Assembly (NCBI RefSeq): GCF_002119765.1
Contig: NZ_CP021112.1
Span: 3,528,501-3,592,500, forward strand
From: Pseudorhodoplanes sinuspersici
GTDB lineage: Bacteria; Pseudomonadota; Alphaproteobacteria; Rhizobiales; Xanthobacteraceae
DNA: 64,000 bases
Direction of reading: 5' to 3'
Below, piece by piece: positions 1 to 64,000 of this stretch (its first letter is position 1; each line of letters opens with the position of its first letter). The notes beneath the pieces are model-generated. The model was not told the DNA's origin. It ran no database searches and saw only the letters and a program-made list of their open reading frames with translations. A program made the translations under genes and the position numbers.

Positions 1-1152
1 GCCATTGCCCAGCACCAGCGAGACGCGATCGAACGGCGAATGCGCGGGTTCGTGCTCGTCCTTTTCGGCGATCGTGCGGACCCGCACCTTGCCGATGAGA
101 TCCTGGACGTCGGGCCGGTTCACGAATTCATCGGTCAGTTCGGCATGGCCGCAGGCGCCGGCGACGATGGCGGACGCCATGGCGAATTCGCCGGAGATCT
201 TGGCATCAAGCCCGTTGGTTGGGCGATGAATCCGCAGGATTTCCGCCTGTGTTTCGCCGATTTCCAGATCAATCGTCTCCACATCCTCCGGCTTAACCTG
301 TGTTTTCGCGCGCATGTCGATGACGGCGTCGAGTGCGCGATGAATGGCGTAACAGACCGGATAGAGCTTGATATTGATGCCGCTGCGCAGGATCGCCCAG
401 TCCTTGCCGAGTGCCGATGGGCTCTTGGTATCCACAAATCCCTTTGGCGAGATCGCGCGCATGAAGCCAAGATCGTCTTCAATCGCAGTGTCCGTCGAGG
501 TCAGTCCCGCCTCAGCAAGGCGAGCGGCCAAGAGGCCCGACTGCGCCGCACGGCCGACCTGATAGGGTTTGGTCATCGAACCGAAATTGCCGACGATGCC
601 GCCGGCGAGCGAGGCGGCGATGCCGATGGTGCGCGTCGCCATCTGCGCGTCATGCCCGCGCAGGGACGACACCGCGCCTGCGGCGGCGATGGTTCCGAAC
701 ATGGCGGTCGGATGCCAGCCCTTGCGGTGATGCTGATCGGGATCGCGCCGCATCATCTCGGCCCAGAGTTCGTAGCCTGCCACATAGGCGGCGATCATCG
801 CGCGGCCGTTGGCTCCCGTTTCAGCGGCCTCCGAAAGGATGGCGGGAACGAGGATCGCGCTGGGATGACCGGCAAGGCCGGTGTCGTCGTAATCGATCGC
901 ATGCGCGGCAACGCCGTAGATCAGCGCGCGTTCGGGTGCAGGCGCCTGTAATGCAGAAATCGGCGTGTTATCGCCATCATGCACGATGCCAAGCCCGCGC
1001 GCGGTTGTGCGTGTGACGGCCATTGGCCAGCCTGTAACCATCACTGCGATGCAGTCAGTGAAGCCGAGGCGTACCGTTTTCACCGCGTCGGGCGGCAGGG
1101 TTTCATAGCGAACCGAGGCGATGAAGCGCCCCATCTCGACCGTCAGTCCCAT
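1..1152 (-). CDS. MmgE/PrpD family protein (2-methylcitrate dehydratase-like), partial
   Basis: The reverse strand is open from an ATG at 1152 to the window edge, giving 384 residues without a stop, so the C-terminus lies outside. The translation is typical of the MmgE/PrpD fold: an all-helical N-terminal part with the motif HAIDYDDTG near residue 85, then HPTAMFGT, NFGSMTKPYQVGRAAQ, and later KLYPVCYAIH. The family contains 2-methylcitrate dehydratase, cis-aconitate decarboxylase and many uncharacterised hydratases, so the substrate cannot be read from sequence. It is divergent from an IclR regulator, which may control it. Only a weak GGAAAG lies before the ATG. Confidence 0.9.
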   Translation of the reverse strand, partial: MGLTVEMGRFIASVRYETLPPDAVKTVRLGFTDCIAVMVTGWPMAVTRTTARGLGIVHDGDNTPISALQAPAPERALIYGVAAHAIDYDDTGLAGHPSAILVPAILSEAAETGANGRAMIAAYVAGYELWAEMMRRDPDQHHRKGWHPTAMFGTIAAAGAVSSLRGHDAQMATRTIGIAASLAGGIVGNFGSMTKPYQVGRAAQSGLLAARLAEAGLTSTDTAIEDDLGFMRAISPKGFVDTKSPSALGKDWAILRSGINIKLYPVCYAIHRALDAVIDMRAKTQVKPEDVETIDLEIGETQAEILRIHRPTNGLDAKISGEFAMASAIVAGACGHAELTDEFVNRPDVQDLIGKVRVRTIAEKDEHEPAHSPFDRVSLVLGNG

Positions 1153-1219
1153 GCTGGCGCTTTCCGTTTTTCCAAGCTTCAGCGCTCCTAGAGATGAGGG
1201 TTTGTCATGTCAACGTTGT

Positions 1220-1235
1220 GTTTGATATAGGAAAC
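1220..1235. promoter_or_regulatory. Imperfect dyad in the MmgE-IclR divergent intergenic region
   Basis: The 16-mer GTTTGATATAGGAAAC has matching GTTT/AAAC arms and lies between the two divergent starts (1152 and 1282). IclR regulators often bind short dyads next to their own gene, so this is a candidate operator. The arms are only 4 bp, so chance is possible. Confidence 0.3.
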
Positions 1236-1281
1236 ATCGAGTGTGCAGTGATGTTCGGGACTTGAGGGAGACGCGTCCATA

Positions 1282-2085
1282 ATGCCGAGCCGTACAGAAC
1301 AGACTTCAGACCGCATTGACCTCCGCTACATCGTGCCTGGTCTTTCGCGGGGACTAGCGGTGCTGCAACTGTTCCCGCGCAGTAAGCCGGCCAAGACATT
1401 GGCGGAGCTTGCCGCCGGTCTCGGACTTTCACGTTCGGCCGCCTACCGGCTGGTCTACACACTCGAAGCCGATGGTTTCATCGCGCGCGATTCCGAAACG
1501 CGCCGCTATCGGCTGACGTCGAAGGTCCTCGATCTCGGCTTCGAATATCTGCATGCGCAGCCGATCACGGAAACGGCCCAGCCTTTCCTGCGCGTTCTCA
1601 GCGATCGCAGCAATGCAGCCGCGCATGTGGCAATCCTTGATGATTGGCACGCCGTGTATCTCGCGCGCGCGTTGCCGAATGCCGGTCTCGTCAGCAACCT
1701 TCAGCTCGGCGCCCGCTTGCCGGCGCATACGACGTCCAGCGGTCGTATCATGCTGGCCTTTCAGGACGAGGCGCGCCTGAATTCAATCTATGAGAAACTG
1801 AAGAGCGAAACGCACGGTGCGCTGGCAGCTCCGCCGCGGGAAGATTTCAATGCGCAGATTGCCGCTGATCGCAAGCGCGGTTATGTCTTCCACCGCTCGA
1901 CGGTCGATCCCGGTCTTGTCAGCCTTGCCTTTCCGATCCGCGATCATGACTCGCTTGTGATTGCCGCTGTCACGGTGATCGTGCCGGAAAAGATCGCCAA
2001 TGCGATGGGCGGTGAAAGGGCGCTGCGGCCGATGGTCCAGGAAACGGCAGCCGGGATTTCAAGGAAGATCGGGTATCGGGGATAG
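1282..2085 (+). CDS. IclR family transcriptional regulator
   Basis: This 267-residue protein has the two-part IclR architecture: an N-terminal winged helix-turn-helix (residues about 22-85, with LAELAAGLGLSRSAAYRL as the recognition region) and a C-terminal effector-binding domain (about 100-265) with LPAHTTSSGRIMLA and the RGYVFHRSTVDPG segment. Proteins with this N-terminal YIVPGLSRGL segment are often annotated PcaR/PobR-like and control aromatic-acid catabolism, but the effector is unknown here. GAGGGAG lies about 12 nt before the ATG. The gene is divergent from the MmgE/PrpD gene and lies close to an aryl-CoA ligase, which makes an aromatic or organic acid effector plausible. Confidence 0.93.
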   Translation: MPSRTEQTSDRIDLRYIVPGLSRGLAVLQLFPRSKPAKTLAELAAGLGLSRSAAYRLVYTLEADGFIARDSETRRYRLTSKVLDLGFEYLHAQPITETAQPFLRVLSDRSNAAAHVAILDDWHAVYLARALPNAGLVSNLQLGARLPAHTTSSGRIMLAFQDEARLNSIYEKLKSETHGALAAPPREDFNAQIAADRKRGYVFHRSTVDPGLVSLAFPIRDHDSLVIAAVTVIVPEKIANAMGGERALRPMVQETAAGISRKIGYRG

Positions 2086-2110
2086 ACGACACTATCGCAT
2101 TTTACTCCGC

Positions 2111-2158
2111 TCATTCCCGCGAAGGCGGGAATCCAGCGAGAGACTCTGGGTCCCCGCC
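2111..2158. repeat. Intergenic palindromic repeat, family A (short copy)
   Basis: The segment contains CCCGCGAAGGCGGG and then CTGGGTCCCCGCC, the hallmark of a repeat found again at 11557-11636, 12938-12995 and 55574-55678. It lies between convergent genes (IclR on plus, HMG-CoA lyase-like on minus). The right arm is cut short compared with the other copies. Confidence 0.75.
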
Positions 2159-2193
2159 TATGAGCGGTGGAGAGATCGCTGTTACGGCGAAGT

Positions 2194-3132
2194 CTAGTCC
2201 ACCTTCACCCGTTGCGCGTCCATGGCGTGCAACTCCGATGCCTTGCCGGACTTCATCACCATGCCGGGCAGGGTGCGGCCGAGCATCTCCTGCGCCATCC
2301 GCGCGGCATCGATCAGCGCGTCAAGATCGATGCCAGTATCGATGCCCATTTCATGCGCCATGTGCACGAAATCCTCGGTGCAGATATTGCCGACCGCACG
2401 GGGAGCGAAAGGGCAACCGCCAAGCCCGCCGATCGATCCTTCGAAATGGCGAATGCCGCAATCGAGCCCGGCCAGGGCGTTGGCGATGCCAAGGCCCCGC
2501 GTGTTGTGCAGATGCAGCCCCAATGTCGCGTCCGGGAAATGCTTGTTCAGGTCCTCGATTGTCCGCCGGATCCGATCCGGATTGGCGACGCCGGTGGTGT
2601 CGGCGAGATAGATGATCGGCGCATCATGGCCGAGCAACTGATCCATCATGCGATGCATGCGGTCGCGTGACACTTCGCCCTCATAGGGGCAGCCGAAGGC
2701 GGTGGCGATCATACCGACAAGGCGGCTCTGCGTGCCTTTCGTAGCGGCGGCAATCTCGTCGGTCGCCTTCATGCCCTCTTCGGTGGTCATGCGAACGTTG
2801 AGGCGGTTGAAGCTGTCGCTCACCGCGACGCCGGCTTTCAGATCGTCGATGCCGGCCTTGATCGCGCGCTCGGCACCGCGGGCATTCGGCACGAAGGCGG
2901 CATAGCGTACGCCCGGCTCACGCTTGATCCCCGCAGCAACCGTTTCTGCATCGGCCAGTTGCGGAATCACTTTCGGATGCGCGAAGCCGGTGATCTCGAT
3001 CTTCTTCAAGCCCGTCTTCGACAATGTGTCGATCAGTGCGATCTTCTGCTCGGCCGGAATCATCGTGCGCTCGATCTGCAGACCGTCGCGCAATCCCACC
3101 TCGCTGACGTCGATCGTGCGCGCCGCGCTCAT
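2194..3132 (-). CDS. Hydroxymethylglutaryl-CoA lyase family protein
   Basis: The protein has 312 residues when started at the ATG at 3132, which overlaps the stop of the upstream OYE-like gene in an ATGA tetranucleotide; a longer frame exists but would run through that gene. It is a TIM-barrel aldolase of the HMGL-like family: EVGLRDGLQ near the N-terminus supplies the catalytic Arg-Asp, LHLHNTRG supplies metal-binding histidines, and GGLGGCPFAP contains the active-site loop cysteine typical of HMG-CoA lyase. Known members cleave HMG-CoA to acetoacetate and acetyl-CoA; relatives act on other hydroxyacyl-CoAs. Coupling to an OYE-like enzyme and an aryl-CoA ligase suggests a late step in CoA-dependent acid degradation. 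Confidence 0.92.
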   Translation of the reverse strand: MSAARTIDVSEVGLRDGLQIERTMIPAEQKIALIDTLSKTGLKKIEITGFAHPKVIPQLADAETVAAGIKREPGVRYAAFVPNARGAERAIKAGIDDLKAGVAVSDSFNRLNVRMTTEEGMKATDEIAAATKGTQSRLVGMIATAFGCPYEGEVSRDRMHRMMDQLLGHDAPIIYLADTTGVANPDRIRRTIEDLNKHFPDATLGLHLHNTRGLGIANALAGLDCGIRHFEGSIGGLGGCPFAPRAVGNICTEDFVHMAHEMGIDTGIDLDALIDAARMAQEMLGRTLPGMVMKSGKASELHAMDAQRVKVD

Positions 3133-4592
3133 TGCGGCGGCGTCCAGTCCGGCGGCGTCAGGCGGCGCTTGCCGTCCGATGTCCTGCTGACATTCGGATT
3201 CTTGAGATCGTCCTTGTCCCAGAGCTGGCAGGTCACTGTCTTGTGCTTCTGGTCGAGGCCTTCGCAGTAATTGGTGAACTCGCACATGCGGATGCTTTGG
3301 CCCAGGCCCAGTTTGGTTTTCAGGAACCAGTCCGGATCGGCCAGCGTCTGCCGCGCGGAGCCGACAATGTCGCAGACGTCGTCTGCCAGCATCTTCTCGG
3401 CGAATTCGAAATTGTGAACGCCGCCGGTGCAGACGATCGGCGTTTCCAAACCCTCGGCATGAATAGCTTTGCGGATCGCCGATGTCGCATCGACGTTGCG
3501 GCCGAAGGGGCCGCGCTCATCTGAGATATATTGCGGCATGCATTCATAGCCGCTCGGCCCCGTATAGGGATAGGCGGCGCCGCCGACGCCAGGCTGCTTG
3601 GCATCGTCGAACTTGCCGCCGCGCGAAGTGGAGATGAAATCCATGCCCGCTTTCGCGAATTCAACGCCGAAATAGACGGCATCGGTGACATCGCTGCCGC
3701 CTTCGATGCATTCATCGGCGAGGAATCGACAGCCCACGGCGAAGTCGGCATTGGTGCGCTCACGCACGGCCTTGAATACCTCAAGTGGCAATTTCACACG
3801 GTTCTCGCGCGGGCCACCGTATCCGTCCTCGCGCGTATTCTTGCGCGAGAGGAAGGATGACATCGTATAGGCATGCGCATAGTGAAGCTCGGCGCCGTCG
3901 AAACCGGCCTCCTGCGCGCGCCATGCCGCATCGGCAAACAGGTCCGGCAGCACCTTCGGCAGGTCACGAATATGCGGCAGGTCCATGTCGGTGACACGCT
4001 CGCGATAGCCGAATTCCAGCGACTCGAGCTCCCGCTCATTCAGGATCTTGGCGAATTCGTCGCGCTTCATGCCGGCGAGTGTGGCGCGAATATCAGCATC
4101 GCTCAGCCCGGGCAGGGCCGCGCGGTGTTCGTCAGTGATGGCAAGAAACCGCTCGAAATATTTCTTCGCATCGGGCCGGCGGCGGATGCTCAGAAAATCG
4201 ATGAGCTGGATGAACAGCCGGGTTTGGCCGTCGCTCGCCTCGCGCACCGCGTCGGCGAGCCGCTTCAGGCCCGGGATGAACCGATCGTCGCCGATCCGCA
4301 TCAGTGGCCCGCTCGGAACATCACGAATGCCGGTGGCTTCCACCACAATCGCGCCGGGGCGCCCCTTCGCGAAACGCGCATACCATTCAACAACGGCGTC
4401 GGTGACGAAACCATCCTCGGTGGCGCGCCAGGGGACCATGGCGGGAACCCATGTGCGCTGTTCGAGTGTCACAGGGCCGGTCGTAACCGGTGAAAACAGG
4501 CGTGAACCCTCCGCCTCGGCCCGGGTCGGGATCCGGCCATGCTTCGGTTCGAATTGGATTCGCTCTGGTGGGCGCCACATTATTCGCTTCAC
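3129..4592 (-). CDS. NADH:flavin oxidoreductase (old yellow enzyme family), FMN barrel only
   Basis: At 487 residues this is longer than a simple OYE but shorter than the 650-720-residue 2,4-dienoyl-CoA reductases or trimethylamine dehydrogenase, because the FAD/NAD domain is absent. The FMN barrel is clear: GAELHYAHAYTMSSFLSR followed by REDGYGG, and IVCTGGVHNFEFAEKML near the phosphate site. After the barrel, cysteines at about 437, 443 and 455 align with three of the four 4Fe-4S ligands of the larger family; the second ligand position is Thr. The stop overlaps the downstream lyase start (ATGA). A role in reducing an aryl- or enoyl-CoA intermediate is inferred from the neighbours. Confidence 0.88.
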   Translation of the reverse strand: MKRIMWRPPERIQFEPKHGRIPTRAEAEGSRLFSPVTTGPVTLEQRTWVPAMVPWRATEDGFVTDAVVEWYARFAKGRPGAIVVEATGIRDVPSGPLMRIGDDRFIPGLKRLADAVREASDGQTRLFIQLIDFLSIRRRPDAKKYFERFLAITDEHRAALPGLSDADIRATLAGMKRDEFAKILNERELESLEFGYRERVTDMDLPHIRDLPKVLPDLFADAAWRAQEAGFDGAELHYAHAYTMSSFLSRKNTREDGYGGPRENRVKLPLEVFKAVRERTNADFAVGCRFLADECIEGGSDVTDAVYFGVEFAKAGMDFISTSRGGKFDDAKQPGVGGAAYPYTGPSGYECMPQYISDERGPFGRNVDATSAIRKAIHAEGLETPIVCTGGVHNFEFAEKMLADDVCDIVGSARQTLADPDWFLKTKLGLGQSIRMCEFTNYCEGLDQKHKTVTCQLWDKDDLKNPNVSRTSDGKRRLTPPDWTPPQ

Positions 4593-4729
4593 TCACATTC
4601 AGGGGGCCAGCCTGTAGTCGATCTATGCGGGTGGAACAGGGGCGTCAATCGTGCTTTCCGTTATCGCGGGTTGTCATGGTGCAGTGCGGGCGGATAGGTT
4701 GGTTCCATCGTCCTGCCCGGCAAAGCCCC

Positions 4730-6340
4730 ATGCTCGATCCCAGCGTTTATCCCGACACGTTCGCTCGCGACGGCCTGCCGCCTTTTGCACTTTGGCCGGA
4801 ATTCGAGGGACTGGAGGCGCTAGGCTATCCGAAGCGGTTCAATGCCGCTGTCGAACTGCTGGACAAGGCCGTTGACGCGGGATTCGGGTCTCGCCTTGCG
4901 ATCCGTACGTTACCCGCGACCTGGACCTACGACGAATTGCTGGACAAGGCGAACCGCATCGCCGCGGTGCTGGTCAATGACCTCGGTCTCGTGCCGGGAA
5001 ACCGTGTGCTGCTTCGCTCGTCCAATAACGCGATGAAGGCGGCCTGCTGGCTGGGCGTGCTGAAGGCCGGCGGGATCGCCGTGGCAACCATGCCGCTGCT
5101 GCGCGCGCAGGAATTGTCCTACATGCTCCGCAAGGCGAAAGTGCAATTCGCCTTTTGTGATGCGGGGCTTGCTGATGAACTTGAGCAAGCCGCATCGCCC
5201 GATCTCAAGACCGTCTATTTCCACACCAATGCCGCCGATGGCCTTGAAGCCCGCATGGCGAGGCAGAGTGGGGCGTTTGAGAATGTCATTCCCTCGCATG
5301 ACGATGTCGCGCTGATTGCCTTCACATCAGGGACAACCGGTCTGTCCAAGGCAACGGTGCATTTCCACAGGGATATTCTGGCGATCGCCGATAGTCTGCC
5401 GCGCCATGTGCTGAAGCCGACACCGGACGATGTCTTCCTGGGCTCAGCGCCATTCGCCTTCACCTTCGGCCTTGGCGCCATGCTGGTGTTTCCGCTGCGC
5501 TACGGCGCGTCGGCGGTGATGCTGGAAAAGCCGACAGCTGAAAACATGCTGTCAGCGATCGAACGCGAGGGCGTCTCTCGCCTCTTCACGGTGCCGACGC
5601 TTTATCGCGGCATGACGCCGCTTGCCGCTGGCTATGATGTTTCGACGCTGAAGACCTGTATTTCCTCCGGCGAGCATATGCCTGTTGCGGTGTTTGAAGG
5701 CTGGTTCCGTGCCACCGGCCTCCGGCTGGTTAACAGCATCGGTTCGACGGAGATGTTGCACGCCTTCGTCGCCAATCTCGAGACCCACCGTATCCCCGGT
5801 TCCGTCGGCCAGCCAATTGCCGGCTATCGCGCCATGGTCGTTGACGATGATATGAAGCCGTTGCCGGCCGGGCAGGTGGGACGTCTCGCCGTGCGCGGAC
5901 CCACCGGCTGCCGCTATTTCGATGATCCCGAACGGCAGGCGAGATATGTGCGCGATGGCTGGAATCTCACCGGTGATGCATTCGAGACAGATGACGAGGG
6001 GAACCTCTGGTACCACGCCCGCACCGACGACATGATCATCAGTGCCGGCTACAATATCTCCGGTGCCGAGGTGGAAGGCATTTTGTTGCAGCACCCGCTG
6101 ATCGCCGAATGTGCGGTGGTCGGACTGCCGAACGAGGAGCGCGGGCAGATCGTCGCTGCTTATGTCGTGATGCGCGACGGTGCGCAGACCGACGATGCGA
6201 TGAGGCGCGAATTGCAGGATCTCGTGAAGTCGCAGATCGCGCCCTACAAATATCCGCGTTCGATCGATTTCGTTGCCTCATTGCCGAAGACGATCACCGG
6301 GAAAATCCAGCGCAGCGCGCTGCGCAATGAGAGGCAGTGA
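4730..6340 (+). CDS. Benzoate/2-aminobenzoate-CoA ligase family AMP-forming acyl-CoA synthetase
   Basis: This 536-residue ANL-superfamily enzyme activates a carboxylic acid to its CoA thioester through an acyl-AMP. The P-loop FTSGTTGLSKAT lies near residue 200, the A5-like GSTEMLHAF near 340, the hinge region GRTDD-like ARTDDMIISAGYNISGAE near 430, and the catalytic A10 lysine in PKTITGKIQR near the C-terminus. The N-terminal DGLPPFALWPEF segment resembles benzoate- and 2-aminobenzoate-CoA ligases. The ATG at 4730 was chosen because homology begins there; an in-frame ATG at 4676 and earlier ones would add low-complexity residues. No strong Shine-Dalgarno is seen. It is divergent from the OYE-like/lyase pair. 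Confidence 0.88.
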   Translation: MLDPSVYPDTFARDGLPPFALWPEFEGLEALGYPKRFNAAVELLDKAVDAGFGSRLAIRTLPATWTYDELLDKANRIAAVLVNDLGLVPGNRVLLRSSNNAMKAACWLGVLKAGGIAVATMPLLRAQELSYMLRKAKVQFAFCDAGLADELEQAASPDLKTVYFHTNAADGLEARMARQSGAFENVIPSHDDVALIAFTSGTTGLSKATVHFHRDILAIADSLPRHVLKPTPDDVFLGSAPFAFTFGLGAMLVFPLRYGASAVMLEKPTAENMLSAIEREGVSRLFTVPTLYRGMTPLAAGYDVSTLKTCISSGEHMPVAVFEGWFRATGLRLVNSIGSTEMLHAFVANLETHRIPGSVGQPIAGYRAMVVDDDMKPLPAGQVGRLAVRGPTGCRYFDDPERQARYVRDGWNLTGDAFETDDEGNLWYHARTDDMIISAGYNISGAEVEGILLQHPLIAECAVVGLPNEERGQIVAAYVVMRDGAQTDDAMRRELQDLVKSQIAPYKYPRSIDFVASLPKTITGKIQRSALRNERQ

Positions 6341-6586
6341 TTTTTTCTGCCGCAATTTTCCTCATCCCTTCTGTCATTGACCACGAGAGTAGAGAATCAA
6401 TTCTACGGGCGGCCTTTTGCGCAGCATGATTGATCTCTCACTCATGGGAGCGAGAGCATAAGCTGGACTGATCCAGGCCTGACTCATTCTGTCATCGACG
6501 GAGTGTGTATTTTCGCACACTCGATCATCACTCAAGACACTAGCTCCGTGGCACAGGCAAAAGCCCTCGTAAAACGGAGATACATC

Positions 6587-6844
6587 ATGTCGAAATTATC
6601 AACTGCGATTCTTGCAGTGGCGATTGTCGCTGGGACAACGGCTGCGTCATATGCCCAGACGCATGCGACCCGGCACGATCATCATCGGATCAGCGGGCCG
6701 GCCGCCAAGTCACGGGCGCAGGCCGCACCGCGCTACACAAATGGCGCGGCTCGATCCAACGAAGTCTACGAGTGGGGAAAGTATCAGGGCCAGGATCCGG
6801 ACATCAATGTCCGCCTGATGCTGCGGAGAGATGTCCACAATTGA
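6587..6844 (+). CDS. Small exported protein of unknown function
   Basis: The 85-residue product begins with a clear Sec signal peptide (hydrophobic residues 6-20, cleavage after SYA). The mature part is short, with a His-rich start (HATRHDHHR) and a C-terminal segment YEWGKYQGQDPDINVRLML. The start at 6587 is supported by ACGGAGA nine bases upstream; an in-frame ATG at 6503 would place 28 residues before the signal peptide. I do not recognise a family. It stands alone between the CoA ligase and a convergent Crp/Fnr gene. Confidence 0.65.
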   Translation: MSKLSTAILAVAIVAGTTAASYAQTHATRHDHHRISGPAAKSRAQAAPRYTNGAARSNEVYEWGKYQGQDPDINVRLMLRRDVHN

Positions 6845-6884
6845 TGCAACGTGGCTCGCTGCTTATTGCGTTGTCACACAAGAC

Positions 6885-6913
6885 GGATGGCCGGTTTTCG
6901 ATACCGGCCATCC
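6885..6913. terminator. Convergent hairpin between small exported protein and Crp/Fnr gene
   Basis: GGATGGCCGG and CCGGCCATCC form a perfect 10-bp stem with a 9-nt loop, just after the small exported protein and just before the end of the Crp/Fnr gene. There is no clean T-tract, so it may be a bidirectional transcript end rather than a classical terminator. Confidence 0.55.
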
Positions 6914-6919
6914 ATCCTG

Positions 6920-7714
6920 TTAAACAAACTCCACGTCGAAATCCGTGTCGTCGCCGGTGCAAGCGCGTTTGATCATTCGGCGCAACTGAACTGTATCGTT
7001 CAACAGAAGCGCGCCGCGCGTTCGTTCGATCAAGCCGGCCCGCTCCAGTGCCTTCATTTCGCGCGCGACGGCCTCGCGGCGCGTGCTGACGCGTGCGGCG
7101 ATGGCGGCCTGGGTCGGCGGCGGCGAGATAGAGGCCCGATTCTCTGCACCAGCTTTGGGCTGCGCGAGCCGCAACAGCTCCGCATAGATCCGGTGCCGGA
7201 CGTCGAGCATTGAGAAGTCGCGGACGCGATCCGTAAGGGCGTGAATGATTTTGGCCGCGCGGAGCAACACCTGATCGCGCACATCGGGATGATGATCGAG
7301 AACGGTGCGGAACACGCCTCGCGGCATCCGTGCGATCACCACGTCAGTATATGCTAGAATTCCGGTCGCGCTGGGCTCGCCATCGATAGCGGCGATCTCG
7401 CCGATAAACCCGCCCGCGTCGAGGTCCTTGAACAACACCTCGCGCCCGGAGGCTGCAGGGATCTTCAGGCGTACAACACCGCTCAGGACAAAGAAAACGT
7501 CGGTTGTGGCTTCATGATATTCCACGACCCATTCATTGCGGGAATATTTGCGCCAGGTGCATTGCGTGTCCAGGATTGCGATCGCCTGGGGACCGAGCGA
7601 ACGGAATAGATCGATCTTCGCCAAAGTTTCGCTTCGGCGGCTTGGTCTCACGCCGCGTCTGGAGGGCTCGGAACTCGGGACCGGTGAGCCGGTCACAGCG
7701 TCTTCGAGGATCAT
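6920..7714 (-). CDS. Crp/Fnr family transcriptional regulator
   Basis: The 264-residue protein has a cyclic-nucleotide-binding-type beta roll (about 35-150, containing FFVLSGVVRLK and GGFIGEIAAIDGEPSATGI) and a C-terminal winged helix (about 185-250, TQAAIAARVSTRREAVAREM). The GEIAAIDG-PSATG segment resembles the phosphate-binding cassette of CRP-type proteins. Only one or two cysteines are present, so an Fnr-type iron-sulfur cluster is unlikely. No target genes can be assigned; it could act on the ABC transporter beyond the 372-bp gap. Confidence 0.9.
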   Translation of the reverse strand: MILEDAVTGSPVPSSEPSRRGVRPSRRSETLAKIDLFRSLGPQAIAILDTQCTWRKYSRNEWVVEYHEATTDVFFVLSGVVRLKIPAASGREVLFKDLDAGGFIGEIAAIDGEPSATGILAYTDVVIARMPRGVFRTVLDHHPDVRDQVLLRAAKIIHALTDRVRDFSMLDVRHRIYAELLRLAQPKAGAENRASISPPPTQAAIAARVSTRREAVAREMKALERAGLIERTRGALLLNDTVQLRRMIKRACTGDDTDFDVEFV

Positions 7715-8086
7715 GCAGTCAAGTCATCCCTTTTACCGGCGCTTCAACAGGAAGCCCGGTGAATCGCCGCCGATATGGCGATCGGTCGGCCATCGTGTAA
7801 GTGGCGAGTCTGCCGTGCACTGCCGCTATGCAGAAAATGCGGCTGTCCCGATGCTTTTATGTCACGGTGAGTTCCGTCTATTCGGGTACAGGTCTGGCAA
7901 CGCCATGACCGATCGGGTAGCCGTCCGCGTTTCACCATGTCGCAGCGGCGTTTGGGGCAAATAGAAAAAATTGCCGCAGGCGGTTCGAGCGGTTGTCCGC
8001 CGATCGTTTGGTGAATATCCTGTTAACCGATCCGGTTCGCCGCCAGAGCATCCAATGAGGCCGGATCGTGGAAACGCCAGATCGCC
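7715..8086. other. Gene-free region between Crp/Fnr gene and ABC transporter operon
   Basis: No convincing gene, RNA or repeat is visible. It must hold the divergent promoters of the Crp/Fnr gene (minus) and the transporter operon (plus). The open frames crossing it are antisense extensions of the Crp/Fnr gene and lack coding character. Confidence 0.5.
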
Positions 8087-8911
8087 ATGACCGATGCTGT
8101 TCAGGCTGCATCCGTGCGCGAGGCCGCCTCAGCCGGTTCGGCCGAGGCGTGGTGGCGTCCCGTTGCGCGCAACGCATTCCCGTTCATCGTCGTCGGCATC
8201 GCCTGGGAAATCGTGGCGCGGTCCGGCATGTTCCCGCGCAAATTGTTCCCGACGCTGGGCGACATCGCCGAAACATTCTGGGCGCTCACCATCTCCGGTA
8301 TCCTGCCGCATCACGCCGCTGAAACGATCCTGCGTCTGATCGCGGGATTCGCGCTGGCCGCCGCTGTCGGCGTTCTGATCGGCATCATGATGGGACGCTC
8401 GCGGCGCGCCGAGGATTACACGCTGCCGCTGGTGGCTATTCTCGCGCCGATTCCCGGCATTGCGTATGCGCCGTTGTTTCTTCTCTGGTTCGGACTCGGA
8501 AATTTCTCAACGATCTTGCTCGTCGCCTTCGTCTCCTCCTTTCCCATCGTGTTCAACACCTGGACCGGCGTGAAAGCCGTGAAGGAAATCTGGCTGCGCT
8601 CCGCGCAGGCGATGGGCGCAAATGACCGGCGGTTGTTCCGCCATGTCATCCTGCCCGGCGCATTGCCTTACATCCTCACCGGCTTGCGGCTCGGTCTTGC
8701 GCAAGCGTGGCGCGTTCTCGTCGGCGTCGAAATGCTCGCCGCCGTGTCGTGGGGGCTTGGCTGGCTGATCTTCGGCGCCCGCGAATTCCTCAATACCGAT
8801 GTGATGCTGTGCGGTGTCGCGGTGATCGGCCTGATCGGGCTCGCGCTGGAGAAACTCGTCTTCCAGAAACTGGAAGACTACACGCTGGTGCGCTGGGGGA
8901 TGATGCGATGA
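8087..8911 (+). CDS. ABC transporter permease, NitT/TauT (SsuC/TauC) type
   Basis: This is a 274-residue inner-membrane protein with about six transmembrane segments. The cytoplasmic EAA loop, which docks the ATPase, is visible as EIWLRSAQAMGANDRRLFRHVILPGA split over residues about 165-190. The WFGLGN motif at about 138 is typical of taurine/alkanesulfonate/nitrate permeases. The stop overlaps the next permease start (ATGA), and the operon continues with an ATPase and a binding protein, so this forms half of a heterodimeric pore. The substrate is unknown. Confidence 0.93.
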   Translation: MTDAVQAASVREAASAGSAEAWWRPVARNAFPFIVVGIAWEIVARSGMFPRKLFPTLGDIAETFWALTISGILPHHAAETILRLIAGFALAAAVGVLIGIMMGRSRRAEDYTLPLVAILAPIPGIAYAPLFLLWFGLGNFSTILLVAFVSSFPIVFNTWTGVKAVKEIWLRSAQAMGANDRRLFRHVILPGALPYILTGLRLGLAQAWRVLVGVEMLAAVSWGLGWLIFGAREFLNTDVMLCGVAVIGLIGLALEKLVFQKLEDYTLVRWGMMR

Positions 8912-9699
8912 CGCTGACGTCCGAACGCCTCACATCGTGGCGCAGAGCGGCAACATCGATTATCGGCGTGCTCGTCCTGTACGAGATCGTGGCGCGCAGC
9001 GGCTATTTCCCGGCCGTGCTGTTGCCGCCGTTATCGAAGGTTGTCGTCACATTGTACACCTCGCTGATCGACGGCACGATGCTGCATCACGCGGCTGCGA
9101 CGCTCTATCGTGTGCTGTTCGGCATGGTGCTTGCGACCATCGTCGCCGTGCCACTCGGCGTATTGATGGCGCGCTTCAAGCCGGTCGAGAATTTCTGCCT
9201 GCCGCTTGCCAGCGCATTGATGCCGATCCCTTCGCTCGCCTGGGTCCCGGTTTTCATTCTTTGGTTCGGCCTTGGCAACACGGTCGCGATCCTGATCGTC
9301 TTCTATGCCTCGACATTCCCGATCCTGCTCAACACCTGGTCCGGCGTGCGCTCGGTCAATCCTTTGTGGCTGCGAGCAGCGGGCGCGATGGGGGCGGGCG
9401 GGCAATCGCTGTTCTGGAAGGTGATGATCCCGGCGGCGTCGCCTTTCATCATCACCGGCATCCGTCAGGCGTTCCTGCGTGCCTGGATCGCCGTTATCGG
9501 CGCGGAGTTTCTCGCGGCGTCCGACTTCGGTCTTGGCTGGGTGATCTTCGACGCCAAGGAATTCCTCAATGCCGATCTGATGCTCGCCTCGCTCGCAGTC
9601 ATCGGTTTCATCGGTTTTGTGTTCGAACGCATCGTCTTCGGATCGGTCGAGAAAGCCACTGTCATGCGATGGGGCATGGTGCGCGCCGCCAAAACTTAG
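8908..9699 (+). CDS. Second ABC transporter permease, NitT/TauT type
   Basis: The 263-residue product is a paralogue of the preceding permease, with the same WFGLGN motif and an EAA loop around LWLRAAGAMGAGG. The start at 8908 overlaps the previous stop by ATGA; a longer in-frame extension would run back into that gene. Two different permeases in one NitT/TauT-type operon suggest a heterodimer rather than the usual homodimer. Confidence 0.92.
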   Translation: MTLTSERLTSWRRAATSIIGVLVLYEIVARSGYFPAVLLPPLSKVVVTLYTSLIDGTMLHHAAATLYRVLFGMVLATIVAVPLGVLMARFKPVENFCLPLASALMPIPSLAWVPVFILWFGLGNTVAILIVFYASTFPILLNTWSGVRSVNPLWLRAAGAMGAGGQSLFWKVMIPAASPFIITGIRQAFLRAWIAVIGAEFLAASDFGLGWVIFDAKEFLNADLMLASLAVIGFIGFVFERIVFGSVEKATVMRWGMVRAAKT

Positions 9700-9733
9700 C
9701 TTCCGATACTGAGCGACTTTATTGGGAGAAGAC

Positions 9734-10495
9734 ATGTCCGAGATTGAAATCCGCGAGGTCTCCCTGAGTTACGACACGCCGGCCGGCCGCGTGCAGGGCG
9801 TGCAGGAAGTCTCGCTCGATATCGAGCGGTCGGAATTCCTGTGCCTCGTCGGTCCCAGCGGCTGCGGCAAGTCCACATTGCTGAATATCATTGCCGGTTT
9901 CATCCCGCCGAGCGGCGGCGAAATCCGCATCGGCGGCAAGGCGGTGAACGGCCACGGCATGGATCGCGGCGTCGTGTTCCAGGATTTTGCGCAACTCTTC
10001 CCGTGGCGCACGGCGCTCGGCAATGTCGCCTTCGGTCTTGAGATGAAGGGCGTTGCCAAGGACGAGCGCGAGAAGATCGCGCGTGAGCAATTGCGTCTCG
10101 TGAAACTGGAGAAGTTTGTCGCGTCCTATCCGCATCATCTCTCTGGCGGCATGCAGCAGCGTGTCGCGATTGCGCGGGCGCTCGCTTACAATCCGGCCGT
10201 TCTTCTGATGGACGAGCCGTTTGCGGCACTCGATGCCCTGACGCGAGATGACATGCAGCGCCTTCTGGCTGATGTCTGGCATGAGACGAAAAAGACGGTG
10301 ATCTATGTCACCCACAATGTCGCCGAAGCCGTCTATCTCGCCGATCGCGTGATCATCATGACGCCGCATCCCGGCACGGTGAAATCGGAAATCAGGATCG
10401 ATTTGCCGCGTCCGCGGGATCCGCTGAGCGTCGAATTCCTCGATTACCAGAAGCGTCTTTTGCGTGAACTAGGACAGGACAAGGCCAACAACTGA
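9734..10495 (+). CDS. ABC transporter ATP-binding protein, NitT/TauT (SsuB/TauB) type
   Basis: This 253-residue ATPase has every nucleotide-binding motif: Walker A GPSGCGKST (residues 40-48), Q-loop FQDFAQLFPW, signature LSGGMQQR, Walker B VLLMDEPF and the switch histidine in YVTHN. The ATG at 9734 follows GGGAGAAG at the right distance; a TTG four codons upstream is less likely. It powers import through the two preceding permeases. The FPWRTALGNVAFGLEMKG segment is typical of the SsuB/TauB subfamily. Confidence 0.94.
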   Translation: MSEIEIREVSLSYDTPAGRVQGVQEVSLDIERSEFLCLVGPSGCGKSTLLNIIAGFIPPSGGEIRIGGKAVNGHGMDRGVVFQDFAQLFPWRTALGNVAFGLEMKGVAKDEREKIAREQLRLVKLEKFVASYPHHLSGGMQQRVAIARALAYNPAVLLMDEPFAALDALTRDDMQRLLADVWHETKKTVIYVTHNVAEAVYLADRVIIMTPHPGTVKSEIRIDLPRPRDPLSVEFLDYQKRLLRELGQDKANN

Positions 10496-10532
10496 CACGA
10501 TAAAGGCGAAAACGCCAAAGGGAGGATAACGC

Positions 10533-11531
10533 ATGACGACCGACAAGAACGGGATCACCCGCCGTCACTATCTCGCCGGCACGGGCGCCGGGCTCGTTGC
10601 TGCGGGCCTCGGCATCACGCCCTCCGCTGCGGAGGACATGATGGTGCGGCAAGGTTACCAGACCAACATCTGGGGCATGCCGACCTATTATCTCATGCGG
10701 TCCGGCCTCCTTGAAAAACGTGGCGTGAAATTCCAGGAATTCGCGGTGCCGTCCGGCAACCTGACGATGCAGCAGATGGTGGCGCGTCAGGTCGACCTTG
10801 GCACCTATGCCGCGCAATCGCTGATCCTTGGTCACGACAAGGGCGGCATGATCGGCATCGCCCAGATCGAATATGTCGGCAAGACCGCCGCCGTGCTGGC
10901 GCGCAAGGATCTCAACATCACCAAACTCGAGGAATTGCGCGGCAAGAAGATCGGCAATCAGGTCGGATCATCCGTCGGCAATGTCTTCACCGATACCATC
11001 GGCCCGTCGGCCGGCCTGAAAAAAGGCGACTGGCAGGAAGTGCGCATGAACGTCAATGACATGGTCGCGGCGCTGGCTGCCAAGACCATCGATGCCGCGG
11101 TGCCCGTCGAGCCCTACAACTCCATCGCCGAGGCGGACGGCATCGCCAATATCGTCACCGACTTCTCGCCCTATGACAGAATGCCGGTCTTCATGGCGGC
11201 GACGCCGGATTTCGTCGAGAAGAACCCGAAGGCCATGATCGCTTACCTGCAGGCTTGGCTCGACGTGGCGAAGGATTTCAAGGAACAGCCGAAAAAGGTC
11301 GCTGAGGTGATCTACAGCTTCTACACCGAGAAGGGCTACAAGATGTCGCCGGAGACCTTTCAGAAGGCCTTGGCGCGGGTGGAGGTCAATCCCGGTTTTC
11401 CAAGCGATCTTGCGCCCTACATGCAGCAGCAGGCGGAAGTCCTCCTGCGCGAGAAAAAAATCTCCGCAATTCCCGATTGGAAGAAGGTGCTGCGGCCGGA
11501 TTTGATGGAAAAGGCAAGGGCGGCATCGTAA
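10533..11531 (+). CDS. ABC transporter substrate-binding protein, NitT/TauT family, Tat-exported
   Basis: The 332-residue protein is the periplasmic binding component of the operon. Its N-terminus carries a twin-arginine signal (TRRHYLAG, residues 9-16) followed by a hydrophobic segment and an AEDM cleavage region, so export is probably through Tat. The rest has the SBP type 2 fold (NMT1/SsuA-like), for example GKKIGNQVGSSVG. GGGAGG lies nine bases before the ATG. Tat export would imply folding, or cofactor loading, before export, which is unusual but known for some SBPs. The ligand is unknown. Confidence 0.9.
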   Translation: MTTDKNGITRRHYLAGTGAGLVAAGLGITPSAAEDMMVRQGYQTNIWGMPTYYLMRSGLLEKRGVKFQEFAVPSGNLTMQQMVARQVDLGTYAAQSLILGHDKGGMIGIAQIEYVGKTAAVLARKDLNITKLEELRGKKIGNQVGSSVGNVFTDTIGPSAGLKKGDWQEVRMNVNDMVAALAAKTIDAAVPVEPYNSIAEADGIANIVTDFSPYDRMPVFMAATPDFVEKNPKAMIAYLQAWLDVAKDFKEQPKKVAEVIYSFYTEKGYKMSPETFQKALARVEVNPGFPSDLAPYMQQQAEVLLREKKISAIPDWKKVLRPDLMEKARAAS

Positions 11532-11556
11532 TAGTCCTGCCATCTAACAAATCCGC

Positions 11557-11636
11557 TCGTCCCCGTGCAGGCGGGGACCCAGGCCTCCATGCGACACAGG
11601 TCGTGTCATGCTGGGTCCCCGCTTTCGCGGGGACGA
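11557..11636. repeat. Intergenic palindromic repeat, family A (complete copy)
   Basis: Inverted units CCCCGTGCAGGCGGGGACCC and GGGTCCCCGCTTTCGCGGGG form two hairpins around a spacer of about 30 bp. It lies between the SBP gene and the LVIVD-repeat gene and could form a strong RNA hairpin separating the two transcripts. Confidence 0.85.
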
Positions 11637-11669
11637 ACGGACCAATGATGCTTGTGTCTGGAGAATGCC

Positions 11670-12908
11670 ATGTCCGAATCCCCCCTGAAGTCCCGCGCCT
11701 CCGATTCCATCCTTTGGAATTTCAAGCTGCTGGCTCACCATGAACTGGCCGGCTTCGGCGGCATGGGCGAGGGCATGTCGATCCAGATGACCAAGGATGG
11801 CCGGCGCATCATCTATCTCGCGCATGAAAGCGCGCCGAAGAATTTCACCGGCGTTGATGTCACCGATCCGCGCAATCCGAAGATCGTGGTGCAGACCGAA
11901 TTGCCCGAGGCCTTCATGCGCTCCAATTCGCTCGAGGTCGTCGGCGACATCATGGCGGTCGCTTACCAGACCCAGAAGGTCGGCCAGAAGCCGGCGGGGT
12001 TCGAACTGTTCGACATTTCGGTTCCGGAGAATCCGAAGTCCATCGCGCGTGTCGATCGCTCCGGCCCGCATTCGCGCGGCGCGCACCAGTTGTGGTTCGC
12101 CGATGGGGAGTATGTGCACATCGCTTCGGGCGCGCCGGACTTCGAGCCGACCCATCCGCTCGACGACCAGTGCTACCAGATTTTCGATGTGCGCAATCCG
12201 TCCAAGCCGGTCGAGGCCGGGCGGTGGTGGATGCCCGGCACGCGCAAGGGCGACGATGTGCCGCCGCCGGTCCGCCACAAGGTGTTCGACATGGGCTTTC
12301 GCGCCCACAACACCAATGTCTATCCGCAGCGGCCGGACCGTTGCTATCTCGGCTATATCGATGGCGGCATGTACATCATGGACATTTCCGACATGTCGCG
12401 GCCGAAGCCGATCGCCCATTGGGACAACTCGCCGCCCTATCACGGCTTCACGCACACGATCCTGCCGCTGTTCGATCGCGGATTGCTCGTCGTCACCGAT
12501 GAATCGGTGGTGGACGATGCCGCCGACTGGCCGAAGCTGATCTGGATTCTCGACGGCCGCGACGAAACCAATCCGGTGCCGATTGCGACCTGTCCGCTGC
12601 CCTACGACGCCTTCAAGAGCCGTGGCGGGCGTTTCGGCGCGCACAACATCCACGAGAACAAGCCGACGCCGTATACTTGGATGTCCGATCAGGTGGTGAT
12701 CGGCACGTTCTTCAACGGCGGCATCCGCGCCTACGACATCTCCAATCCCTACCAGCCGAAGGAAATCGCCACCTTCGTGCCGGAAGCCCCCGCGCTGGCG
12801 CCGCAGGGCACGATCCAGCTCAACGACGTGTTCGTCGACGAACGCGGCATCGTCTACACCGTCGATCGCCATGTTGGCGGGTTGTATATTCTGGAGATGG
12901 GGTTCTAG
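11670..12908 (+). CDS. LVIVD-repeat beta-propeller protein
   Basis: The 412-residue protein is made of repeats of about 45 residues of the form ...GYVxVxDVSDPxxPxxxx (for example FTGVDVTDPRNPKIV, FELFDISVPENPKSI, YQIFDVRNPSKPVEA, MYIMDISDMSRPKPI, IRAYDISNPYQPKEI), as in LVIVD-repeat proteins (COG5276). These fold as seven-bladed propellers related to the selenium-binding protein/methanethiol oxidase group. Conserved-looking histidines sit in GAHQLW, RAHNTNVY, HGFTHT and GAHNIHENK, and could bind a metal. No signal peptide is seen. The ATG at 11670 follows GGAGAATGCC; a start six codons earlier is weaker. The next gene is a COG0523 metallochaperone. Confidence 0.85.
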   Translation: MSESPLKSRASDSILWNFKLLAHHELAGFGGMGEGMSIQMTKDGRRIIYLAHESAPKNFTGVDVTDPRNPKIVVQTELPEAFMRSNSLEVVGDIMAVAYQTQKVGQKPAGFELFDISVPENPKSIARVDRSGPHSRGAHQLWFADGEYVHIASGAPDFEPTHPLDDQCYQIFDVRNPSKPVEAGRWWMPGTRKGDDVPPPVRHKVFDMGFRAHNTNVYPQRPDRCYLGYIDGGMYIMDISDMSRPKPIAHWDNSPPYHGFTHTILPLFDRGLLVVTDESVVDDAADWPKLIWILDGRDETNPVPIATCPLPYDAFKSRGGRFGAHNIHENKPTPYTWMSDQVVIGTFFNGGIRAYDISNPYQPKEIATFVPEAPALAPQGTIQLNDVFVDERGIVYTVDRHVGGLYILEMGF

Positions 12909-12937
12909 TTTGGCCCGCAACGGGCAAACACTTTCCG

Positions 12938-12995
12938 TTCGTCCCCGCGAAAGCGGGGACCCAGAATCTGGATTCCCGCTTGCGCGGGAATGAAC
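12938..12995. repeat. Intergenic palindromic repeat, family A
   Basis: CCCCGCGAAAGCGGGGACCC pairs internally, followed by ATTCCCGCTTGCGCGGGAAT as a second hairpin. It lies only about 10 bp before the Shine-Dalgarno of the COG0523 gene, so its RNA hairpin could affect translation or 5' stability of that message. Confidence 0.85.
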
Positions 12996-13006
12996 GGAGG
13001 ATGGAA

Positions 13007-14038
13007 ATGAACGATCTCTTCCGCTCAACTGACGCCGGATTGTTCGGGCGCAGGTTGCGCCATGAACGCGGCGCGCGAATTCCTGTGATCGTGGTCACGG
13101 GCTTTCTCGGCGCCGGCAAGACAACGCTGGTGAAGAACTTCATCGAGAGCGAGGCGGGCCACGGCACCGCCATCGTCGTCAATGAATTCGGCGCGGCTGG
13201 GATCGACGATGCCCTGCTGCGGTCGAGTGCCGACGAGACCGTGCTGCTCGGCAACGGCTGTCTGTGCTGCAACGTGCGCTCCGATCTTCAGGTGGCGTTA
13301 CGGAAACTGGTGACGGATCGTGAGCGCGGGCTCATCCCGCATTTCCAGCGCGTTGTCATCGAAACATCGGGGCTTGCCGATCCCGGTCCGATCCTGCGCA
13401 CGTTCGCGACCGACCGCGCGCTTGGCGGTGAATATTATGTCGAGGCTGTCGTCACCGCGGCCGATGCCGTCAACGGCGCAGCGACACTCGATGCATTTCC
13501 CGAGGCGCGGCGGCAGGCGATCATGGCCGACACGATTGTCGTGACCAAGACGGACATTGCGTCGTCAGGCCAGGATGCGGCGCTTGTCGCGCAATTGCGG
13601 TCGCTCAATCCACGCGCGCGGGTCGTGACGTCGGATCATGGCGATGTCGATGACAGCGTCTTCGCGAGCGATGGTGCTTCATCCTTGCATGACGGTGAGA
13701 TTTTTATCGCCGAGGCCATGCATGCAGACAGGATCGTCAGCTTCACGCTGACATGGGACCGGCCGCTGGCATGGCCTGTGGTGGCACGGACGATGGAAAC
13801 GCTGATGGCCCTGCGCGGCAGCGACATTCTGCGCGCCAAGGGCATCCTGAATGTGGAAGGCTGCGCCGGGCCTGTGATCGTGCAATTCGTGCAGCATCTG
13901 GCGCATCCGCCCGCTGAACTTCAGACCTGGCCGGATGGCGATCGCATCAGCCGGCTTGTCTTCATCACCCGCAATATCGGCGAACAGGATGTCAAATCGC
14001 TGTTTGAGGCGGTCGCCCGGTTGAATCCGTCACCTTGA
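13007..14038 (+). CDS. CobW/COG0523 family GTP-binding metallochaperone
   Basis: The 343-residue protein has an N-terminal G3E GTPase domain: P-loop GFLGAGKTT (residues 32-40), the metal-binding CLCC motif (Cys85, Cys87, Cys88), ETSGLADP as the Walker B-type motif, and TKTD for guanine recognition. A C-terminal CobW_C domain follows (about 240-335). Relatives deliver zinc, cobalt or iron to specific enzymes. The ATG at 13007 was chosen because GGAGG lies exactly six bases before it; the ATG at 13001 touches the Shine-Dalgarno. Its position after an LVIVD propeller and an ABC importer suggests metal supply to a local enzyme, which is an inference. Confidence 0.9.
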   Translation: MNDLFRSTDAGLFGRRLRHERGARIPVIVVTGFLGAGKTTLVKNFIESEAGHGTAIVVNEFGAAGIDDALLRSSADETVLLGNGCLCCNVRSDLQVALRKLVTDRERGLIPHFQRVVIETSGLADPGPILRTFATDRALGGEYYVEAVVTAADAVNGAATLDAFPEARRQAIMADTIVVTKTDIASSGQDAALVAQLRSLNPRARVVTSDHGDVDDSVFASDGASSLHDGEIFIAEAMHADRIVSFTLTWDRPLAWPVVARTMETLMALRGSDILRAKGILNVEGCAGPVIVQFVQHLAHPPAELQTWPDGDRISRLVFITRNIGEQDVKSLFEAVARLNPSP

Positions 14039-14266
14039 AGGTGGGGGGTGGCGAGCATGAGCGAGAGGGTGGGGGTACATCGGCGTGACGTTGCACGACG
14101 AATGCCGCTGTCCGTCAGAGGATGCGCACGTCTACGAGCATGACAAGGCCGGCCAATGCCACGTAAATAGGAATATTTTCACGTGAAACGCGACTGCAAA
14201 GGACTGCATTTTCAAGCGTTTTGCGCCTTTCGTCCTGTCCACATCGGTCCGGCGACAACCAAAACA

Positions 14267-14300
14267 AAAGGGCCCGGCTGATCGCGCCGGGCCCTTTTTT
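14267..14300. terminator. Strong bidirectional rho-independent terminator
   Basis: GGGCCCGGC and GCCGGGCCC form a 9-bp GC stem with a 7-nt loop, followed by T6 on the plus strand and by TTTTGTTTT on the minus strand. It lies between the convergent COG0523 gene and the TIM-barrel gene and can end both transcripts. The preceding 14039-14266 stretch holds no gene that I can support. Confidence 0.9.
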
Positions 14301-14325
14301 CAATCCTTCAGAACTTATCCCCGCG

Positions 14326-15156
14326 TCAGAGCGTTTTTGCCTCCAGAACCCCGCGCATATAGCCGATCGCTCGCGCTGCGCAGGTTGCGCCATCCGGGAT
14401 ATAGATAAACGGCTCGATCGAGGCATCGCCGCGATAGCCGCTCTCATGCAATGCCCGCGCGATGGGTGCGAAGGCGAGTTCGCCTTCGCCGGGTCCGCGG
14501 CGGTTCGGATCGTTAAAGTGAATATGGGCGATCAGCCCCGTCGGCACCCATTGCCGGATCAGGTCGGGCACCGATTGCTTTTCCGTCAGCGCCGCGGCCG
14601 AGCAATCGATCATCGTGCGGACCGCCGGACTGCCGATCTGGTTCACGATAGCGGCGGCCTCCTCGACGGTGTTGACGAAATTGGCTTCCGGCTGATGCAG
14701 CGCCTCGATGCAATAGGTCACGCCGGCCTGTTCGGCGTCTTTCGCGATCGCCTGCCAGCAGGCGACACCATGTTTGCGGCCTTCGTCTTCGTGTCCGGTT
14801 TCGAGTCGCCGCTGCGCCGGCGAGCCGTGCACGATGATGCCGGTGCCGAGGTCATGGGCGAGTTCGATCAGCCGCCGGATGACATCGACGCTGCGAGCGC
14901 GCTGCGCGTCATCTGACGATGTGATCGATAATCCCTCCGGCGCGCGCAGGAGATAATGCAGGCCGGTGATGGCGATCCCCTGATCCGCGGCAATCTTGCG
15001 GATTTCGCTCCGTCGCGCCGCCGGCAGAAGATGCGGTTCCGGCGAAAGCGTGAAGGGCGCAATCTCCAGCCCGTCATAGCCAAGATGCCTGGCGAGATCG
15101 CATTGCCGCGCGAAATCGAATTCGGCCAGCACTTCGTTGCACAGGGAAATTCTCAT
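14326..15156 (-). CDS. Sugar phosphate isomerase/epimerase family TIM-barrel protein
   Basis: The 276-residue product belongs to the xylose-isomerase-like TIM barrel (AP endonuclease 2) superfamily. Visible metal and catalytic positions include the Glu in YCIEALHQ, the Asp in MIDCSAAA, the His in IAHIHFNDPNR and a C-terminal Glu in SIEPFIY. Members include ketose 3-epimerases and inosose or hydroxypyruvate isomerases; the exact reaction cannot be read. It lies nine bases downstream of tctA on the same strand, so it is probably the last gene of the Tct operon and may act on the transported compound. Confidence 0.85.
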   Translation of the reverse strand: MRISLCNEVLAEFDFARQCDLARHLGYDGLEIAPFTLSPEPHLLPAARRSEIRKIAADQGIAITGLHYLLRAPEGLSITSSDDAQRARSVDVIRRLIELAHDLGTGIIVHGSPAQRRLETGHEDEGRKHGVACWQAIAKDAEQAGVTYCIEALHQPEANFVNTVEEAAAIVNQIGSPAVRTMIDCSAAALTEKQSVPDLIRQWVPTGLIAHIHFNDPNRRGPGEGELAFAPIARALHESGYRGDASIEPFIYIPDGATCAARAIGYMRGVLEAKTL

Positions 15157-15164
15157 ATCGGTTC

Positions 15165-16700
15165 TTATGCGCCGCCGCTGGATTTGCCGCGCAAGCTTCC
15201 GGTTGCGCTGGTCCAGATGCGGCTGACGGCGTTTGTCACGGCGGGGACATTCATCAGGATCGTGCCGGCGACAAGGCAGAACAACGCGAGACTGATCGGC
15301 CGGGTGAAGAAGGGCGAGAGGTCGCCGTCCGACAATGTCAGCCCGCGCCGCAGATTCTTGTCCAGCAGGTCACCCAGCACAATGCCAAGGACCAGCGGTG
15401 CCATCGGGTAATTAAGCTGGCGCAGGAAGAAGCCGATGATGCCGAAAGCCAGCATCACATAGATATCGAAGAAGCGCGATGCGATGGCGAATGAGCCGAC
15501 GGCACACAGGACGAAGATCACCGGCATGACCAGCGTCTGCGGCACCTGCAGGATCTTCACCATCAGCTTGGTCAGCGTGAGGCCATAGATGAGGATGCAG
15601 ATGCTGGCGAACAGCATCATCGCCACGACGTCGTAAACAAATTGCGGGTTCTGCACCATGATCAGCGGACCAGGCTGAACGCCGTGGATCAGCATCGCTG
15701 CCAGCAACACAGCGGCCGGCGCCGAGCCGGGGACGGCCAGTGTGAGCACCGGGATCACCGCGCCGGGAATGCAGGCATTGTCGCCGGTTTCCGCCGCCAT
15801 CAGTCCTTCGACCGAGCCCTTGCCGAATTTCTCCTTTTCCTTGCTGGCGCGCCGCGCGGCGGCATAGGAACTCCATGCTGCGACATCTTCGCCGACACCG
15901 GGGACGATACCGATGCCGGTGCCGATCAGACCGGAGCGGATGATGGTGCGCCAGTATTTCAGCACGTCCTGGAGGCGCGGGATCACCGTGTCGAAGGTGT
16001 TGATGACGAATTTCGGTGGCCGATCCTTGATCACCGTCAGCACCTCGGCGAAACCGAAGGCGCCGACCAGCGCCGGGATCAGCGAAATGCCGCCGGACAG
16101 GTCGTGAATTCCAAAGGTGAAGCGGTCATAGGCATACATGCCTTCCTGGCCGATCGCGGCGACAAACAGGCCGAAGAAGCCGGCGATCCATCCCTTCAGC
16201 GGATCGTTGCCGGTGAGGTTGCCGGAAATGACAACACCGAACACCGCCAGCCAGAAAAATTCATAGGCGCCGAATTTCAGCGCCATTTCCCCCAACACGG
16301 GCGTGAACAGCGCCAGCGCGATCATGCCGATCCATGTGCCGAGGATCGAACCCGAGGTCGCGATACCCATCGCCCGGCCGGCAAGTCCCTGACGGGCCAG
16401 CGCGTACCCGTCGAGACAGGATGCGGCGGAGGCGGGGGTGCCGGGAATGTTGAGCAGGATCGCACTGCGGCTGCCGCCATAGATCGCGCCGACATAGGTA
16501 CAGATCAGGATCAGCAGCGCTGTGGCGGGTGGCAAAGCGATCGTCAGTGTCGTCATCAGCGCGACGCCCATCGTGGCGGTCAGGCCGGGCAGGCCGCCAA
16601 TGATCAGCCCGACGAGCGAGGCGCCGAGTGCATAGAGAATGGTCGTCGGTGTCGCGAAATTCGCGATTGAATGGCCGAAAAGAAAGAGACCGTCGAGCAT
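15165..16700 (-). CDS. tctA: Tripartite tricarboxylate transporter, large permease TctA
   Basis: The 511-residue protein is the large membrane subunit (about 12 transmembrane segments) of a TctABC secondary importer. Family signatures are visible: GGLPGLTATMGVALM near residue 40, the GGSRSAILLNIPGTP segment near 90, and IVPGVGEDVAAWSSYA near 265. The ATG at 16700, four bases after the TctB stop, was chosen over an extension that would overlap tctB. Substrates of this family are citrate-like or aromatic carboxylates; the choice is made by the TctC protein. Confidence 0.94.
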   Translation of the reverse strand: MLDGLFLFGHSIANFATPTTILYALGASLVGLIIGGLPGLTATMGVALMTTLTIALPPATALLILICTYVGAIYGGSRSAILLNIPGTPASAASCLDGYALARQGLAGRAMGIATSGSILGTWIGMIALALFTPVLGEMALKFGAYEFFWLAVFGVVISGNLTGNDPLKGWIAGFFGLFVAAIGQEGMYAYDRFTFGIHDLSGGISLIPALVGAFGFAEVLTVIKDRPPKFVINTFDTVIPRLQDVLKYWRTIIRSGLIGTGIGIVPGVGEDVAAWSSYAAARRASKEKEKFGKGSVEGLMAAETGDNACIPGAVIPVLTLAVPGSAPAAVLLAAMLIHGVQPGPLIMVQNPQFVYDVVAMMLFASICILIYGLTLTKLMVKILQVPQTLVMPVIFVLCAVGSFAIASRFFDIYVMLAFGIIGFFLRQLNYPMAPLVLGIVLGDLLDKNLRRGLTLSDGDLSPFFTRPISLALFCLVAGTILMNVPAVTNAVSRIWTSATGSLRGKSSGGA

Positions 16701-16704
16701 CGGA

Positions 16705-17211
16705 TTACGGGAGCCGGACCAGGAATAATTCCTGGAAAATGTAGTGGATGGTGCCACCGCAGATCAGCGCGAATACAATGGCGACCGCCGCGCCGCGCAG
16801 GATCGTTCCGGCACGCTTGCGATCTTCGAATTGGAATATGAACACAAAAACGGCGATGAAAATCGCCGCAGCCAGCCAGAATGGCAGGCCGCTGCCGAGC
16901 AGGCCGAGCGAAAAGGCAAGGCATAAGGCCAGTGCGGTCAGCAATCTCCAGTGTTCAAGCGGGTTCAAGGCCGGAATTTGCATTTGAGCCAACGCGCCGG
17001 CCCGCAGCGAACGCACGATCAGGAGAATGCCCATGATGGCGATCGCAATCCCGAGCAGGCCAGGAACGACACCGGGGGCGGTATAGGTGCTGACTTTCAG
17101 GTGCTCGAGCCGGTCCATCGTCCAGCTTCCGATCACGATGCTGATGGCGAGTGCAAGCCAAAGGCACCCTGAAAGCAAATCGGCAAATGGCGTTGGTTTT
17201 TGGTCTTCCAT
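16705..17211 (-). CDS. tctB: Tripartite tricarboxylate transporter, small permease TctB
   Basis: This 168-residue protein has four predicted membrane segments, as expected for the small TctB subunit, which is poorly conserved and recognised mainly by size, topology and its place before tctA. The DxxxG and APGVVPGLLGIAIAIMGI segment around residue 45 fits the family. It associates with TctA in the inner membrane. Confidence 0.85.
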   Translation of the reverse strand: MEDQKPTPFADLLSGCLWLALAISIVIGSWTMDRLEHLKVSTYTAPGVVPGLLGIAIAIMGILLIVRSLRAGALAQMQIPALNPLEHWRLLTALALCLAFSLGLLGSGLPFWLAAAIFIAVFVFIFQFEDRKRAGTILRGAAVAIVFALICGGTIHYIFQELFLVRLP

Positions 17212-17225
17212 GCTGTCCCGTCAGG

Positions 17226-17252
17226 AAAAAGGCCGCGCTGCGACGCGCGGCC
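17226..17252 (-). terminator. Hairpin with U-tract between tctC and tctB (attenuator)
   Basis: On the minus strand, GGCCGCGC and GCGCGGCC form an 8-bp stem with a 6-nt loop followed by five T residues. It lies right after the tctC stop and before tctB. Partial termination here would give more binding protein than permease, a common arrangement for transporter operons. Confidence 0.75.
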
Positions 17253-17266
17253 TGTAACGTCTGTCG

Positions 17267-18271
17267 TCAGGGCTTGGCGATACCGACTGTGTCGGGCGAG
17301 ACCTTCGCTTTTCCGGCGGCATGAAGCTGCCACGCCGTCGACTGGATGGCAGGCATCGCCGCTTTCGTCCCTTCGTCGCCATAGACCGGCGAGAATTGGG
17401 CACCGTTGGTTTGCGCGTATTTCTTGATCGAGTCGGATTTTGCGATCACGTTCTTCCAGACCATATCCATGGTCTCGCGCACATTGGCCGGCACATCCTT
17501 ATGGATGAAGATGCCGAAGTAATTTGCATCCGGCTTGAAGCCCGACACAGATGACGTCACCGCAGGAATTGTGCCAAACCCCTCCAGTTCAAGCGGCTTG
17601 TCTGAGAGAACGGCGAGCGGACGAAGGCGCTTGGCGCGGATCATGGCTGCCTGTTCGACTGCGAGCTGGGTGGTGAGCTCGGTCTCGCCTGCCACCGTTG
17701 CATTCACGGCCGGATTGCCGCCGTCGTAACTGACGTGTTTATAGGTGACGTTCAGCGCGCGGGTGAAACCTTCGATTGCCGCATGTCCCGACGAGTTGAT
17801 GCCGGCCGTGGCGACCGACACACCGTTCGGCTTCGCCTGCATCGCCTTCACAAGATCCTGCGCATCCTTATAGGGTGCGCTCGGATTGGCGCCGAGCACC
17901 GACACATTGATCACGCTGAGATAGGGACGCCAGTCGGCGAAACGCGTGTCGAGCAATCCGCTGACCGCATAGGTGCCGATATCCTTCGCTGCTCCAGACG
18001 TCCAGGTGTAGCCGTCCTTGGCTGCTTCCAGCGCGCTCTTCGTCCCAATCGAACCGGAGGCGCCGGGTTGATTGATGACGACGATTTTCTGACCGAGCGC
18101 CTTCTCGACCTCGGCGGCGGTGACGCGCACCACCTGATCGGTCGAGCCGCCGGCAGCCCAAGGTACGATGATGGTGATCGGGCGTTCTGGCTTCCACGGA
18201 TAGTTTTGTGCCGATGCCGTGCCGGCCATTGCCAGAACGGCAGACGCAATAAGGGCGCCTGTTCGCAACAT
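17267..18271 (-). CDS. tctC: Tripartite tricarboxylate transporter substrate-binding protein TctC
   Basis: The 334-residue product is the periplasmic receptor (Bug family). A Sec signal peptide ends at TASA, followed by the typical YPWKPERPITIIVPWAAGGS-like mature start; the Bug motif NQPGASGSIGT near residue 75 and the DGYTW segment follow. The ATG at 18271 is preceded by GGGAGG at seven bases. Bug proteins bind carboxylated ligands in a Venus-flytrap cleft. It is the first gene of a tctC-tctB-tctA-isomerase operon and carries a TetR-type operator candidate upstream. Confidence 0.94.
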   Translation of the reverse strand: MLRTGALIASAVLAMAGTASAQNYPWKPERPITIIVPWAAGGSTDQVVRVTAAEVEKALGQKIVVINQPGASGSIGTKSALEAAKDGYTWTSGAAKDIGTYAVSGLLDTRFADWRPYLSVINVSVLGANPSAPYKDAQDLVKAMQAKPNGVSVATAGINSSGHAAIEGFTRALNVTYKHVSYDGGNPAVNATVAGETELTTQLAVEQAAMIRAKRLRPLAVLSDKPLELEGFGTIPAVTSSVSGFKPDANYFGIFIHKDVPANVRETMDMVWKNVIAKSDSIKKYAQTNGAQFSPVYGDEGTKAAMPAIQSTAWQLHAAGKAKVSPDTVGIAKP

Positions 18272-18376
18272 CGAAAATCCTCCCAAAATCCTTTTGTCCG
18301 GCTTTTGCCAGTTTGGATCAGGTTACCCAGCGGCCGCAGCGATGGGCAATCCCGCCCACTACGACCTTCCGCTAAG

Positions 18377-18390
18377 TAACCGTCTAGTTA
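18377..18390. promoter_or_regulatory. Candidate TetR operator upstream of tctC
   Basis: TAACCGTCTAGTTA contains the inverted arms TAAC and GTTA separated by six bases, about 110 bp upstream of the tctC start and downstream of the TetR gene end. TetR regulators of acyl-CoA and organic acid genes often bind TAACCGNNCGGTTA-like sites; only the outer arms match perfectly here. Confidence 0.45.
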
Positions 18391-18534
18391 AAAGTGCAAC
18401 ATGCCGGCGGAAAGTGCAAGAGGGAACAGGCTGGCAAAATGCTGTTCGTCCCCGAGAAAGCGAAAAGCCTCTCTGGATTCACGCTTTTGTGGCAGTGAGC
18501 GGAGATCGGACGCGTCCGCCTCTAACGCTGGAGG

Positions 18535-19194
18535 TTAAGGCCGCAAATAACCCAGCACGACGTCTTCGATATGTTTGCCGCGTTCGGCCAGAGCCTCGCG
18601 TTCGCTGAGATCTCGCCCGAAAATCGTCGACAGCGTGAAGCGGTTCGACATGTAGAAAAATCCAAGCGATGCGATGCTGACGTAAAGCTGCACCGGATCA
18701 ACACCGGTCCGGAATACCTTCTCCCGCACCCCACGCTCCAGCAGGGCGGTAATGATTCCGACCAGCGGCGAATGCAATTCGCGGATTTTCTTTGACGTCT
18801 TCAAATGGCGTGCACGATGCAGATTTTCGGTATTCAGGAGGCTGAGAAATTCCGGATGTTCGATAAAGTAATTCCAGGTAAAAGCGACCAGTTCGCGCAT
18901 CGCATCGGCAGGATCGCGATCAGTTAGATGCATGTTAATCTCGGCGTTGCGGATATCGGCATAGCTGCCTTCCAGCACGGCGAGATAAAGCCCGTTCTTG
19001 TCGCCGAAATAATAATAGATCATCCGCTTGTTAACGCCGGACCGCCGGGCGATCTCATCCACCCGTGCGCCGTCGAGGCCATGCGCGGTGAATTCTCCGG
19101 TCGCGGCGGCAAGGATCGAAGCGCGCGTTCGCTCGGGGTCGCGCTCGCCAGGCGGGCGGCGTGCCGCCTTGGTTTTCGGAATGGCAGCGTCCAT
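18535..19194 (-). CDS. TetR/AcrR family transcriptional regulator
   Basis: The 219-residue protein has an N-terminal TetR helix-turn-helix (about 22-68; GLDGARVDEIARRSGVNKRM then IYYYFGDKNGLY) and a C-terminal all-helical ligand domain of the TetR_C_31/RutR-like type. It lies on the same strand as the acyl-CoA dehydrogenase and FadJ-type genes (9 bp after the former), and before the Tct operon. Control of either set is plausible; a TAAC-N6-GTTA dyad upstream of tctC is a candidate target. Confidence 0.92.
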   Translation of the reverse strand: MDAAIPKTKAARRPPGERDPERTRASILAAATGEFTAHGLDGARVDEIARRSGVNKRMIYYYFGDKNGLYLAVLEGSYADIRNAEINMHLTDRDPADAMRELVAFTWNYFIEHPEFLSLLNTENLHRARHLKTSKKIRELHSPLVGIITALLERGVREKVFRTGVDPVQLYVSIASLGFFYMSNRFTLSTIFGRDLSEREALAERGKHIEDVVLGYLRP

Positions 19195-19203
19195 CAGTGA
19201 ACT

Positions 19204-20436
19204 CTATACGTTAGAGCCAGCGTCGACACCACCCGTCGCGTGCTTGCGCAATTCCATCTTGGCAATTGTCTCGCGATGCACTTCGTCCGGTCCGTCGAGA
19301 ATGCGGATCGAGCGGGCACGCGCATAAGCGTAGGCCAGATGAAAGTCCTGAGATAGGCCGCCGGCGCCACAAATCTGGATGGCGCGGTCGACGACTTTCT
19401 GCGCCATGTTAGGCGCGACCACCTTGATCATCGCAATCTCAGCGCGCGCAGCCTTGGTACCGAACTCATCGATCATGCGTGCTGCATGGAGTGTCAGCAG
19501 CCGGGCCTGATCGATCTCCATTCGTGATTCGGCGATCCAGTGCCGCGTCACACCCTGATCCGCCAGCGGCTTGCCGAACGCCTTGCGCGTCAGTGCTCGC
19601 CGGCACAGCGTTTCCAATGCGCGCTCCGCCAGCCCGATCGTGCGCATGCAATGGTGGATGCGGCCGGGACCGAGCCGGCCCTGTGCGATTTCGAAACCAC
19701 GGCCTTCGCCAACCAATATGTTCGAGGCTGGCACGCGCACATTCACGAACGAAACTTCCGCATGGCCGTGTGGCGCGTCGTCATAACCGAACACCGTGAG
19801 CGGCCGGATCACCGTCACGCCGGGGGTATCCATCGGTACAAGGATCATCGATTGCTGCTTGTGCGACGGGGCGTCCGGCTCGGTACGTCCCATCATAATC
19901 GCGATTTTGCAGCGCTTGTCCGGTGCACCTGTGGTCCACCACTTGCGGCCGTTGATGACGTAAGTGTCGCCGTCGCGCGTGATCTCCGTGCGGATATTGG
20001 TGGCGTCGGACGACGCAACGTCCGGCTCGGTCATCGCAAAGCAGGAGCGGATTTCTCCCTCCATCAAGGGCGGCAACCAGCGCTGTTTCTGTTCCTCGCT
20101 GCCGTAGAGGATCAGCGTTTCCATGTTGCCGGTATCGGGGGCGGAGCAATTGAATGTCTCCGGCCCGATCGGCGAGCGGCCCATGATTTCACACAAGGGC
20201 GCATATTCGAGATTGGTCAGGCCTTCGGCGAAATGTGCCTTTGGCAGCCACAGATTCCAGAGCTTCGCCGTTTTGGCCTTGGCCTTCAGTTCCGTCGTAA
20301 TCGGCAGTTCAGACCAGTGGTCCGATGCTTCTTTCAACTGGCGTTCGAAAACAGCCTCTGCCGGATAGACATGCTCGTTCATGAACGCTGTCAGCCGCTT
20401 CGCCAGATCATCGGCTCGCGGTGACGAAGCGTTCAT
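19204..20436 (-). CDS. Acyl-CoA dehydrogenase family protein (ACAD10/11-like)
   Basis: This 410-residue flavoprotein dehydrogenates an acyl-CoA at the alpha-beta bond. FAD- and substrate-binding motifs are visible: [15 protein letters not shown] (residues about 135-150), GRKWWTTGA, and the C-terminal [19 protein letters not shown] and [17 protein letters not shown]. The sequence resembles the ACAD10/11 group. The ATG at 20436 starts two bases after the FadJ-like stop; a TTG at 20442 overlaps it. Together with the fusion enzyme upstream it forms a short beta-oxidation unit. Confidence 0.93.
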
Positions 20437-20438
20437 GA

Positions 20439-22529
20439 TCAATCGTCCTTGCCTAAAGAACCAAAGCCGCGGCCTTCGGTAGCCAGCTTCACCAGCAGCG
20501 GTGCGGGTTCGTGCTTCTTGTCGCCGGTCTGCTTGGCGAATTCGGTCAGCCGGTCGCGGATATAAGGCAAGCCAACCTGATCGGCATAATACATCGGACC
20601 GCCGCGCCAGATCGGGAAGCCATAGCCATAGACCCAGATGACGTCGATGTCGCCCGGCCGCTGCGCAATGCCCTCTTCAAGGATGCGTGCGCCCTCGTTG
20701 ATCATCGGGAACAGCAGGCGTTCGAGGATATCATCGCGCGAGAGCGTGCGCCGTTCGATGCCGAGCCGCTTCGATGTTGCGACAATCAAGGCTTCGACTT
20801 CAGGATCGGGCTTTGGCGTACGCGAGCCGGCCTCATAGAGATAGAAGCCTTTGCCGGTCTTCTGACCGAAGCGGCCCATTTCGCAAAGCTGGTCGGCGAT
20901 CTCGGCCTTGGCGCCTTGGGCCTTGCGCATCCGCCAGGAGATGTCGAGGCCGGCGAGATCGGTGACGCCGAAGACGCCGAGCGGGAAACCGAACCATGTC
21001 AGCGCGCCGTCGATATCCTGCGGTAGCGCACCTTCCAGCAGCAGCCGTTCCGCCTCGGTCGAACGCACGCGCAGGATGCGGTTGCCGACAAAGCCGTGGC
21101 ACACGCCGACCACAACCGGCACCTTGCCGATCTTGCGTGCGACGGAGATGGCAGTTGCCAGCAATTCCGGCTTGGTGTCGGCGCCGCGCACGATTTCGAG
21201 AAGGCGCATGACATTCGCCGGGCTGAAAAAGTGCATGCCGAGCACGGACTCGGGCCGCTTGGTGAAATGCGCGATCTCGTTGACATCGAGATAGGAGGTA
21301 TTGGTCGCGAGGATCGCGCCCGGCTTGCTGGTGGCATCCAGCCTGCCCATGACATCGCGCTTGACGCCAATATCCTCGAATACGGCTTCGATCACCATGT
21401 CGGCGTCGGCCACGGCGCTCACATCGGTCGTACCGTTCATCAGACCGAGACGGATATCGACGTCTTCCGAGCTCATGCCGCCGCGCTTGGCGGACGCCTG
21501 GTAGTTTTTCGCGACCAGATCGAGGCCGCGCTTCAACGCTTCGTCGCTTGTTTCAAGAATCGTCACGGGGATGCCGGCATTGGCAAAGCACATGGCAATG
21601 CCGCCGCCCATCGTGCCGGCGCCGATCACCGCGGCGCGTTTGATATCGAGCGGCTTTACGCCCTTTGGCAGATCGGCGATCTTTGCCGCCTCGCGTTCCG
21701 CAAAGAAGATGTGGCGCTGCGCCTTGGATTGCTCGCCGGTCTTCAAGTCCTGGAAAACCTCGCGCTCGCGCACGAGTGCCTCATCCACCGGGACATCGAG
21801 CGTCCAGCGGAGTGCCTCGATCGCCTTTGCTGGAGCATGCAGTCCGCGCGATCGCTTCAGGTAGGGCGCCGCCAGTTCGTCGAATTTCGAAGGGGTCGCG
21901 CGCAGCTGCGTGAGCTTGTCGTCACGGTCGCGCGCGCGAATGAGAGGGCGCTTCTCGGCGACCACACGTTTGGCGAACGCAATCGCAGAGCCGACCAGAT
22001 CATCGGAGACAATCTCATCGACCAAGCCAGAACTCAGCGCGTCCTCTGCGTCGATCGGGTCGCCAGACAGGATCATGGCCATCGCCTTGTCCATGCCGAC
22101 GAGGCGCGGCAGACGCTGGGTTCCGCCCGCGCCCGGCATCAGGCCAAGCTTGATTTCCGGCAGGCCCAATTTCGCACCCGGCGCTACGACACGGAAATGG
22201 CAACCAAGGGCGATCTCCAGCCCGCCGCCCAAAGGCGTGCCATGCAGCGCCGCCACGACCGGCTTTGGCATCGCGTCAATCGTGTCGATCACATCGCTTG
22301 TTGTCGGCACCGTCGGTGGCTTGTTGAATTCGGTGATGTCGGCGCCGGCGATGAAGGTTCGGCCCGCGGCCGTCAGCACCACGGCATCGATGACAGTATC
22401 CTCGCGGGCTTTGGCTAGCGCTTCGGCGAGACCTTTGCGCATCGCCGAAGTGAGCGCATTCACAGGCGGATTGTTGACGGTGATAACCGCGACTGAATCT
22501 TCGCGGCGAAACTCGACGATTTCAGACAC
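20439..22529 (-). CDS. FadJ-type bifunctional enoyl-CoA hydratase/3-hydroxyacyl-CoA dehydrogenase
   Basis: About 696 residues if started at the GTG at 22529, where homology begins ([20 protein letters not shown]); in-frame ATGs up to 22592 would add 7-21 residues. The N-terminal crotonase domain (1-180) has the oxyanion motifs AGADITEF and [18 protein letters not shown], with the catalytic Glu in [14 protein letters not shown]. The NAD-binding domain (about 290-475) begins [14 protein letters not shown] and carries the catalytic His in [12 protein letters not shown]. Two 3HCDH C-terminal domains follow. It performs hydration and oxidation steps of beta-oxidation and is coupled to the acyl-CoA dehydrogenase gene. 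Confidence 0.94.
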
Positions 22530-22741
22530 AATTTGATCCCGGACAGAGCGGCCATGTAGCCGCAGCAAGGCCATGGGGCCGGTGGGCCGCATGTTTATGA
22601 ACGAGGGGCGGCGGTGTCAAACCGGCTCTCAGCCATGCAGGTCCGGTATCTTAGTGTCCTAAGTTTCGTGGCATATAGCAATTGCCGTTCCGGTACAGGC
22701 GTGCATGATCCGCGCCGTCGTGAGAATGAAAGGGAAGGCCA

Positions 22742-23563
22742 GTGGCTTCGATAATAGAACAGACACGGGTGGATGTCGCCCTCGGCAACCGGATCCTCGC
22801 CAATGAAGGCATCCTCGATGCCTTCGGACATGTCAGCATCCGCAACCCCACCAATCCAAACCGCTATTTCCTCTCGCGCTCGCGCTCGCCGGAACTGGTG
22901 GAGCCGGGCGACGTGCTGGAATACGACCTCGATTCGAACCCCGTGAAGTCGACCAAAGAGCGCCTCTACGCCGAGCGCGTGATTCATGGCGAGATGTACA
23001 AGGCGCGGCCCGATGTGATGGCGGTGGTGCATCACCATGCGCCGGCCGTGATGCCCTTCGTCATCGCCGGTGTGGAGTTGCAGCCGGTGATGCATCTTGG
23101 CGCGGTAATTGGTCCGAAGGTCCCGTTCTGGGATCAGTATGACGAATTCGGCGATACGAACCTGCTGCTGGTCAAGCCGGAAGAGGGGGCCTCGCTCGCT
23201 CGCGCGCTCGGCCAGGCGCCGCTCGTGCTGATGAAGGGGCACGGGGCGACCGTGGTCGGCAGCAACGTGCAGGAACTGGTTTTCCGCACGATTTATTCCT
23301 GCCGCAACGCCGAGTATCAGTTCCTTGCCAAAATGCTGGGCAATGTTTCGACCCTGCGCCCGGGTGAGGTGGAGAAATCGGCGCAAATCCATTCCATGCC
23401 GACCTCCAGTTTCAGGACCTGGGAATATTGGACGACGCGACTTGAAAAGGCCGGCAACGGTCTGCGGGCCCGCCGCAGCGGCAAAAAGCCGGTTGGCGCC
23501 AGCCGCAAGCGTGCTAGCGTCGCGAAAGCGAAAGCAAAAAAAGTAAAAGGGAGGAAACGATGA
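22742..23563 (+). CDS. Class II aldolase/adducin family protein with basic C-terminal tail
   Basis: The 273-residue protein starts at a GTG preceded by AGGGAAGG. The class II aldolase fold is clear: GNRILANEGILDAFGHVSIRN split over residues 15-35, the zinc ligands in VVHHHAPAV (about 97-101) and KGHGATVVG (about 165). Members include fuculose-phosphate aldolase, but this subgroup often acts as a decarboxylase or lyase on aromatic or hydroxy acids. The last 35 residues are strongly basic (for example RKRASVAKAKAKKVKGRKR), unusual for the family. The stop overlaps the next SBP start (ATGA). Confidence 0.88.
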   Translation: MASIIEQTRVDVALGNRILANEGILDAFGHVSIRNPTNPNRYFLSRSRSPELVEPGDVLEYDLDSNPVKSTKERLYAERVIHGEMYKARPDVMAVVHHHAPAVMPFVIAGVELQPVMHLGAVIGPKVPFWDQYDEFGDTNLLLVKPEEGASLARALGQAPLVLMKGHGATVVGSNVQELVFRTIYSCRNAEYQFLAKMLGNVSTLRPGEVEKSAQIHSMPTSSFRTWEYWTTRLEKAGNGLRARRSGKKPVGASRKRASVAKAKAKKVKGRKR

Positions 23564-24516
23564 AGTCCGCCAAGGCGCTGATCGGCGCAGCGATACTCGC
23601 TACACTGGCTAATGCTCCAGCATTCGCGCAGGACGCGCTGAAAATCGCCATCGGCCAAATCAATAATTGGGAAAACCAGCCGCCGACCCTCGGTCAGGAC
23701 GCTGGCATTTTTGCCAAGCAAAATCTCAAGGTTGAGGCGGTCGGTACTGCCGGTGCTGGTGAGACCATCCAGGCGGTGATCTCCGGCAGCGCCGATCTCG
23801 GCGCGGGCGTCGGCGTCGCCGGCGCAATGCGTGCGTTTGCGAAGGGCGCTCCGGTGCGAGTCCTGCTGCCTGCGTTCACCGGCACTGGTGACCTTTATTG
23901 GTATGTGAAGGCAGATTCGCCGATCAAGTCGGTGAAGGATATCACCGACAAGAATACGATCGCCTATTCGACCAACGGGTCGTCGACCAACAATCTCGTG
24001 CTGGCGTTCGGACAGGAACTGGGCGTCAAGGCAAAGCCAACGGCGACCGGCGGCCAGCCTGGTACACTGACATCAGTGATGAGCGGCCAGATCGATATCG
24101 GCTGGGCCGCGCCGCCATTCGGCGTCAAGGAGATCAAAGATGGCAAGATCCGCATTGTTCTGCGCGGCAGTGATGTGCCTTCGCTGAAGGGTCAAACAGT
24201 GCGCGCCATCATCGTCAACGCCGATGCGCTGAAAAACAAGAAAGACGCGATCATGCGGTTCGTGAAAGCCTATCGCGAGAGCGTGGACTGGATGTATTCC
24301 GATCCCAAGGCCGTCTCGATGTATGCACAGAAGATCAAGTCGGATGAAGGCTTGCTGAAGGAATCGATCGCCGAATTCCATCCGAAGGAGACGATGCAGT
24401 CCGACAAGATGGCCGATCTCGACGGTGCAGTCGCCGATGCGGTGAAGCTGAAATTCCTTGAGGCTCCGCTGACAAAGGAACAACTAGTTGAGTTCTTGCA
24501 AATTCCTCCGCGTTAA
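23560..24516 (+). CDS. NitT/TauT-type ABC substrate-binding protein, copy 1
   Basis: The 318-residue exported protein has a Sec signal peptide (cleavage after AFA at residue 23), then an SBP type 2 fold of the NMT1/SsuA group: PPTLGQDAGIFAKQNLKVE, SGSADLGAGVGVAGAMRAF, MSGQIDIGWAAPPFG. It is about half identical by eye to the next gene product. No permease or ATPase gene is adjacent, so it must work with a transporter encoded elsewhere or serve another role. It is coupled to the aldolase gene by ATGA and has GGGAGGAAA before its start. Confidence 0.9.
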   Translation: MKSAKALIGAAILATLANAPAFAQDALKIAIGQINNWENQPPTLGQDAGIFAKQNLKVEAVGTAGAGETIQAVISGSADLGAGVGVAGAMRAFAKGAPVRVLLPAFTGTGDLYWYVKADSPIKSVKDITDKNTIAYSTNGSSTNNLVLAFGQELGVKAKPTATGGQPGTLTSVMSGQIDIGWAAPPFGVKEIKDGKIRIVLRGSDVPSLKGQTVRAIIVNADALKNKKDAIMRFVKAYRESVDWMYSDPKAVSMYAQKIKSDEGLLKESIAEFHPKETMQSDKMADLDGAVADAVKLKFLEAPLTKEQLVEFLQIPPR

Positions 24517-24541
24517 ACGCTGGGATAGCAGGAGAGCGAAC

Positions 24542-25504
24542 ATGATCCGTATGGTGACGGCCGCCGCAGCACTTGCTGTGCAAGTCGTGTGCATGTCGGG
24601 GGCGTTCGCCGCCGACACGCTTAAAGTCGCGATCGGCCAGATCGATGCGTGGGCGAATATGGCGCCCACGCTCGGCATGAAAGCCGGCATTTTCCAGAAG
24701 CACGGTATCGTGCTGGAAAATTTTGGTACACAGGGCGCTGGAGAAACACTGCAAGCGGTGATCTCCGGCTCTGCCGATATTGGTATTGGTGTCGGCACCT
24801 CCGGCGCGATGCGCGCTTTCGTCAAAGGCGCGCCGATTCGCGTCATCTCATCCAGCTATACTGGCGTTCAGGACCAGTTCTGGTATGTGCCGGCCAATTC
24901 GCCGATCAAGAGCATGGCGGATGCGACCGACAAGAACACGATGTCGTATTCCACCAACGGCTCGACCTCGCACAACATCGCCCTCGGTTTCGTCAAGCAG
25001 CTTGGTGTGAAAGCCAAGCCGACCGCGACCGGCGGGCCACCCGCAACACTGACCATGACGATGAGTGGCCAGATCGATATCGGCTGGGCTGTTGTGCCGT
25101 TTGCATTGACGGAAGTGCAGGAAGGCAAGATTCGCATCATCGCCCGCGGCAATGATGTGCCCTCGCTGAAGGATCAGACGGTGCGGGTGCAGATCGTCAA
25201 CGCCAATGCGCTCAAGGCAAAGAAGGATGTCTTTATTCGTTTCATGCGGGCTTATCGCGAAGCGCTGGACTGGATGTATACCAGCCCCGACGCGGTGAGA
25301 ATGTATGCAGAGATCATCAAGAAGCCCGAGAGTCTTGTGATCCTGCAGCGTGACCAGTTCAATCCGAAGGAGGCGATGTCGCCAGACCGGCTTTCGGATC
25401 TGGACGGCGTCATGAAGGATGCCGTTGACGTGAAGTTCCTCGACGCGCCGCTGACCAAGGAACAACTCAACGAGTTGTTCCAGATCCCGCCGGCGGGGTC
25501 ATAA
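24542..25504 (+). CDS. NitT/TauT-type ABC substrate-binding protein, copy 2
   Basis: The 320-residue product is a tandem paralogue of the preceding SBP: KVAIGQIDAWANMAPTLGMK, SGSADIGIGVGTSGAMRAF and MSGQIDIGWAVVPFA line up with it across the whole length. A Sec signal peptide ends at AFA. The ATG at 24542 follows GGAGAGCGAAC; an earlier in-frame ATG at 24488 lies inside copy 1. Differences in the ligand loop (for example YTGVQDQFWYV against FTGTGDLYWYV) suggest a related but distinct ligand. Confidence 0.9.
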   Translation: MIRMVTAAAALAVQVVCMSGAFAADTLKVAIGQIDAWANMAPTLGMKAGIFQKHGIVLENFGTQGAGETLQAVISGSADIGIGVGTSGAMRAFVKGAPIRVISSSYTGVQDQFWYVPANSPIKSMADATDKNTMSYSTNGSTSHNIALGFVKQLGVKAKPTATGGPPATLTMTMSGQIDIGWAVVPFALTEVQEGKIRIIARGNDVPSLKDQTVRVQIVNANALKAKKDVFIRFMRAYREALDWMYTSPDAVRMYAEIIKKPESLVILQRDQFNPKEAMSPDRLSDLDGVMKDAVDVKFLDAPLTKEQLNELFQIPPAGS

Positions 25505-25529
25505 CCCGGAAAGGTGAGCCGACGAAAAC

Positions 25530-26420
25530 TTACTTGCGGTTCCCAGCCGCTTCGCTGATCGCCGCCAGCATGTCGTCACGGCCTTTGGCAACCGCGTCCT
25601 TGACCTGTGGCAGGCGGCCGATCTCGCCGAGTTGCTGCTGGCGTTCGATCGTGCCGTCCGTCATGAGCGGCGCGACGCCGAGCTCGCGCAATGTCTCCGC
25701 GACCTCGCGCATCTCCGCGGCCCGCCGAATGCCGTGGCTCGCCATGCGCTCGATGTTGTATTCGGACAGCTGGTTCCAGTCGAGCGTCGGGTAATTGTTT
25801 TTCAGTGACGCTGCGACCTGATCGACTACGCCAGCACGTGTTGCAGCAAGGAAGCATTCCAGCGTCAGCGCCTCGATACCCTTGATCATCACGCTGCGCA
25901 CCATCTTGATCGCCGCCGCAGCACCGACCTCGTCGCCGACGATCTGCGTGCGCATGCCGAGCGGCGTCAGCAGCGGCTCGACGGCTTTGGCATAAGGTCC
26001 CGCCAGCATCATCGGCGACTTGTGCCGCGCCGGATAGACCGCCGCAACGATGGCGACGTCGACATAGCGTGCGTCGTCGCCCAGCAGCTTTGCCGTCGCC
26101 AGCTTGCGTCCGGGCGAAACCGAATTGACGTCGAGATAGAAAGGCTTTCCCTTCAGATGCGCGGCCACCGACTGCGCCGCGTCATAGCTCGACGCCGCGG
26201 TGACGGCGGCAATCACCATCTCGGTATCGCGCACGGCCTCCTCCGCAGAGGTTGCGACCCTCACACCAATGGCTTTGGCGGATTCGACCAATTTTGCGCC
26301 GGCGGCTTGCGGAAACAGGATGTCCCAGGCGGCGATGTTCGTCACACCTTCCTCGCGCAGGCCAGCGGCGATCGCCTGACCCGCCTCGCCAAAACCGATG
26401 AAGGAAATCCGTGGACTCAT
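25530..26420 (-). CDS. NAD(P)-dependent dehydrogenase, 6-phosphogluconate-dehydrogenase-like with DUF1932 domain
   Basis: The 296-residue protein opens with a Rossmann motif, SFIGFGEAGQAIAAGL, then the DVNSVSPGRK segment and a catalytic-lysine region near KMVRSVMIKGIEALTLE. The C-terminal part matches the DUF1932 type (phosphogluconate-dehydrogenase-like C-terminal domain). Relatives oxidise beta-hydroxy acids. It overlaps the upstream thioesterase-like gene by ATGA and is convergent with SBP copy 2, so it belongs to the minus-strand operon SBP3-thioesterase-dehydrogenase. Confidence 0.88.
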   Translation of the reverse strand: MSPRISFIGFGEAGQAIAAGLREEGVTNIAAWDILFPQAAGAKLVESAKAIGVRVATSAEEAVRDTEMVIAAVTAASSYDAAQSVAAHLKGKPFYLDVNSVSPGRKLATAKLLGDDARYVDVAIVAAVYPARHKSPMMLAGPYAKAVEPLLTPLGMRTQIVGDEVGAAAAIKMVRSVMIKGIEALTLECFLAATRAGVVDQVAASLKNNYPTLDWNQLSEYNIERMASHGIRRAAEMREVAETLRELGVAPLMTDGTIERQQQLGEIGRLPQVKDAVAKGRDDMLAAISEAAGNRK

Positions 26421-26827
26421 ACCTCGCCCTTCAGTTTCTTCTGGATGCGCAGATCGAAGCGCTCGACATTGACGACCACGCGGCTATGCGTGCCGTCGCC
26501 GACGCGTTCCCGGTCATCGAAGGCTTCGACCCGGAAGGTGACGTTACGGCCATCGACCTTGGTGACTTCAGCCGTAGCCCGTAATGTCATGCCGACCGGG
26601 GTCGCCGCGTAATGGCCGACGTCAAGATGCGTGCCGAGACTTTGATGACCGGGCGGTAGCAGGCTCTCGATCGCATCCAGCGCCGCCGCTTCCATCATAT
26701 TGATCATCACCGGCGTCGCCAGCACCCGTACGCGGCCGGAGCCGACGCGCGGCGCCGTCTGCTCTTCGCCAACCAGAATCTGCGCGTGCCCTGTGAGGCC
26801 GGGCTTCAGCTTCGAATAATCTGTCAT
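26417..26827 (-). CDS. Fluoroacetyl-CoA thioesterase-like (FlK family) hotdog protein
   Basis: The 136-residue hotdog-fold protein resembles the FlK-type thioesterase group: MINMMEAAALDAIESLLPPG and GTHLDVGHYAATPVGM contain the Glu and His expected at the active site, and DGTHSRVVVNVERF ends the sheet. The ATG at 26827 is taken as start; a TTG at 26863 overlapping the SBP3 stop would add 12 residues. It probably hydrolyses a small acyl-CoA. It overlaps the downstream dehydrogenase by ATGA. Confidence 0.82.
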   Translation of the reverse strand: MTDYSKLKPGLTGHAQILVGEEQTAPRVGSGRVRVLATPVMINMMEAAALDAIESLLPPGHQSLGTHLDVGHYAATPVGMTLRATAEVTKVDGRNVTFRVEAFDDRERVGDGTHSRVVVNVERFDLRIQKKLKGEV

Positions 26828-26859
26828 TCGGAGGTTATGCGCGGTGCCAAGGACCGTCG

Positions 26860-27816
26860 TCAATACGATCCGGGCAACTTCAGCAATTCGTCGAGCTGCT
26901 GCTGGGTGAGCGGCTGGGGGATGAACTTGAGGGCAATCGCATCCTGCATCATCTCCGGGATGCCGTGGATCTTGTCCAGTTGCAGCATCGACTTGGGATA
27001 GAATTTGTCGCGCACCAGTTGCGCCATTTGCGGGGTGATCTTGGCATACTCCGCGAACATCGACGGTGCCTTGGGATCGGAATACATCCAGTCGATCGTT
27101 TCCTGATAGGCCTTGATGAAGCGCTTATACACATCGGGTCTGCGTGCCAAATCGGTCGCATTGGCGATAGTGACCCTTACGGTCTGCGTGCGCACGCTTT
27201 CGAGATCATTGGCCAGTGAGATGATGCGGATTTCACCCTTTTCCTGTGCCTCCAAGCCAAAGGGCGGAGTCGAAAAACCGACATCGACCTGACCTGACAT
27301 TACCGAAGTAAACGTGGCCGGCACGTTGCCGGTCGCAACCAGCCTGGCCTGTACGTTGTGCTCCTTGAGCAGCCGCTGGGCGGTGAGGAAGGTTCCGGAG
27401 CCTGCCGTCGAATAGGCAAGCGTGTTTGCGGCTGTGATATCCTTCGGTGTTTTGATAGGCGACGACGCTTTGACGAAATAATATTCGGCGGTGCCGGTCG
27501 CTTCGCCGGCGATGATGCGGATCGGCGCGCCTTTTGCGAAAGCGCCGAAGACGCCGAGGGTGCCGGGAGACACGCCGATATTGGCACTTCCGGATATGAT
27601 GGCTTGCAATGTCTCGCCACCGCCGGATGTATAGAACAGCTGCAATTCGAGATCGTATTTCTTGAAGATGCCGATCTTCTGGCCGATCTCGCCAAAGGAG
27701 CTGTCCCATAAGCCCGGCTGGCCGACCGCCACGGTGAGCCTATCGGTTGCATGTGCGGACATGACCAGCATCGATGAAAGACTGGCAGCCGCAAGACAGG
27801 CGTTCATAGTCCTCAT
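26860..27816 (-). CDS. NitT/TauT-type ABC substrate-binding protein, copy 3
   Basis: The 318-residue exported protein shares the plan of copies 1 and 2 (AVGQPGLWDSSFGEIGQKIG, ISGSANIGVSPGTLGVFGAF, MSGQVDVGFSTPPFG), but is more divergent. A Sec signal peptide ends near SAHA. It heads a minus-strand unit with the thioesterase-like and dehydrogenase genes. As with copies 1 and 2, no permease or ATPase is nearby. Confidence 0.9.
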   Translation of the reverse strand: MRTMNACLAAASLSSMLVMSAHATDRLTVAVGQPGLWDSSFGEIGQKIGIFKKYDLELQLFYTSGGGETLQAIISGSANIGVSPGTLGVFGAFAKGAPIRIIAGEATGTAEYYFVKASSPIKTPKDITAANTLAYSTAGSGTFLTAQRLLKEHNVQARLVATGNVPATFTSVMSGQVDVGFSTPPFGLEAQEKGEIRIISLANDLESVRTQTVRVTIANATDLARRPDVYKRFIKAYQETIDWMYSDPKAPSMFAEYAKITPQMAQLVRDKFYPKSMLQLDKIHGIPEMMQDAIALKFIPQPLTQQQLDELLKLPGSY

Positions 27817-27886
27817 GCTGTTCCTCCATCGTTTGTTATGTCGTGGCTTGTTTGCGTCAGCCCGATCAAACGTCGCGCGCCATCCT

Positions 27887-28729
27887 TCAGAGCATTTCGA
27901 GGCCGTATTTCTTGTGTGGAGGCGGGAAGGCGCGGTCGAGCGCGGCGAGGTCGTCGGCCGTCAGTTGCAGGTCGAGCGCTGCGCGGTTCTCGCGCACATG
28001 CGCCGGGCTGGTCGCCTTTGGAATGACGATTGTATCAGGTTGCCGCAGCAGCCAGGCGAGCGCGACCTGCGCCGGTGTCGCGCGGCGTTGTTGGGCAATG
28101 GCCTTGAGAATGGCCGCATTCAGCAGCCGGCCTTGTTCGATTGGCGAATAGGCCATGATTGGTATTTTGCGCTCGCGGCACCACGGCACCAGATCGTATT
28201 CGATGCGACGGCGCTTGAGATTGTAGAGCACCTGATTGGCAGCGCAGGCATCGCCGCCCGGCAGCGCAAACAATTCTTCCATGTCGCCGGTGTCGAAATT
28301 GCTGACGCCCCAATGCCGGATCTTGCCCTCGAATTGCAATTGCTGGAAGGCGTCGAGCGTTTCGGTGAGTGGTTCACCGCCACGCCAGTGCAGAAGGTAA
28401 AGATCGATACGATCGGTCCGCAGCCGCTTCAGGCTGCGTTCGCACGCGGCAATGGTGCCTTTGCGGGACGCATTGTGCGGCAGCACCTTGCTAACGAGAA
28501 ATATGCCGTCACGTCGCTTGGCAATGGCTTCACCGGTGATCGTCTCGGCTTCACCATCGCCATACATCTCAGCGGTGTCGATCAGTGTCGCGCCAAGATC
28601 AAGCCCGAGCTTTAGCGCTGCGATCTCGTCTGCGCGCTTGCTTTTGCTCTCACCCATCATCCACGTGCCAAGACCATAGACCGGGATTTTTTCGCCCAAA
28701 GGCAAGGTCGTGGTCGGGATCGTTGCCAT
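27887..28729 (-). CDS. Aldo/keto reductase
   Basis: The 280-residue TIM-barrel oxidoreductase carries the AKR tetrad: Asp and Tyr in [11 protein letters not shown], Lys in FLVSKVLP and His in [13 protein letters not shown]-binding elements are seen in [14 protein letters not shown]. The length fits bacterial AKR members such as YeaE-like enzymes. It reduces aldehydes or ketones; the substrate is unknown. It is followed on the same strand (upstream) by an SMR transporter gene only 6 bp away. Confidence 0.93.
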
Positions 28730-28735
28730 GCGTCT

Positions 28736-29065
28736 CTAATGGACAGTCGATTGCGAAAGTGTGTTGATGACGATTACACCGACAATGATCAGCGCAAGGC
28801 CGATCAAGGCCGGCGTATCGAGGGGCTGGCGAAACCAGAATACGCCGACCAGCGAAATCAGCACGATGCCAAGCCCGCTCCAGATCGCATAGGCGATGCC
28901 GACGGGGATGGTCTTGAGCGTCAGCGCCAGGAAATAAAAGGCGATCGCATAGGCAAGGAGCGTCACCAGAGCCGCGAGCGGTTTGGTGAACGATTCCGAA
29001 GCCTTTAGCGCGGACGTGCCGACGACCTCTGCAACGATCGCGACTGATAGAAAGACGAAGTTCAC
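28736..29065 (-). CDS. Small multidrug resistance (EmrE/QacE-type) transporter
   Basis: The 109-residue inner-membrane protein has four transmembrane helices. Glu13 in VAEVVGTSALK aligns with the essential Glu14 of EmrE, and YAIWSGLGIVLISLVG is the typical third-helix signature. The family exports cationic compounds or guanidinium derivatives in exchange for protons. The nearly direct linkage to the aldo/keto reductase and VOC genes points to one operon. Confidence 0.93.
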   Translation of the reverse strand: MNFVFLSVAIVAEVVGTSALKASESFTKPLAALVTLLAYAIAFYFLALTLKTIPVGIAYAIWSGLGIVLISLVGVFWFRQPLDTPALIGLALIIVGVIVINTLSQSTVH

Positions 29066-29082
29066 GTTCGCGCCCTTTATTC

Positions 29083-30048
29083 CTAGTGGTTCTTTACCTC
29101 GACAGGCGGTGTGCCATGGGTGTGGAACGACTCGATGGTCTTCAGCCCCCAGGCCTGACCCTTGGCGCGCTCGGCCGTGGTCCAGCGGATCGGCTTCCAG
29201 TCCGGCGCGAGGATCAGACGGGCGCCGGCATTGGCCACTTCGACGCGGTTACCGCCTGGTTCGTACACATAGAGGAAGAAGGTCTGCTGAATCGCATGCT
29301 TGTGCGGGCCGGTTTCGATGAACACGCCGTTCTCCAGAAAGATATCGGCGGCGCGCAGAATTTCCTCACGGCTGTCGAGGGCGTAGGTGACGTGATGGAA
29401 ACGGCCCTTGGTGCCGGTATGATCCTTGGTATAGGCAAAATCGTAGGATTTATTGGTCGCGGTCATCCACATCGCAGCTTCGGTGCCATCATCGAGCACG
29501 ATCTGTTCGGTCAGCCGGAAGCCGAGATAGTCCTCATAGAATTCACGGTTCGCCTTGATATCGACTGCGAGCCCATTCCAGTGATCGAGCCTGCGAACAT
29601 TCACCCCCCGGGCCGGGAACCGCTGGGCCTGGTTTTTCAGCGCCGGCTTTTTGTCGGCAGGAGCTTCGTACCATTCGGTCTCGTAATAAAGTTCGATCGT
29701 ATGATCGTCTGGATCCTTGCAGACGAAGGTCTTGCCGTGGCCGAGATCGCCATCGGTCCAGCCCACGTCGAAGCCGGAACCCTTCAAGGCGGCGGCGCGG
29801 CGTTCCAGCGCCTGCGGCGAGCGGACGCGGTAGGCAACGTGGGCAAGCCCCGACGTCTTGGATGCGGTGAGCTTCAGCGAATAGCGCTCGTAATCATCCC
29901 ACCCGCGCAGATAGACGCTGTCTCCCTTCTCGCCGCTCTGGGTCATGCCGAGTACGTCGATGAAGAACTTGCGACTCTCCTCGAATTTGGGCGTGAGGAT
30001 TTCGAGGTGGGCAAGGTGGGCAATATCCAGGATGGGTTCTTTGATCAT
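29083..30048 (-). CDS. VOC family extradiol (catechol 2,3-dioxygenase-type) protein
   Basis: The 321-residue protein has two vicinal-oxygen-chelate modules, as in type I extradiol dioxygenases. The C-terminal module keeps a likely Fe(II) triad: His in RRLDHWNGLAV, His in GRFHHVTYAL and Glu in GGNRVEVANAG, with the conserved YVYEPGG lead. The N-terminal module (IAHLAHLEILTP) is degenerate, as usual. It probably cleaves a catechol-type ring, but the substrate cannot be assigned. It lies 17 bp from the SMR gene. Confidence 0.88.
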   Translation of the reverse strand: MIKEPILDIAHLAHLEILTPKFEESRKFFIDVLGMTQSGEKGDSVYLRGWDDYERYSLKLTASKTSGLAHVAYRVRSPQALERRAAALKGSGFDVGWTDGDLGHGKTFVCKDPDDHTIELYYETEWYEAPADKKPALKNQAQRFPARGVNVRRLDHWNGLAVDIKANREFYEDYLGFRLTEQIVLDDGTEAAMWMTATNKSYDFAYTKDHTGTKGRFHHVTYALDSREEILRAADIFLENGVFIETGPHKHAIQQTFFLYVYEPGGNRVEVANAGARLILAPDWKPIRWTTAERAKGQAWGLKTIESFHTHGTPPVEVKNH

Positions 30049-30144
30049 GGGCCGTGTCGCATGCGTTGAAATGACGACAGCGACCTAACACGCGCGGCGG
30101 CGCGCGTCGATGGTCGAGATAACCGATAAACTGCACCCACCGCC

Positions 30145-30234
30145 CTTATCTTGAGGAGGCTGCGAAGCAGACGTTTCGAAGGAGGAGGGCGGCCCCCTTC
30201 GAGACGCATCGCTGTGCGCTGCTCCTTGGGGGGG
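30145..30234. repeat. Intergenic repeat, family D
   Basis: A palindromic segment built from CTTCGAGACGC and TTTCGAAGGAG elements with an inner GCGAAGC/GCTGTGCGCTGC part. A related element lies between paaB and paaC at 52939-53048. It occupies the gap between the VOC and phytase-like genes. Confidence 0.6.
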
Positions 30235-30250
30235 AGCCCGATTTAAGAGT

Positions 30251-31594
30251 TTACTTCGCCTTCAAGAAGTCCGTCACCTTAAGCAGCACGAACTCGTTAT
30301 CATCGACCGTGTTGGGGGCGCGGCTTGAGGAGAAGGGAAGATTGTTGTCGTTGCCGACGACGATGTGCTCGGCATCGACGATGTCCACATTCTCGATGGT
30401 GAAGAACGGAAAAGTCAGCACGCCACCGTTTAATGCTTTTCGCGCCTTCTTGTCAGGATCGGCGATCTTCATCAGGTCGATATGTGCGATCTTCCGCACC
30501 GGGCTATTGGCATTAGCGTCCGACATCTCGATCTTGTAGATGCGCTTGAACTTGGCGATATCGTCAAAGCAGTCCGTCCGCTTTTCGCCCGCGGGGCAGG
30601 CCTTGTCCGCTGTGCCTTCGCCATCGTCACGCTCGATGATCAGACCGGTCGTGCCGTCGATCATGTTGAAATCGCCGATCGCGTTGCCGTTTTGCTCAAG
30701 CACGTATTTCCAGTGCCGGCCGGTCCAGCGCTCACCGGTGACATCGAATTCAAGAATCCGGAGATACGGCTTGCCGTCGGCGGTCTTTTCCCAATCCTTT
30801 TTCTCCGCATCCCAGGCCGGACCTTCCAGCAACGCGTAAAGAAATTTGCCATCGGGCGAAGCGGCCATGCCTTCGTAGCCTTTGGAACGGCGTACCGTGA
30901 AATTCGCCGGGCCACCGGGTACAGCAGGCGTCGTGACAGAGGGATGATCGGGTGATCGTGCGGGTTTTCCATCGATCATAGTTTCGAATACGGCTTCGAT
31001 CTTGCCGCTCTTGTCGGTGCGAATGAGATAGGGACCGAACTCTTCCGCGATCCAGAACTTGTCGCCGATCGGCTGAAAGCTTTCGAGGTCGAAATCGGAG
31101 CCTGTGAGATAGCGCATGTCCGTGCCCTCATTGGCGATGCGGAATGGCACCTTCTTGTCGGGATCGTGCAGGAAAACAGTCGACAGTCGATCGGCGCTGC
31201 CGTTGTCCCAATTGAAACGAAACTGACTCAAAAACAGCATTGCATCGGGTGAATTGGCTTTGCTGCCGAAGCCGTTATCGGTAAGCACCCAGAATGTGCC
31301 ATCGGGCATACGTTTGATGCCGGAATGGCCTTGTGCCGGCTGCCCTTTGAACGGCAGCTTCACGCCGGTCGGGCGTCCTCTGGATTGGCCTTCGATTGTG
31401 GCAATCACATCCACGCGTTTGCCGCTGGTGAATTTGCCGGAGACTTTCAGATCTGATGGTGCGTCCGCTGGCGCATCGATGAAGGTCAGCGCCGGAATGA
31501 TGATATGCCCCGCAAGGGTTGCGTTGTTTGCATCTGCGAAAGCGGGCGGTGCGACGAATACCGACAGAGCCGCAACGAAAGTTGGTGCGCGCAT
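30251..31594 (-). CDS. Exported esterase-like/phytase-like protein (PF13449 type)
   Basis: The 447-residue protein has a Sec signal peptide (cleavage after AFA, residue 20) and then the esterase-like activity of phytase domain: GHSGIKRMPDGTFWVLTDNG, the SDFDLESFQPIGDKFWIAEE segment, YEGMAASPDGKFLYALLEG and the C-terminal VGNDNNLPFSSSR. The fold is a beta propeller that acts on phosphoesters in some members. The ATG at 31594 follows GGAGG at seven bases; the frame extends upstream but without signal-peptide character. Three Pho-box-like heptamers lie 55-83 bp before the start, which fits induction by phosphate starvation. Confidence 0.88.
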   Translation of the reverse strand: MRAPTFVAALSVFVAPPAFADANNATLAGHIIIPALTFIDAPADAPSDLKVSGKFTSGKRVDVIATIEGQSRGRPTGVKLPFKGQPAQGHSGIKRMPDGTFWVLTDNGFGSKANSPDAMLFLSQFRFNWDNGSADRLSTVFLHDPDKKVPFRIANEGTDMRYLTGSDFDLESFQPIGDKFWIAEEFGPYLIRTDKSGKIEAVFETMIDGKPARSPDHPSVTTPAVPGGPANFTVRRSKGYEGMAASPDGKFLYALLEGPAWDAEKKDWEKTADGKPYLRILEFDVTGERWTGRHWKYVLEQNGNAIGDFNMIDGTTGLIIERDDGEGTADKACPAGEKRTDCFDDIAKFKRIYKIEMSDANANSPVRKIAHIDLMKIADPDKKARKALNGGVLTFPFFTIENVDIVDAEHIVVGNDNNLPFSSSRAPNTVDDNEFVLLKVTDFLKAK

Positions 31595-31648
31595 CGAAGG
31601 CCTCCAATGAGAATGTGGCCGTTCTGCATCGTCTCTCGTGTAGTGCCG

Positions 31649-31677
31649 GTGACATTTGCATGACATCCGCGCGACAG
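31649..31677 (-). promoter_or_regulatory. Triple Pho-box-like repeat upstream of the phytase-like gene
   Basis: Read on the minus strand, three heptamers CTGTCGC, ATGTCAT and ATGTCAC are each separated by 4 bp (11-bp period), matching the PhoB consensus CTGTCAT-N4-CTGTCAT with one or two changes per unit. The array ends 55 bp upstream of the start codon of a phytase-like exported protein and faces it. Confidence 0.75.
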
Positions 31678-31872
31678 CCCACAAACTGAAACAAAGCTGT
31701 TCATCGTTTGTGAACAAGACTCACGTATGCGTGACGCGCGTCTCGCTTCTGACACGTTGTCGACATTGAACCGTCTGGCGCGATGCCTAACACCTCGCGC
31801 ATGCCGCCATAAGATTCGTGCGGTGATCGACGTACAGGTTTTAATTGTTCTCAAATGGACCGAGGGTGTGGC

Positions 31873-32094
31873 ATGAATTACGTCAAGGCAGCAATTGGGG
31901 CTCTGGCCATCATGATGGCGTCTGGCATGATCGCGGATTTCGATGTGTCGGAACGCGATAACGATCTTTACATCACAGTCTGGTCTGTGGACGACCAGCC
32001 TGCCGGAAAGCTGCGAAAACATGTCGCAGCCATGCTGCCAAGCAACATCGATGAAGCGAGGATTTCTGTGCTTCGCGACAGCGTTGTCGTCTAG
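31873..32094 (+). CDS. Small hypothetical protein
   Basis: The 73-residue product starts at an ATG preceded by GAGGGTGTGGC; an in-frame ATG lies six codons upstream. The N-terminus (MNYVKAAIGALAIMMASGMIA) could be a signal peptide or membrane anchor, and the rest is acidic and soluble. I do not recognise a family. It ends four bases into the convergent reductase gene. Confidence 0.5.
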   Translation: MNYVKAAIGALAIMMASGMIADFDVSERDNDLYITVWSVDDQPAGKLRKHVAAMLPSNIDEARISVLRDSVVV

Positions 32095-32852
32095 CGGCCC
32101 GTGGGGCCGAAGCGTTCGGTCTTGATCAGGGCGCGATCATGTCCGAAAGCGAGCAGGGCATTCGCGGCAGCTTCAACAAAGCCGGTCGGGCCGCAAATGA
32201 AGATCTTTGGTCTTTGATCGACGGTAAATCCGGTTTCAGCCAACATCGCAACATCGATGCGCCCTGAATGGCCGATCCATCCCGCTGGTTTTTCGCGGGT
32301 CAATGTGTGTGTCACCGCAAGACCGTCATTCCTTGACACCAGACGGTCCAGTTCGTCGCGATAGATGATGTCGCTTTGGGTGCGTGAGGAATAAAGGAGC
32401 CTCGCTGGTGTGTTGCTCGCATGTGCGGCCCGGTGGCGCAGCATTGCCATCAGTGGCACGATGCCGGAGCCGCCACCGATGAGAAACAGCGGGCCCTCCA
32501 ATTTTACCGTCCAGACAAAGTATCGCCCGATCGGTCCGCGCATTTCAAACTTGTCGCCGGCGCGGACTTCATCGGTGAAATAGGGCGAGACCTCGCCGTC
32601 CTCGATGCGTTCGACAGTCAGCGCAACATGCTTGTCTTCCGGCGCCGAGGCGATCGAGTAGCTTCGCTGCGCCTGATAGCCATCGTCGGCGGTCAGGCGC
32701 ACATCGACATGCTGGCCGGGCAGATATTTGGTGAAATCCGGAAGTTTCAGCAGCAGCGTTTTGACGCGTGCCGTTTCGCCGATGACGTCCAGAACTTCGG
32801 CGGTCTGCCAGCGCAGCGCCGGCCGCGGCGCCGCTGTATCAGTCACCATCAT
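32091..32852 (-). CDS. Ferredoxin-NADP-reductase-like flavoprotein
   Basis: The 253-residue protein has an FAD-binding barrel (about 10-105: the flavin motif RSYSIASAP) and a NAD(P)-binding domain (about 110-250: FLIGGGSGIVPLMAMLRH and FICGPTGFVEAAANAL). No 2Fe-2S domain is present. The start at 32852 overlaps the 3' end of the sulfite-oxidase-like gene by 14 bp, so the two are translationally coupled. The pair is recurrent in proteobacteria and the reductase probably passes electrons to or from the molybdoenzyme or a shared carrier; the direction is not shown by sequence. Confidence 0.88.
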   Translation of the reverse strand: MMVTDTAAPRPALRWQTAEVLDVIGETARVKTLLLKLPDFTKYLPGQHVDVRLTADDGYQAQRSYSIASAPEDKHVALTVERIEDGEVSPYFTDEVRAGDKFEMRGPIGRYFVWTVKLEGPLFLIGGGSGIVPLMAMLRHRAAHASNTPARLLYSSRTQSDIIYRDELDRLVSRNDGLAVTHTLTREKPAGWIGHSGRIDVAMLAETGFTVDQRPKIFICGPTGFVEAAANALLAFGHDRALIKTERFGPTGR

Positions 32853-33462
32853 AACGCTGCTCACGCCACGGATCGCCGTAATTGTGATAGCCGAGCTGCT
32901 CCCAGAAGCCAGGCTCGTCCTCTTCGCGAAATTCGATGGCGCGCACCCATTTTGCGCTTTTCCAGAAATAGAGATGCGGCACCAGCAGCCGGGCCGGACC
33001 GCCATGCTCTGGCGAAAGCGGCTGACCGTCGAAATGCGTCGCAATCATCGCCTTGCCGTCAATCAGATCTTCCGACGGAACATTGGTCGTATAGCCGCCT
33101 TCGCAGGTGATGACTGCGAATGGCGCGGGCGGTTCATTCAAGCCAACGGCTTCCAGCAGGGTATCGATACTGACACCGCGCCAGCGCGTATCGAGCTTCG
33201 ACCAGCTGGTGACGCAATGAATGTCCACGGTGATGTCGGTTTGCGTCAGCGCGCCGAATTGCGCCCAGTCCCATTCGCAGAGCTTTGTGTCGCCGTCGCC
33301 GAGCGAAAATTGCCAGTTGACGAGGTCAGGTTCGGGTGTCGGTCCCGCCGATAAAACAGGAAAGTCCGATGTGAGATGCTGGCCGGGAGGAATGCGCTTG
33401 GCATCGGCATCAGCGCGCCGGCGGCCGGAAAATCCACGTGAGATCGGTGTGTCATCATTCAT
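32839..33462 (-). CDS. Sulfite-oxidase-like molybdopterin protein
   Basis: The 207-residue protein is an oxidoreductase molybdopterin-binding domain, with Cys83 in DIHCVTSWSK as the molybdenum ligand and HGGPARLLVPHLYFWKSAKW as the typical second signature. There is no dimerisation domain, heme domain or signal peptide, so it is a cytoplasmic single-domain member, unlike the periplasmic MsrP. The following gene is a flavin reductase overlapping by 14 bp. Substrate unknown. Confidence 0.9.
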   Translation of the reverse strand: MNDDTPISRGFSGRRRADADAKRIPPGQHLTSDFPVLSAGPTPEPDLVNWQFSLGDGDTKLCEWDWAQFGALTQTDITVDIHCVTSWSKLDTRWRGVSIDTLLEAVGLNEPPAPFAVITCEGGYTTNVPSEDLIDGKAMIATHFDGQPLSPEHGGPARLLVPHLYFWKSAKWVRAIEFREEDEPGFWEQLGYHNYGDPWREQRYDGD

Positions 33463-33534
33463 CGGCTGGGCTCATGATCTATTTTTCAGTGGCAGATTAC
33501 CGCATCTGCGGATGCGTGCCCAATAAGACTTGCG

Positions 33535-34221
33535 TTAAACTGAATCGTCTTGCGCAGATTCGAAGATCAGGATCATGTTATTGGCCGGCATGGGTGCAAT
33601 ATTGGCCAGCACCAGATTATATTTGTGCGCTTCGTCACGGATGTCGTTGATGTCGCGGACACCCCATTGCGGGTCGCGCGCACGGAGCGAGGCGTCGAAA
33701 GCTTCGTTGCTGGGCGCAGTATGCTGGCCATCCTGCTTGAATGGGCCGTAAATGAAGAGCCGTCCGCCGGGATGCAGCCGCTGGGCTGCACCCTGCATCA
33801 GGCCTTCAGTCGTTTGCCATGGAGAGATATGCAGCACGTTGGCGCAAAAGATCGCGGTAAGATCGCTGAGCGTCGCTGAATCGTCATCACTTAGTCCCCA
33901 ATCGGGTGCTGATAGATCGATCCGTCGCGCCGCTTCGATATTCTGTACATGCGCAAGCTGCCGCCAGGCTTCGATACTTTCGAGGTTGCGTGGATGAAGA
34001 TCACTCGGCCACCAGAGCAGATGCGGCGATCGCCGCGCAAATTCCACGACGTGCTGTCCGGTACCGCTGCCGACTTCGAGCACGTTGCCGGGCTTGTTGT
34101 GCAGCCATGGGGACAGCACGCTCCAGATCGGTTCGCAATTGCGATGGAAAGCCGCCGAATCGAGGCGAGCATCGCTCGCCCCAATGGGTGTCGAGGGATT
34201 CTGCGGTGGGACTTTGGTCAT
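33535..34221 (-). CDS. DUF938 class I SAM-dependent methyltransferase
   Basis: The 228-residue protein shows the DUF938 pattern: FHRNCEPIWSVLSPWL, the SAM motif NVLEVGSGTGQHVVEFAR (motif I), WPSDLHPRNLESI and FCANVLHISPW, ending IYGPFKQDGQHTAPSNEAFD. The N-terminus is about 15 residues longer than the core domain. The function of the family is not established. The gene stands alone, divergent from the CopD-like gene. Confidence 0.9.
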   Translation of the reverse strand: MTKVPPQNPSTPIGASDARLDSAAFHRNCEPIWSVLSPWLHNKPGNVLEVGSGTGQHVVEFARRSPHLLWWPSDLHPRNLESIEAWRQLAHVQNIEAARRIDLSAPDWGLSDDDSATLSDLTAIFCANVLHISPWQTTEGLMQGAAQRLHPGGRLFIYGPFKQDGQHTAPSNEAFDASLRARDPQWGVRDINDIRDEAHKYNLVLANIAPMPANNMILIFESAQDDSV

Positions 34222-34291
34222 GCGCTCTTTGTAGACATTTCAATAAGGTTGCATCAAATAGGTCAGCAACGACGTCCGGGACGAGGATACC

Positions 34292-34750
34292 ATGATGCTG
34301 ATTTTTCTGCTTGGTGCGCACATCCTCGCCGCTGTGTTTTGGGTCGGGGGAATGGCCTTCGCCTATACTATTCTGAGGCCGGCTGCAGGCGCGATTGAGC
34401 CGCCGGTTCGGTTGATATTGTGGCGTGACGTCTTCAAACGATTCCTGCCCTGGGTTGCGCTTGCGATCGTTGCGCTGCTGGCGAGCGGTTACGGCATGAT
34501 GTTTCTCACCTTCGGCGGTTTCCACAAAGCGCCGTTATTCGTGCATGTCATGCAGGGGACGGGCGTCGCTATGATGCTGATCTATCTGCATCTTTACTTT
34601 GCGCCCTGGCGGCGGATGCAGGTCGCGGTGCAGGATGCACAATGGCCGTTGGCCGGTCGGCAACTGGCCTCGATCCGCAAACTCGTAGCGATCAATCTCG
34701 TTCTGGGGATCGTCACCGTTCTGGTGGGCTCGACCGGCCGCTATTGGTGA
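34292..34750 (+). CDS. CopD-domain integral membrane protein
   Basis: The 152-residue protein has four transmembrane helices with the CopD signature HILAAVFWVGGMAF at the N-terminus and a conserved His in VMQGTGVAMMLIYLHLYF. CopD proteins are associated with copper uptake or heme/copper handling in the membrane, but short single-domain members are mostly uncharacterised. No partner CopC is adjacent. The ATG at 34292 is the second of two neighbouring candidates; the following Met residue could also serve. Confidence 0.8.
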   Translation: MMLIFLLGAHILAAVFWVGGMAFAYTILRPAAGAIEPPVRLILWRDVFKRFLPWVALAIVALLASGYGMMFLTFGGFHKAPLFVHVMQGTGVAMMLIYLHLYFAPWRRMQVAVQDAQWPLAGRQLASIRKLVAINLVLGIVTVLVGSTGRYW

Positions 34751-34760
34751 CGCCCCACTC

Positions 34761-34867
34761 TCGTCATTCCGGGACGTTCGCCGAAGACGGAAGAGCCCGG
34801 AATCCAGTTGTAGTGATCAGAAATGGCTTCCGGGCTCACTTGCTTTTGGCAAGTGCCCCGGAATGAC
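34761..34867. repeat. Intergenic palindromic repeat, family F
   Basis: Outer arms TCATTCCGGG and CCCCGGAATGA enclose a second, inner pair AGCCCGGAATC / GCTTCCGGGCT. It separates the convergent CopD-like and aldolase genes and could end both transcripts. Confidence 0.7.
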
Positions 34868-34869
34868 CA

Positions 34870-35562
34870 TCAGACATCTTCCGGATTGTCGACGTAAACG
34901 AGACCGGCTTTTTCCAGCGCCGGCCGCATGTTGTACATGTCGAGGCCAAGCACGCCGGAGGCGAGCTTCTCGCGCTTGGCCAATTCGTCGGCCTCGCGCT
35001 TCTGCGCCTTCTCGGCCACTTCACCGACCAGCTTGCGCGGGATGACGACAACGCCGTCATCGTCGGCGACGACCGCATCTCCCGGGATGACATTGACGCC
35101 GGCGCACACCACCGGAATGTTGACCGAGCCGAGCGTCGCCTTCACCGTGCCTTTGGCCGAAATCGCCTTCGACCAGACCGGGAAGCCCATCTCCTTCAGC
35201 GTCGCCACATCGCGGCAGCCGGCGTCGATAATCAGGCCCTTCACGCCGCGCGCTTTTAGCGATGTGGCGAGCAGATCGCCGAACATACCGTCGGTGTTGT
35301 CGGCGGTGCACCCGACCACCAGCACGTCGCCGGGTTTGCATTGCTCGATGGCGACATGGATCATCCAGTTGTCACCGGGCTGCGCGAGGATCGTCACGGC
35401 CGGGCCGCAGATCGACGCGCCCGCCCAGATCGGCCGCATATAGGGCTTCATCAGACCGGAGCGGCCGAGCGCTTCGTGCGCCGTGGAGACGCCAAGGCCT
35501 TCGAGCACGCCGCAGGCATTGGCATCGGCGCGTTGAATGTTGCGAACAACAACGGGTTTCAT
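34870..35562 (-). CDS. 4-carboxy-4-hydroxy-2-oxoadipate aldolase (LigK/GalC/RraA type)
   Basis: The 230-residue protein belongs to the RraA-like class II aldolases. [14 protein letters not shown], then [20 protein letters not shown] carry the Asp and Arg that bind the divalent metal and pyruvate moiety; the C-terminal [15 protein letters not shown] helix is typical of HMG/CHA aldolases. It cleaves 4-carboxy-4-hydroxy-2-oxoadipate to pyruvate and oxaloacetate, the last step of the protocatechuate or gallate 4,5-cleavage pathway. The adjacent GalB-like gene produces exactly this substrate, which raises confidence above a general RraA assignment. Confidence 0.88.
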
Positions 35563-35580
35563 GTCGATGTTTCCTTAAGC

Positions 35581-36303
35581 TCAGCCGAGCGTATCGGTGA
35601 CGACGCGCGGGAATAGCGTCTGATAGGCTTCGCCGTAGGTCATCGGGATGCCGGTGTTGCGCGAGCCCTGGATGCCGCGGTTGAGTGCCACGCGCTCGTA
35701 ATAATGCCAAAGGTGCTTCTGCGCCGCGAGGATCTGGAACGCCTTGTATTTGGTCTCCCAGACGTCGTCGATCTTGAGGATCAGATCCGGCTTGTAGTCG
35801 CATTGTTCGGGCTGGTGCGGTTCGAACAGATAAACCGGCGGCGCGGAGTATTGGTACTTCGCCCCGGGCTTATGGCCCATCGCCTGCGCGACCACCCGCG
35901 TTTCCTGCGCAAAATGCGCGGCATTTGGATGATCGAAGTTGTAGGGATCCTTCAGCGCGTGCGTGAGCACGAATGACGGGTTAAGTTCGCGATAGATATC
36001 GACCATGCGGTCGAAATGTGCCTCGTTGAGTTTGAGCGGATAGTCGCCGCAATCGAAGAATTCGATCTCCGCGCCAAGCAATTCTGCTGCGCGCTCTGCT
36101 TCGTCCTTGCGGCCGGCCTTGACCTTTTCCAGCGTTGCGCCCGCTTCCTTCCAGGCGAACTGGCTCTCGCCGCGTTCGCCGAAGCTCATGCAGACGATCT
36201 TCATGCGATAGCCCTTCTTCGCGTGATGGGCGATAGCGCCGCCTGCACGCCAGACGAAATCGCCCGGATGGGCTGTGACGACGAGCCCGGTTTTCTGAGA
36301 CAT
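35581..36303 (-). CDS. galB: 4-oxalomesaconate hydratase-like PIG-L family protein (GalB type)
   Basis: The 240-residue protein is a LmbE/PIG-L fold zinc enzyme: VVTAHPGDFVWRAGGAIAHH has the His12 and Asp15 zinc ligands, and LTHALKDPYNFDHPNAAHF supplies the remaining His. Although most PIG-L members are deacetylases, the FVWRAGGAIA segment and the FGERGES segment resemble GalB of Pseudomonas putida, which hydrates 4-oxalomesaconate. The ATG at 36303 follows GGAG by six bases. It sits 18 bp before the aldolase gene, in the order expected for the pathway. Confidence 0.85.
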   Translation of the reverse strand: MSQKTGLVVTAHPGDFVWRAGGAIAHHAKKGYRMKIVCMSFGERGESQFAWKEAGATLEKVKAGRKDEAERAAELLGAEIEFFDCGDYPLKLNEAHFDRMVDIYRELNPSFVLTHALKDPYNFDHPNAAHFAQETRVVAQAMGHKPGAKYQYSAPPVYLFEPHQPEQCDYKPDLILKIDDVWETKYKAFQILAAQKHLWHYYERVALNRGIQGSRNTGIPMTYGEAYQTLFPRVVTDTLG

Positions 36304-36345
36304 GTGAACTCCATCTTCCATTGTGAGGTGAGGCAGTGCGTCGGC

Positions 36346-37005
36346 TCAAAAATGGCCGCGCCTTGTGTCTTCAATCGCCTGCGTCAGCAGTTGTTTGAAA
36401 TTGAGAAGATGCTGACGCATGGCCGTCTCGGCCGCATCGGCGTCACCGGCACAGATCGCATCGACGATGAGTTGATGTTCGGCAAGCGAGGTGGCGGGCC
36501 GGCCCGGCGCCAGGATCACCCGGTATTGCAGCCGCACGAGATGCGACTTGAGCGTTTGTAGGATACGATTGGCAGTTTCGTTGCCGGAGATCCGCTGAAT
36601 CTCCCGGTGCAACGTCGCATTGCAAACGGAGAAAGCGGGGTAGTCCGCATCTTCGACTGCCCGCACCATCTCCGCTTCGCTCTGGCGCAGCGCGGCGTGG
36701 TCTGCCGGTGTGGCCCGTTCGGCCGCACGTCGCGCCACCATGACTTCGATGGCAAGGCGTGTCTCCGCGATCTCGACCGCCTCCGTGTCGGAGACGAGGC
36801 GCACACGGGCGCCGCGATTGGGCTCGCGCACGACCAGACCTTCCTGGTCGAGCATCGCCAGCGCCATACGGATATTAGCGCGGTTGACGGCGAAGGATCG
36901 CGCCAGGTCGGCCTCGATCAGCCGCTCATTCGGCAGCAGCTGGCCGCGTGCGATCGCCTCGCGCAAGCGCGCAGTCACGTCCGAAGAGGCGCCAGGAACA
37001 TTCAT
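36346..37005 (-). CDS. GntR family transcriptional regulator, FadR/FCD subfamily
   Basis: The 219-residue protein has an N-terminal winged helix (about 8-72: LPNERLIEADLARSFAVNRA, then GLVVREPNRGARV) and an FCD effector domain (about 80-205), including TLHREIQRISGN, whose His belongs to the metal-binding set. It lies upstream of the GalB/GalC-like genes on the same strand and is divergent from the Pht5-like gene. Two TNGTNNACNA operators lie in the shared promoter region, so it probably represses both directions until an aromatic intermediate binds. Confidence 0.92.
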   Translation of the reverse strand: MNVPGASSDVTARLREAIARGQLLPNERLIEADLARSFAVNRANIRMALAMLDQEGLVVREPNRGARVRLVSDTEAVEIAETRLAIEVMVARRAAERATPADHAALRQSEAEMVRAVEDADYPAFSVCNATLHREIQRISGNETANRILQTLKSHLVRLQYRVILAPGRPATSLAEHQLIVDAICAGDADAAETAMRQHLLNFKQLLTQAIEDTRRGHF

Positions 37006-37014
37006 CTGTAGTCG

Positions 37015-37024
37015 TGGTATACAA
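37015..37024. promoter_or_regulatory. GntR (FCD) operator candidate 1
   Basis: TGGTATACAA fits the TNGTNNACNA consensus of FadR-subfamily GntR regulators. It lies ten bases from the gntR start. Confidence 0.6.
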
Positions 37025-37037
37025 TTTCGTTATCTAG

Positions 37038-37049
37038 ATTGTTGACAAT
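37038..37049. promoter_or_regulatory. GntR (FCD) operator candidate 2
   Basis: ATTGTTGACAAT has perfect 5-bp arms around a TG centre and contains TTGTTGACAA, matching TNGTNNACNA. It lies about 24 bp (centre to centre) from site 1, within the gntR-pht5-like divergent intergenic region. Confidence 0.7.
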
Positions 37050-37109
37050 TTTGGCGCGTCTGTAAAGTTCTCATCCGGTAAACTGGCAAATACCCGGGAG
37101 TGCTCCGCA

Positions 37110-37979
37110 ATGACCGATGGCCCTGTCACCCTGCGCGTCGCCATCGGCGATTATCCGCATACGCTGCCTTTGAAACGCGGGGAGATCACGTCGCCATTGC
37201 TGAATGTGGAATATATCGACGTGAAACCGATGCATCTGGCGGCCAAGCCGATGGTGCGGGAGCACGCCTATGACATCGGTGAGATGGCGCTGGTCACCGT
37301 GCTGCAGGCCAAGGCCTATAACAAGGGCCTCCGGCTGTTGCCGGCGGCGATGCTCTCGCGCTTTCAGCACCACACATGCCTTTACAACTCTGCTCGCGGT
37401 GAATTGCGCCCGGCCGATCTCGCCGGCAAGCGTATTGGTGTACGTTCCTACAGCCAGACGACCGGTGTTTATATTCGGGGCATCATCGAGAACGATTACG
37501 GCGTCGATCTCAGCGGCGTGCAATGGGTGACGTTCGAGAATGGTCACGTTGCCGAAGCCAAGGATCCTGACGAGGTGATCCGGGCACCGGCTGGCAAGGA
37601 CATCACCCAGATGCTGATCGATGGCGAACTCGATGCGGCGATCTATGGTGCCGCTATGCCGAACGACCCGCGGCTCAAAAGCGTGATCCCGGACCCGCAC
37701 GCAGCCGCGTTGGCCTGGTACGGCAAGCACCATGTCGTGCCGGTCAACCACATGGTAGTCACGACCGACGAAATGATGCAGGCGCAGCCGCAAGCGGTAT
37801 CCGAGTTCTACCGGCTGCTGGAAGAGGGCAAGAAGGCCACGGGCCTGCCCAAGCCCGGCGAGATCGACACTGTGCTGTTCGGCCGCGAGGAAAACCGGCC
37901 CTGCCTTGAGATGCTGATCTCATTTGCCGTCCAGCAGAACCTGCTCCCGCGGCGGCTTTCGGTCGACGAGCTTTGGTGA
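37110..37979 (+). CDS. 4,5-dihydroxyphthalate decarboxylase-like (Pht5-type) protein
   Basis: The 289-residue product has the SBP-like two-lobe fold typical of Pht5-type enzymes: TLRVAIGDYPHTLPLKRGE at the start, KPMHLAAKPMVREHAYDIGE, RIGVRSYSQTTGVYIRGIIE, and NDPRLKSVIPDPHAAALAWY. There is no signal peptide, in agreement with an enzyme rather than a periplasmic receptor. Pht5 decarboxylates 4,5-dihydroxyphthalate to protocatechuate; the nearby GalB- and GalC-like genes would act later on protocatechuate after ring cleavage, but ring-cleaving ligAB genes are not in the window. Some relatives have other decarboxylase functions. Confidence 0.82.
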   Translation: MTDGPVTLRVAIGDYPHTLPLKRGEITSPLLNVEYIDVKPMHLAAKPMVREHAYDIGEMALVTVLQAKAYNKGLRLLPAAMLSRFQHHTCLYNSARGELRPADLAGKRIGVRSYSQTTGVYIRGIIENDYGVDLSGVQWVTFENGHVAEAKDPDEVIRAPAGKDITQMLIDGELDAAIYGAAMPNDPRLKSVIPDPHAAALAWYGKHHVVPVNHMVVTTDEMMQAQPQAVSEFYRLLEEGKKATGLPKPGEIDTVLFGREENRPCLEMLISFAVQQNLLPRRLSVDELW

Positions 37980-38039
37980 CAGCGGCTGGTTTCGTTAATC
38001 GGTCTTAAGGACTTCAATCAGGGACGCGCTTTTCGAGAG

Positions 38040-38052
38040 CCTAATAATTAGG
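38040..38052. promoter_or_regulatory. Perfect 13-bp palindrome upstream of urtA
   Basis: CCTAATAATTAGG is a perfect palindrome around a central A, about 190 bp before urtA and 120 bp upstream of the sigma-54 promoter core. Its position suits an enhancer-type site, but it does not match the NtrC consensus. Confidence 0.35.
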
Positions 38053-38158
38053 CGAGTTGATCAAAACGAGTGCTGCCTACCACATTTGCATAATCCGCAG
38101 GCAGCGCTTTGCAATGAATCTCCTCTCAAACTCAGAGGCTTAGTAGCGGAAGCGGGGC

Positions 38159-38174
38159 TTGGCACAACCCTTGC
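38159..38174 (+). promoter_or_regulatory. Sigma-54 (RpoN) promoter of the urt operon
   Basis: TTGGCACAACCCTTGC matches the -24/-12 consensus TGGCAC-N5-TTGC with the GG and GC dinucleotides 12 bp apart. Transcription would begin near 38185, about 54 bp before the urtA start. Nitrogen-regulated (NtrC-dependent) expression of urea uptake is expected in this group. Confidence 0.85.
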
Positions 38175-38238
38175 GATCTCTGCTGCAGCGCGAGAATGCC
38201 GGGTTCGCTGGCGCGCGTGTCGAGCAGAGGAAACAACA

Positions 38239-39555
38239 ATGATTCACTCTTTGCATGCGGTCGCTGAGCGACCGATTGCCCGCCGATGGCTCGCCGCCAC
38301 GGCCGGTTTGGCACTATCGATGGCGGCGATTCTGCCCGCCAAGGCGCAGGAAACGATTAAGGTCGGTATTCTCCATTCATTGTCGGGCACCATGGCGATC
38401 AGCGAAACCACGCTGAAAGACGTGATGCTCATGCTCATAGAAGAGCAAAATAAGAAGGGTGGTCTGCTCGGGAAGAAGCTTGAGGCCGTTGTTGTCGACC
38501 CTGCTTCTAACTGGCCACTCTTCGCGGAAAAGGCGCGCGAGCTGATCACCAAGGAAAAGGTCGCTGCCGTGTTCGGCTGCTGGACCTCGGTCTCCCGCAA
38601 ATCCGTCCTGCCGGTGTTCAAGGAACTGAACTCGATCCTGTTCTATCCCGTGCAATACGAGGGTGAGGAGAGCGAGCGCAACGTCTTCTATACCGGTGCT
38701 GCTCCCAACCAGCAGGCGATCCCGGCTGTCGACTACCTGATGAAGGAAGAGAAGGTGCAGCGCTGGGTGCTGGAAGGCACCGACTACGTCTATCCGCGCA
38801 CCACCAACAAGATCCTTGAGGCTTATCTGAAGTCCAAGGGCGTCAAGGACGAAGATATCTCGATCAACTACACCCCGTTCGGTCACTCTGACTGGCAGAC
38901 CCGCGTCGCCGACATCGTGAAGTTCGGTTCGGCCGGCAAGAAGACCGCCGTGGTCTCGACCATCAACGGCGACGCCAACGTCCCCTTCTACAAGGAGCTC
39001 GGCAATCGCGGTGTGCAGGCAAAGGACATCCCGGTCGTTGCCTTCTCGGTCGGCGAAGAAGAACTTGCCGGCATCGACACCAAACCGCTGGTCGGCCATC
39101 TCGCCGCCTGGAACTACTTCGAGTCGATCGATACGCCGGCGAACAAGGAATTCATCGCCAAGTGGAAGGCCTTCACGAAGAATCCGAAGCGCGTCTCCAA
39201 CGATCCGATGGAAGCACATGTCGTCGGCTTCGCCATGTGGGTGGAAGCTGTGAAGAAGGCCGGCACCACCGATCCCGACAAGGTGATCGATGCGCTGCCT
39301 GGCACCAAGGCGCCGAACCTGACCGGTGGCGTGTCGGAAATGCTGCCGAACCATCACATCACCAAACCGGTGTTCATCGGCGAAGTGAGGGGCGACGGTC
39401 AGTTCGATGTGGTTTGGAAGACCGAAGGTCTTGTTCCGGGCGACGCATGGTCAGACGAACTTCCGGGCTCCAAGGATCTCGAAGCTGATTGGGTCAAGCT
39501 CAAGTGCGGCAACTACAACAAGGTCACCAAGAAGTGCGGTGGTCAGGGCTCTTGA
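38239..39555 (+). CDS. urtA: Urea ABC transporter substrate-binding protein UrtA
   Basis: The 438-residue exported receptor carries a signal peptide (hydrophobic stretch about 25-40, cleavage after AKA) and the urea SBP signature: VGILHSLSGTMAISET, AVFGCWTSVSRKSVLPVFK, FYPVQYEGEESERNVFYTGA and LEGTDYVYPRTTNKIL. These residues are specific to UrtA among the branched-chain-amino-acid-type receptors. The ATG at 38239 follows GAGGAAACAACA; a longer frame starting 38086 crosses the promoter. It is the first gene of urtABCDE. Confidence 0.96.
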   Translation: MIHSLHAVAERPIARRWLAATAGLALSMAAILPAKAQETIKVGILHSLSGTMAISETTLKDVMLMLIEEQNKKGGLLGKKLEAVVVDPASNWPLFAEKARELITKEKVAAVFGCWTSVSRKSVLPVFKELNSILFYPVQYEGEESERNVFYTGAAPNQQAIPAVDYLMKEEKVQRWVLEGTDYVYPRTTNKILEAYLKSKGVKDEDISINYTPFGHSDWQTRVADIVKFGSAGKKTAVVSTINGDANVPFYKELGNRGVQAKDIPVVAFSVGEEELAGIDTKPLVGHLAAWNYFESIDTPANKEFIAKWKAFTKNPKRVSNDPMEAHVVGFAMWVEAVKKAGTTDPDKVIDALPGTKAPNLTGGVSEMLPNHHITKPVFIGEVRGDGQFDVVWKTEGLVPGDAWSDELPGSKDLEADWVKLKCGNYNKVTKKCGGQGS

Positions 39556-39571
39556 CGCTGACGCTATGAAC

Positions 39572-39602
39572 AAGATCGAGGCGGCCAGGCCGCCTCGATC
39601 TT
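39572..39602 (+). terminator. Perfect hairpin between urtA and urtB (attenuator)
   Basis: AAGATCGAGGCGGCC and its exact complement are separated by one base, giving a 13-15 bp stem directly after the urtA stop, followed by a short T-containing stretch (CTTTGG). It probably acts as a partial terminator or 3' stabiliser that raises UrtA output relative to the permeases. Confidence 0.8.
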
Positions 39603-39670
39603 CTTTGGGGCGCGGTGCATTTTCCGTGTCCGTCTCGGTCCAATTCAAGTCCATGTCGGGGCTAGGCGCG

Positions 39671-41281
39671 ATGATGAGATTCTGCGGCCGGTTTGTCGCT
39701 TGTGCGCTGACGCTGTTCTTTCTGGTGATCGTCACGGCGTCGTCCGGGATCAGTCAGACACTCGATGACGCGCTGACCAAGTTCTCCGCAGATTCCTTTG
39801 GTCAGACCGAAGAGGGCATTAACGCCGTTGCGGCGACAGGGTCGCCACGCGCGATTGCCGTCATCGAAGCATTGCAGGCCGGGCAACTTTTCTTCGAGCC
39901 CGCGAGCAAACGTATTTTCATTCGGCAGGGCACCAACACAATCGACGCCGCGACCGGCGCGGCAGCTGATGTTCCGGCCGCCGATCTTAAAACAGTACGC
40001 ATCAACAATCGCCTGCGTCGTGCCATTGAAGCCGCAATCGGCACGTTGACCCTGATGTCGCCGGATGCTCGCCAGCGCCTGACGGCCGCGCAGGCCGTGT
40101 TCAAGTCGCGTGACGCGTCGGCGCTGCCAGCACTCGATGCCGCCATTGCCAAGGAAGCTGACACGCGCGTCAAGCGCGTGCTGAACGAAGCGCGCGCGGC
40201 CGTGATTCTCCACAAGGCTGATGCGTCAGAGGCCGACAAGATCAATGCTGTCGGCGTGATCCGCGCGCGCGGCGATCAGGAAGCCGTGGCGCTGCTGTCC
40301 AACTTGCCCGAAAACACTCCGGCTTCAGCTCAGAAGCAGGCGAAGGATGCCGTAGCCAGCATTCAGACCCGTCTCGCATTCTGGGAGGTGTTGCAGAATG
40401 CCTGGTACGGTCTGTCGCTCGGTTCGGTGCTGCTGCTGGCGGCGATCGGGCTTGCCATCACCTTCGGCGTAATGGGCGTGATCAACATGGCGCATGGCGA
40501 GATGGTGATGCTCGGCGCCTATGTCACATTCGTCGTGCAGGAACTGATCCGTGCTCACAATCCGGCGTTGTTCGATTATTCGCTCGCCATAGCCATTCCA
40601 CTGGCGTTCCTGCTGACGGGGTTGATCGGCATCCTGATCGAGCGGACGGTGATTCAATGGCTCTATGGCCGCGCATTGGAAACCTTGCTGGCGACCTGGG
40701 GCATTTCGCTGATCCTGCAGCAGGCGATCCGCACCGCCTTTGGTCCGACCAACCGTGAAGTCGGCAACCCTTCCTGGATGAGCGGTGCATTCGAACTCGG
40801 CCAGATCACCATCACCTATAATCGCCTCTGGATCATTGTCTTCACGTTGGTGGTGTTTTTTGGTTTGTTGGGCATTCTTCGCTTCACCCGCATCGGACTT
40901 GAGATGCGCGCAGTGACGCAGAACCGCCGCATGGCCGCATCGATGGGGATCAAGACCGCCAATGTCGACATGCTCACCTTTGGTCTTGGTTCCGGAATCG
41001 CCGGACTTGCCGGCGTTGCGTTGTCACAGATCGATAATGTGTCGCCCAATCTCGGCCAGAGCTACATCATCGACTCATTCATGGTCGTGGTGTTCGGCGG
41101 TGTAGGCAATCTCTGGGGCACGTTGGTCGGCGCCTTCACGCTCGGCATCGCGAATAAGTTTCTGGAGCCCTATGCGGGCGCGGTGGTCGCCAAGATCGCC
41201 ATCCTCGTCCTCATCATCCTGTTCATTCAGAAGCGCCCGCGCGGCCTGTTCGCGCTGAAGGGCAGGGCGGTGGAGGCGTGA
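39671..41281 (+). CDS. urtB: Urea ABC transporter permease UrtB
   Basis: The 536-residue protein has a signal-like N-terminal helix, a soluble domain of about 230 residues that is specific to UrtB (helical, with LLSNLPENTPASAQKQAKDAV before the membrane part), and then a LivH-type permease with VLLLAAIGLAITFGVMGVIN and RAVTQNRRMAASMGI as the EAA-like loop. The paired ATGs at 39671/39674 are used; one Met at 39653 is an alternative. A longer in-frame extension overlaps urtA and the hairpin and is unlikely. Confidence 0.94.
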   Translation: MMRFCGRFVACALTLFFLVIVTASSGISQTLDDALTKFSADSFGQTEEGINAVAATGSPRAIAVIEALQAGQLFFEPASKRIFIRQGTNTIDAATGAAADVPAADLKTVRINNRLRRAIEAAIGTLTLMSPDARQRLTAAQAVFKSRDASALPALDAAIAKEADTRVKRVLNEARAAVILHKADASEADKINAVGVIRARGDQEAVALLSNLPENTPASAQKQAKDAVASIQTRLAFWEVLQNAWYGLSLGSVLLLAAIGLAITFGVMGVINMAHGEMVMLGAYVTFVVQELIRAHNPALFDYSLAIAIPLAFLLTGLIGILIERTVIQWLYGRALETLLATWGISLILQQAIRTAFGPTNREVGNPSWMSGAFELGQITITYNRLWIIVFTLVVFFGLLGILRFTRIGLEMRAVTQNRRMAASMGIKTANVDMLTFGLGSGIAGLAGVALSQIDNVSPNLGQSYIIDSFMVVVFGGVGNLWGTLVGAFTLGIANKFLEPYAGAVVAKIAILVLIILFIQKRPRGLFALKGRAVEA

Positions 41282-41301
41282 TATTGATGCGCGTGCAGCA
41301 G

Positions 41302-41445
41302 GCAAGGTTTCGTGTCCCGGACGCGGCGCAGCGTGGAACGGTGCGCTGCAGAGCCGGGACCCAAAGTCATTGGAAATGGGCCCCGGTTCTGCAGCGCATC
41401 ATTGCATGCCGCGCTGCGCCCGGGGAGCGCCATCACGAAAGTGCG
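41302..41445. repeat. Large intergenic palindrome, family E, between urtB and urtC
   Basis: Arms TTTCGTGTCCCGGACGCGGC... and ...GCGCCATCACGAAA enclose internal pairs such as GCTGCAGAGCCGGGACCC/GGCCCCGGTTCTGCAGC. The element fills the 169-bp gap inside an otherwise tightly packed operon, so it must be transcribed; it could form a long RNA stem. Confidence 0.75.
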
Positions 41446-41450
41446 TTTGC

Positions 41451-42611
41451 ATGACCGGCGGGCCAATCATTCGCACGCTGGATCGCAGCGCGATCGTTTT
41501 CCTGACGATTCTGGCGGCCGTCGGGATTCTCATTCCACTATCCAACCTGCTGCTGCCGCCGTCGTCGCCGCTGCATGTGCCGACCTATGCGGTTGCGCTG
41601 TTCGGCAAATATATCTGCTACGCGTTGCTTGCGCTCTCGATCGATCTGATCTGGGGCTATTGCGGCATTCTCTCGCTCGGCCATGGCGCTTTCTTCGCGC
41701 TTGGCGGTTACGCGATGGGCATGTATCTGATGCGGCAGATCGGCACCCGCGGCGTTTACGCCAATCCGGTTCTGCCGGATTTCATGGTCTTCCTGAACTG
41801 GAAGGAGCTGCCGTTCTTCTGGTACGGCTTCCAGTCTTTCCCTTATGCCATGCTGATGGTGCTGCTGGCGCCTGGCGTCCTGGCCTTTGTGTTCGGATGG
41901 TTCGCGTTCCGCTCGCGCGTCACCGGCGTGTATCTGTCGATCATCACCCAGGCGATGACCTTTGCGCTGATGCTGGCGTTCTTCCGCAACGATTTCGGTT
42001 TCGGCGGCAACAATGGCCTGACCGACTTCAAGGACATCCTCGGCTTCAACGTGCAGGCGCAATCGACGCGCGCCGCTTTGTTCGCGATCTCGTGTCTCGC
42101 GCTTGGCATCTGTTTCGTCATCTGCCGTAAGCTGGTGACCTCGAAATTCGGCAAGGTCCTTGTTGCGATCCGCGATGCGGAATCACGGACGCGCTTCCTC
42201 GGCTATCGGGTCGAATCCTACAAGCTGTTTGTCTGGACCGTGTCCGCCTGCATGGCTGGCGTTGCCGGCGCGCTCTATGTGCCTCAGGTCGGCATCATCA
42301 ATCCGGGCGAGTTTGCACCGGCCAATTCCATCGAGGCGGTGATCTGGGTCGCGGTCGGCGGACGCGGCACGCTCACCGGTGCAGTGCTGGGAGCGATCCT
42401 TGTCAATTATGCGAAGACGACATTCACCACAGGCTTCCTCGCGCCTTACTGGCTGTTCCTGCTCGGCGGATTGTTTGTCGGCGTCACCCTGTTTCTGCCG
42501 CGGGGCATCGTGGGCACCATCTCCCATTGGTGGTCCGAGCGACAGGCGCGACGGGCCGCTGTGAGGGGCAGCGAGCCCGTCGCGGATGCCGTCGTGAAGC
42601 CGGCGGAGTGA
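41451..42611 (+). CDS. urtC: Urea ABC transporter permease UrtC
   Basis: The 386-residue LivM-type permease has about nine to ten transmembrane segments. Typical features are DLIWGYCGILSLGHGAFFAL near residue 65, an EAA-like loop at VLVAIRDAESRTRFLGYRVE, and WVAVGGRGTLTGAVLGAI. The ATG at 41451 lies just after the large palindrome; the frame continues upstream through the repeat, without signal. It pairs with UrtB to form the pore. Confidence 0.94.
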   Translation: MTGGPIIRTLDRSAIVFLTILAAVGILIPLSNLLLPPSSPLHVPTYAVALFGKYICYALLALSIDLIWGYCGILSLGHGAFFALGGYAMGMYLMRQIGTRGVYANPVLPDFMVFLNWKELPFFWYGFQSFPYAMLMVLLAPGVLAFVFGWFAFRSRVTGVYLSIITQAMTFALMLAFFRNDFGFGGNNGLTDFKDILGFNVQAQSTRAALFAISCLALGICFVICRKLVTSKFGKVLVAIRDAESRTRFLGYRVESYKLFVWTVSACMAGVAGALYVPQVGIINPGEFAPANSIEAVIWVAVGGRGTLTGAVLGAILVNYAKTTFTTGFLAPYWLFLLGGLFVGVTLFLPRGIVGTISHWWSERQARRAAVRGSEPVADAVVKPAE

Positions 42612-42615
42612 GCGA

Positions 42616-43368
42616 ATGGAAATGCGAACCACGAACGCCTTGCTGTATCTCAACGGCGTCTCCGTCTCCTTCGATGGCTTCAAGGCGCTGAACAATCTGT
42701 CGCTGGCCATCGAGCCCGGCGAGATGCGTGCGATCATCGGGCCAAATGGCGCCGGCAAGACCACGATGATGGATGTCATCACCGGCAAGACGCGGCCGGA
42801 CGAGGGGGATGCCCTGTTCGAAGGTGAGCGCGATCTCACAAAACTTGACGAAACCGAAATTGCCTTGCTCGGTATCGGGCGCAAGTTCCAGAAGCCGACC
42901 GTATTCGAAATGCATTCGGTGGAAGATAATCTGTTGCTGGCGCTGAAGAGTAACAGGACCGCGCGTGCGGCCATCAGTTGGAAGCCCAATGCCGAAGACG
43001 CGCGACGCATTGACCGCATCCTCGATACCATTCGCCTGAATCCGGCCCGCGCGCGGCTGGCCGGCTCATTGTCACATGGCCAGAAACAATGGCTCGAGAT
43101 CGGCATGCTGCTCGGTCAGGAACCTAAGCTGTTGCTGGTGGATGAACCGGTTGCCGGCATGACCGACGCGGAAACGATGCAGACGGCGGAACTGCTGAAG
43201 GAAATCAATCACGAGAAGAGCGTGGTCGTGGTCGAGCACGACATGCATTTCGTGCGCGAACTCGGCGTCAAGGTGACGTGCCTGCACGAAGGCTCGGTGC
43301 TGGCGGAAGGATCGATCGATCAGGTTTCGACCAACGAGCGGGTCGTCGAGGTCTACTTAGGACGGTAG
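42616..43368 (+). CDS. urtD: Urea ABC transporter ATP-binding protein UrtD
   Basis: The 250-residue ATPase has Walker A GPNGAGKTT (residues 42-50), Q-loop KFQKPTVFEMHSVEDN, the UrtD-type signature LSHGQKQWLEIGMLL, Walker B LLLVDEPVAGM and the switch His in VVEHDMHFV. The SHGQ signature in place of SGGQ is characteristic of UrtD. It begins four bases after urtC. Confidence 0.95.
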   Translation: MEMRTTNALLYLNGVSVSFDGFKALNNLSLAIEPGEMRAIIGPNGAGKTTMMDVITGKTRPDEGDALFEGERDLTKLDETEIALLGIGRKFQKPTVFEMHSVEDNLLLALKSNRTARAAISWKPNAEDARRIDRILDTIRLNPARARLAGSLSHGQKQWLEIGMLLGQEPKLLLVDEPVAGMTDAETMQTAELLKEINHEKSVVVVEHDMHFVRELGVKVTCLHEGSVLAEGSIDQVSTNERVVEVYLGR

Positions 43369-43433
43369 CACATGGTCTCGAATAGTGGACGCCGGTCTAC
43401 GGGTCAGGCCATGCGTAGCAAGGCAAAAAGATT

Positions 43434-44129
43434 ATGCTCGACGTAAAGGCCATCGATCTTCATTACGGCGCGGCGCAGGCGCTGCGCGGCGTGTCGCTGG
43501 TTGCAAAACCGGGTGAGGTCACCTGTGTGCTGGGGCGTAACGGCGTCGGCAAGACCAGCTTGCTGCGTGCGATTGTCGGCCAGGAGGCCGTCAGCAAGGG
43601 TGCCATCGAGTGGGACGGCAAGAGCATCAACGGCCTTAAGCCTTATCAGCGTGCCCGTTCCGGCATTGCCTTCGTGCCGCAGGGCCGCGAGATCTTCCCG
43701 TTGTTGACCGTCGAGGAAAACCTCAAAACCGGTTTCGCACCGCTGAAGCGCGATCAACGTGACATACCCGACGATGTCTTCTCGCTGTTTCCGGTGCTGA
43801 ACAACATGCTCCGCCGCCGCGGCGGCGATCTGTCTGGTGGCCAGCAGCAGCAATTGGCGATCGGTCGGGCTCTGGTGATGCGGCCGAAGCTGCTTCTGCT
43901 CGACGAGCCGACCGAAGGCATCCAGCCCTCGATCATCAAGGATATCGGCCGCGCCATTTCCTATTTGCGCGGGCTCGGAACGATGGCGATCGTGCTGGTC
44001 GAACAATATTACGATTTCGCGCGCGAACTGGGCGACCGCTTCGTGGCGATGGATCGCGGTTCGGTGGTCTATTCGTCTGGCAAGGATGACCTCGACGAGC
44101 CGGCTCTGAAGCGCGCGCTGGCGCTCTGA
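43434..44129 (+). CDS. urtE: Urea ABC transporter ATP-binding protein UrtE
   Basis: The 231-residue ATPase has Walker A GRNGVGKT (34-41), the Q-loop region VPQGREIFPLLTVEENL typical of LivF/UrtE, signature LSGGQQQQLAIGRAL, Walker B LLLLDEPTEGIQPSII and a LVEQYYDFA switch region in which Glu-Gln replaces the usual Glu-His, as in many LivF-type subunits. It follows urtD after a 65-bp gap and precedes ureD. Confidence 0.95.
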   Translation: MLDVKAIDLHYGAAQALRGVSLVAKPGEVTCVLGRNGVGKTSLLRAIVGQEAVSKGAIEWDGKSINGLKPYQRARSGIAFVPQGREIFPLLTVEENLKTGFAPLKRDQRDIPDDVFSLFPVLNNMLRRRGGDLSGGQQQQLAIGRALVMRPKLLLLDEPTEGIQPSIIKDIGRAISYLRGLGTMAIVLVEQYYDFARELGDRFVAMDRGSVVYSSGKDDLDEPALKRALAL

Positions 44130-44167
44130 GCGTGAACTTCGTTCGCAGCTTGTGCTAAAAGGCAGTC

Positions 44168-45004
44168 ATGACGCCAGCAACAGGCAAAGCCGACAGCGCA
44201 AGCATCTTTGCCAATAACCGCGCCCGCGGGCATATTGCCGTGTCGGTTACCGTGTCCGATGGCCGAACGCGGCGTCGGCAGGTGGAAGAATCCGGCTCCT
44301 ATCGCATCCGCTTTCCCAACACGGACGGCATCGAAAGCGAGGCAGTCATCGTCAACACCGCCGGCGGCGTCGCCGGGGGGGATGACTTCAGTGTGTCGAT
44401 TGCAGCGTCCGACAACGCACGGCTGGCGGTCACGACGGCCGCCGCGGAAAAGATCTATCGCGCCATTGACACGCCGGCGCGGATGAATGTTTCGCTGTCG
44501 GTCGCATCGGGCGCGGCTTTGCGCTGGCTGCCGCAGGAAACGATCCTGTTCGACGAGACCCGGCTGCACCGCGACATCAGCGTCGATCTCGACGATACCG
44601 CATCGCTGCTGATGGTCGAGGCTGTGATCTTCGGCCGCGCGGCGATGAACGAGACGGTTCGGAGCGGCGAATTGGTCGACCGCTGGCGCATTCGCCGCAA
44701 TGGCCGGCTGGTTTTTGCCGAAACGCTGAAGCTCGATGGGGACGTCAGCGCCTTGCTGGCACGGCCGGCGACCGGAAAGGGCGCCGTGGCGCTCGCGACC
44801 ATCATCATGGCGCCGGGCCATGACAGCATCGTCGAATCGCTGCGCGCTCTGATCGAGGATTTATCGTCGGAGGCTGGCGTGTCGGCCTGGAATGACATCG
44901 CCGTCATCCGTTTGTGTTCAGTTGATGCTGCGGCCTTGCGGCGCGATCTGGTTTCGGTGCTCAATGTGGTTGGCGGTGCGCTGCCGCGGCTCTGGACGAA
45001 TTGA
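44168..45004 (+). CDS. ureD: Urease accessory protein UreD
   Basis: The 278-residue protein shows UreD signatures: VIVNTAGGVAGGDDFSVSI (residues about 58-76), VTTAAAEKIYRA, LRWLPQETILFDETRLHRDI and VDRWRIRRNGRLVFAETLKLDG. UreD binds apo-urease and, with UreF and UreG, forms the complex that delivers nickel and carbon dioxide. It is the first ure gene and lies 38 bp after urtE, so co-transcription is likely. Confidence 0.95.
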   Translation: MTPATGKADSASIFANNRARGHIAVSVTVSDGRTRRRQVEESGSYRIRFPNTDGIESEAVIVNTAGGVAGGDDFSVSIAASDNARLAVTTAAAEKIYRAIDTPARMNVSLSVASGAALRWLPQETILFDETRLHRDISVDLDDTASLLMVEAVIFGRAAMNETVRSGELVDRWRIRRNGRLVFAETLKLDGDVSALLARPATGKGAVALATIIMAPGHDSIVESLRALIEDLSSEAGVSAWNDIAVIRLCSVDAAALRRDLVSVLNVVGGALPRLWTN

Positions 45005-45013
45005 GGGAAGGCG

Positions 45014-45316
45014 ATGTTGCTCACACCACGCGAAAAGGACAAATTGCTGATCGCGATGGCAGCTCAGGTGGCGCGGCGGCGGCTGGAGCGTGGCGTGAAG
45101 CTCAACCACCCGGAGGCGGTCGCCCTGATCACCGATTTCATTGTCGAAGGCGCGCGAGATGGCCGCAGCGTCTCGGAATTGATGCGCGATGGCGCGCAGG
45201 TTCTGACACGCGCACAGGTGATGGACGGCATCCCGGAGATGATCCACGACATTCAGGTTGAGGCGACATTTCCCGACGGCACCAAGCTCGTCACCGTACA
45301 TGAACCGATCCGCTGA
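45014..45316 (+). CDS. ureA: Urease subunit gamma UreA
   Basis: The 100-residue protein has the full UreA pattern: [40 protein letters not shown], and [20 protein letters not shown]. It forms the small structural subunit of the (UreABC)3 trimer. It starts nine bases after ureD; GGGAAGG lies before its ATG. Confidence 0.97.
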
Positions 45317-45328
45317 AGGATTTATGCA

Positions 45329-45520
45329 ATGAAAACGCTGGTTTCTGCTGTGGCGATGATTCTGACGACGGCCCCGGCTTTTGCGCATATCTCTGTGTTG
45401 GAACACGAGCATCCGCACGGCATCAGCTGGCTACCGGATACCGCCGCCTTGCTCATGGCTGCCGTCATGGTCGGAGCGGGCGCTGTTTTGTTCGCCCTTT
45501 CGAGAAGGGCCCGCAAATGA
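45329..45520 (+). CDS. Small His-containing membrane protein between ureA and ureB
   Basis: The 63-residue product has an N-terminal signal-like segment (cleavage after AFA, residue 19), a short exposed part [12 protein letters not shown] with four histidines, and one C-terminal transmembrane helix (about 38-57) followed by RRARK. The start has AAGGA seven bases upstream, and the stop overlaps ureB by ATGA, so expression with urease is certain to be linked. Small orfs at this place are seen in some rhizobial urease operons; I know of no function. Metal binding is a guess from the histidines. Confidence 0.8.
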
Positions 45521-45822
45521 TCCCCGGAGAAATGTTTATCGCCGATGGCGAAATCGAGCTGAATGCCGGCCGGAAGACCATCACGCTCAGCGTGTCGAAT
45601 ACCGGCGACCGACCAATCCAGGTCGGCTCGCATTATCATTTCTTCGAAACCAACCCGGCGCTGACATTCGATCGCAAGAAGGCGCGCGGCATGCGGCTTG
45701 ATATCGCCGCCGGCACCGCGGTTCGCTTCGAACCTGGGCAAACGCGCGAGGTCCAGCTCGTCGCGCTCGCCGGCAAGCGCATGATCTACGGCTTCCGCGG
45801 CGATGTGATGGGGAAGCTGTGA
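45517..45822 (+). CDS. ureB: Urease subunit beta UreB
   Basis: The 101-residue protein is a standard Ure[57 protein letters not shown] and [18 protein letters not shown]. It is a structural subunit of urease. Its start overlaps the preceding small orf (ATGA) and ureC follows after one base. Confidence 0.97.
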
Positions 45823-45823
45823 C

Positions 45824-47536
45824 ATGCCCGTGAAGATCAAACGGTCCGTCTATGCCGACATGTTCGGCCCCACCAAGGACGATCGCGTTCGGCTGGCCGA
45901 TACCGACATCATCATCGAGGTGGAGAAGGACTTCACCGTCTATGGCGAGGAGGTGAAGTTCGGCGGCGGCAAGGTGATCCGTGACGGGATGGGGCAGTCG
46001 CAAATCACCAACAAGCAGGGCGCGGTCGACACCGTCATCACCAATGCGCTGATCCTCGATCACTGGGGCATCGTGAAGGCCGATGTCGGGTTGAAGGACG
46101 GCAAGATCCACTCCATCGGCAAGGCCGGCAATCCGGATATCCAGCCGGGCGTGACCATCATCGTCGGACCGGGCACCGAAGTGATCGCGGGCGAGGGCAA
46201 GATCCTCACCGCCGGGGGCTTCGATACGCATATCCATTTCATCTGCCCGCAGCAGATCGATGATGCGCTGATGTCCGGCGTGACGTCACTCCTTGGCGGC
46301 GGCACGGGACCGGCGCATGGCACCTTCGCCACCACCTGTACGCCAGGCCCGTGGCACATCGCCCGCATGATCCAAGCAGCGGATGCATTCCCGGTCAATC
46401 TCGGTTTTGCCGGCAAGGGCAACGCCTCGCGGCCGGCCGCGCTCGAAGAAATGGTGAAGGGCGGCGCCTGTGCGCTCAAGCTGCACGAAGACTGGGGCAC
46501 GACACCGGCGGCGATCGACAATTGTCTCAGCGTCGCCGACGATCACGACATCCAGGTGATGATCCACACCGACACGCTGAATGAATCCGGCTTCGTCGAG
46601 GACACGATCAAGGCCTTCAAGGGCCGCACCATCCACGCCTTTCACACCGAAGGCGCGGGCGGCGGCCATGCGCCCGACATCATGAAGGTGGCCGGCCTGA
46701 AGAACGTGCTGCCGTCCTCCACAAATCCGACACGGCCGTTCACGAAGAACACCATCGACGAACATCTCGACATGCTGATGGTGTGCCACCATCTCGACCC
46801 GTCGATTGCCGAAGACCTCGCCTTTGCCGAAAGCCGTATCCGCAAGGAGACCATCGCGGCCGAAGACATTCTTCACGATCTCGGCGCGCTGTCGATGATG
46901 TCTTCGGACAGCCAGGCGATGGGCCGGATCGGCGAAGTCATCATCCGCACCTGGCAGACCGCCGACAAGATGAAGCGCCAGCGCGGGCGTCTGAAGGACG
47001 AAAAAGGTGACAACGACAACGTCCGCGCCAAACGCTACATCGCCAAATATACGATCAACCCGGCAATCGCGCATGGCGTCTCGCATGTCATCGGTTCGAT
47101 TGAAAAGGGCAAGATGGCCGATCTCGTTCTCTGGTCGCCGGCCTTTTTCGGGGTGAAGCCCGATTGCATCATCAAGGGCGGCTCGATTGTCGCCGCGCAG
47201 ATGGGCGATCCCAATGCCTCGATCCCGACGCCGCAGCCAGTGCATTACCGGCCGATGTTCGGCGCCTTCGGCCGCGCGCTGACCGCGTCGTCGGTGGTGT
47301 TCACGTCAAACGCCGCCGTGCGCGCCGGGCTCGGCAAGAAACTCGGCATCCAGAAGCAGATGGTGGCGGTGAAAAACACCCGCGGCGGCATCTCCAAAAA
47401 GAGCATGATCCACAACGGTGCGACGCCAAAGCTCGACATTGACCCGGAAACCTATGAAGTGAGGGCTGATGGCGAATTGCTGACCTGCGAGCCCGCCGAC
47501 GTGCTGCCGATGGCGCAACGGTATTTCCTGTTCTAA
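45824..47536 (+). CDS. ureC: Urease subunit alpha UreC
   Basis: The 570-residue catalytic subunit hydrolyses urea at a dinickel centre. All ligands are present: His136 and His138 (DTHIHF), the carbamylated Lys219 ([10 protein letters not shown]), His in MIHTDTLNE and [15 protein letters not shown], and Asp362 (SSDSQAMGR); the mobile-flap Cys lies in VCHHLDP. Length and sequence are normal for bacterial UreC. Confidence 0.98.
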
Positions 47537-47586
47537 TAGAATCACGGAACGCTTTTAAGCATTGCTTTTTGGAGCAGCCTAAGGTC

Positions 47587-48285
47587 ATGCGCGCTTTCAG
47601 TTTTGTGGGTTTTTCTTTTCTTGTTTTAACAGCCATGATTGGAGCGTCCCTTCAGGCCAACGCGCAAGCTCAGACTTCGCCAGCCATGGCAGGGTGGAAG
47701 AGAGGGGCAACGCATCGCATTGCACAGCACCTGAATCAGTCCAAGCCGCAGCTTGCTCAAGCGATTAACAGTCTCGGTGCCAAGGCCACTTCAGCCAGAA
47801 CAGTTATTGGCTTGCAAATCAATCGCGATGGCAGCGTGCGTTCGCGGCATGTGCAGAAGTCCTCCGGCCGCGCGGCGCTGGACAAGATTGCTCTCCAGGT
47901 CGTGTCGGGTGTGGGGGCATTCCCGCCACTTCCGATGGGCTCAGGCGCGGACACGATGACGTTGTCCGTTCCGATCCATTTCGAAAATCGGGTGGGCCCT
48001 GGACAATGGCGACGGGCAATCGTGCTGCATCTTTATCGCCATGCCGCGCCCTTGCTGCGGAATAATATCAGTGGCACTGTTGTTGTAGGATTTTCGCTGA
48101 GCCGGTCTGGCCAGGTTCTCTCGCGCGGCATCCGGAAAAGTTCCGGCAATAAATCGTTGGATGATTCAGTTTTGCGAATGGTGGCCGATGCAGGCCCCTT
48201 CCCGACGGCTCCTTCTGATATCCCGGGAAATAACTTTAGTTTTTCGGCGCCGATCAATGTGAATGCGTTGCGCCCGTTTTTTTAG
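47587..48285 (+). CDS. Exported protein with two TonB C-terminal-like repeats, inside the urease operon
   Basis: The 232-residue product has a Sec signal peptide (hydrophobic 5-22, cleavage near ANA) and two repeats that resemble TonB C-terminal domains: VIGLQINRDGSVRSRHVQKS...ALDKIALQVV...FPPLP (about 72-120) and VVGFSLSRSGQVLSRGIRKS...SLDDSVLRMV...FPTAP (about 165-210). There is no membrane anchor or proline-rich spacer, so it cannot work like ordinary TonB. The 5' end is richer in A+T than its neighbours. A TTG at 47569 is an alternative start. Its role in urease biology is unknown. Confidence 0.78.
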   Translation: MRAFSFVGFSFLVLTAMIGASLQANAQAQTSPAMAGWKRGATHRIAQHLNQSKPQLAQAINSLGAKATSARTVIGLQINRDGSVRSRHVQKSSGRAALDKIALQVVSGVGAFPPLPMGSGADTMTLSVPIHFENRVGPGQWRRAIVLHLYRHAAPLLRNNISGTVVVGFSLSRSGQVLSRGIRKSSGNKSLDDSVLRMVADAGPFPTAPSDIPGNNFSFSAPINVNALRPFF

Positions 48286-48326
48286 ATGGGAGTTGAGACA
48301 AGGCCAGCTCGTTGACGAAGAGTGAG

Positions 48327-48824
48327 ATGTATCGGGTCACGAACATTAAGCCCGCCGGTTCCTGGGTGATGGCCGAGGCTGTCGACCGTGTCACCCTCGA
48401 TGCGGATGATCGTACGCGCCGCCGTATCGTGCTGACTGGCGAAAACGGCACACAGTTTCTGCTCGATTTTGTAAGCCCGGTGACTTTGCATCACGGCGAC
48501 GGGCTGGTGCTGGATGACGGCTCCATCGTTCTGGTGGCCGGCATGCCGGAGCCGCTGGCGGAAATCGCTGCCTCGTCGCCGCGCGAATTCGTGCGTCTCG
48601 CCTGGCATCTCGGCAACCGGCACACCGACGTGCAGATCACAGGTTCACGCATTCGCATCCGACGAGATCATGTGCTGGAGGATATGATGCGCGGGCTCGG
48701 CGCGACGGTGACTTTGATCGATGCGCCGTTCGAGCCGCATGCGACGGTGCCGCACAGCCATGATCATGAGCACGCGCATCACCATCATCACGGTGATCAT
48801 CACGGCCACGACCATGAGCGGTAG
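48327..48824 (+). CDS. ureE: Urease accessory protein UreE
   Basis: The 165-residue nickel chaperone has the UreE N-terminal domain ([32 protein letters not shown]) and the C-terminal metal-binding domain ([17 protein letters not shown], with the conserved His), then a His-rich tail with about 14 histidines in the last 27 residues. The ATG at 48327 starts the homologous region; a TTG five codons earlier is possible. The His tail stores or buffers nickel. The 3' end overlaps the ureF start. Confidence 0.95.
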
Positions 48825-49713
48825 GAAGAGAAATTTGCCGCTGCGGAAAAAGGGAGAGCGGCAGGAGCGCAAGCAGTCGCGGCATGTTTACCTCACCCCT
48901 TGTGGGGGAGGTCGACCGCCGGAGCCAAGCGACGGCGGGCGGGAGGGGAATATCCGTGATCAGGCGCAGCCTCTAGCCACCCCCCTCCCTAACTCACCCC
49001 CACAAGGGGGGAGTGAACTGTCCGGTGATCGTGGAGGGAGTGCATTCCTCTATCGCCTGATGGCGTGGCTGTCGCCGTCCTATCCCGTCGGCGCATTCTC
49101 CTATTCCAGCGGCATCGAATGGGTGGTGGAAGCCGGGGATATCAAAGATGCAGCGACGCTGATCGACTGGCTTTCGCTGATGATGAGCAACGGCGCAGGA
49201 TTTTGCGACGCCGTGCTGTTCGTGCATGCGCATCGCGCGACATCGGATGATAATGAAGCCGCGTTGCGCGACGTGGCCGAACTGGCCGCGGCTTTCTCGC
49301 CGACCAAGGAGCGTCATCTCGAAACCACGGCGCAGGGGCGGGCCTTCATCGATGCCACCCGCGCGGCCTGGGCGTGCGAGAGCCTGTCGCTGCTGGCAAA
49401 GGCGTGGGATGGCCCGGTCGCTTATCCCGTCGCGGTCGGCGTCACTTGCGCGGGCCACGGCATGACGGTGGACGTCGCGTTACCGGCTCTCCTTCACGCG
49501 GTCGCGGCCAACTGGATTTCCGCCGGCGTGCGGCTGATCCCGCTCGGGCAGACCGACGGCCAGCGCGTGCTGGCAGCGCTGGAGCCGGTAATCGTTGTCA
49601 CAGCGGCGAGGGCGCTCACGTCATCGCTGGACGATATCGGCAGCGCCACGTTCCGCGCCGATCTCGCTTCGATGCGACATGAGACACAATATACGAGGTT
49701 GTTTAGATCATGA
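48814..49713 (+). CDS. ureF: Urease accessory protein UreF with repeat-encoded N-terminal extension
   Basis: The conserved UreF core begins at [21 protein letters not shown] (encoded from about 49048) and includes [19 protein letters not shown] and [13 protein letters not shown]. No ATG, GTG or TTG lies in frame just before this core. The nearest starts are the ATG at 48814, overlapping the UreE stop, and a TTG at 48835 with AGGAAG six bases before it. Either choice translates the whole family C repeat (48888-49016) into an extension of about 70 residues rich in Pro, Gly and Arg. UreF acts in the UreDFG complex that gates nickel delivery; it is normally about 225 residues. Confidence 0.92.
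48888..49016. repeat. Palindromic repeat, family C, in frame within ureF
   Basis: Ends CCTCACCCCTTGTGGGGGAGG and CTCACCCCCACAAGGGGGGAG are inverted copies; inner parts include GTCGACCGCCGGAGCC and GGGCGGGAGGGG. The same layout occurs at 53850-53970 and 56334-56468. It has no stop codon in the ureF frame. Confidence 0.85.
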
Positions 49714-49721
49714 CTCTCCAC

Positions 49722-49814
49722 TCGTCGTCGCCGGGCTTGACCCGGCGATCCCGATCAGGGACGCACAACCTTGCCCTCCTAAGCGGGGTGGCAGGGTCAA
49801 GCCCGGCCATGACA
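49722..49814. repeat. Intergenic repeat, family B, upstream of ureG
   Basis: Arms GTCGCCGGGCTTGACCCGGC and GGTCAAGCCCGGCCATGAC flank CGATCCCGATCAGGGACGC. Translation in one frame gives the well-known spurious GLDPAI...KPGHD sequence of Hyphomicrobiales genomes. A second copy in the same orientation lies at 50471-50626, so ureG is between direct repeats. Confidence 0.85.
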
Positions 49815-49831
49815 AACAACAGAGTAGTCGC

Positions 49832-50452
49832 ATGAGCAAGAACCCAAACGGTCCGTTGCGTGTTGGTGTCGGCGGTCCGGTCGGCTCCGGCAAGACTGCG
49901 CTGATGGACGCGCTGTGTAAAAAGCTGCGCGATAAATACGAGATCGCTGCGATTACCAACGACATCTACACGAAATGGGACGCCGAATATCTCGTTCGTT
50001 CCGGTGCACTGGCGCCCGAACGCATCGCCGGCGTCGAGACGGGCGGTTGTCCGCACACGGCCATTCGCGAAGATGCCTCGATCAATCTGGCTGCGGTCGC
50101 CGACATGCGCGTAAAGTTTCCGGAGCTTGATCTCGTGCTGATCGAATCCGGCGGCGATAATCTCGCGGCGACGTTCTCCCCAGAACTCGCCGATCTCACC
50201 ATTTACGTGATCGACGTCGCCGCCGGCGACAAGATCCCGTCAAAGGGCGGTCCCGGCATCACCCGTTCTGATCTTCTGGTCATCAATAAGATTGATCTCG
50301 CGCCTTATGTCGGGGCATCGCTCGAGGTGATGGACCGCGACGCCAAGAAGATGCGCAACACCCGGCCGTTCGTGTTTGCCAATATGCACGAGGGCAAGGG
50401 GGTGGACGAAATCGCCAAGTTCATCGAGGAGAAGGGTGGGCTGGGGCACTAA
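49832..50452 (+). CDS. ureG: Urease accessory GTPase UreG
   Basis: The 206-residue SIMIBI GTPase has the P-loop [12 protein letters not shown] (residues about 13-24), the metal-binding Cys-Pro-His in [12 protein letters not shown], the [17 protein letters not shown] switch region and NKIDL for guanine specificity. GTP hydrolysis drives nickel insertion into urease. The ATG at 49832 begins the homologous part; the frame extends upstream only through the family B repeat. Confidence 0.96.
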
Positions 50453-50470
50453 CGGTTTCATCCAAGACTT

Positions 50471-50626
50471 TCGTCATCGCCGGGCTTGACACCGCAAGTC
50501 AGGTTTACCTGACTTGCGGCTTCTTATGTGGGCGCAACTCGCGTATACGCGAGTTGCATTGCGATCCCGATAAGGGACGCAAGTGCTCTCCTAAGCGGGA
50601 TGGCCGGGACAAGCCCGGCCATGACA
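50471..50626. repeat. Intergenic repeat, family B, with a nested insertion
   Basis: The outer sequence matches the copy at 49722-49814 (CATCGCCGGGCTTGAC, GCGATCCCGAT-AGGGACGC, CTCCTAAGCGGG, CAAGCCCGGCCATGAC). About 70 extra bases are inserted after GGGCTTGAC. They hold two hairpins: a 12-bp stem with a TTTA loop (50493-50520) and a perfect 24-bp palindrome centred on GTATAC (50534-50557). It ends directly before paaX. Confidence 0.85.
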
Positions 50627-50645
50627 TGATGCATTTTATCCCCCC

Positions 50646-51494
50646 ATCACCTCGCTCCTCAACCAATTCCACGCCCGCAAGCCGGCGCGGATCTGGTCGC
50701 TGATCGTCACCCTCTACGGCGACGCCATCGTACCGCGCGGTGGATCGCTATGGATCGGTTCGCTGATAGAGATCATGGCGCTGTTCGGGATCGACGCCGG
50801 ACATGTGCGCACGGCGGTATCGCGATTGTCGTCGGATGGCTGGCTGTCAAGCACCAAGCGTGGCCGCGCCAGCTATTACCGCCTGTCGCATGTTGGCGAG
50901 GACGAATTCCTGCAAGCCACGCAGCGCATCTATTCGTCCATTCCTGTCAGGCACGGCGCATTGCGCGTGGCCTTGATCGGTCCGGCCGTGACCGATGCCG
51001 CAGCCTTGCGAACCAGATTGAAAGCAGCCGGTTTTGCGCCGGTGTCGCCGGCCATCCATGTCGGTCTTGGAAGTCCGCCATCGGAATTGCGGGCGGCAGG
51101 TCTGTTCGTCCTGACGCCGGAGGAGAAGGACCAGCGCGATCTTGCCGGAGCGGCATGGCGGCTGGACGAGATAGCGCAGGGCTATCGCGACTTCATCGCG
51201 CAGTTCTCACCTTTGGCGGTCCTGCTCGACAGGCAGGCGCTGAAGGACGACGAAGCATTGGTTGCGCGCACGCTGCTGATCCACGCCTTCCGTCGTGTCG
51301 TGTTGCGCGATCCCGCCTTGCCGGCCGATCTGTTGCCGCAGGACTGGAGCGGCGAGGCCGCGCGGGCGCTTGCCGGTCGCATCTATGCGGCCGTCGTCGC
51401 CCCGTCGGAGCGCTTTCTCGACGCGCATGGGCAGAACGAAGAAGGGCCTTTGCCGCCGCCAGACGCCCGTTTTCACAAGAGATTTTCAAGCTGA
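50646..51494 (+). CDS. paaX: Phenylacetate-responsive regulator PaaX, start displaced or frameshifted
   Basis: The encoded sequence from 50646 (ITSLLNQFHARKPARIWSLI) onward matches PaaX from its usual N-terminus: LYGDAIVPRGGSLWIGSL, VRTAVSRLSSDGWLSS (winged helix), GRASYYRLS and the C-terminal PaaX domain. But no ATG, GTG or TTG lies in frame between the stop at 50622 and the core; the first in-frame ATG (50775) would remove about 43 conserved residues. An ATG-ATG pair at 50626/50629 is in the +1 frame, and one more C in the C6 tract at 50640-50645 would join it to the gene. PaaX represses paa genes until phenylacetyl-CoA binds. Confidence 0.85.
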   Translation: MTSLLNQFHARKPARIWSLIVTLYGDAIVPRGGSLWIGSLIEIMALFGIDAGHVRTAVSRLSSDGWLSSTKRGRASYYRLSHVGEDEFLQATQRIYSSIPVRHGALRVALIGPAVTDAAALRTRLKAAGFAPVSPAIHVGLGSPPSELRAAGLFVLTPEEKDQRDLAGAAWRLDEIAQGYRDFIAQFSPLAVLLDRQALKDDEALVARTLLIHAFRRVVLRDPALPADLLPQDWSGEAARALAGRIYAAVVAPSERFLDAHGQNEEGPLPPPDARFHKRFSS

Positions 51495-51531
51495 ATCAGT
51501 CAGTTAGGATCTTCCCTTAGAAACATTACGG

Positions 51532-51565
51532 AAAATATTGACGTCAGATAATTTTGTAATATTAT
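51532..51565 (+). promoter_or_regulatory. Promoter and palindrome of the paaABCDE operon
   Basis: An AT-rich island holds TTGACG (51538) and TATTAT (51560) with 16 bp between them, a good sigma-70 promoter about 75 bp before paaA. The palindrome TGACGTCA (51539-51546) overlaps the -35 box and lies in a larger imperfect dyad, so it is a candidate operator for PaaX or the TetR-type regulator. Confidence 0.6.
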
Positions 51566-51637
51566 AAGTGTTCTCAAATCCGAAGATCGGGCGTTAACCC
51601 GGCGGAAGGCGAAGTAAAACAGCGCCAGAGGAACGCT

Positions 51638-52639
51638 ATGTACACGCAATCGCTGAACACGCGCGAAGCGCATGCTGCCGAAGATCCTGTCCGCGAAGCA
51701 CGCTTTCAGGCCCGTGTCGACGCCGAAGAAAAAATCGAGCCGAACGACTGGATGCCCGAAGGCTATCGCAAGACACTCGTGCGGCAGATTGCGCAACACG
51801 CGCATTCCGAAATCGTCGGCATGCATCCGGAAGGAAACTGGATCACCCGTGCGCCGTCATTGAAGCGTAAGGCCGCTCTGCTGGCCAAGGTGCAGGACGA
51901 GGGCGGTCATGGCGCGTATCTTTATGCGGCCGCCGAAACGCTTGGCGTTTCGCGCGAAGAACTTGTCGAACAACTCCTCAACGGCAAGCAGAAATATTCC
52001 TCGATCTTCAATTATCCGACGCTGAGCTGGGCGGACATGGGCATCATCGGCTGGCTGGTCGATGGCGCGGCGATCATGAACCAGATTCCGTTGTGCCGTT
52101 GCTCCTATGGTCCTTATGCGCGGGCGATGATCCGCATCTGCAAGGAAGAGAGTTTCCATCAGCGTCAGGGCTACGAGATCATGGTGACGCTGTGCCGTGA
52201 CGGCACGCCCGAGCAGAAGGCGATGGCGCAGGAAGCGCTGAACCGCTGGTGGTGGCCGGTGCTGATGATGTTCGGGCCGTCGGACAAGGATTCGCAGCAC
52301 ACCGACAAATCGATGCGTTGGAAGATCAAACGCTTCACTAATGACGAGCTGCGGCAGAAATTCGTCGATGCCACGGTGCCGCAGGGGCACTATCTCGGGT
52401 TGACCTTCCCGGACGCCGATTTGAAGCTCAACGAGGAGACCGGGCACTGGGAGTTCGGCGAGATCGACTGGGCCGAATTCAAGCGCGTCATTGCCGGGGA
52501 TGGCCCCTGCAATCGACAGCGCATGAAACAGCGCAAGGATGCCACCGAAAATGGCGTCTGGGTGCGCGAAGCGGCGCTGGCCTATGCGGAAAAGCGCAAG
52601 GCGCGGCGTGATGCAGCGATGCGCATTGCAGCGGAGTGA
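51638..52639 (+). CDS. paaA: 1,2-phenylacetyl-CoA epoxidase subunit PaaA
   Basis: The 333-residue catalytic subunit of the bacterial multicomponent monooxygenase carries the di-iron ligands in [14 protein letters not shown] and [16 protein letters not shown], plus the PaaA-specific [19 protein letters not shown]. It epoxidises the ring of phenylacetyl-CoA with electrons from PaaE. It is the first gene of paaABCDE. Confidence 0.97.
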
Positions 52640-52644
52640 TTCGA

Positions 52645-52932
52645 ATGACCGAAAAGAATATCCCGCTCTGGGAAGTGTTCATCCGCAGCCGTACCGGGCT
52701 CGCGCATCGTCATGTCGGCTCCGTGCATGCCGCCGATGCCGAAATGGCCTTGCAGAATGCGCGCGATGTCTACACGCGGCGCGGCGAGGGGCTGTCGATC
52801 TGGGTAGTGCCGTCGTCTGCGATCACGGCGTCTGATCCCGTCGACAAGGATACGCTGTTCGAGCCGACCGCGTCGAAAATCTACCGACATCCGACCTTCT
52901 ACGAAGTGCCGGATGAGGTTGGCCATATGTGA
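52645..52932 (+). CDS. paaB: 1,2-phenylacetyl-CoA epoxidase subunit PaaB
   Basis: The 95-residue protein matches PaaB over its full length: PLWEVFIRSRTGLAHRHVGS, then ADAEMALQNARDVYTRRGEG and LSIWVVPSSAITAS. It is a small structural subunit of the epoxidase. The ATG at 52645 is preferred to a GTG at 52636 that overlaps the paaA stop. Confidence 0.96.
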   Translation: MTEKNIPLWEVFIRSRTGLAHRHVGSVHAADAEMALQNARDVYTRRGEGLSIWVVPSSAITASDPVDKDTLFEPTASKIYRHPTFYEVPDEVGHM

Positions 52933-52938
52933 TGCGGG

Positions 52939-53048
52939 CCTTCATGGTTTGAGACGCGATGCTGCGCATCGCTTCTCACCATGAGGGTGAAGAACTCAAA
53001 TCCTCATCCCGAGAAGCATTGCGAAGCAATGCGTCTCGAAGGATGAGA
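52939..53048. repeat. Intergenic repeat, family D, between paaB and paaC
   Basis: Elements GAGACGCGATGCTGCGCATCGC and GCATTGCGAAGCAATGCGTC form internal hairpins, framed by CCTTCATGG and CTCGAAGGATGAG. A related copy is at 30145-30234. Inside the paa operon it is transcribed and could separate paaAB from paaCDE on the message. The paaC frame stays open through it. Confidence 0.75.
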
Positions 53049-53060
53049 GCCGAGGTGCAA

Positions 53061-53816
53061 ATGACCGAAACCCCGCTTTTCGCCTACACGCTGCGGCTTG
53101 CCGATAATGCGTTGATCCTCGGTCATCGCGTGTCGGAATGGGTGGGTCATGCGCCGGTGCTGGAAGAAGACCTTGCGCTGGGCAATCTGGCGCTCGATCT
53201 GATCGGCCAGGCGCGGTCGTTCTACACTTATGCCGGCGAGATCGAGGGGAAAGGTCGCGACGAGGACGCGCTCGCTTATCTCCGCGACGCCGGTGGCTAT
53301 CGCAACATTCTGCTGGTCGAGCAGCCGAACGGCGACTTCGCGCAGACCATCGTTCGGCATTTGCTCTATTCCGCTTTCGCCCATCCCTATTTCGAGGCGC
53401 TTGCGCGCTCGAAGGATGAAACGCTCGCGGCCATTGCCGCCAAGGCGGTCAAGGAAATGGCCTATCATGTCCGCCACACCGCCGAATGGACCATCCGTCT
53501 CGGCGATGGCACCGACGAAAGCCACCGGCGCGCGCAATCTGCGCTTGATGAATTGTGGCCCTTCACCGGCGAATTGTTCGAAACTGATCAGGTCGAACGC
53601 GCGCTGATCGATGCCGGTATCGCCGTCGATCCTTTGAACATCCGCGCGCGCTGGTCGAAGATGCTGGATGAAGTGTTTGACGAGGCGACGCTGGTGCGTC
53701 CAAGCGACGGTTATATGCAGAGTGGCGGCCGCAGCGGCCGGCATAGCGAGCATCTCGGCTATGTCCTGACCGAGCTGCAATTCCTCCAGCGCACCTATCC
53801 GGGAGCGAAGTGGTGA
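53061..53816 (+). CDS. paaC: 1,2-phenylacetyl-CoA epoxidase subunit PaaC
   Basis: The 251-residue protein is the structural ferritin-like partner of PaaA: LGHRVSEWVGHAPVLEEDLA, LDLIGQARSFYTYAGEIEGKG and VKEMAYHVRHTAEWTIRLGDG. The ATG at 53061 follows GAGGTGCAA; the frame extends upstream through the family D repeat to 52959. The 3' end overlaps the paaD start. Confidence 0.95.
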   Translation: MTETPLFAYTLRLADNALILGHRVSEWVGHAPVLEEDLALGNLALDLIGQARSFYTYAGEIEGKGRDEDALAYLRDAGGYRNILLVEQPNGDFAQTIVRHLLYSAFAHPYFEALARSKDETLAAIAAKAVKEMAYHVRHTAEWTIRLGDGTDESHRRAQSALDELWPFTGELFETDQVERALIDAGIAVDPLNIRARWSKMLDEVFDEATLVRPSDGYMQSGGRSGRHSEHLGYVLTELQFLQRTYPGAKW

Positions 53817-54469
53817 TTGCGATGGTAAAGGGCACGCCCATAGCCAAGACTCTACCTCCCCCTGAAAAGGGGAGGTCGGATCGCGCAGCGATCCGGGCGG
53901 GGGTCATGCCGGCTTCTGAAATGGACCCCCACCCCAACCCTCCCCCTTCCAGGGGGAGGGAGAAGAGAGAGCGTGACGACGCTGACGCGGATGACCTTCG
54001 CGCGCTCGCCTGGAAAGCCGCTGCCTCTGTCGTCGATCCGGAAATACCGGTGCTCTCGATCGCCGATCTTGGCGTGTTGCGCGATGTGCAGATCGTTGAT
54101 GGCACGGCCGAGGTAACGATCACGCCGACCTATTCCGGCTGCCCCGCGATGAATCTGATCGCACTGAATGTCGAGCTGGCTTTGGAAGAAGTTGGCTTCG
54201 TCACGCCGCGCATCAAGACGGTGCTATCGCCGGCCTGGACCACGGATTGGATGACCGAGAAGGGTAAAGAGACGCTCCGCAAATACGGCATCGCGCCGCC
54301 GGCCGGCAAGGCCTCGCGCCGCGCTCTATTCGGCGAGGATCAAGTTGCTTGCCCGCACTGCGCGTCAACGGACACAGAACGCATTTCTGAATTCGGTTCG
54401 ACTGCCTGCAAGGCGCTCTGGCGTTGCCGCGCCTGCGCCGAACCGTTCGATTATTTCAAATGCATATGA
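53810..54469 (+). CDS. paaD: Phenylacetyl-CoA epoxidase maturation protein PaaD with repeat-encoded N-terminus
   Basis: The PaaD core (DUF59/MIP18-type plus a C-terminal zinc-ribbon region) runs from about 53985: ALAWKAAASVVDPEIPVLSI, YSGCPAMNLIALNVELALEE, then CPHCASTDTERISEFGSTAC and CRACAEPFDYFKC with four or more cysteines. It supports iron-sulfur or di-iron assembly. The GTG at 53810/53813 has GGGAG five to eight bases upstream and overlaps the paaC stop. Translation from it passes through a family C repeat (53850-53970), adding about 50 residues with no homology. An ATG inside the repeat (53906) is the only other in-frame ATG near the core. Confidence 0.93.
   Translation: MVIAMVKGTPIAKTLPPPEKGRSDRAAIRAGVMPASEMDPHPNPPPSRGREKRERDDADADDLRALAWKAAASVVDPEIPVLSIADLGVLRDVQIVDGTAEVTITPTYSGCPAMNLIALNVELALEEVGFVTPRIKTVLSPAWTTDWMTEKGKETLRKYGIAPPAGKASRRALFGEDQVACPHCASTDTERISEFGSTACKALWRCRACAEPFDYFKCI
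53850..53970. repeat. Palindromic repeat, family C, in frame within paaD
   Basis: Arms CCTCCCCCTGAAAAGGGGAGG and CCCTCCCCCTTCCAGGGGGAGG are separate hairpins; GATCGCGCAGCGATC forms the inner stem. It matches the layout of the ureF copy (48888-49016) and of 56334-56468. Confidence 0.85.
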
Positions 54470-54476
54470 GACAGCC

Positions 54477-55559
54477 ATGGCCGTCGAATTCCATAAGCTG
54501 ACCATTGCCGATGTCCGCCGCGAGACGCCGGAGGCCGTGTCGATCGCCTTTGCGGTGCCGCCGGAGCTCATGAACGATTATCGTTTCAGCCCGGGGCAGC
54601 ATTTAACGCTCCGTCAGGAATGCGACGGACAGGACATCCGGCGCTCCTATTCCATCTGTGCCGGTCTCGACGATGGCGAGTTGCGTGTCGCCGTCAAGAA
54701 GGTTGAAGGCGGTGTCTTCTCCACGCTTTGCAACGACGCGATCAAGCCCGGCGATGTGATCGATGTGATGACACCGCAAGGCCGCTTCGGTGTCATGCCG
54801 AACCCCGACGCATCGCGGAATTATCTCGCCATTGCCGCAGGTTCCGGCATCACCCCGATCCTGTCGCTGCTGCGCAGCACATTGACGCGCGAGCCGAACA
54901 GCCGTTTCGCGCTGATCTATGGCAACCGGACAACCAAGAACATCATCTTCAAGGAAGCGCTGGAGGACCTGAAGGACCAATTCCTTGACCGTCTCGTCGT
55001 CCACCACGTGCTGTCGCGCGAGCAGCAGGATATCGATCTGTTCAACGGCCGTATCGATGCCGACAAGATCGAGACGCTACTGAAATCGTTCGCGCCCGCG
55101 GACGAGATTGATCATGCATTCCTGTGCGGTCCCGGCGCGATGATCGAGGAGGCGAAGACGACGCTGCTCAGGCTCGGCACGCCTGATACCAAGATTCACA
55201 TCGAGTATTTTTCGACGGATGGCTTGCCGATTGCGCCTCGCCGCGCGGTCCATGCCGATGCCACGAGCGAGGATAAACCGGTCGCGCAGGCGCGGATCAC
55301 GCTGCATGGCTCAGCTTACAATGTCCCGATGTTCGATGGCGAAACGGTGATCGAAGCCGGCGAGCGGGTCGGACTGGAAATGCCCTATTCGTGCCGTGGC
55401 GGCATGTGCTGCACCTGTCGCGCCAAGCTCGTCTCAGGCGAGGTCGATATGGAGCTGAATTATTCGCTCGAGCCGTGGGAGATGGAAGCTGGCTATGTGC
55501 TGACCTGTCAGGCGCGGCCGCTGACCAAGGAAATCGTCGTCGATTACGACGAGGTTTGA
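54477..55559 (+). CDS. paaE: 1,2-phenylacetyl-CoA epoxidase reductase subunit PaaE
   Basis: The 360-residue reductase has an FAD domain (RRSYSICAG), a NAD(P) domain (AIAAGSGITPILSLLRS and FLCGPGAMIEEA) and a C-terminal plant-type 2Fe-2S ferredoxin domain with CRGGMCCTCRAKL and a fourth cysteine in LTCQARPLTKEI. It moves electrons from NADPH to PaaA. The ATG at 54477 lies seven bases after paaD. Confidence 0.96.
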   Translation: MAVEFHKLTIADVRRETPEAVSIAFAVPPELMNDYRFSPGQHLTLRQECDGQDIRRSYSICAGLDDGELRVAVKKVEGGVFSTLCNDAIKPGDVIDVMTPQGRFGVMPNPDASRNYLAIAAGSGITPILSLLRSTLTREPNSRFALIYGNRTTKNIIFKEALEDLKDQFLDRLVVHHVLSREQQDIDLFNGRIDADKIETLLKSFAPADEIDHAFLCGPGAMIEEAKTTLLRLGTPDTKIHIEYFSTDGLPIAPRRAVHADATSEDKPVAQARITLHGSAYNVPMFDGETVIEAGERVGLEMPYSCRGGMCCTCRAKLVSGEVDMELNYSLEPWEMEAGYVLTCQARPLTKEIVVDYDEV

Positions 55560-55573
55560 TGTATCCCTGTCCG

Positions 55574-55678
55574 CTCATTCCCGCACCCGGGGGCTGTGCG
55601 TCGCGCAGCCCGAGTGTAAAACTCCGGCGGAAATCCAGCGCAAAAGATTCTGGGCCCCCGCTTTCGCGAGGACAAGCG
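55574..55678. repeat. Intergenic repeat, family A, with an inner hairpin
   Basis: The ends CATTCCCGCACCCGGG and GGGCCCCCGCTTTCGCGAGG resemble the other family A copies; an inner GGGCTGTGCGTCGCGCAGCCC hairpin has been added. It lies between the convergent paaE and TetR genes. Confidence 0.7.
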
Positions 55679-55687
55679 GTGCTGTAG

Positions 55688-56314
55688 CTACGCCCTCCGC
55701 TTGGTCTTCGTTTGCGCCGGCACAGTCAGCGCTTGCGCGCCTTCCAGCAAAACAGTCGTTGCCAAGTCGGCATAGGCTTCGCGGCTCATCACGCCCTGTT
55801 CGCGAAACCACATGTAATGCCAGTTGAGCATGCCGAACAGCGACATGGTCACGGGCTTCAGCAGCTCCTTGCTGCGCGCAATGGCCGGCAGCGCGTCGGC
55901 AATAGCCTCCGCAAAAACCGCAACCAGCTCACGTTCCATGCCGACCAATGCCTCGTGCCGATCCTCCGGCAGCTTCGACATCTCGTTGATCTGGATTTTG
56001 TGCTCGTGATCGGCATCGCGGTAAGCTTCGAGCAGTGCGCCAACGAGGCCGCGCAATCGCACACGCGGCTCGAGTGAACGGTCAACCGCATTCACCGCAT
56101 CGATCAGAGCCTGCAGATGCTCACGAAGGATGTCGAAGAGCAGTGTCTCCTTGCCGACATAATAGTGGTAGAGCAGGGCCTTCGACACGCCGCAGGCCGC
56201 CGCGACTTCCGCCATCGAGGTTCGGTCGAAACCGTTCTTCGCAAACAATCCCGCCGATTGCGCGAGGATCGCACGGCGCTTGATGTCGTGATCGGCGGAG
56301 CGGGGACGGGCCAT
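55688..56314 (-). CDS. TetR family regulator of the paa cluster (PaaR-like)
   Basis: The 208-residue protein has the TetR helix-turn-helix at residues about 12-58 (ILAQSAGLFAKNGFDRTSMA, VAAACGVSKALLYHYYVGKE) and a helical ligand domain. Its place between paaABCDE and paaK makes it a PaaR-type regulator that probably senses phenylacetyl-CoA. A GACCGGACGGTC dyad between paaG and paaN is a candidate target. Confidence 0.9.
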   Translation of the reverse strand: MARPRSADHDIKRRAILAQSAGLFAKNGFDRTSMAEVAAACGVSKALLYHYYVGKETLLFDILREHLQALIDAVNAVDRSLEPRVRLRGLVGALLEAYRDADHEHKIQINEMSKLPEDRHEALVGMERELVAVFAEAIADALPAIARSKELLKPVTMSLFGMLNWHYMWFREQGVMSREAYADLATTVLLEGAQALTVPAQTKTKRRA

Positions 56315-56333
56315 TTACTTGCACCACTCTCTG

Positions 56334-56468
56334 TTCTCCCTCCCCCCTTGCGGGGGAGGGTTGGGGAGGGGGGCAAGCGGCAAACCTTGTGCTTGCGATT
56401 TACCCCCCTCCCGACCGTCTTCGCTTTCAGCTTCGGCGGTCGACCTCCCCCGCAAGGGGGGAGGTAAG
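56334..56468. repeat. Palindromic repeat, family C, between paaR-like gene and paaK
   Basis: Arms CCCTCCCCCCTTGCGGGGGAGG and ACCTCCCCCGCAAGGGGGGAGG flank GGTCGGGAGGGGGGT-type and GCCGAAGCTGAAAGCGAAG segments (minus orientation). This is the intergenic member of the family found in frame in ureF and paaD. Confidence 0.85.
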
Positions 56469-56487
56469 AAGGAGTTGGCGGCGCGCA

Positions 56488-57795
56488 TTACTTCGGTCTC
56501 TTGTCCACGACACGCCGCGCTTTGCCGGCCGAGCGCTCGATTGTCCCCGGATCGCGGACCATGACGCTGATGCCGATGCCGATCGTGTTGCGGATATGCA
56601 TGGCGAGCGCCGCGGCTTCGGCATTGCGTGTCGTGGCCTCACCGCAATCGGGCCGCGCCTCAACAAAGATCGTCGCGACGTCCAGCCGCTCTTGGCGCGA
56701 CAATTCGATCAGGTAGTGCGGTGACAACCCCTGGCAGCGCAAAAGCAATTCCTCGATCTGGGTCGGAAACACGTTGACGCCGCGGATGATCATCATGTCG
56801 TCGGAGCGGCCGGTGACCTTCTCCATGCGGCGATGCGTTCGCGCGGTGCCCGGCAGGAGGCGCGTGAGGTCGCGCGTGCGATAGCGGATCACCGGCAAAC
56901 CTTCCTTGGTCAGCGTGGTGAAGACGAGTTCGCCCTTCTCGCCGTCTGGCAGCGGATTGCCGCTCTCCGGATCGATCACTTCGGGATAGAAATGGTCCTC
57001 CCAAATATGCAGGCCGTCTTTCGTTTCGACGCATTCGTTGGCGACGCCAGGTCCCATCACTTCGGACAGGCCGAAGATATCCACCGCGTCCATCGCGAAG
57101 GCCTCTTCGATCTCGCCGCGCATCTGGTTGGTCCAGGGCTCGGCGCCGAAAATGCCGATCGACAAAGACGACTCGCGCGGATCAAGGCCCTTGGCGCGGA
57201 ATTCATCGAGGATCGCCAGCATGTAGCTCGGCGTCACCATGATGATGTCGGGCTTGAAATCGCAGATGAGCTGGACCTGCCGCTCGGTCATGCCGCCGGA
57301 CACCGGAATCACTGCGCAGCCGAGTCTTTCCGCACCGTAGTGCGCGCCAAGCCCGCCGGTGAACAGACCATAGCCATAGGCGATATGCACCTTCATGCCC
57401 GGCCGTCCGCCCGATGCTCTGATCGAGCGCGCCATCAGGTTCGCCCAATTGTCGATATCGGCCTGTGTATAGCCGACCACGGTCGGTTTTCCGGTCGTGC
57501 CGGATGACGCATGAATGCGGACGATCCTGTCCTGCGGTACCGCGAACATGCCAAACGGATAATTTTCGCGCAGGTCCGCCTTGGTCGTGAACGGAAATTT
57601 GGCGATGTCTTCGAGCCGCTTGAAATCCTGCGGCTTCACGCCAGCGGCATCGAATTTCTTCCGGTATGCCTCGACGTTGTCGTAAGCGTGCTTCAGCGAC
57701 CAGGCGAGCCGCTCCGTCTGCAGCGCCGCGATCTCGTCGCGCGAGGCAGTTTCGATCGGTTCAAGTCCGTAAGGCTTGTAGGATGCATCGACCAT
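56488..57795 (-). CDS. paaK: Phenylacetate-CoA ligase PaaK
   Basis: The 435-residue enzyme makes phenylacetyl-CoA, the first step of the pathway. The ATP motif is IHASSGTTGKPTVVGYTQAD (about 90-110), then GAHYGAERLGCAVIPVSGG, the hinge GRSDDMMIIRGVNVFPTQIE, and the C-terminal PaaK domain. It lacks the extended N-terminal domain of larger ANL enzymes, as expected for PaaK. It is on the minus strand, followed downstream by the TetR gene. Confidence 0.96.
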   Translation of the reverse strand: MVDASYKPYGLEPIETASRDEIAALQTERLAWSLKHAYDNVEAYRKKFDAAGVKPQDFKRLEDIAKFPFTTKADLRENYPFGMFAVPQDRIVRIHASSGTTGKPTVVGYTQADIDNWANLMARSIRASGGRPGMKVHIAYGYGLFTGGLGAHYGAERLGCAVIPVSGGMTERQVQLICDFKPDIIMVTPSYMLAILDEFRAKGLDPRESSLSIGIFGAEPWTNQMRGEIEEAFAMDAVDIFGLSEVMGPGVANECVETKDGLHIWEDHFYPEVIDPESGNPLPDGEKGELVFTTLTKEGLPVIRYRTRDLTRLLPGTARTHRRMEKVTGRSDDMMIIRGVNVFPTQIEELLLRCQGLSPHYLIELSRQERLDVATIFVEARPDCGEATTRNAEAAALAMHIRNTIGIGISVMVRDPGTIERSAGKARRVVDKRPK

Positions 57796-57909
57796 AGCGT
57801 TTCCTCAATCGCGCATTTTTCCTTTGCCTCATCGCGTGTCGAGAGACCGCCTGCGGCGGCTGCTCGGCATGAGGCCGGAGTTTTCTTGTTTTAATCTCTT
57901 CGCTAACGC

Positions 57910-58344
57910 TCACGACCGCTCTCCGGACAACAATGTGCCTTCGATCGTTCGCGAATGGCCGCGAAATTCGGCAATGACGGCGCCGTCGTCGCGCGTGACC
58001 GTGATGTCGTAAATGCCGGAGCGGCCGAAGCGCTGCTGTTCCACCGCATGCGCCGTCAGCCGGTCGCCGAGCTTGCCCGGTGCGATGAATGTCACGGCAC
58101 AATGCTGGGCGACTGCCCGCTGGTTGTAGGTGTTGCAGGCAAAAGCAAAGGCGGAATCGGCCAGCGTGAAGATGAAACCGCCATGACAGATGTTATGGCC
58201 GTTGACCATCTTGTCGGTGATGGTCATGGCCAGCACGGCACGGCCCGGCTCGACCGAGATCAACTGCATGCCAAGACCCTTGCTCGCGGAATCGTCCGCC
58301 CACATCTGCTCGGCGCAGGCGCGGGCCAGTTCACCGGCATCCAT
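57910..58344 (-). CDS. paaI: Phenylacetate-pathway hotdog thioesterase PaaI
   Basis: The 144-residue protein is a hotdog thioesterase of the PaaI type: NICHGGFIFTLADSAFAFACN has the catalytic Gly-Asp segment, and QHCAVTFIAPGKLGDRLTAH follows. It releases CoA from dead-end ring-hydroxylated phenylacetyl-CoAs. The ATG at 58344 starts two bases after the paaG stop. Confidence 0.95.
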   Translation of the reverse strand: MDAGELARACAEQMWADDSASKGLGMQLISVEPGRAVLAMTITDKMVNGHNICHGGFIFTLADSAFAFACNTYNQRAVAQHCAVTFIAPGKLGDRLTAHAVEQQRFGRSGIYDITVTRDDGAVIAEFRGHSRTIEGTLLSGERS

Positions 58345-58346
58345 GA

Positions 58347-59144
58347 TCAGGAGCCTTTCTTGCCGGTGAAATTCGGTGCGCGCTTTTCCATGAAGGCCTT
58401 CACGCCTTCGGCATAATCGGGGCTCGATCCGGCCGAGCGCTGCAGATCGCGTTCGAGATCGAGTTGCGTTTTGAGATCGTTGGTTTCGGAGGCGTCGAGC
58501 GCGCGCTTGATCAGCGACAGGCCGTAGGTCGGCCCGGCGGCAAGGCGCTCGCACAATTCATTGCCCTGACCGATCAATTCGTCATCGGGATAGCATTCCC
58601 AGATCAGGCCCCAGTCTTTCGCCTTCTGGGCCGGTAGCGGTTCGGCCAGCAAGGCTAGACCGCGCGCGCGGGCCGGGCCGACCAGCCGCGGCAAGAACCA
58701 GGTGCCGCCGGAATCCGGCACAAGCCCGATTTTGGAAAAGGCCTGCAGGAAGGTTGCCGATTGGGCGGCCACCACGATGTCGCAGGCGAGCGCGATATTG
58801 GCGCCGGCACCGGCGGCAACGCCGTTCACCGCGGCAACGACGGGAAAGGGCAGGTCGCGCAGTTTGCGGATCAAGGGGTTGTAGAATTCCTCGAGCGTGC
58901 CGCCGAGCACGATCGTTTCGCCGGGCTTGGCCAGCCGGTCGTTCAGGTCCTGACCGGCGCAAAATCCACGCCCTGCGCCTGTGATCATCAGGGCGCGGCA
59001 GGTGGAATCGGCCTGCGCATCGTCAAGCGCGGCTTTCAGCGCGTGATGCATACTCTCGGTAAATGAATTCAGCCGCTGCGGCCGGTTCAGCGTGATGACG
59101 CGATAACCCTGCCGCTTGTCGACGAGAATGGGACTCTCGTCCAT
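58347..59144 (-). CDS. paaG: 1,2-epoxyphenylacetyl-CoA isomerase PaaG
   Basis: The 265-residue crotonase-family enzyme converts the epoxide to oxepin-CoA. The oxyanion holes are GAGRGFCAGQDL and VNGVAAGAGANIALACD, and the catalytic Asp lies in IGLVPDSGGTWFLPRLVG, as in PaaG. The ATG at 59144 follows GGGAGG by eight bases. Divergent from paaN. Confidence 0.94.
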   Translation of the reverse strand: MDESPILVDKRQGYRVITLNRPQRLNSFTESMHHALKAALDDAQADSTCRALMITGAGRGFCAGQDLNDRLAKPGETIVLGGTLEEFYNPLIRKLRDLPFPVVAAVNGVAAGAGANIALACDIVVAAQSATFLQAFSKIGLVPDSGGTWFLPRLVGPARARGLALLAEPLPAQKAKDWGLIWECYPDDELIGQGNELCERLAAGPTYGLSLIKRALDASETNDLKTQLDLERDLQRSAGSSPDYAEGVKAFMEKRAPNFTGKKGS

Positions 59145-59236
59145 TTGCTGGTCCTCCCTAACCCCGGCGCTTTTGCGCTCCATTCTTTTAATGTCCCTCA
59201 AACTGGAATTTGAAGAGGGATGCGACCGACAGGCAC

Positions 59237-59254
59237 TTGACTGACCGGACGGTC
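59237..59254. promoter_or_regulatory. TetR-type operator between paaG and paaN
   Basis: GACCGGACGGTC (59243-59254) has perfect 5-bp arms, directly after a TTGACT -35-like box (59237) and before TTAATA/TAATTA -10-like sequence. A repressor here would block the paaN promoter; the PaaR-like TetR protein is the natural candidate. Confidence 0.7.
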
Positions 59255-59341
59255 GGATAATTAATATGGGTCTCGAATTCGGGTGTCAACGCAGCCGGGC
59301 CGCAAGGCGAACAGGATGCGGCCCCGCCGGGAGGAAACAGT

Positions 59342-61003
59342 ATGAGTTTTTTCGAGGCGCATCGCGCGCTGCTCGACGAGGCCGTTAACGCCTGCCGCAC
59401 ACGTGCCTATTGGAGCGCGTTTCCGGAAATCGCCAGCGGCAGGATCTATGGTGAAACCGCCAAGGCCGACGGCGAAGCCGCGTTCAAGGCGATGCTGGGC
59501 AAGCCGTTCGATCTTGGTCAGCCCGGCGGGGCGCAGGTTGGCAAGGAAGTCTCGCCTTACGGCATGCCGCTCGGCACGACTTACGCAGCAGCGGATGTGG
59601 ACGCGATCGTCAATGCATCGCTGAAAGCGGGCGAGGGCTGGGCGCAGGCGTCGATTGAGGATCGCGTCGGTGTGTGCCTTGAAATCGTCGATCGCATCAA
59701 CAAGCAAAGCTTCCTGATGGCCAACGCGGTGATGCACACCACGGGACAGGCCTTCATGATGGCGTTTCAGGCCGGTGGCCCGCACGCGCAGGACCGTGCA
59801 CTCGAGGCCATCGCCTATGCCTATGAGGAGATGAATCGTGTCCCACGTTCGGTGAACTGGACCAAGCCGCAGGGCAAGGGCGATCCGATCGTTCTCGACA
59901 AGACCTGGCGCATCGTGCCGCGCGGTATCTCGCTGGTGATCGGTTGCGCGACCTTCCCGACCTGGAACGGTTATCCGGCGATCTTCGCCAGCCTCGCCAC
60001 GGGCAACAGCGTGATCGTCAAGCCGCATCCCGGCGCGATCCTGCCGCTCGCCATCACCGTGAAGATCGGCCGCGACGTGCTGAAAGAGGCGGGTTTCGAT
60101 CCGAATGTCTTGATGCTGGCACCGGACAATGCCGATGCGCCGATCACGCAGGATCTTGTGACGCATCCCGGTGTTGCGATCGTCGATTTCACCGGCTCGC
60201 CGGCCTTCGGCCAGTGGGTGCGGGAGAATGCCGGCACCGATCTCGTCTTCACCGAGGAGGCGGGGATCAACTCCATCGTCATCGATTCGACACACGATTT
60301 CCGCGGTATGTGCTCCAATATCGCGTTCTCGCTGTCGCTCTATTCGGGGCAAATGTGCACCGCGCCGCAGAATATTTTCGTGCCGTCGGGCGGCATCGAG
60401 ACGAATGACGGGCATAAGAGCTTCGACGATGTCGCGGGCGGCGTCGCGACCGCGATCGACAAACTGCTCGGCGATCCCGACCGCGCAGCAGCGATCCTCG
60501 GCGCCGTACAAAACGAAGCGACAGCCAAGCGTGTCGACGAGGCGCGCAAGCTTGGCCGCGTTGTCCGCGATTCAGCACCCGCACCCGTCGCCGGCTTTGA
60601 TCAGGCGCGCACGGCGTCGCCGCTGTTGCTGGCCGTCGATGCCAAGGATGATCGCGCCTGGGGCGAGGAGCGTTTCGGCCCCATCGCCTTTGTGATCCGC
60701 ACGGAATCGACTGAAGACTCGATCATCCTCGCAGCGCAATCGGCCAAGCGCAAAGGCGCGATCACAGCCTCGGTTTATTCGACGAATGACCGCGTGATCG
60801 ACAAGGCGGCGGATGCCTTTGCGCGCGCTGGTGTCGCATTGTCCGTTAACTTGACCGGCGGCATCTATGTCAATCAGTCGGCGGCATTCTCGGATTATCA
60901 TGTCTCCGGCGCCAATCCGGCCGGCAATGCCTGCCTGACCGACTCGGCCTTTGTCGCCAATCGTTTCCGCGTCGCTCCGTTGCGGCGCCAAAAAGCCGCT
61001 TAA
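59342..61003 (+). CDS. paaN: Phenylacetic acid degradation protein PaaN (aldehyde dehydrogenase without hydratase domain)
   Basis: The 553-residue protein belongs to the PaaN type of the aldehyde dehydrogenase superfamily. It has the catalytic Cys in YSGQMCTAPQNIFVPSGG, the VFTEEAGINSIVI segment with the general-base Glu, and VIVKPHPGAILPLAITV. The C-terminal MaoC hydratase domain of the fusion enzyme PaaZ is absent, so the oxepin-CoA hydrolysis step must be done by another protein. GGGAGG lies before the ATG. Confidence 0.93.
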   Translation: MSFFEAHRALLDEAVNACRTRAYWSAFPEIASGRIYGETAKADGEAAFKAMLGKPFDLGQPGGAQVGKEVSPYGMPLGTTYAAADVDAIVNASLKAGEGWAQASIEDRVGVCLEIVDRINKQSFLMANAVMHTTGQAFMMAFQAGGPHAQDRALEAIAYAYEEMNRVPRSVNWTKPQGKGDPIVLDKTWRIVPRGISLVIGCATFPTWNGYPAIFASLATGNSVIVKPHPGAILPLAITVKIGRDVLKEAGFDPNVLMLAPDNADAPITQDLVTHPGVAIVDFTGSPAFGQWVRENAGTDLVFTEEAGINSIVIDSTHDFRGMCSNIAFSLSLYSGQMCTAPQNIFVPSGGIETNDGHKSFDDVAGGVATAIDKLLGDPDRAAAILGAVQNEATAKRVDEARKLGRVVRDSAPAPVAGFDQARTASPLLLAVDAKDDRAWGEERFGPIAFVIRTESTEDSIILAAQSAKRKGAITASVYSTNDRVIDKAADAFARAGVALSVNLTGGIYVNQSAAFSDYHVSGANPAGNACLTDSAFVANRFRVAPLRRQKAA

Positions 61004-61044
61004 AGAAAAACCAACGTCAAAAAATATCCATGGGAGGATATAAG

Positions 61045-62196
61045 ATGAGACTTGTAGTCAGACTGCTGGCAACTGCGGCAGCAATGGTGCTGTCGGTGCC
61101 CCTTGCACAGGCGCAGCAGGCGCCGATCAAGATCGGATCGGTGTTGTCGGTGACCGGTGGCGCGTCATTCCTCGGCGATCCCGAGAAGAAGACGTTGGAA
61201 ATGTATGTCGCCGACATTAACGCCAAGGGCGGCATCAACGGTCGCAAGGTCGAGGCCATCATTTATGACGATGCCAGCGACCCCAATCAGGCGCGCACTT
61301 TCGCGACCCGCCTGATCGAGCAGGACAAGGTCGATGCGCTGCTCGCAGGTTCCACCACGGCCAGCACGATGGCGATCATTCCGCTGGCGGAAGACGCAGA
61401 GATTCCGCTGATCAATTTTGCCGGCGCGGTGCAGGCGGTGACGCCGGTCAAGAAATGGAATTTCAAGACCCCGCATACCGATCTCATGGCCTGCGAGAAG
61501 ATTTTCGAGGACATGAAGAAGCGCAATCTCACCAAGATCGCGATGATCTCCGGCGCCGATGCCTTCGGAAAATCGATGCGCGACCAATGCATGACCGTGA
61601 ACAAGAAATATGGCATCGAGGTCCTTCACGAGGAAACCTATCAGCCGCGCGACAACGACATGACCGCGCAGCTCACCAACATCAAGGGCAAAGCCGGCGT
61701 GCAGGCGGTGCTCAATCCGGGCTTCAGCCAGGGGCCGGCGATTGTCACCCGCAACTACAAGCAGCTCGGCATTCCCTATCCGCTCTATCAGAGCCATGGC
61801 GTCGGCACGAAGCAGTTCATCGAACTTGCCACACCGGCTGCCGCTGAAGGCGTGCGTCTGCCGGCTGCCGCGCTGCTTGTCGCCGACAAGCTGCCGGACA
61901 GCGATCCGCAGAAGAAAGTCGTGACCGAATACAAGAAAACCTACGAGGCCAAGACCGGTCAGCCGGTCTCGACCTTCGGCGGACACATGTATGACGGCCT
62001 GATGATCCTGGTCGAGGCGATGAAGCGCGCGGGCGGCCCCGACAAGGCCAAGGTGCGCGACGAGATCGAGAAGACCAAGAACTTCATGGGCACCGGCGGC
62101 GTCGTCAACATGTCGCCGTCCGATCACCTCGGTCTCGATCTGTCGGCCTTCCGTATGCTGGAGATCAAGAACGGCGACTGGACGGTTGTGAATTAG
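61045..62196 (+). CDS. Branched-chain-amino-acid-type ABC substrate-binding protein
   Basis: The 383-residue exported receptor has a Sec signal peptide ending at AQAQ (residue about 23) and the LivK/Peripla_BP_6 fold: IKIGSVLSVTGGASFLGDPE, AGSTTASTMAIIPLAEDAE, AMISGADAFGKSMRDQ. The ATG at 61045 has GGGAGGATATAAG before it. It is followed by LivH and LivM genes. Proximity to paaN suggests that it binds an aromatic acid rather than an amino acid. Confidence 0.92.
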   Translation: MRLVVRLLATAAAMVLSVPLAQAQQAPIKIGSVLSVTGGASFLGDPEKKTLEMYVADINAKGGINGRKVEAIIYDDASDPNQARTFATRLIEQDKVDALLAGSTTASTMAIIPLAEDAEIPLINFAGAVQAVTPVKKWNFKTPHTDLMACEKIFEDMKKRNLTKIAMISGADAFGKSMRDQCMTVNKKYGIEVLHEETYQPRDNDMTAQLTNIKGKAGVQAVLNPGFSQGPAIVTRNYKQLGIPYPLYQSHGVGTKQFIELATPAAAEGVRLPAAALLVADKLPDSDPQKKVVTEYKKTYEAKTGQPVSTFGGHMYDGLMILVEAMKRAGGPDKAKVRDEIEKTKNFMGTGGVVNMSPSDHLGLDLSAFRMLEIKNGDWTVVN

Positions 62197-62215
62197 GGCA
62201 CAAGAAGCCTAGAGA

Positions 62216-62305
62216 CGCGTCATGGCCGGGCTTGTCCCGGCCATCCATCTTGCTTGAGACGAAGGGAAGACGTGGATGCCCGCAACAAGTGCGGGCATGA
62301 CAGAG
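62216..62305. repeat. Intergenic repeat, family B, between SBP gene and livH
   Basis: CGTCATGGCCGGGCTTGTCC and the CCGGCCAT arm form one hairpin; TGCCCGCAACAAGTGCGGGCA forms a second. It is a shorter relative of the ureG-flanking repeats. Confidence 0.75.
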
Positions 62306-62324
62306 TCAGCACAGCGGCAAGGCA

Positions 62325-63197
62325 ATGCCCGAATTTCTCCAATTCCTCTTTTCCGGCCTGACCATCGGCGCGATCTATGCCCTGGTCGCGCTGGGATTCA
62401 CGCTGATCTACAACGCCTCCGACGTGATCAATTTTGCGCAGGGCGAATTCGTCATGATCGGCGGCATGGTGACCTTCTTCGCCGTCGCAGCCGGCATCCC
62501 GCTGCCGATCGCGGCATTGATCGCGCTCGTGACGGCCATCGTCATCGGCATGCTGCTGCATCTCCTGGCGATCGAACCGGCCAAGGGCGCGTCGCCGGTG
62601 ACGCTGATCATCATCACCATCGGCGCTTCGATCCTGCTGCGCGGTGTCGCGGCGGTGGTGTTCGACAAGAATTATCATTCCTATCCGCCATTCGCAGGCA
62701 GTGATCCGATCCAGATCGGCGGTGCGACGGTGTTGCCGCAGAGCCTGATCGTGCTGCTCGGCACGTTGCTGATCGTCGTCGCGCTGTGGGTGCTGACGAC
62801 CAGGACCATGATCGGCAAAGCGATGACCGCAACCGCGACCAATAGGCTCGCAGCGCGGCTCGTCGGCATCAACACGGCGCTGATCGTCGGCCTGTCTTTT
62901 GGCGTCTCGGCGGCGATCGGCGCGATCGGCGGCATTCTGGTGACGCCGATCACGCTGACGAATTACGATGTCGGTACGCTGCTGGCATTGAAGGGCTTTG
63001 CCGCGGCGATGCTCGGCGGCATGGGCCATCCCGTCGGCGCCGTTGTCGGCGGTCTGATTGTCGGACTGCTGGAGACCTTTGGCGCCGGCTATATTTCTTC
63101 CGCCTACAAGGATGCGATCGCCTTCCTTGTCATTCTCGCTGTGCTGTTCGTCATGCCGCAAGGTTTGTTCGGCCGCGCCGGCGTCGAGCGTGTGTGA
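62325..63197 (+). CDS. Branched-chain-amino-acid-type ABC permease LivH
   Basis: The 290-residue permease has about eight membrane helices: IGAIYALVALGFTLIYNASD and VINFAQGEFVMIGGM are the LivH signature, and KAMTATATNRLAARLVGINT is the EAA-like loop. It pairs with the LivM homologue that follows after one base. Confidence 0.95.
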   Translation: MPEFLQFLFSGLTIGAIYALVALGFTLIYNASDVINFAQGEFVMIGGMVTFFAVAAGIPLPIAALIALVTAIVIGMLLHLLAIEPAKGASPVTLIIITIGASILLRGVAAVVFDKNYHSYPPFAGSDPIQIGGATVLPQSLIVLLGTLLIVVALWVLTTRTMIGKAMTATATNRLAARLVGINTALIVGLSFGVSAAIGAIGGILVTPITLTNYDVGTLLALKGFAAAMLGGMGHPVGAVVGGLIVGLLETFGAGYISSAYKDAIAFLVILAVLFVMPQGLFGRAGVERV

Positions 63198-63198
63198 C

Positions 63199-64000
63199 AT
63201 GACAAGCCTCTGGCGAACATATGGTGCCGTGCTGATTGTGGCTGTCGTGGTCGCAGCGCTGCCGTACATCGTGCCGTCGACATTTTATCTCCGCATCGCC
63301 GCGCTGGTTTTCATTTTCAGCATCGCCGTTCTGGGGCTGAACCTGTTGATGGGATTTGCCGGGCAGGTGAGCCTTGGTCATGCTGGCTTCTTCGGCATCG
63401 GTGCTTACGCCGTTGCCGTTGCGCCGACGCATTTCGGTATGCCTGGCTGGCTTGCCTTGATTCTCGGCGTTGCTTTGGCCGGGTTGCTCGCGTTTATCAT
63501 CGGCCGGCCGATCCTGAAGCTAAAAGGTCATTATCTTGCGGTGGCGACGCTCGGCATGGGCATTCTCATTGCGATGGTGTTCACCAATGAAGCGCGCTTC
63601 ACGGGGGGCCCGGACGGCATGGCGGTGCCGCGACTGGTGCTGTTCGGTTGGGTCGCGCGCGGTTCCGTCACCTGGTACTGGATTTCCGGTTGCACGCTGG
63701 TGCTGGCGGTGCTGCTTGCGGTCAATCTGATCGATAGCCCGACTGGCCGCGCCTTGCGCGCCATCCATGACAGCGAGGTCGCCTCGCGCGTGCTTGGGAT
63801 CGACGTCGCGCGCTACAAGCTGATCGCGTTTGTGTTGTCAGCGATCTATGCCGCACTCGCCGGCGCCTATCTTGCGCTGTTCGATGGTCTGGTGACCCCG
63901 GCGACGGCCGGCTTCCTGCGCTCGATCGAATTCGTCACCATGGCGGTCCTCGGTGGTCTCGGCTCGATCCTCGGCAGTGTGGTCGGCGCGGCTTTGCTGA
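63199..64000 (+). CDS. Branched-chain-amino-acid-type ABC permease LivM, partial
   Basis: The ATG at 63199 lies one base after the livH stop; the frame stays open to the window edge (267 codons). It shows the LivM signature LMGFAGQVSLGHAGFFGIGA near residue 53 and the EAA-like loop GRALRAIHDSEVASRVLGID near 200. The C-terminus and the expected ATPase genes lie outside. Confidence 0.93.
   Translation, partial: MTSLWRTYGAVLIVAVVVAALPYIVPSTFYLRIAALVFIFSIAVLGLNLLMGFAGQVSLGHAGFFGIGAYAVAVAPTHFGMPGWLALILGVALAGLLAFIIGRPILKLKGHYLAVATLGMGILIAMVFTNEARFTGGPDGMAVPRLVLFGWVARGSVTWYWISGCTLVLAVLLAVNLIDSPTGRALRAIHDSEVASRVLGIDVARYKLIAFVLSAIYAALAGAYLALFDGLVTPATAGFLRSIEFVTMAVLGGLGSILGSVVGAALL

Follow-up and report, generated by a model that had tools for sequence, protein, structure and literature searches.

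Palindromic repeats in frame at the N-termini of PaaD and UreF in Pseudorhodoplanes sinuspersici and its relatives

The paaC/paaD junction

The window analyzed here is a stretch of 64,000 nucleotides (64 kb) at positions 3528501-3592500 of the genome of Pseudorhodoplanes sinuspersici, which is one closed contig of 5,971,615 bp; coordinates are those of the window unless a genome position is given. In this window paaC and paaD follow each other on the plus strand. The longest paaC ORF (52959..53816) matches TIGR02158 at 2.3e-94, with the profile beginning at residue 47, and the native start of the gene may be ATG 53061. The paaD ORF (53810..54469, plus strand) encodes 219 aa, element-encoded stretch included, and matches TIGR02159 at 4.8e-60; residues 74-219 correspond to the whole of this NCBIfam profile, its position 1 falling at residue 74, and the Pfam domains FeS_assembly_P and Zn_ribbon_PaaD are present in a paaABC-paaE context. 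The protein is nearest to the PaaD of Rhodopseudomonas/Bradyrhizobium-type alphaproteobacteria, and its host is presumably free-living.

The initial annotation had described paaD as read from a GTG that overlaps the paaC stop and is preceded by a good ribosome binding site, in a frame running through a repeat into the protein, and this is what the locus contains. Two consecutive GTG codons (53810..53815, plus strand) overlap the paaC stop TGA at 53814-53816, and a Shine-Dalgarno-like GGGAG (53801..53805, plus strand) lies within the end of paaC, 4 nt before GTG 53810 and 7 nt before GTG 53813. The frame is open from 53810 to 54469 and passes through a composite palindromic element of the family that we call C (53854..53962, plus strand), which scores 99.3 bits with the covariance model R1 and is one of the 10 copies from which that model was built. 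The stretch 53846-53975 folds with a z of -4.45, with 0 of 200 shuffles equally stable. No target-site duplication is obvious by eye at the element, and a search of the window against Rfam at gathering thresholds gave no match to it.

Reading towards the core, one meets the in-frame paaD starts GTG 53810, GTG 53813, ATG 53822, ATG 53906 (53906..53908, plus strand) and ATG 53921, the last two being located within the element, and then GTG 54050 (54050..54052, plus strand), the first in-frame ATG, GTG or TTG 3' of the element, which is already inside the conserved DPEIPV core. In a 39-row alignment GTG 54050 is placed after the invariant residues V74, D76, P77, E78 and P80, and a scan of the paaD sequence found no ATG, GTG or TTG in frame from the end of the element up to the conserved core; the earlier statement that the core lacks a start codon of its own thus holds. 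As a consequence, given ordinary starts, the coding part of the element comprises no less than its last 42 nt, and translation of PaaD through the repeat, which would then form an N-terminal peptide, is well supported by the sequence. AlphaFold2, run on the 39-row alignment, models residues 1-47 as coil (block pLDDT 44-68), followed by a helix at 48-72 and a core mostly above 90 pLDDT; the model predicts a floppy, disordered tail for the stretch that the element encodes.

Family C in the source genome

Family C is a multicopy palindromic repeat, a composite of ~110 nt. Set side by side, its copies form a superfamily with a ACCTCCCCC...GGGGGAGGT hairpin followed by a variable hairpin; further parts are a GGGTGGGGGTC/GACCCCCACCC stem and a closing CCCTCCCCC...GGGGGAGGG hairpin, and sub-types exist, for example CCCTCCCCTGGAGGGGGAGGG. 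BLAST with the paaD element gave 54 matches in the genome, query included. The R1 model, for which all three copies in the window were among the 10 used, gave 105 matches at E <= 10, among which a single place was often counted on each strand; merging by hand left 69 places, 50 of which reach 40 bits or more, and this census is a lower bound, 150 of 4431 first-look candidates having been scored. One of the window's copies lies outside the two operons discussed here (56336..56465, minus strand, 114.8 bits with R1, also a model-building copy): it sits between a minus-strand ORF ending at 56488 and a minus-strand ORF beginning at 56314, which we take to be TetR-like. We infer that family C is mobile and that it reached paaD by insertion. 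A RAYT transposase was considered as the mobiliser and rejected, PF01797 (Y1) having 0 matches at E <= 0.01 in the source genome and the control search being positive in 6 of 14 genomes.

From the cases in the window it had been proposed that the repeat tends, throughout the genome, to insert in a stop-free frame that matches the downstream gene. This was examined at the 50 places of at least 40 bits, using a gene finder based on dicodons with a training set of 122 ORFs and considering gene 5' sides that face an element within 250 nt. The frame of the gene was open through the element at 15 of 39 such sides, against 15.3 expected (sd 2.7); there is no excess, and the proposed tendency is not borne out. 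Nor is a stop-free frame by itself a special sign, since by the same figures it is not unusual in a GC-rich element of this family. At gene 3' sides the frame was open in 22 of 53 cases against 18.7 expected (sd 3.0). The elements are flanked by tandem genes in 36 cases, by convergent genes in 10 and by divergent genes in 3 (n=49). A coding 3' end lies near the element, from 200 nt before it to inside it, in 46 of 50 places, and the distance from stop to element has a median of 18.5 nt, with 48 of 56 within 60 nt, these distances being descriptive figures.

A single ORF spans the element in 9 of the 15 open cases. By eye, an in-frame ATG is found behind the element in five of these ORFs (L142, L144, L159, L161 and L182), and L174 has a possible GTG; in paaD, ureF and bioA no start is seen behind the element before the core. 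Candidate true fusions in the source genome are paaD, ureF, bioA and uvrB. In bioA (L173:1627-1792, genome 2660826-2660991) an ATG inside the element is apparently the start. In uvrB (L200:1501-1610, genome 3361982-3362091) a partial related element is in frame in the C-terminal part of the gene, with a score of 25 bits, below the 40-bit cut. Moreover, three elements (L161, L182 and L199; genome 3912465-3924144) are located, by eye, among gene-transfer-agent- or phage-like structural genes.

The paaC/paaD junction in relatives

The survey of PaaD began with 162 loci; 2 without a recognised core and 7 without a recognised paaC end were removed and identical junctions were merged, leaving 147 distinct junctions. 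In these the distance from the paaC stop to the DPEIP core has quartiles of 62-82 nt and a median of 68 nt. It is 218 nt in the source genome versus 83 nt in the nearest relative, L003, and the excess of 135 nt equals 45 codons. Genome comparison found no empty paaD site closer than a relative whose PaaD is 82% identical. With the end of the stop codon of paaC as reference, an in-frame paaD start falls at -7 or -4 in 14 of the 16 loci examined, a count in which the script takes the first in-frame start and the exact codon is not proven. Because the paaD of relatives can start at the overlap with paaC, the element sits inside paaD's own N-terminus. The initial description of a repeat at a gene junction is thus correct in that the element adjoins the paaC stop, but the element is not intergenic: it stands within the native N-terminal coding region of paaD. 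The copy is carried in frame by a conserved gene, and most orthologues lack it. In 11 of the 147 junctions overall, the open paaD frame does not reach back as far as the stop of paaC.

In-frame palindromes occur at 4 of the 147 junctions, source genome included; the long inserts elsewhere are those of L116 (a Rhizobiaceae MAG), L117 (Mesorhizobium sp. J18) and L098 (a Methylobacteriaceae MAG), with fold z values of -12.5, -4.5 and -3.4, respectively, and of -4.1 in the source genome. The insert of L116 belongs to a near-perfect palindrome of about 115 nt, found in at least 40 places of the L116 genome, its own included (80 matches, mostly the two strands of one place, with 40 of 120 candidates scored). 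The insert of L117 has 13 matches in its genome, itself included, one other being full-length at 70%. In L298 the spacer measures 208 nt and is structured (z -3.7), the paaD frame is closed and the gene has its own later start; a palindrome at paaC/paaD therefore need not be coding. Long structured spacers are in frame in 4 of 5 cases, L298 being the exception. As for the other two frames, the four in-frame inserts leave them open in 1 of 8 instances, and L298 in 0 of 2.

The ureE/ureF junction

The second case reported for the window is present as well. The ureF gene (48814..49713, plus strand, 299 aa, Pfam UreF 7.7e-40) is read from ATG 48814, overlapping the ureE stop at 48822-48824, and a family C element lies in frame in its N-terminus (48890..49017, plus strand; 96.1 bits with R1, also a model-building copy). 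Between 48838 and 49059 there is no in-frame ATG, GTG or TTG in ureF.

In relatives, 76 UreF loci were collected, of which 1 had no core and 3 had no recognised ureE stop, leaving 72. They were drawn from the 123 matching genomes of 159 searched, plus a few extra, one of them outside the family; nearly all belong to the family of the source genome, and they are mostly nearest matches and not a random draw. In 20 of the 72 loci a palindromic insert separates the ureF start from the UreF core, and the inserts are of four types: 13 C-type, 2 of type A (GGCCGGGC), 4 of type B (CCCGCGAAAGCGGG-like), which are weaker (z -0.7 to -5.7), and 1 of type T (TTCGAGA). Typing was done by a motif script and by eye, the script leaving L311 untyped and assigning two types to L212; L227, L309, L332 and L345, whose inserts look degenerate or doubtful, were left uncounted. 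Besides 48814-49017 of the window, the insert-bearing loci lie among L210-L222 and L306-L342. Used as queries, and counting matches instead of places, the C-type insert gave 17-83 matches in six genomes, type A gave 45 and 48 in G007 and G004, and type T gave 23 in G005; G001, whose ureF is without insert, had 2, 15 and 0 matches to the three queries. Each of these three types is present in many copies in its genomes.

All 20 inserts are open in the UreF frame, compared with 7 and 4 of 20 in the remaining two frames. The junctions from ureE to ureF are open in 72 of 72 loci, with or without inserts, as a constant ureF start at the overlap would lead one to expect. In the seven insert-bearing members of the source genus the insert follows, by eye, a shared KKNLPLVKG-like N-terminal motif and precedes the core. 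Within genus g1 the slot holds C, A or T or is empty; within genus g172 it holds B or C or is empty. On a tree of the UreF core (35 rows) the six labels need at least 15 changes, with a mean of 15.8 for shuffled labels and values as low in 78 of 200 shuffles, and the labels appear to show hardly any clustering by descent; L314 is labelled 'none' in this tree, although its N-terminus resembles half a C-type element. Good support is confined to nine of the 32 inner branches, which by themselves require only 1-3 changes per type; the tree is poorly resolved, so the ureF loci are not fully independent. A codon-position test on the ureF peptide before the inserts gave mismatches of 0.29/0.32/0.39 at positions 1/2/3, a signal too weak to be of use.

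With both slots taken together, 24 of 25 palindromic inserts leave the host frame open (the exception is L298), versus 12 of 50 for the other frames. The idea of repeats placed in frame at gene junctions therefore stands for the overlapping pairs ureE/ureF (20/20) and paaC/paaD (4/5), but not as a general tendency of the genome. The non-random part is narrower: several palindrome types entered the N-termini of ureF and paaD repeatedly and in frame.

Probable origin of the PaaD tail

In our judgment it is probable that a palindrome inserted behind the paaC stop, stop-free in the frame of paaD, and is now translated from GTG 53810/53813 as the tail of PaaD. A multicopy palindromic element would insert shortly after the stop codon of paaC; paaD would already start inside the end of paaC, and the landing place would thus be its N-terminal coding region. 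The copy in paaD would have survived because it is stop-free and keeps the downstream frame, and the roughly 45 extra residues relative to L003 would form a disordered tail before an unchanged PaaD core. The same rule could apply to ureF, with elements settling behind stops and, where the next gene overlaps, in-frame stop-free copies persisting. At overlaps only a copy of this kind would persist, except where the gene acquires a new start further downstream, the situation seen in L298. A survival filter of this kind, acting at overlaps, would leave no genome-wide excess and yet yield 24 of 25 inserts in frame at paaD and ureF; survival of in-frame copies explains the recurrence as well as targeted insertion would. 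Translation of PaaD would really begin upstream of the element, and by default we regard the element-encoded peptide as presumably neutral.

Other origins of the tail have to be weighed against this. PaaD might be initiated inside the element, at ATG 53906 or 53921, so that the first part of the element would be a leader and the rest an N-terminal peptide; the element does contain these two in-frame ATGs, and bioA (L173), which by eye has no in-frame ATG, GTG or TTG between the bioB stop and its element, has an in-frame ATG in it. We nevertheless consider this unlikely for PaaD, given that GTG 53810/53813 has a well-placed Shine-Dalgarno-like sequence and matches the overlap position of element-free relatives; moreover, the elements in the window's ureF, in L217 and in L313 hold no in-frame ATG, GTG or TTG, so starts inside the element do not explain the open ureF frames. 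It is very unlikely that the element is an untranslated intercistronic hairpin, with PaaD made from a non-canonical or frameshifted downstream start such as GTG 53973. This GTG is preceded by an AG-rich stretch, L298 is a case of such a hairpin, and the remarks on NH2-terminal REPs in Di Nocera 2013 (PMC3733652) caution that many of them are possibly non-coding, with downstream starts. However, GTG 53973 lies in another frame, so that its use would require a frameshift, in a genome that is one closed contig; relatives offer a start at the paaC overlap, and the host frame is preferentially open across the two slots (24/25 vs 12/50). GTG 53973 with a one-base shift was rejected as the PaaD start in view of the overlap start available in relatives and the open frame through the element.

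The insertion and survival of in-frame copies has also to be set against readings in which the elements are more than tolerated. Four palindrome types in one ureF slot, and several types besides empty slots within single genera, would suit elements that target N-termini or carry a selected coding function; we find this quite unlikely, in view of the missing genome-wide frame excess (15/39 vs 15.3), the different peptides encoded by the different types and the low-confidence coil in the PaaD model. A bolder idea, improbable though conceivable, is that the N-termini of ureF and paaD are docking slots in which unrelated repeats are swapped over short evolutionary time, the hairpin or the tail being used in some lineages. 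If so, overlapping genes would convert 3'-end-seeking palindromes into protein-coding material; for example, coupled translation of the downstream subunit might be tuned, or a chaperone contact surface extended.

Relation to known repeats

Protein-coding palindromes are already known in the form of Rickettsia palindromic elements (RPEs), intragenic REPs and RU repeats. RPEs are described in a review (PMC10969869), which cites Ogata 2000 and Ogata 2002, as palindromes of about 150 bp in frame inside protein-coding genes. Family C is likewise a palindromic repeat in frame in coding genes, a likeness by description, but it belongs to an organism whose PaaD is nearest to that of Rhodopseudomonas/Bradyrhizobium-type alphaproteobacteria, and the inserts discussed here concern the N-termini of overlapping genes, with several types per slot. 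According to the account of intragenic repeats in Di Nocera et al. 2013 (PMC3733652), GTAG/CGTC REPs lie within proteins, a good share of them at the NH2 terminus; uvrB of R. conorii is interrupted by REPs, recB of two Xanthomonas species carries different REPs at about the same site, and REPs are found near the 3' ends of upstream ORFs. Family C resembles the REPs of that account in sitting behind stop codons and in decorating uvrB (L200), but it is a larger composite, and the GTAG tag was not seen by eye in the printed elements; the type A inserts (GTCATGGCCGGGC...) are similar by eye to CGTC REPs. The main text of PMC3733652 makes no mention of urease, UreF or PaaD.

Small mobile repeats of the enterobacterial RU/ERIC-like kind are reported as fused in frame to genes (Delihas 2007, PMC2759123); in conserved-family proteins the fusions treated there are at C-terminal regions, whereas those described here are N-terminal. 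The Br-REP1 and Br-REP2 repeats of Bradyrhizobium are alphaproteobacterial palindromes whose published description (PMC5082802) places them between genes and in 3'-UTRs, and the consensus given for them differs from family C. A literature search covering mainly openly available papers did not bring up any account of palindromes inserted in UreF or PaaD, nor of several types recurrently occupying a single N-terminal slot where genes overlap.

The UreF slot, empty or holding one of four palindrome types within one bacterial family, offers a natural series for the passage from repeat to protein. The data suggest a simple rule, by which a repeat behind a stop codon together with a gene overlap gives an N-terminal fusion. 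This rule predicts which genes gain such tails, and annotators should consider that trimming such N-termini may be wrong.

Other features of the two operons

The paa and ure operons both carry repeats in several gene gaps. Another palindrome, of the TTCGAGA type, lies in the gap between paaB and paaC (53002-53047), and one of the CCGGGC type in the gap between ureF and ureG (49724-49813). The sole Rfam match in the window is 5_ureB_sRNA (116 bits), at 45980-46265 on the minus strand, where it lies in antisense orientation over the 5' part of an ORF resembling urease alpha.
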